This document shows positions 1-5,909 of a DNA stretch of 5,909 nucleotides, piece by piece. The stretch spans positions 1 to 5,909 of the forward strand of contig CAJWWH010000105.1 in NCBI GenBank assembly GCA_913048545.1. Reading direction: 5' to 3'. Made by a program: the position numbers and the translations under genes. The notes below the pieces were generated by a model, which saw only the letters and a program-made list of their open reading frames with translations, was not told the DNA's origin and did not search any database. The first letter of the stretch is position 1. Every line of letters begins with the position of its first letter. This DNA comes from an uncultured Opitutia bacterium (GTDB taxonomy: Bacteria > Verrucomicrobiota > Verrucomicrobiae > Opitutales > MB11C04).

Positions 1-1776
1 AACATTCCCCTTGTAAAAAAATTCGTTAACCGGGCAGTTAAGTTGGGATTCACCCAGTTAGTTACTCCTGCCATCTCCAGTTCACGCTTTTACCACAGGG
101 ACGAAGCTATTCTTTACTTAAATTTGACTTTCGCTCTATGGGCTAAAAAAACGGGCTTCAAGGTCCTTTTCGACCTGATTTTCTATTTCGACGAATTAAA
201 TCTACCCTACAGAAATAAGGAAAACTTACAATTGATTATGGGTTCCCTTAGGAACTCCCTGCCGGAGGAAAAGAAAGTCATTCGAATACTCACTCACTTG
301 TTCGGCACAAACTATTGCAAAAATGCAAGAAAACAGACGCCACATGAATTTGAAAATATACTGAATCAAATTTTTGCAAAACCAAACACACCAAGAGGTG
401 GGTACCATAAACAATTAATTGCTAAAAAACTATTTCAGGAAATACCGGAATATGGATGGAAGATCCTCGAAAAAAATATCAGTCCATCTAATTTACTAGT
501 CTGCCTAAGGTTCCTCGAAATCAATACCAAAACCGCAAACCGACTCTCTAAATCAACCGATAAGAATGGTGAGTTAATTCTTTTCTCCACTCTTTCAGAA
601 AGAAATCCGACCAGAGGATTCCTCAGGCTACTCCAAAAAGTACCCGTCCAACTTCTCATCCAAATTTTCAGAAAAAAACCACGGATTGTTTTCCCGGTTC
701 TATGTGAACGCCTCGGAAAACAGAAAACCCTGAAATTAATTCTCGAGGACGAAAAGATCAGGTTCATTTTAAATCAGCCTTTTGTTAAAAGAAGCCTGAT
801 TGGAAAATTGAACCAGCCAACCAAAGGAAAACCCGGAATCTCCCTATCCAGCCATGCCGCTGTACTTTTTTCCATGGAAGATTATAAATTTATCCGTTTT
901 CTTTCCTGGCATAAAACAAATCAGTGGAAAGCAGGGAAAAGAAACGGATTTTTTGACGACCTCTACAACTCCTGGACAATTCCCAAAAAGAATGGAGATC
1001 CAAGAAAAGTATCCTCACCCCAGCCCAGCCTAAAACGGCTCCAAAGAAGACTGCTCGACCGCTTTCTGTCGAAAGAAAAAAGTCATCGTAATGCCCATGG
1101 ATTTGTACCCGGAAAAGGAATCGTGTCCAATGCCAAACCACACATCCGTCAAAAAGTGGTTATCAATCTTGATATTAAAGACTTCTTCCCATCCACCACT
1201 CGACAGGCGGTATTCTCCACCTTATGCGGAATTAAAGACCTGAATCCGGCATTGGCAGGATTTATTTCCGACATCTGCTGTTATCAGGGAGCTCTTCCAA
1301 TTGGTGCCCCAACCAGCCCCCATCTTGCCAACCTCGTACTATTCTCGATCGATACGATTATTACAAAAGCTGCCCGTAAAATAAAAGCGAAGTATACACG
1401 GTATGCAGATGACCTTACAATTTCTGGTGACGATCGCGTCCTAAAACTCATCCCCTTTGTGCAAAAGCTCCTTGGGGAAAAAGGATATTCTCTCAACCAG
1501 AGAAAGATCAATATTTTCAGGCCCGGTAGAAGACAGGCTGTTACCGGGCTCACTGTTAATCAAAAAGTCAGTGTCCCCCGGGCGGTTCGACGTAACCTTC
1601 GTGCCGCAATCCACGCACGGCAGAATCAAAAGAGCCCAACTTGGAAAGGTCGCCCCGCCAATGATGCCAAGCTTGGTGGGCTCTGTTCCTTTGTCAGGTC
1701 GGTTAACCGTAAACATGGTAACCGCTTGCAAAAATCCCTTAAACAGGCAATCAACGAACAAGACATTGCCGCATGA
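1..1776 (+). CDS. Retron-type reverse transcriptase with long N-terminal helical extension (5' end outside window)
   Basis: This is an RNA-directed DNA polymerase of the retron family, which in known retrons copies part of a structured ncRNA into branched msDNA. Residues are counted from the codon at base 1. The RT core runs from about residue 289 to the end. It shows IPKK (327), an LKRLQ segment, the retron region X motif NAKPH (377-381, bases 1129-1143), LDIKDFF with the first catalytic Asp at 391, LPIGAPTSP (432-440), the catalytic YADD (468-471, bases 1402-1413) and the region Y motif VTG (514-516). A thumb-like basic C-terminus follows. NAxxH plus VTG separates retron RTs from group II intron and DGR enzymes. 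The first 290 or so residues are predominantly helical and basic and match no domain I can name; a HEAT/ARM-like repeat fold is a guess. Typical retron RTs are only 300-400 residues. The frame is open to base 1 with no stop. A TTG at 43 is the first conventional start codon, but the codons before it read as protein, so the gene is probably cut by the window edge. It overlaps the next gene by 4 bases (ATGA). Confidence 0.93.
   Translation, partial: NIPLVKKFVNRAVKLGFTQLVTPAISSSRFYHRDEAILYLNLTFALWAKKTGFKVLFDLIFYFDELNLPYRNKENLQLIMGSLRNSLPEEKKVIRILTHLFGTNYCKNARKQTPHEFENILNQIFAKPNTPRGGYHKQLIAKKLFQEIPEYGWKILEKNISPSNLLVCLRFLEINTKTANRLSKSTDKNGELILFSTLSERNPTRGFLRLLQKVPVQLLIQIFRKKPRIVFPVLCERLGKQKTLKLILEDEKIRFILNQPFVKRSLIGKLNQPTKGKPGISLSSHAAVLFSMEDYKFIRFLSWHKTNQWKAGKRNGFFDDLYNSWTIPKKNGDPRKVSSPQPSLKRLQRRLLDRFLSKEKSHRNAHGFVPGKGIVSNAKPHIRQKVVINLDIKDFFPSTTRQAVFSTLCGIKDLNPALAGFISDICCYQGALPIGAPTSPHLANLVLFSIDTIITKAARKIKAKYTRYADDLTISGDDRVLKLIPFVQKLLGEKGYSLNQRKINIFRPGRRQAVTGLTVNQKVSVPRAVRRNLRAAIHARQNQKSPTWKGRPANDAKLGGLCSFVRSVNRKHGNRLQKSLKQAINEQDIAA
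1773..1776 (+). promoter_or_regulatory. ATGA stop-start overlap coupling RT and the 319-residue protein
   Basis: The ATG of the downstream gene and the TGA of the RT share two bases (ATGA). No Shine-Dalgarno sequence precedes it, so re-initiation by the ribosome finishing the RT is the likely way the second gene is translated, which would fix their ratio. Confidence 0.8.
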
Positions 1777-2732
1777 CCGAGAAAATAGAAAACCATGCAG
1801 ACGAACTCTCCTTTCTAATTATTGGAGCCTGCCTACACCCTGAAGAAAAGGTCAGAAAGTTACTAACCATTGAATTGGAAGATTGGATTGAAACTCTTCA
1901 ACCAAACTACACCTACGATAAGATTCAAAGCTTTCTGGACTCTCAAAATGGCACCCCCCTCGAACCATTTACCTTGAGTACCTCGGATCGAATAATCCTC
2001 ACATATTTTATAAGGGCCGCATTTTCCAAAAAGATTAACTGCACCCGCATACTGGTAAAAAGTGCCGATCAATTTTCGGACGGTATCTTACTCATTACCA
2101 AAAAACTAAATTTTAAGTACAACGAAAATTTCGTACATGGCAGTAAACTCAATTTTTATGGTAATCTCTGGTCCTTCAATGCCCGTATTGCGCCAAAAGA
2201 TCAATTCCCCGGACTGTCCGAGTACTCACTTAAACCCGCTCGCATTTCCTTTCTCGATGAATGCCTGGAAGTCAGGCTTCCCTGGAAAGGAATAGAAGAC
2301 TATGTTTACCTCTCTGGATTTGAAAAAGAAACGATACTTCCTGGCATAAGTCATGAACAACTTATTGAGAAAACATTTTTTCTCTCAGACAATTCACAAA
2401 TCACTCAGCATGGATTCGAGATCGAAATAATCGAAGAGGAAATTTCATTTCGCACAACTAACCCGGAATCCATGATTCGTCTAATGGCACGGATCAGTCG
2501 CGGTGAAACCCTTCTTGTCAATCAAGAGGGATCCTCGATCAATGTTCATGTAAAACTCGAACTACCTGAAGAAGACTCATCCACCGATCTGCCCACAAAA
2601 TTTATCGCCAAAAAAAATCCCATCCCATGGTTGGGAGCAAACTGCCCGGTTATCAACCCAAAACTATCTAAAAAATCCCGAGATATTCTAACGGACTACC
2701 TGCTCCCCTACGAATCATGGATCTCCTCCTGA
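1773..2732 (+). CDS. Uncharacterised 319-residue protein between RT and MoxR
   Basis: I do not recognise this protein. Its ATG lies inside the RT stop (ATGA, 1773-1776), so it is probably translated by coupling to the RT, and the start choice is therefore firm. No signal peptide or membrane segment is visible, so it is likely cytoplasmic. Residues 1-115 look helical, with charged amphipathic stretches (EEKVRKLLTIELEDWIETL near 24-42). Residues about 120-270 look rich in beta strands, with alternating hydrophobic and charged residues and an acidic run near 214-224 (FEIEIIEEEIS region). The C-terminal 50 residues include a Pro-rich segment, NPIPWLGANCPVINP. No catalytic motif, metal site or nucleotide-binding loop is apparent. 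Low GC resembles the RT gene more than the downstream MoxR gene. Its place between RT and MoxR suggests a system-specific adaptor or specificity subunit, which is inference from position only. Confidence 0.88.
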   Translation: MTEKIENHADELSFLIIGACLHPEEKVRKLLTIELEDWIETLQPNYTYDKIQSFLDSQNGTPLEPFTLSTSDRIILTYFIRAAFSKKINCTRILVKSADQFSDGILLITKKLNFKYNENFVHGSKLNFYGNLWSFNARIAPKDQFPGLSEYSLKPARISFLDECLEVRLPWKGIEDYVYLSGFEKETILPGISHEQLIEKTFFLSDNSQITQHGFEIEIIEEEISFRTTNPESMIRLMARISRGETLLVNQEGSSINVHVKLELPEEDSSTDLPTKFIAKKNPIPWLGANCPVINPKLSKKSRDILTDYLLPYESWISS

Positions 2733-2750
2733 TCTCCCCACTTTGAAACT

Positions 2751-3731
2751 ATGAAACCAACCCGCGTACAGGAAGTCATCCAAAATGTCATCGGCACCAA
2801 CTGGCCCCTATTTATCTGGGGTCCTCCCGGAGTCGGAAAATCCACCATCGTGCAAAACATTGCCAAAAAGAATGAAATGGACCTCATTGATATCCGGGCC
2901 TCCCTCCTCGACCCCACCGACCTTCGTGGTATTCCAACCGTGGAAAATGGCCAGGCCAAGTGGTGCCCCCCCACATTCCTACCTCACGAGCCTAACTCCA
3001 AAGGCATACTCTTTTTTGACGAACTCAACGCCGCACCCGCACTCGTACAAGCCAGCCTCTATCAGCTTACCCTCGACCGCCGGATCGGGGAATACCAACT
3101 CCCCCGTGGGTGGAAAATTATAGCCGCTGGTAACCGGGCAACCGACCGGGCAGTTGTATTCCGCATGCCCTCCGCATTAATTAACCGCTTTGTTCACCTC
3201 GATTACGAAGCCGACTTTGATGACTGGCGTAACTGGGCGATACGGAAGAAAATCAACCCACTCGTCGTTGGATTTCTAAGTACGCGCAGTGAACTCCTCT
3301 TCAAAATGGACAACCCCGATAAGCCATTTCCCACCCCCCGCTCCTGGGAAATGGTCTCCGATGTACTCAATTGTTTTAAAAACCTCGATGACTTTCGGGA
3401 TGTTGTTCTTGGAATCATTGGGGAAGGTGCTGCCCTGGAATTCCTCGGTTACTGCGAATCCTCAATCTCTGCAGAACTAATTGAAGAAATCATCCTCGAT
3501 CCCGAAAAATCAACCCTGCCCAAAAAACTCGGTGATCAGTATGCTCTTATTTCCTACATCGCGTACAAAATTGAAAAGCAGAATGTTTCCAAAGCCGCGG
3601 AAATAATAATCAACCGGCTTAAACCTGAGCTCGGTGTTCTCCTCCTACGCAACTGCCTACAGGCCCACCCCAAATTTGCTTCCCGCAAAGGAGTTCGGGA
3701 ATTCACCGCCAATCACAAATCCCTTCTTTGA
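2751..3731 (+). CDS. MoxR-family AAA+ ATPase
   Basis: This is a cytoplasmic AAA+ ATPase of the MoxR type. Proteins of this family form ring-shaped, chaperone-like machines that remodel partner proteins and usually work with a vWA-domain protein, as the next gene encodes. The motifs are complete: Walker A GPPGVGKST (24-32), Walker B ILFFDE (86-91), sensor 1 Asn in AAGN (128), a candidate arginine finger in ALINRF (Arg146) and a sensor 2 Arg in TPRSWE (197). The region after residue 200 is the helical lid plus a C-terminal helical tail. At 326 residues the length is normal for the family. The ATG at 2751 follows the previous stop by 18 bases, has no Shine-Dalgarno sequence, and places Walker A at the expected distance from the N-terminus. 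The stop overlaps the TTG start of the vWA gene. The gene is clearly GC-richer and C-rich on the coding strand compared with the RT gene, and it carries a run of seven C at 2966-2972. It appears intact and catalytically competent. Confidence 0.96.
   Translation: MKPTRVQEVIQNVIGTNWPLFIWGPPGVGKSTIVQNIAKKNEMDLIDIRASLLDPTDLRGIPTVENGQAKWCPPTFLPHEPNSKGILFFDELNAAPALVQASLYQLTLDRRIGEYQLPRGWKIIAAGNRATDRAVVFRMPSALINRFVHLDYEADFDDWRNWAIRKKINPLVVGFLSTRSELLFKMDNPDKPFPTPRSWEMVSDVLNCFKNLDDFRDVVLGIIGEGAALEFLGYCESSISAELIEEIILDPEKSTLPKKLGDQYALISYIAYKIEKQNVSKAAEIIINRLKPELGVLLLRNCLQAHPKFASRKGVREFTANHKSLL
3728..3731 (+). promoter_or_regulatory. TTGA stop-start overlap coupling MoxR and the vWA gene
   Basis: The MoxR stop TGA (3729-3731) overlaps a TTG start (3728-3730). 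The weak start codon and lack of a Shine-Dalgarno sequence suggest termination-reinitiation coupling. The conserved N-terminal residues of the vWA protein need this start, because the next in-frame Met is at residue 17. Confidence 0.72.
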
Positions 3732-4909
3732 GCCCCACACTTTCAGACTCGATCCTCAAAGCAAGGATCGACCTCATGCTCGACGAACCCTACCTCTCGT
3801 CCGCCGTTGCCCGTTACCCACTCGTAGATGCAACGGATACCGACTGGTGCCCCACGCTCGCCACCGACGGATACACCATCTTCGCAAATTCGGAATTTTG
3901 CGAAACCCTGGATCATGAGGAAATGATCTTTGTCTTCGCCCATGAAGTGATCCACTGTATGTTTGGCCATACCGACCGCCGTGGCGACCGCGACCCCCAT
4001 CTTTGGAACTACGCCATTGATTATGCCACCAACCTCATGCTCCAGGACTTTGGTATGAAAATGCCCAAAGTCGGCTTACTTGATCACAAGTACAGAAATA
4101 TGACTGCCGAGGATATTTATGAAAGCCTTGTAAAAAACTCCCCCCCTCAAAATATTCAATATGCGGAATCAGGTAACATAGTACTATCAAACAAAAACCC
4201 CTTTGATGTACACCTCAACCCGGATGACCCCCGTGCCCTCGCACTTTCTGAAGAGGAACTCCCCTCCCCACAGGAACGTCTCCGTCTCCGTAAAACCCTC
4301 TCCAAACAACTGGCTCAAAAGCTCCGATCCACTGAATGCGGCTACAACCATAGCGAACTCGAAATGGCCGAAGGTGGAAAAGTTCCCTGGCAGGATTTAA
4401 TTGCCCAATTCTTCACCGGGATTCGCCGCGATAATTACCGCATGCTCCCCCCCAACAAGAAACATATCTGGCGTGGTATCTACTTACCATCTCTTGGTGT
4501 CCCTGGCCCCGATCATATTGTCGTCGCCATCGATACCTCCGGATCCATGAGTGATCAAATCCTCTCCGAAGCACTTGGGGAAATCGACCACCTCCGCTCA
4601 CTTAGCCAATGCACCCTTACCCTTATTCAATGCGACGCAAAAGTAGAAAAAGTCGAACGCTTCGACGAATGGGACGAAGCAGAGTTTAATCGCAAACGAA
4701 TGTACGGCCGGGGAGGCACCAGCTTTGTCCCTGTATTTGACTGGATCAAAAAAGAACAGGAAAACACGGGCATGTCCCTGGACTGCCTCTTTTACATAAC
4801 CGATGGATACGGCGACGCCCCCGAACATGCTCCCCCCTATCCCGTGGCCTGGATAGTCACCGAGCATCACAACGATAACTTTGGCTTCGGAAACATCATT
4901 GAAATGTAA
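3728..4909 (+). CDS. Metallopeptidase-like / vWA two-domain protein (DUF2201 type)
   Basis: This protein has the DUF2201 architecture: an N-terminal putative metallopeptidase domain and a C-terminal von Willebrand A domain. The N-terminal part contains HEVIHCMFGH (72-81), a zincin-type HExxH with Glu73 as candidate catalytic residue and His81 as a possible further ligand. It is followed by the family-typical RRGDRDPHLWNYAIDYATNLML segment, whose Asp98 is another candidate ligand. A charged helical linker spans about 165-215. The vWA domain starts near 260, with a complete MIDAS metal site: DTSGS (269-273), the Thr in GGTS (331) and the Asp in ITDG (359). vWA proteins of this kind bind clients or partners and are worked on by MoxR ATPases. 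I chose TTG at 3728 because it overlaps the MoxR stop (TTGA). It also includes the conserved KARIDLMLDEPYLSS region that a later Met would trim. No signal peptide or transmembrane segment is seen. Whether it really cleaves proteins is unproven for this family. Confidence 0.94.
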   Translation: MSPTLSDSILKARIDLMLDEPYLSSAVARYPLVDATDTDWCPTLATDGYTIFANSEFCETLDHEEMIFVFAHEVIHCMFGHTDRRGDRDPHLWNYAIDYATNLMLQDFGMKMPKVGLLDHKYRNMTAEDIYESLVKNSPPQNIQYAESGNIVLSNKNPFDVHLNPDDPRALALSEEELPSPQERLRLRKTLSKQLAQKLRSTECGYNHSELEMAEGGKVPWQDLIAQFFTGIRRDNYRMLPPNKKHIWRGIYLPSLGVPGPDHIVVAIDTSGSMSDQILSEALGEIDHLRSLSQCTLTLIQCDAKVEKVERFDEWDEAEFNRKRMYGRGGTSFVPVFDWIKKEQENTGMSLDCLFYITDGYGDAPEHAPPYPVAWIVTEHHNDNFGFGNIIEM

Positions 4910-4936
4910 TCGTACTAACCAATTTCAAATCAAAAC

Positions 4937-5473
4937 ATGAACCTAACAGAAAATATCCCTACGAAAAATATACCTCAAAACAGTTTCGAACTTTATTGCC
5001 AATGGGCATCGGAGAAAAACTTATGCTGGAATTTACACTGCACAACCTGTGGCAGTCATGAATTTCGATCCGGAATCTACTCTATCATGTCCGGGGAAAA
5101 CTTTAAACACGGTGAACAATGGAATACCCATTGCAAATCCTATACCGGCCCCTGGTTCAAATGGGATGTCACACTCCGAGAATACATAACCTTTTACCAA
5201 GTTATAAAAGAAGCATCCCTCCTCAGAATTTCAGAAATCTGCAAATTCCCCGACTGGCTCGGATACCTTGGTATTTGCCTATCCTGGTTGGAAAAATGGG
5301 AACGGGAAGAAAAACACCTCACTCAAATTTGGGGCACTCAATTAATGGAACTCTGTCAGGAAAAAGAACCTTTCCCCGAAGACCTACTTTCTAAAATCGA
5401 AAAACAAACCGGATACCTCCACTATTCCGATCTCGGATATTTTGAAAGTGAAATTAGCCAAACAAGGTTCTAA
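4937..5473 (+). CDS. Small Trp/Cys-rich protein with CxxC motif, unknown function
   Basis: I do not recognise this 178-residue protein. It begins 27 bases after the vWA gene on the same strand and is the last gene of the block. A cluster HCTTCGSHEF (34-43) gives Cys35-x2-Cys38 flanked by His34 and His41. This could be a half zinc site or a redox pair; a second CxxC is absent, though single Cys residues occur elsewhere (eight Cys in all). Nine Trp in 178 residues is high. Trp is spread through GPWFKWD and SWLEKWEREEKH, and the second half looks helical and acidic. No signal peptide or membrane segment is visible, so it is likely cytoplasmic. ATG at 4937 is the first plausible start and lacks a Shine-Dalgarno sequence. 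The C-terminus abuts a convergent helicase gene. Its role might be substrate or partner binding for the MoxR/vWA pair, from position alone. Confidence 0.85.
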   Translation: MNLTENIPTKNIPQNSFELYCQWASEKNLCWNLHCTTCGSHEFRSGIYSIMSGENFKHGEQWNTHCKSYTGPWFKWDVTLREYITFYQVIKEASLLRISEICKFPDWLGYLGICLSWLEKWEREEKHLTQIWGTQLMELCQEKEPFPEDLLSKIEKQTGYLHYSDLGYFESEISQTRF

Positions 5474-5478
5474 ACCCT
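5464..5478. terminator. Small inverted repeat across the convergent stop codons
   Basis: AAGGTT and AACCCT flank a 3-base CTA loop, forming a 4-6 bp stem that spans both stop codons. The stem is better on the - strand, where a G-U pair replaces the mismatch. On the + strand a run of seven T lies 16 bases downstream (5495-5501), too far for a standard intrinsic terminator. It could slow transcription from both sides, but the stem is short and may be chance. Confidence 0.2.
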
Positions 5479-5909
5479 ACTTCAAAAACTCAGATTTTTT
5501 TCCGTGATAAGAAACGGTTACTGTTCTTTTTGCCCGAGTTGCGGCTACATATAGAAGAGAGCGTTCTCCCATTTCAGCATTTAGTCGAGATACCTCATTA
5601 TCACATCCTCGCATAGCGTATGCCAAAGGTACTAAACCTTCCTGGACCGCAACAATCAAAACATGTTCAAACTCGATTCCCTTTACTCTGTGCATGGTTG
5701 CAAATCTTATACCCGGACTGGTTTGACTGTCTTTCCTGCGGATACGGTATGAATCAAAACCTTTTGACTCAAAAGCCTGCTGATAGCGTTCTAGCTCACG
5801 CTCGGTACGAGCAACCACACAGATATGAGAGTGTTCGAGATCAGACTTTTCAACCATATCCTTGATTTTTTGGGAAAGAGCTTCTACCTCATTCTCAAAA
5901 GTATCAAAC
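5477..5909 (-). CDS. UvrD/Rep-like SF1 DNA helicase, C-terminal fragment (5' part outside window)
   Basis: This is the 3' end of a superfamily 1 ATP-dependent DNA helicase, read leftward and ending at TAG (5479-5477). The frame stays open to the right edge of the window, so the Met codon at 5857-5855 is internal and the ATPase core with Walker A lies outside. What is visible is the C-terminal RecA-like domain. A segment reading ICVVARTERELERYQQAF is followed by the motif V region, ATMHRVKGIEFEHVLIV, and then motif VI, ERSLLYVAATRAKRTVTVSY, whose Arg contacts ATP in this family. The protein ends soon after motif VI with HGKKSEFLK, a short tail unlike housekeeping UvrD, PcrA or Rep, which continue well beyond it. 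This resembles shorter UvrD-like helicases, including those in defence islands such as Gabija GajB, but the fragment cannot decide this. It is convergent with the + strand block, with three bases between stops. Confidence 0.92.
   Translation of the reverse strand, partial: FDTFENEVEALSQKIKDMVEKSDLEHSHICVVARTERELERYQQAFESKGFDSYRIRRKDSQTSPGIRFATMHRVKGIEFEHVLIVAVQEGLVPLAYAMRGCDNEVSRLNAEMGERSLLYVAATRAKRTVTVSYHGKKSEFLK

What the first reader, a model, noticed from the sequence alone, without database searches (positions are those of the whole stretch)
1..5473. Candidate new retron-like system: retron RT, unknown protein, MoxR ATPase, metallopeptidase-vWA and CxxC protein in one operon
The sequence shows a retron-type RT (NAxxH, YADD, VTG) directly followed by four same-strand genes with gaps of -4, 18, -4 and 27 bases, two of them a MoxR/vWA-metallopeptidase pair. 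Established knowledge: retrons are RT-ncRNA-effector defence systems, and MoxR-vWA pairs form the core of ternary conflict systems. The combination suggests that reverse-transcribed DNA controls an AAA+ remodelling or proteolytic effector. I vaguely recall a retron type associated with SWIM and ARM/HEAT proteins, which also link to MoxR-vWA operons, so this may be a relative rather than wholly new.
Basis: partly seen in the sequence, partly recalled or inferred. Interest (0 to 1): 0.88.

Follow-up and report, generated by a model that had tools for sequence, protein, structure and literature searches.

The report
Retron wired to a protein-remodelling machine
This stretch of DNA carries most of what looks like a new type of bacterial anti-virus system, in which an enzyme that copies a small RNA into DNA is bundled with an ATP-driven, probably protein-cutting machine; the bundle and the RNA recur in distant bacteria, but what it does has not been tested here.

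Summary
In detail: a retron-type RT (5' end cut off by the window), a 319-aa unknown protein (ORF2), a MoxR AAA+ ATPase, a DUF2201 metallopeptidase-vWA protein and a 178-aa CxxC protein lie on one strand with gaps of -4, 18, -4 and 27 bases. The first four genes recur as a cassette. The RTs form one supported clade marked by a ~560-950-residue N-terminal extension of no known family. In an RT-led scan MoxR is present in 11 of 12 readable clade loci, against 1 of 67 other RT loci. In 10 of 12 relatives with readable upstream DNA a retron-style RNA lies just before the RT: a covarying a1/a2 repeat, a conserved msr hairpin and often a long msd-like hairpin. A model from 8 of these found two unseen complete loci in 399 genomes, plus one hit without an RT. 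The window starts inside the RT, so its own RNA cannot be seen. Two genomes carry the module without such an RT. ORF5 is not core. The RT is nearest to PADLOC type XIII, but its HEAT-ARM partner was not found. I read it as a new retron type with a MoxR/metallopeptidase-vWA effector; defence and mechanism are inferred.

The parts
1..1776 (+). Retron-type reverse transcriptase with long N-terminal extension; N-terminal part cut by window edge (RT domain from about base 916)
   Evidence: RVT_1 6.9e-21; full-length relatives mostly 840-1030 aa; NAxxH, YADD, VTG conserved
1129..1143 (+). NAxxH motif (NAKPH)
   Evidence: read; N, A and H invariant in 16 of 16 rows
1402..1413 (+). YADD catalytic motif
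   Evidence: read; invariant in 60 of 60 rows
1540..1548 (+). VTG motif
   Evidence: read; at least 90% conserved
1773..2732 (+). ORF2, fast-evolving 319-aa protein of no known family, core member of the cassette
   Evidence: counterparts next to the RT (or MTase) in relatives, several by position only; 2 relatives in the protein database; no family
2751..3731 (+). MoxR-type AAA+ ATPase of the retron-associated clade
   Evidence: AAA_5/AAA_3; MoxR tree
2820..2843 (+). Walker A GPPGVGKS
   Evidence: Walker A pattern in 15 of 15 RT-linked MoxRs scanned, window included
3006..3026 (+). Walker B ILFFDEL
   Evidence: Walker B pattern in 15 of 15
3728..4909 (+). DUF2201 zincin-like metallopeptidase fused to vWA domain (TTG start)
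   Evidence: PF13203 1.1e-25, PF09967 4.1e-21
3941..3955 (+). HExxH zinc-binding motif (HEVIH)
   Evidence: HExxH in 13 of 13 RT-linked copies read, window included
4532..4546 (+). vWA MIDAS motif DTSGS
   Evidence: DTS[GA]S in 12 of 13 RT-linked copies, the 13th (L007) cut by its contig end
4937..5473 (+). ORF5, 178-aa CxxC protein; same strand but not seen with the cassette elsewhere, probably accessory or unrelated
   Evidence: 0 hits in 160 loci; 11 relatives in the protein database

Best explanation
A retron of a new type. In relatives (shown) a structured RNA of about 195-250 nt with a1/a2 ends, an msr hairpin and often a long msd-like hairpin precedes the RT. Inferred: the RT reverse-transcribes the msd part into msDNA, primed at a G after a1, and the RT-msDNA complex, with its large N-terminal extension, is the sensor and restraint. 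Inferred: the effector is the MoxR AAA+ ATPase with the DUF2201 metallopeptidase-vWA protein, with ORF2 as the fast-evolving adaptor that ties them to the RT-msDNA complex or chooses the target. When a phage cuts, binds or modifies the msDNA, the MoxR/metallopeptidase machine is freed, remodels or cleaves cell or phage proteins, and stops the infection. The DNA methyltransferase of 6 relatives may mark the msDNA or host DNA as intact. Confidence by step: conserved cassette 0.95; retron with an ncRNA 0.85 (for the window itself by homology); anti-phage role 0.65; MoxR/metallopeptidase as the active effector 0.5; proteolysis as the outcome 0.35.
For: Long-N RTs are one clade at 98* in two trees. 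MoxR present in 11 of 12 readable clade loci of the RT-led scan, against 1 of 67 others. ncRNA: a1/a2 found by script just before the RT as best hit in 8 of 10 loci searched, folding z from -3.2 to -6.7 in those 8; in five sequences 8 of 13 closing-stem pairs change on both sides, and 94.4% of cells of the whole 25-pair structure pair against 47.5-54% when slid. Model R1 scored nothing beyond its training loci above 15.5 bits in 84 sources, then found unseen G795:C7 and G868:C70 at 43.4 bits, both directly before RT-MTase-ORF2-MoxR-MPvWA. RT and MoxR distances correlate over 13 loci, r=0.93, 0 of 2000 permutations as high. HExxH, MIDAS and Walker motifs kept.
Against: The window's own ncRNA lies outside it and was not seen. 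L005 has no ncRNA signal; L046 has only an a1/a2-like stem. The msd part differs between loci: L236 and L023 fold into several stems and the free fold of L004 gives no single long hairpin. One measure (further pair types) is reached by 73 of 500 shuffles. R1 also gave a 34.6-bit hit with no RT. Of three new retron-type MoxR loci found by module-led searches, two (G511, with an ORF2-like gene; G450) have no clade RT. L012 has RT-MTase-ORF2 without MoxR in the contig held; L046's MoxR falls outside the retron MoxR clade and it lacks MPvWA. The RT tree puts the window nearer betaproteobacterial RTs, the MoxR tree with verrucomicrobial L001/L002. No phage, defence or msDNA data. MoxR-DUF2201 pairs live without RTs in bacteria and phages, so the pair has a general role that may not be killing.
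Confidence: 0.62

Rival explanations
1. Retron in which ORF2 (or the RT N-terminal extension) is the toxic effector, and the MoxR-vWA/metallopeptidase pair is a chaperone or maturation pair that assembles, matures or releases it, as RavA-ViaA and similar pairs do for their clients.
For: Known MoxR-vWA couples act in assembly and activation (passages of PMC7159879). ORF2 evolves fast (11-26% identity to the window copy outside its two close database relatives) and stays next to the RT even where MoxR is divergent (L023) or missing (L012).
Against: ORF2 has no recognisable family; G511 shows an ORF2-like gene with MoxR and MPvWA surviving without an RT.
Confidence: 0.25
2. The RT unit and the MoxR module are separate systems that happen to sit side by side in defence islands.
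For: MPvWA relatives are common (27 of 288 and 76 of 300 genomes); L041 shows a MoxR pair about 4 kb from a short RT; G511 and G450 have the retron-type module without a clade RT.
Against: 4-base gene overlaps, the same order in many loci, a private MoxR subclade (96*), RT-MoxR distance correlation 0.93, and recovery of two whole units from the ncRNA model.
Confidence: 0.06
3. The MoxR/DUF2201 pair was captured from phages (Schitoviridae carry MoxR followed by a DUF2201/COG3864 gene) and works as a decoy or dominant-negative partner of the phage pair, guarded by the retron.
For: PHROG matches of 1.7e-95 and 1.4e-82; 815 of 50,697 phage records match the MoxR, 35-38% identity in the 12 rows listed; adjacent MoxR and COG3864 genes in Salmonella phage FSL SP-058.
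Against: The three phage MoxRs tested do not group with the retron MoxRs (long branches); active-site motifs are conserved in the retron copies.
Confidence: 0.07

Closest known systems
Retrons in general (RT + msr-msd RNA + effector)
   Same: RT with NAxxH/YADD/VTG; PDB profile hits are led by retron Ec67 and Ec86 RTs; relatives have a1/a2, msr and msd-like RNA architecture upstream; linked conserved genes
   Different: RT carries a ~560-950-residue N-terminal extension (stop-to-stop frames); the linked genes are ORF2, MoxR and DUF2201-vWA; ncRNA of 8 loci not in Rfam 15 at gathering scores
Retron type XIII (PADLOC RT_XIII, HEAT-ARM_XIII)
   Same: Best-scoring PADLOC RT model in 8 of 8 clade RTs scanned; two RTs outside the clade, P0044 and L014, score higher (324 and 292 bits)
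   Different: No HEAT-ARM_XIII match in window ORFs 2-5, five ORF2 relatives or seven N-terminal extensions, although the model does match a gene beside another retron RT, L022; RT_III-A is within 5 bits for the window, P0001 and P0004
MoxR-vWA ternary conflict systems (Kaur et al. 2020, PMC7159879, passages read)
   Same: Core MoxR AAA+ and vWA couple with a third partner gene
   Different: vWA is fused to a DUF2201 zincin; no Pfam match above cut-off in the third gene, and bpMoxR far below its cut-off; the system carries a retron RT
MoxR-DUF2201 (COG3864) pairs of bacteria and Schitoviridae phages
   Same: Same two neighbouring genes and same motifs in most copies
   Different: Separate MoxR clade (26 ordinary copies); no RT in the six ordinary loci fetched with wider flanks (L238-L243), the rest read only about 1.5 kb around; listed phage copies 35-38% identical

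Membership tests
Retron | RT with NAxxH, Y[AV]DD and VTG motifs in a retron RT lineage | tested here: met
Retron | Structured msr-msd ncRNA with a1/a2 inverted repeat next to the RT | tested here: met
   In relatives: R1 matches in 10 of 12 loci with readable upstream DNA (8 used in training, 2 found by R1 itself); L005 and L046 without. Not testable in the window, which starts inside the RT; msd shape varies
Retron | Conserved linked effector gene(s) | tested here: met
   MoxR in 15 of 16 readable clade loci (11 of 12 from the RT-led scan, 2 of 2 ncRNA-led; L236 was found through MPvWA and the window through the finding); MPvWA read in 13 of 16, L004 cut by contig end, absent in L012 and L046
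Retron | msDNA is made | not testable with these tools
   needs a bench assay
Retron | Protection against phages | not testable with these tools
   no defence data
Retron type XIII | RT falls in type XIII | tested here: inconclusive
   RT_XIII is the best model in 8 of 8 but RT_III-A is close for some, and two RTs outside the clade score higher
Retron type XIII | HEAT-ARM (and, from memory, WHSWIM) partner genes | tested here: not met
   No such PADLOC match in window ORFs 2-5, five ORF2 relatives or seven RT N-terminal extensions; neighbours outside the cassettes were not scanned systematically
MoxR-vWA ternary conflict system | MoxR plus vWA couple | tested here: met
MoxR-vWA ternary conflict system | Third component VMAP, iSTAND, FtsH or beta-propeller | tested here: inconclusive
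   No Pfam match above cut-off in ORF2 or ORF5 or in ORF2 of L003 and L009; I did not check that Pfam holds every one of these components
DUF2201 metallopeptidase-vWA | PF13203 and PF09967 above cut-off, HExxH and MIDAS kept | tested here: met

The most novel reading that the evidence does not exclude
A previously undescribed retron type in which a giant RT-msDNA complex gates an AAA+ MoxR ring and a zinc metallopeptidase-vWA protein: a retron that would kill by ATP-driven protein remodelling or proteolysis, in some lineages with its own DNA methyltransferase that marks the msDNA or host DNA as safe.
Probability: 0.45. Interest if true: 0.88.

Novelty: new variant of a known kind. Interest (0 to 1): 0.76.

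Why it matters
It would add a retron type with its own ncRNA family, a new RT architecture and an effector class (AAA+ MoxR with a metallopeptidase-vWA protein) whose role I could not find described, although relatives occur in many bacteria and 815 phage records. It gives a direct handle on what MoxR-DUF2201 pairs do, and the compact ncRNA-RT unit is testable in laboratory strains. My searches of the held library found no paper on a retron with MoxR: 'retron'+'MoxR' (2 papers: PMC7159879 on conflict systems, of which I read passages, and a Staphylococcus phage genome seen only as a listing), 'retron'+'vWA'+'AAA' (1, PMC7159879), 'retron'+'metallopeptidase'+'AAA' (the same 2) and 'retron'+'type XIV' (0). 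Subscription papers are mostly not held, and the retron classification paper that I recall is not, so a prior description cannot be excluded.

Tried and rejected
Whole-genome context of the window: none held. Rfam on the window and on 8 relatives: only a tmRNA in L002. Viral contigs with the RT alignment: 80 loci kept of 378, 20 of which were added to the tree, none in the long-N clade; an exact msr pattern in viral contigs: 0 matches. Plasmids: 143 records, none covering 80% of the query, only the RT domain in the 25 rows listed. Solved structures for ORF2: none at E<=1. Pfam on 16 RTs: only RVT_1 in more than one; PADLOC on seven N-terminal extensions: nothing. ORF5 as core gene: rejected. 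Type XIII membership: rejected on partners. DGR or other non-retron RT: rejected on motifs, PDB and PADLOC matches. The third R1 hit (G795:C18, 34.6 bits) has no RT in the 10.3 kb fetched and is counted as a miss. R1 in 9 genomes that carry the module or its kin gave only the known G010 and G012 sites; in 260 genomes of G001's family only G001 itself.
Full report
What is in the window. The RT is cut by the window edge: its closest relative P0001 (96% identical) is 980 aa, with the RT domain from about residue 695. The downstream neighbour on the other strand is the C-terminal part of a UvrD-like helicase.

The RT clade. 3283 relatives were found; of the 120 listed, 60 with lengths of 836-1028 aa were aligned. 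A FastTree of 191 RT domains put all 70 rows with more than 550 residues before the RT domain (557-946, counted on stop-to-stop frames for loci) in one 98* clade of 89 rows; the other 19 rows, the window included, are shorter, several visibly cut at contig ends. An IQ-TREE of 98 rows that I selected gave the same split at 98*. The extension matches no Pfam family in more than one of 16 RTs and no PADLOC family in seven N-terminal pieces.

The cassette. The single genome scan returned 80 RT loci, a capped list; 74 of them are in the tree, L021, L026, L031, L037, L042 and L080 are not. Thirteen fall in the clade: L001-L009, L011, L012, L023, L046. L005 ends inside the RT. Of the other 12, 11 have MoxR in the fetched flank, L012 does not. 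Of the 67 remaining loci, 56 with at least 8 kb held, 1 does (L041, a short RT, MoxR about 4 kb away). Three more clade loci came from other routes: L236 through MPvWA (so its module is there by selection), L262 and L264 through the ncRNA. With the window this makes 15 of 16; the unbiased figure is 11 of 12 plus 2 of 2. MPvWA was read in 13 of the 16; in L004 the contig ends in it, in L012 and L046 it was not found. Order is RT, optional methyltransferase, ORF2, MoxR, MPvWA, often with 4-base overlaps; in L023 MoxR and MPvWA are divergent from RT-ORF2; in L046 the MoxR frame runs into repeats that look like a CRISPR array. ORF2 counterparts are often recognised by position and a few shared residues only.

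Optional methyltransferase. In L001 and L012 the gene between RT and ORF2 matches PF01555. The gap genes of L006, L011, L262 and L264 are related to it (BLAST E 4e-41 to 1e-32). So 6 of the 16 loci have it; the window does not.

The MoxR pair elsewhere. MPvWA relatives matched 27 of 288 genomes of G001's phylum and 76 of 300 of G009's order; only the 30 best loci of each search were read. Against the window MoxR, complete RT-linked copies scored 333-481 bits apart from L046 (210); ordinary pairs scored at most 233. In the MoxR tree 14 of the 15 RT-linked copies plus two RT-less ones (L234, L235) form a 96* clade; L046 falls outside, as do 26 ordinary copies (ordinary copies of 250 residues or less were left out). 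The RT-less ones nest within it (L234 by L006, L235 by L023; the place of L234 shifts), which suggests loss of the RT. G511 has no RT match in the genome held, G450 only remote ones elsewhere. This is a result against strict coupling: of the three new retron-type MoxR loci that module-led searches found (L234, L235, L236), one has the RT. RT and MoxR distances correlate at 0.93 over 13 loci (0 of 2000 permutations), but host kinship alone could give part of this, and the window's neighbours differ between the two trees.

The ncRNA. I read the upstream sequences of 10 loci by eye first and saw the shared hairpin, then let a script search for arms: in 8 of the 10 the flanking a1/a2 pair was its best hit (not L005; L046 has a pair but no msr). 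These 8 have 11-16 paired positions spanning 194-251 bases, the msr hairpin CCUGGUGNNUCGCCAGG (compensated changes in L001, L002 and L023; one pair lost in L001) shortly after a1, and a 3' motif near AGUGA or AGUAA in 7 of 8, GGUAA in L006. Folding z-scores run from -3.23 (L009) to -6.69 (L001). A long msd-like hairpin is plain in L001, L002, L003, L006 and L009; L004, L023 and L236 fold otherwise. In five betaproteobacterial sequences 8 of 13 closing pairs vary on both sides; the structure was derived from these sequences, which favours it against the slid controls, and the count of further pair types is not exceptional (73 of 500 shuffles). Dinucleotide shuffles reached the observed stem in 0-5 of 100 for the 10 loci with an R1 match, in 2 of 100 for L046 and in 79 of 100 for L005. 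Model R1 (42 positions) matched its 8 training loci and nothing else above 15.5 bits in 84 sources including the window.

Prospective test. In 399 genomes of G009's family R1 gave 5 matches: 2 were training loci, 2 were new and sat directly before RT-MTase-ORF2-MoxR-MPvWA (L262, L264, themselves close relatives: gap genes 89% identical), and 1 weaker hit had no RT. In 260 genomes of G001's family it found only G001; in 9 genomes with the module or its kin only the two known sites.

How it probably works. Published retrons hold a toxic effector in an RT-ncRNA-RT-DNA complex until a phage triggers it (abstract of PMC12548924; passages). By analogy the RT-msDNA complex here restrains the MoxR/metallopeptidase-vWA machine, with ORF2 as adaptor. 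MoxR-vWA couples are known chaperone pairs whose vWA MIDAS site binds extended peptides (passages of PMC7159879). Conserved Walker, HExxH and MIDAS motifs argue for ATP-driven handling and perhaps cutting of a protein target. Everything after the RNA and gene cassette is inference; the priming G and the msDNA are assigned from memory of known retrons.

Phage link. The MoxR and MPvWA match phage families phrog_1297 and phrog_1314; 815 of 50,697 phage records hold a MoxR relative, and in Salmonella phage FSL SP-058 it is followed by a COG3864 gene. Three phage MoxRs did not group with the retron ones.

Verdict. A conserved, retron-type system with its own ncRNA and a new effector cassette; a new variant of a known kind. 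Function untested. On rechecking I added the module-led count (1 of 3), and moved the side-by-side rival from 0.05 to 0.06; other odds stand.

Noticed in passing
window 5477-5908 (-): C-terminal part of a UvrD-like helicase (UvrD_C 1e-18; PADLOC GajB models up to 5.6e-16), cut by the window end; could be a neighbouring defence gene.
   Followed up: no
window 4937-5473 (+): ORF5 CxxC protein has 11 relatives in the protein database and no family; none of the 160 loci carries it.
   Followed up: partly
L001:11056-11853, L012:781-1575, and the gene between RT and ORF2 in L006, L011, L262, L264: Optional N4/N6 DNA methyltransferase gene inside the retron operon in 6 of 16 clade loci.
   Followed up: yes
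L046:10825-20047: RT, ORF2-like and MoxR genes run straight into what looks by eye like a CRISPR array with cas-like genes beyond; MPvWA not found. Labels by eye, not scanned.
   Followed up: no
L234 (G511) and L235 (G450): Retron-clade MoxR and MPvWA genes without a clade RT in the genome held; L234 also has an ORF2-like gene upstream.
   Followed up: partly
L112, L145, L146, L147, L149, L151, L157 (viral contigs): Weak MoxR-like then vWA-like genes a few kb upstream of a short RT in several viral contigs (34-120 bits to the window proteins).
   Followed up: no
L013:520-3585: A short retron-type RT directly after a 726-aa protein-kinase-like protein with a weak bacterial DNA-binding match; PADLOC also matches IHF-VHL_X.
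   Followed up: no
L002:15926-16279 (-): tmRNA gene about 2 kb beyond the cassette of L002, a common integration site (from general knowledge).
   Followed up: no
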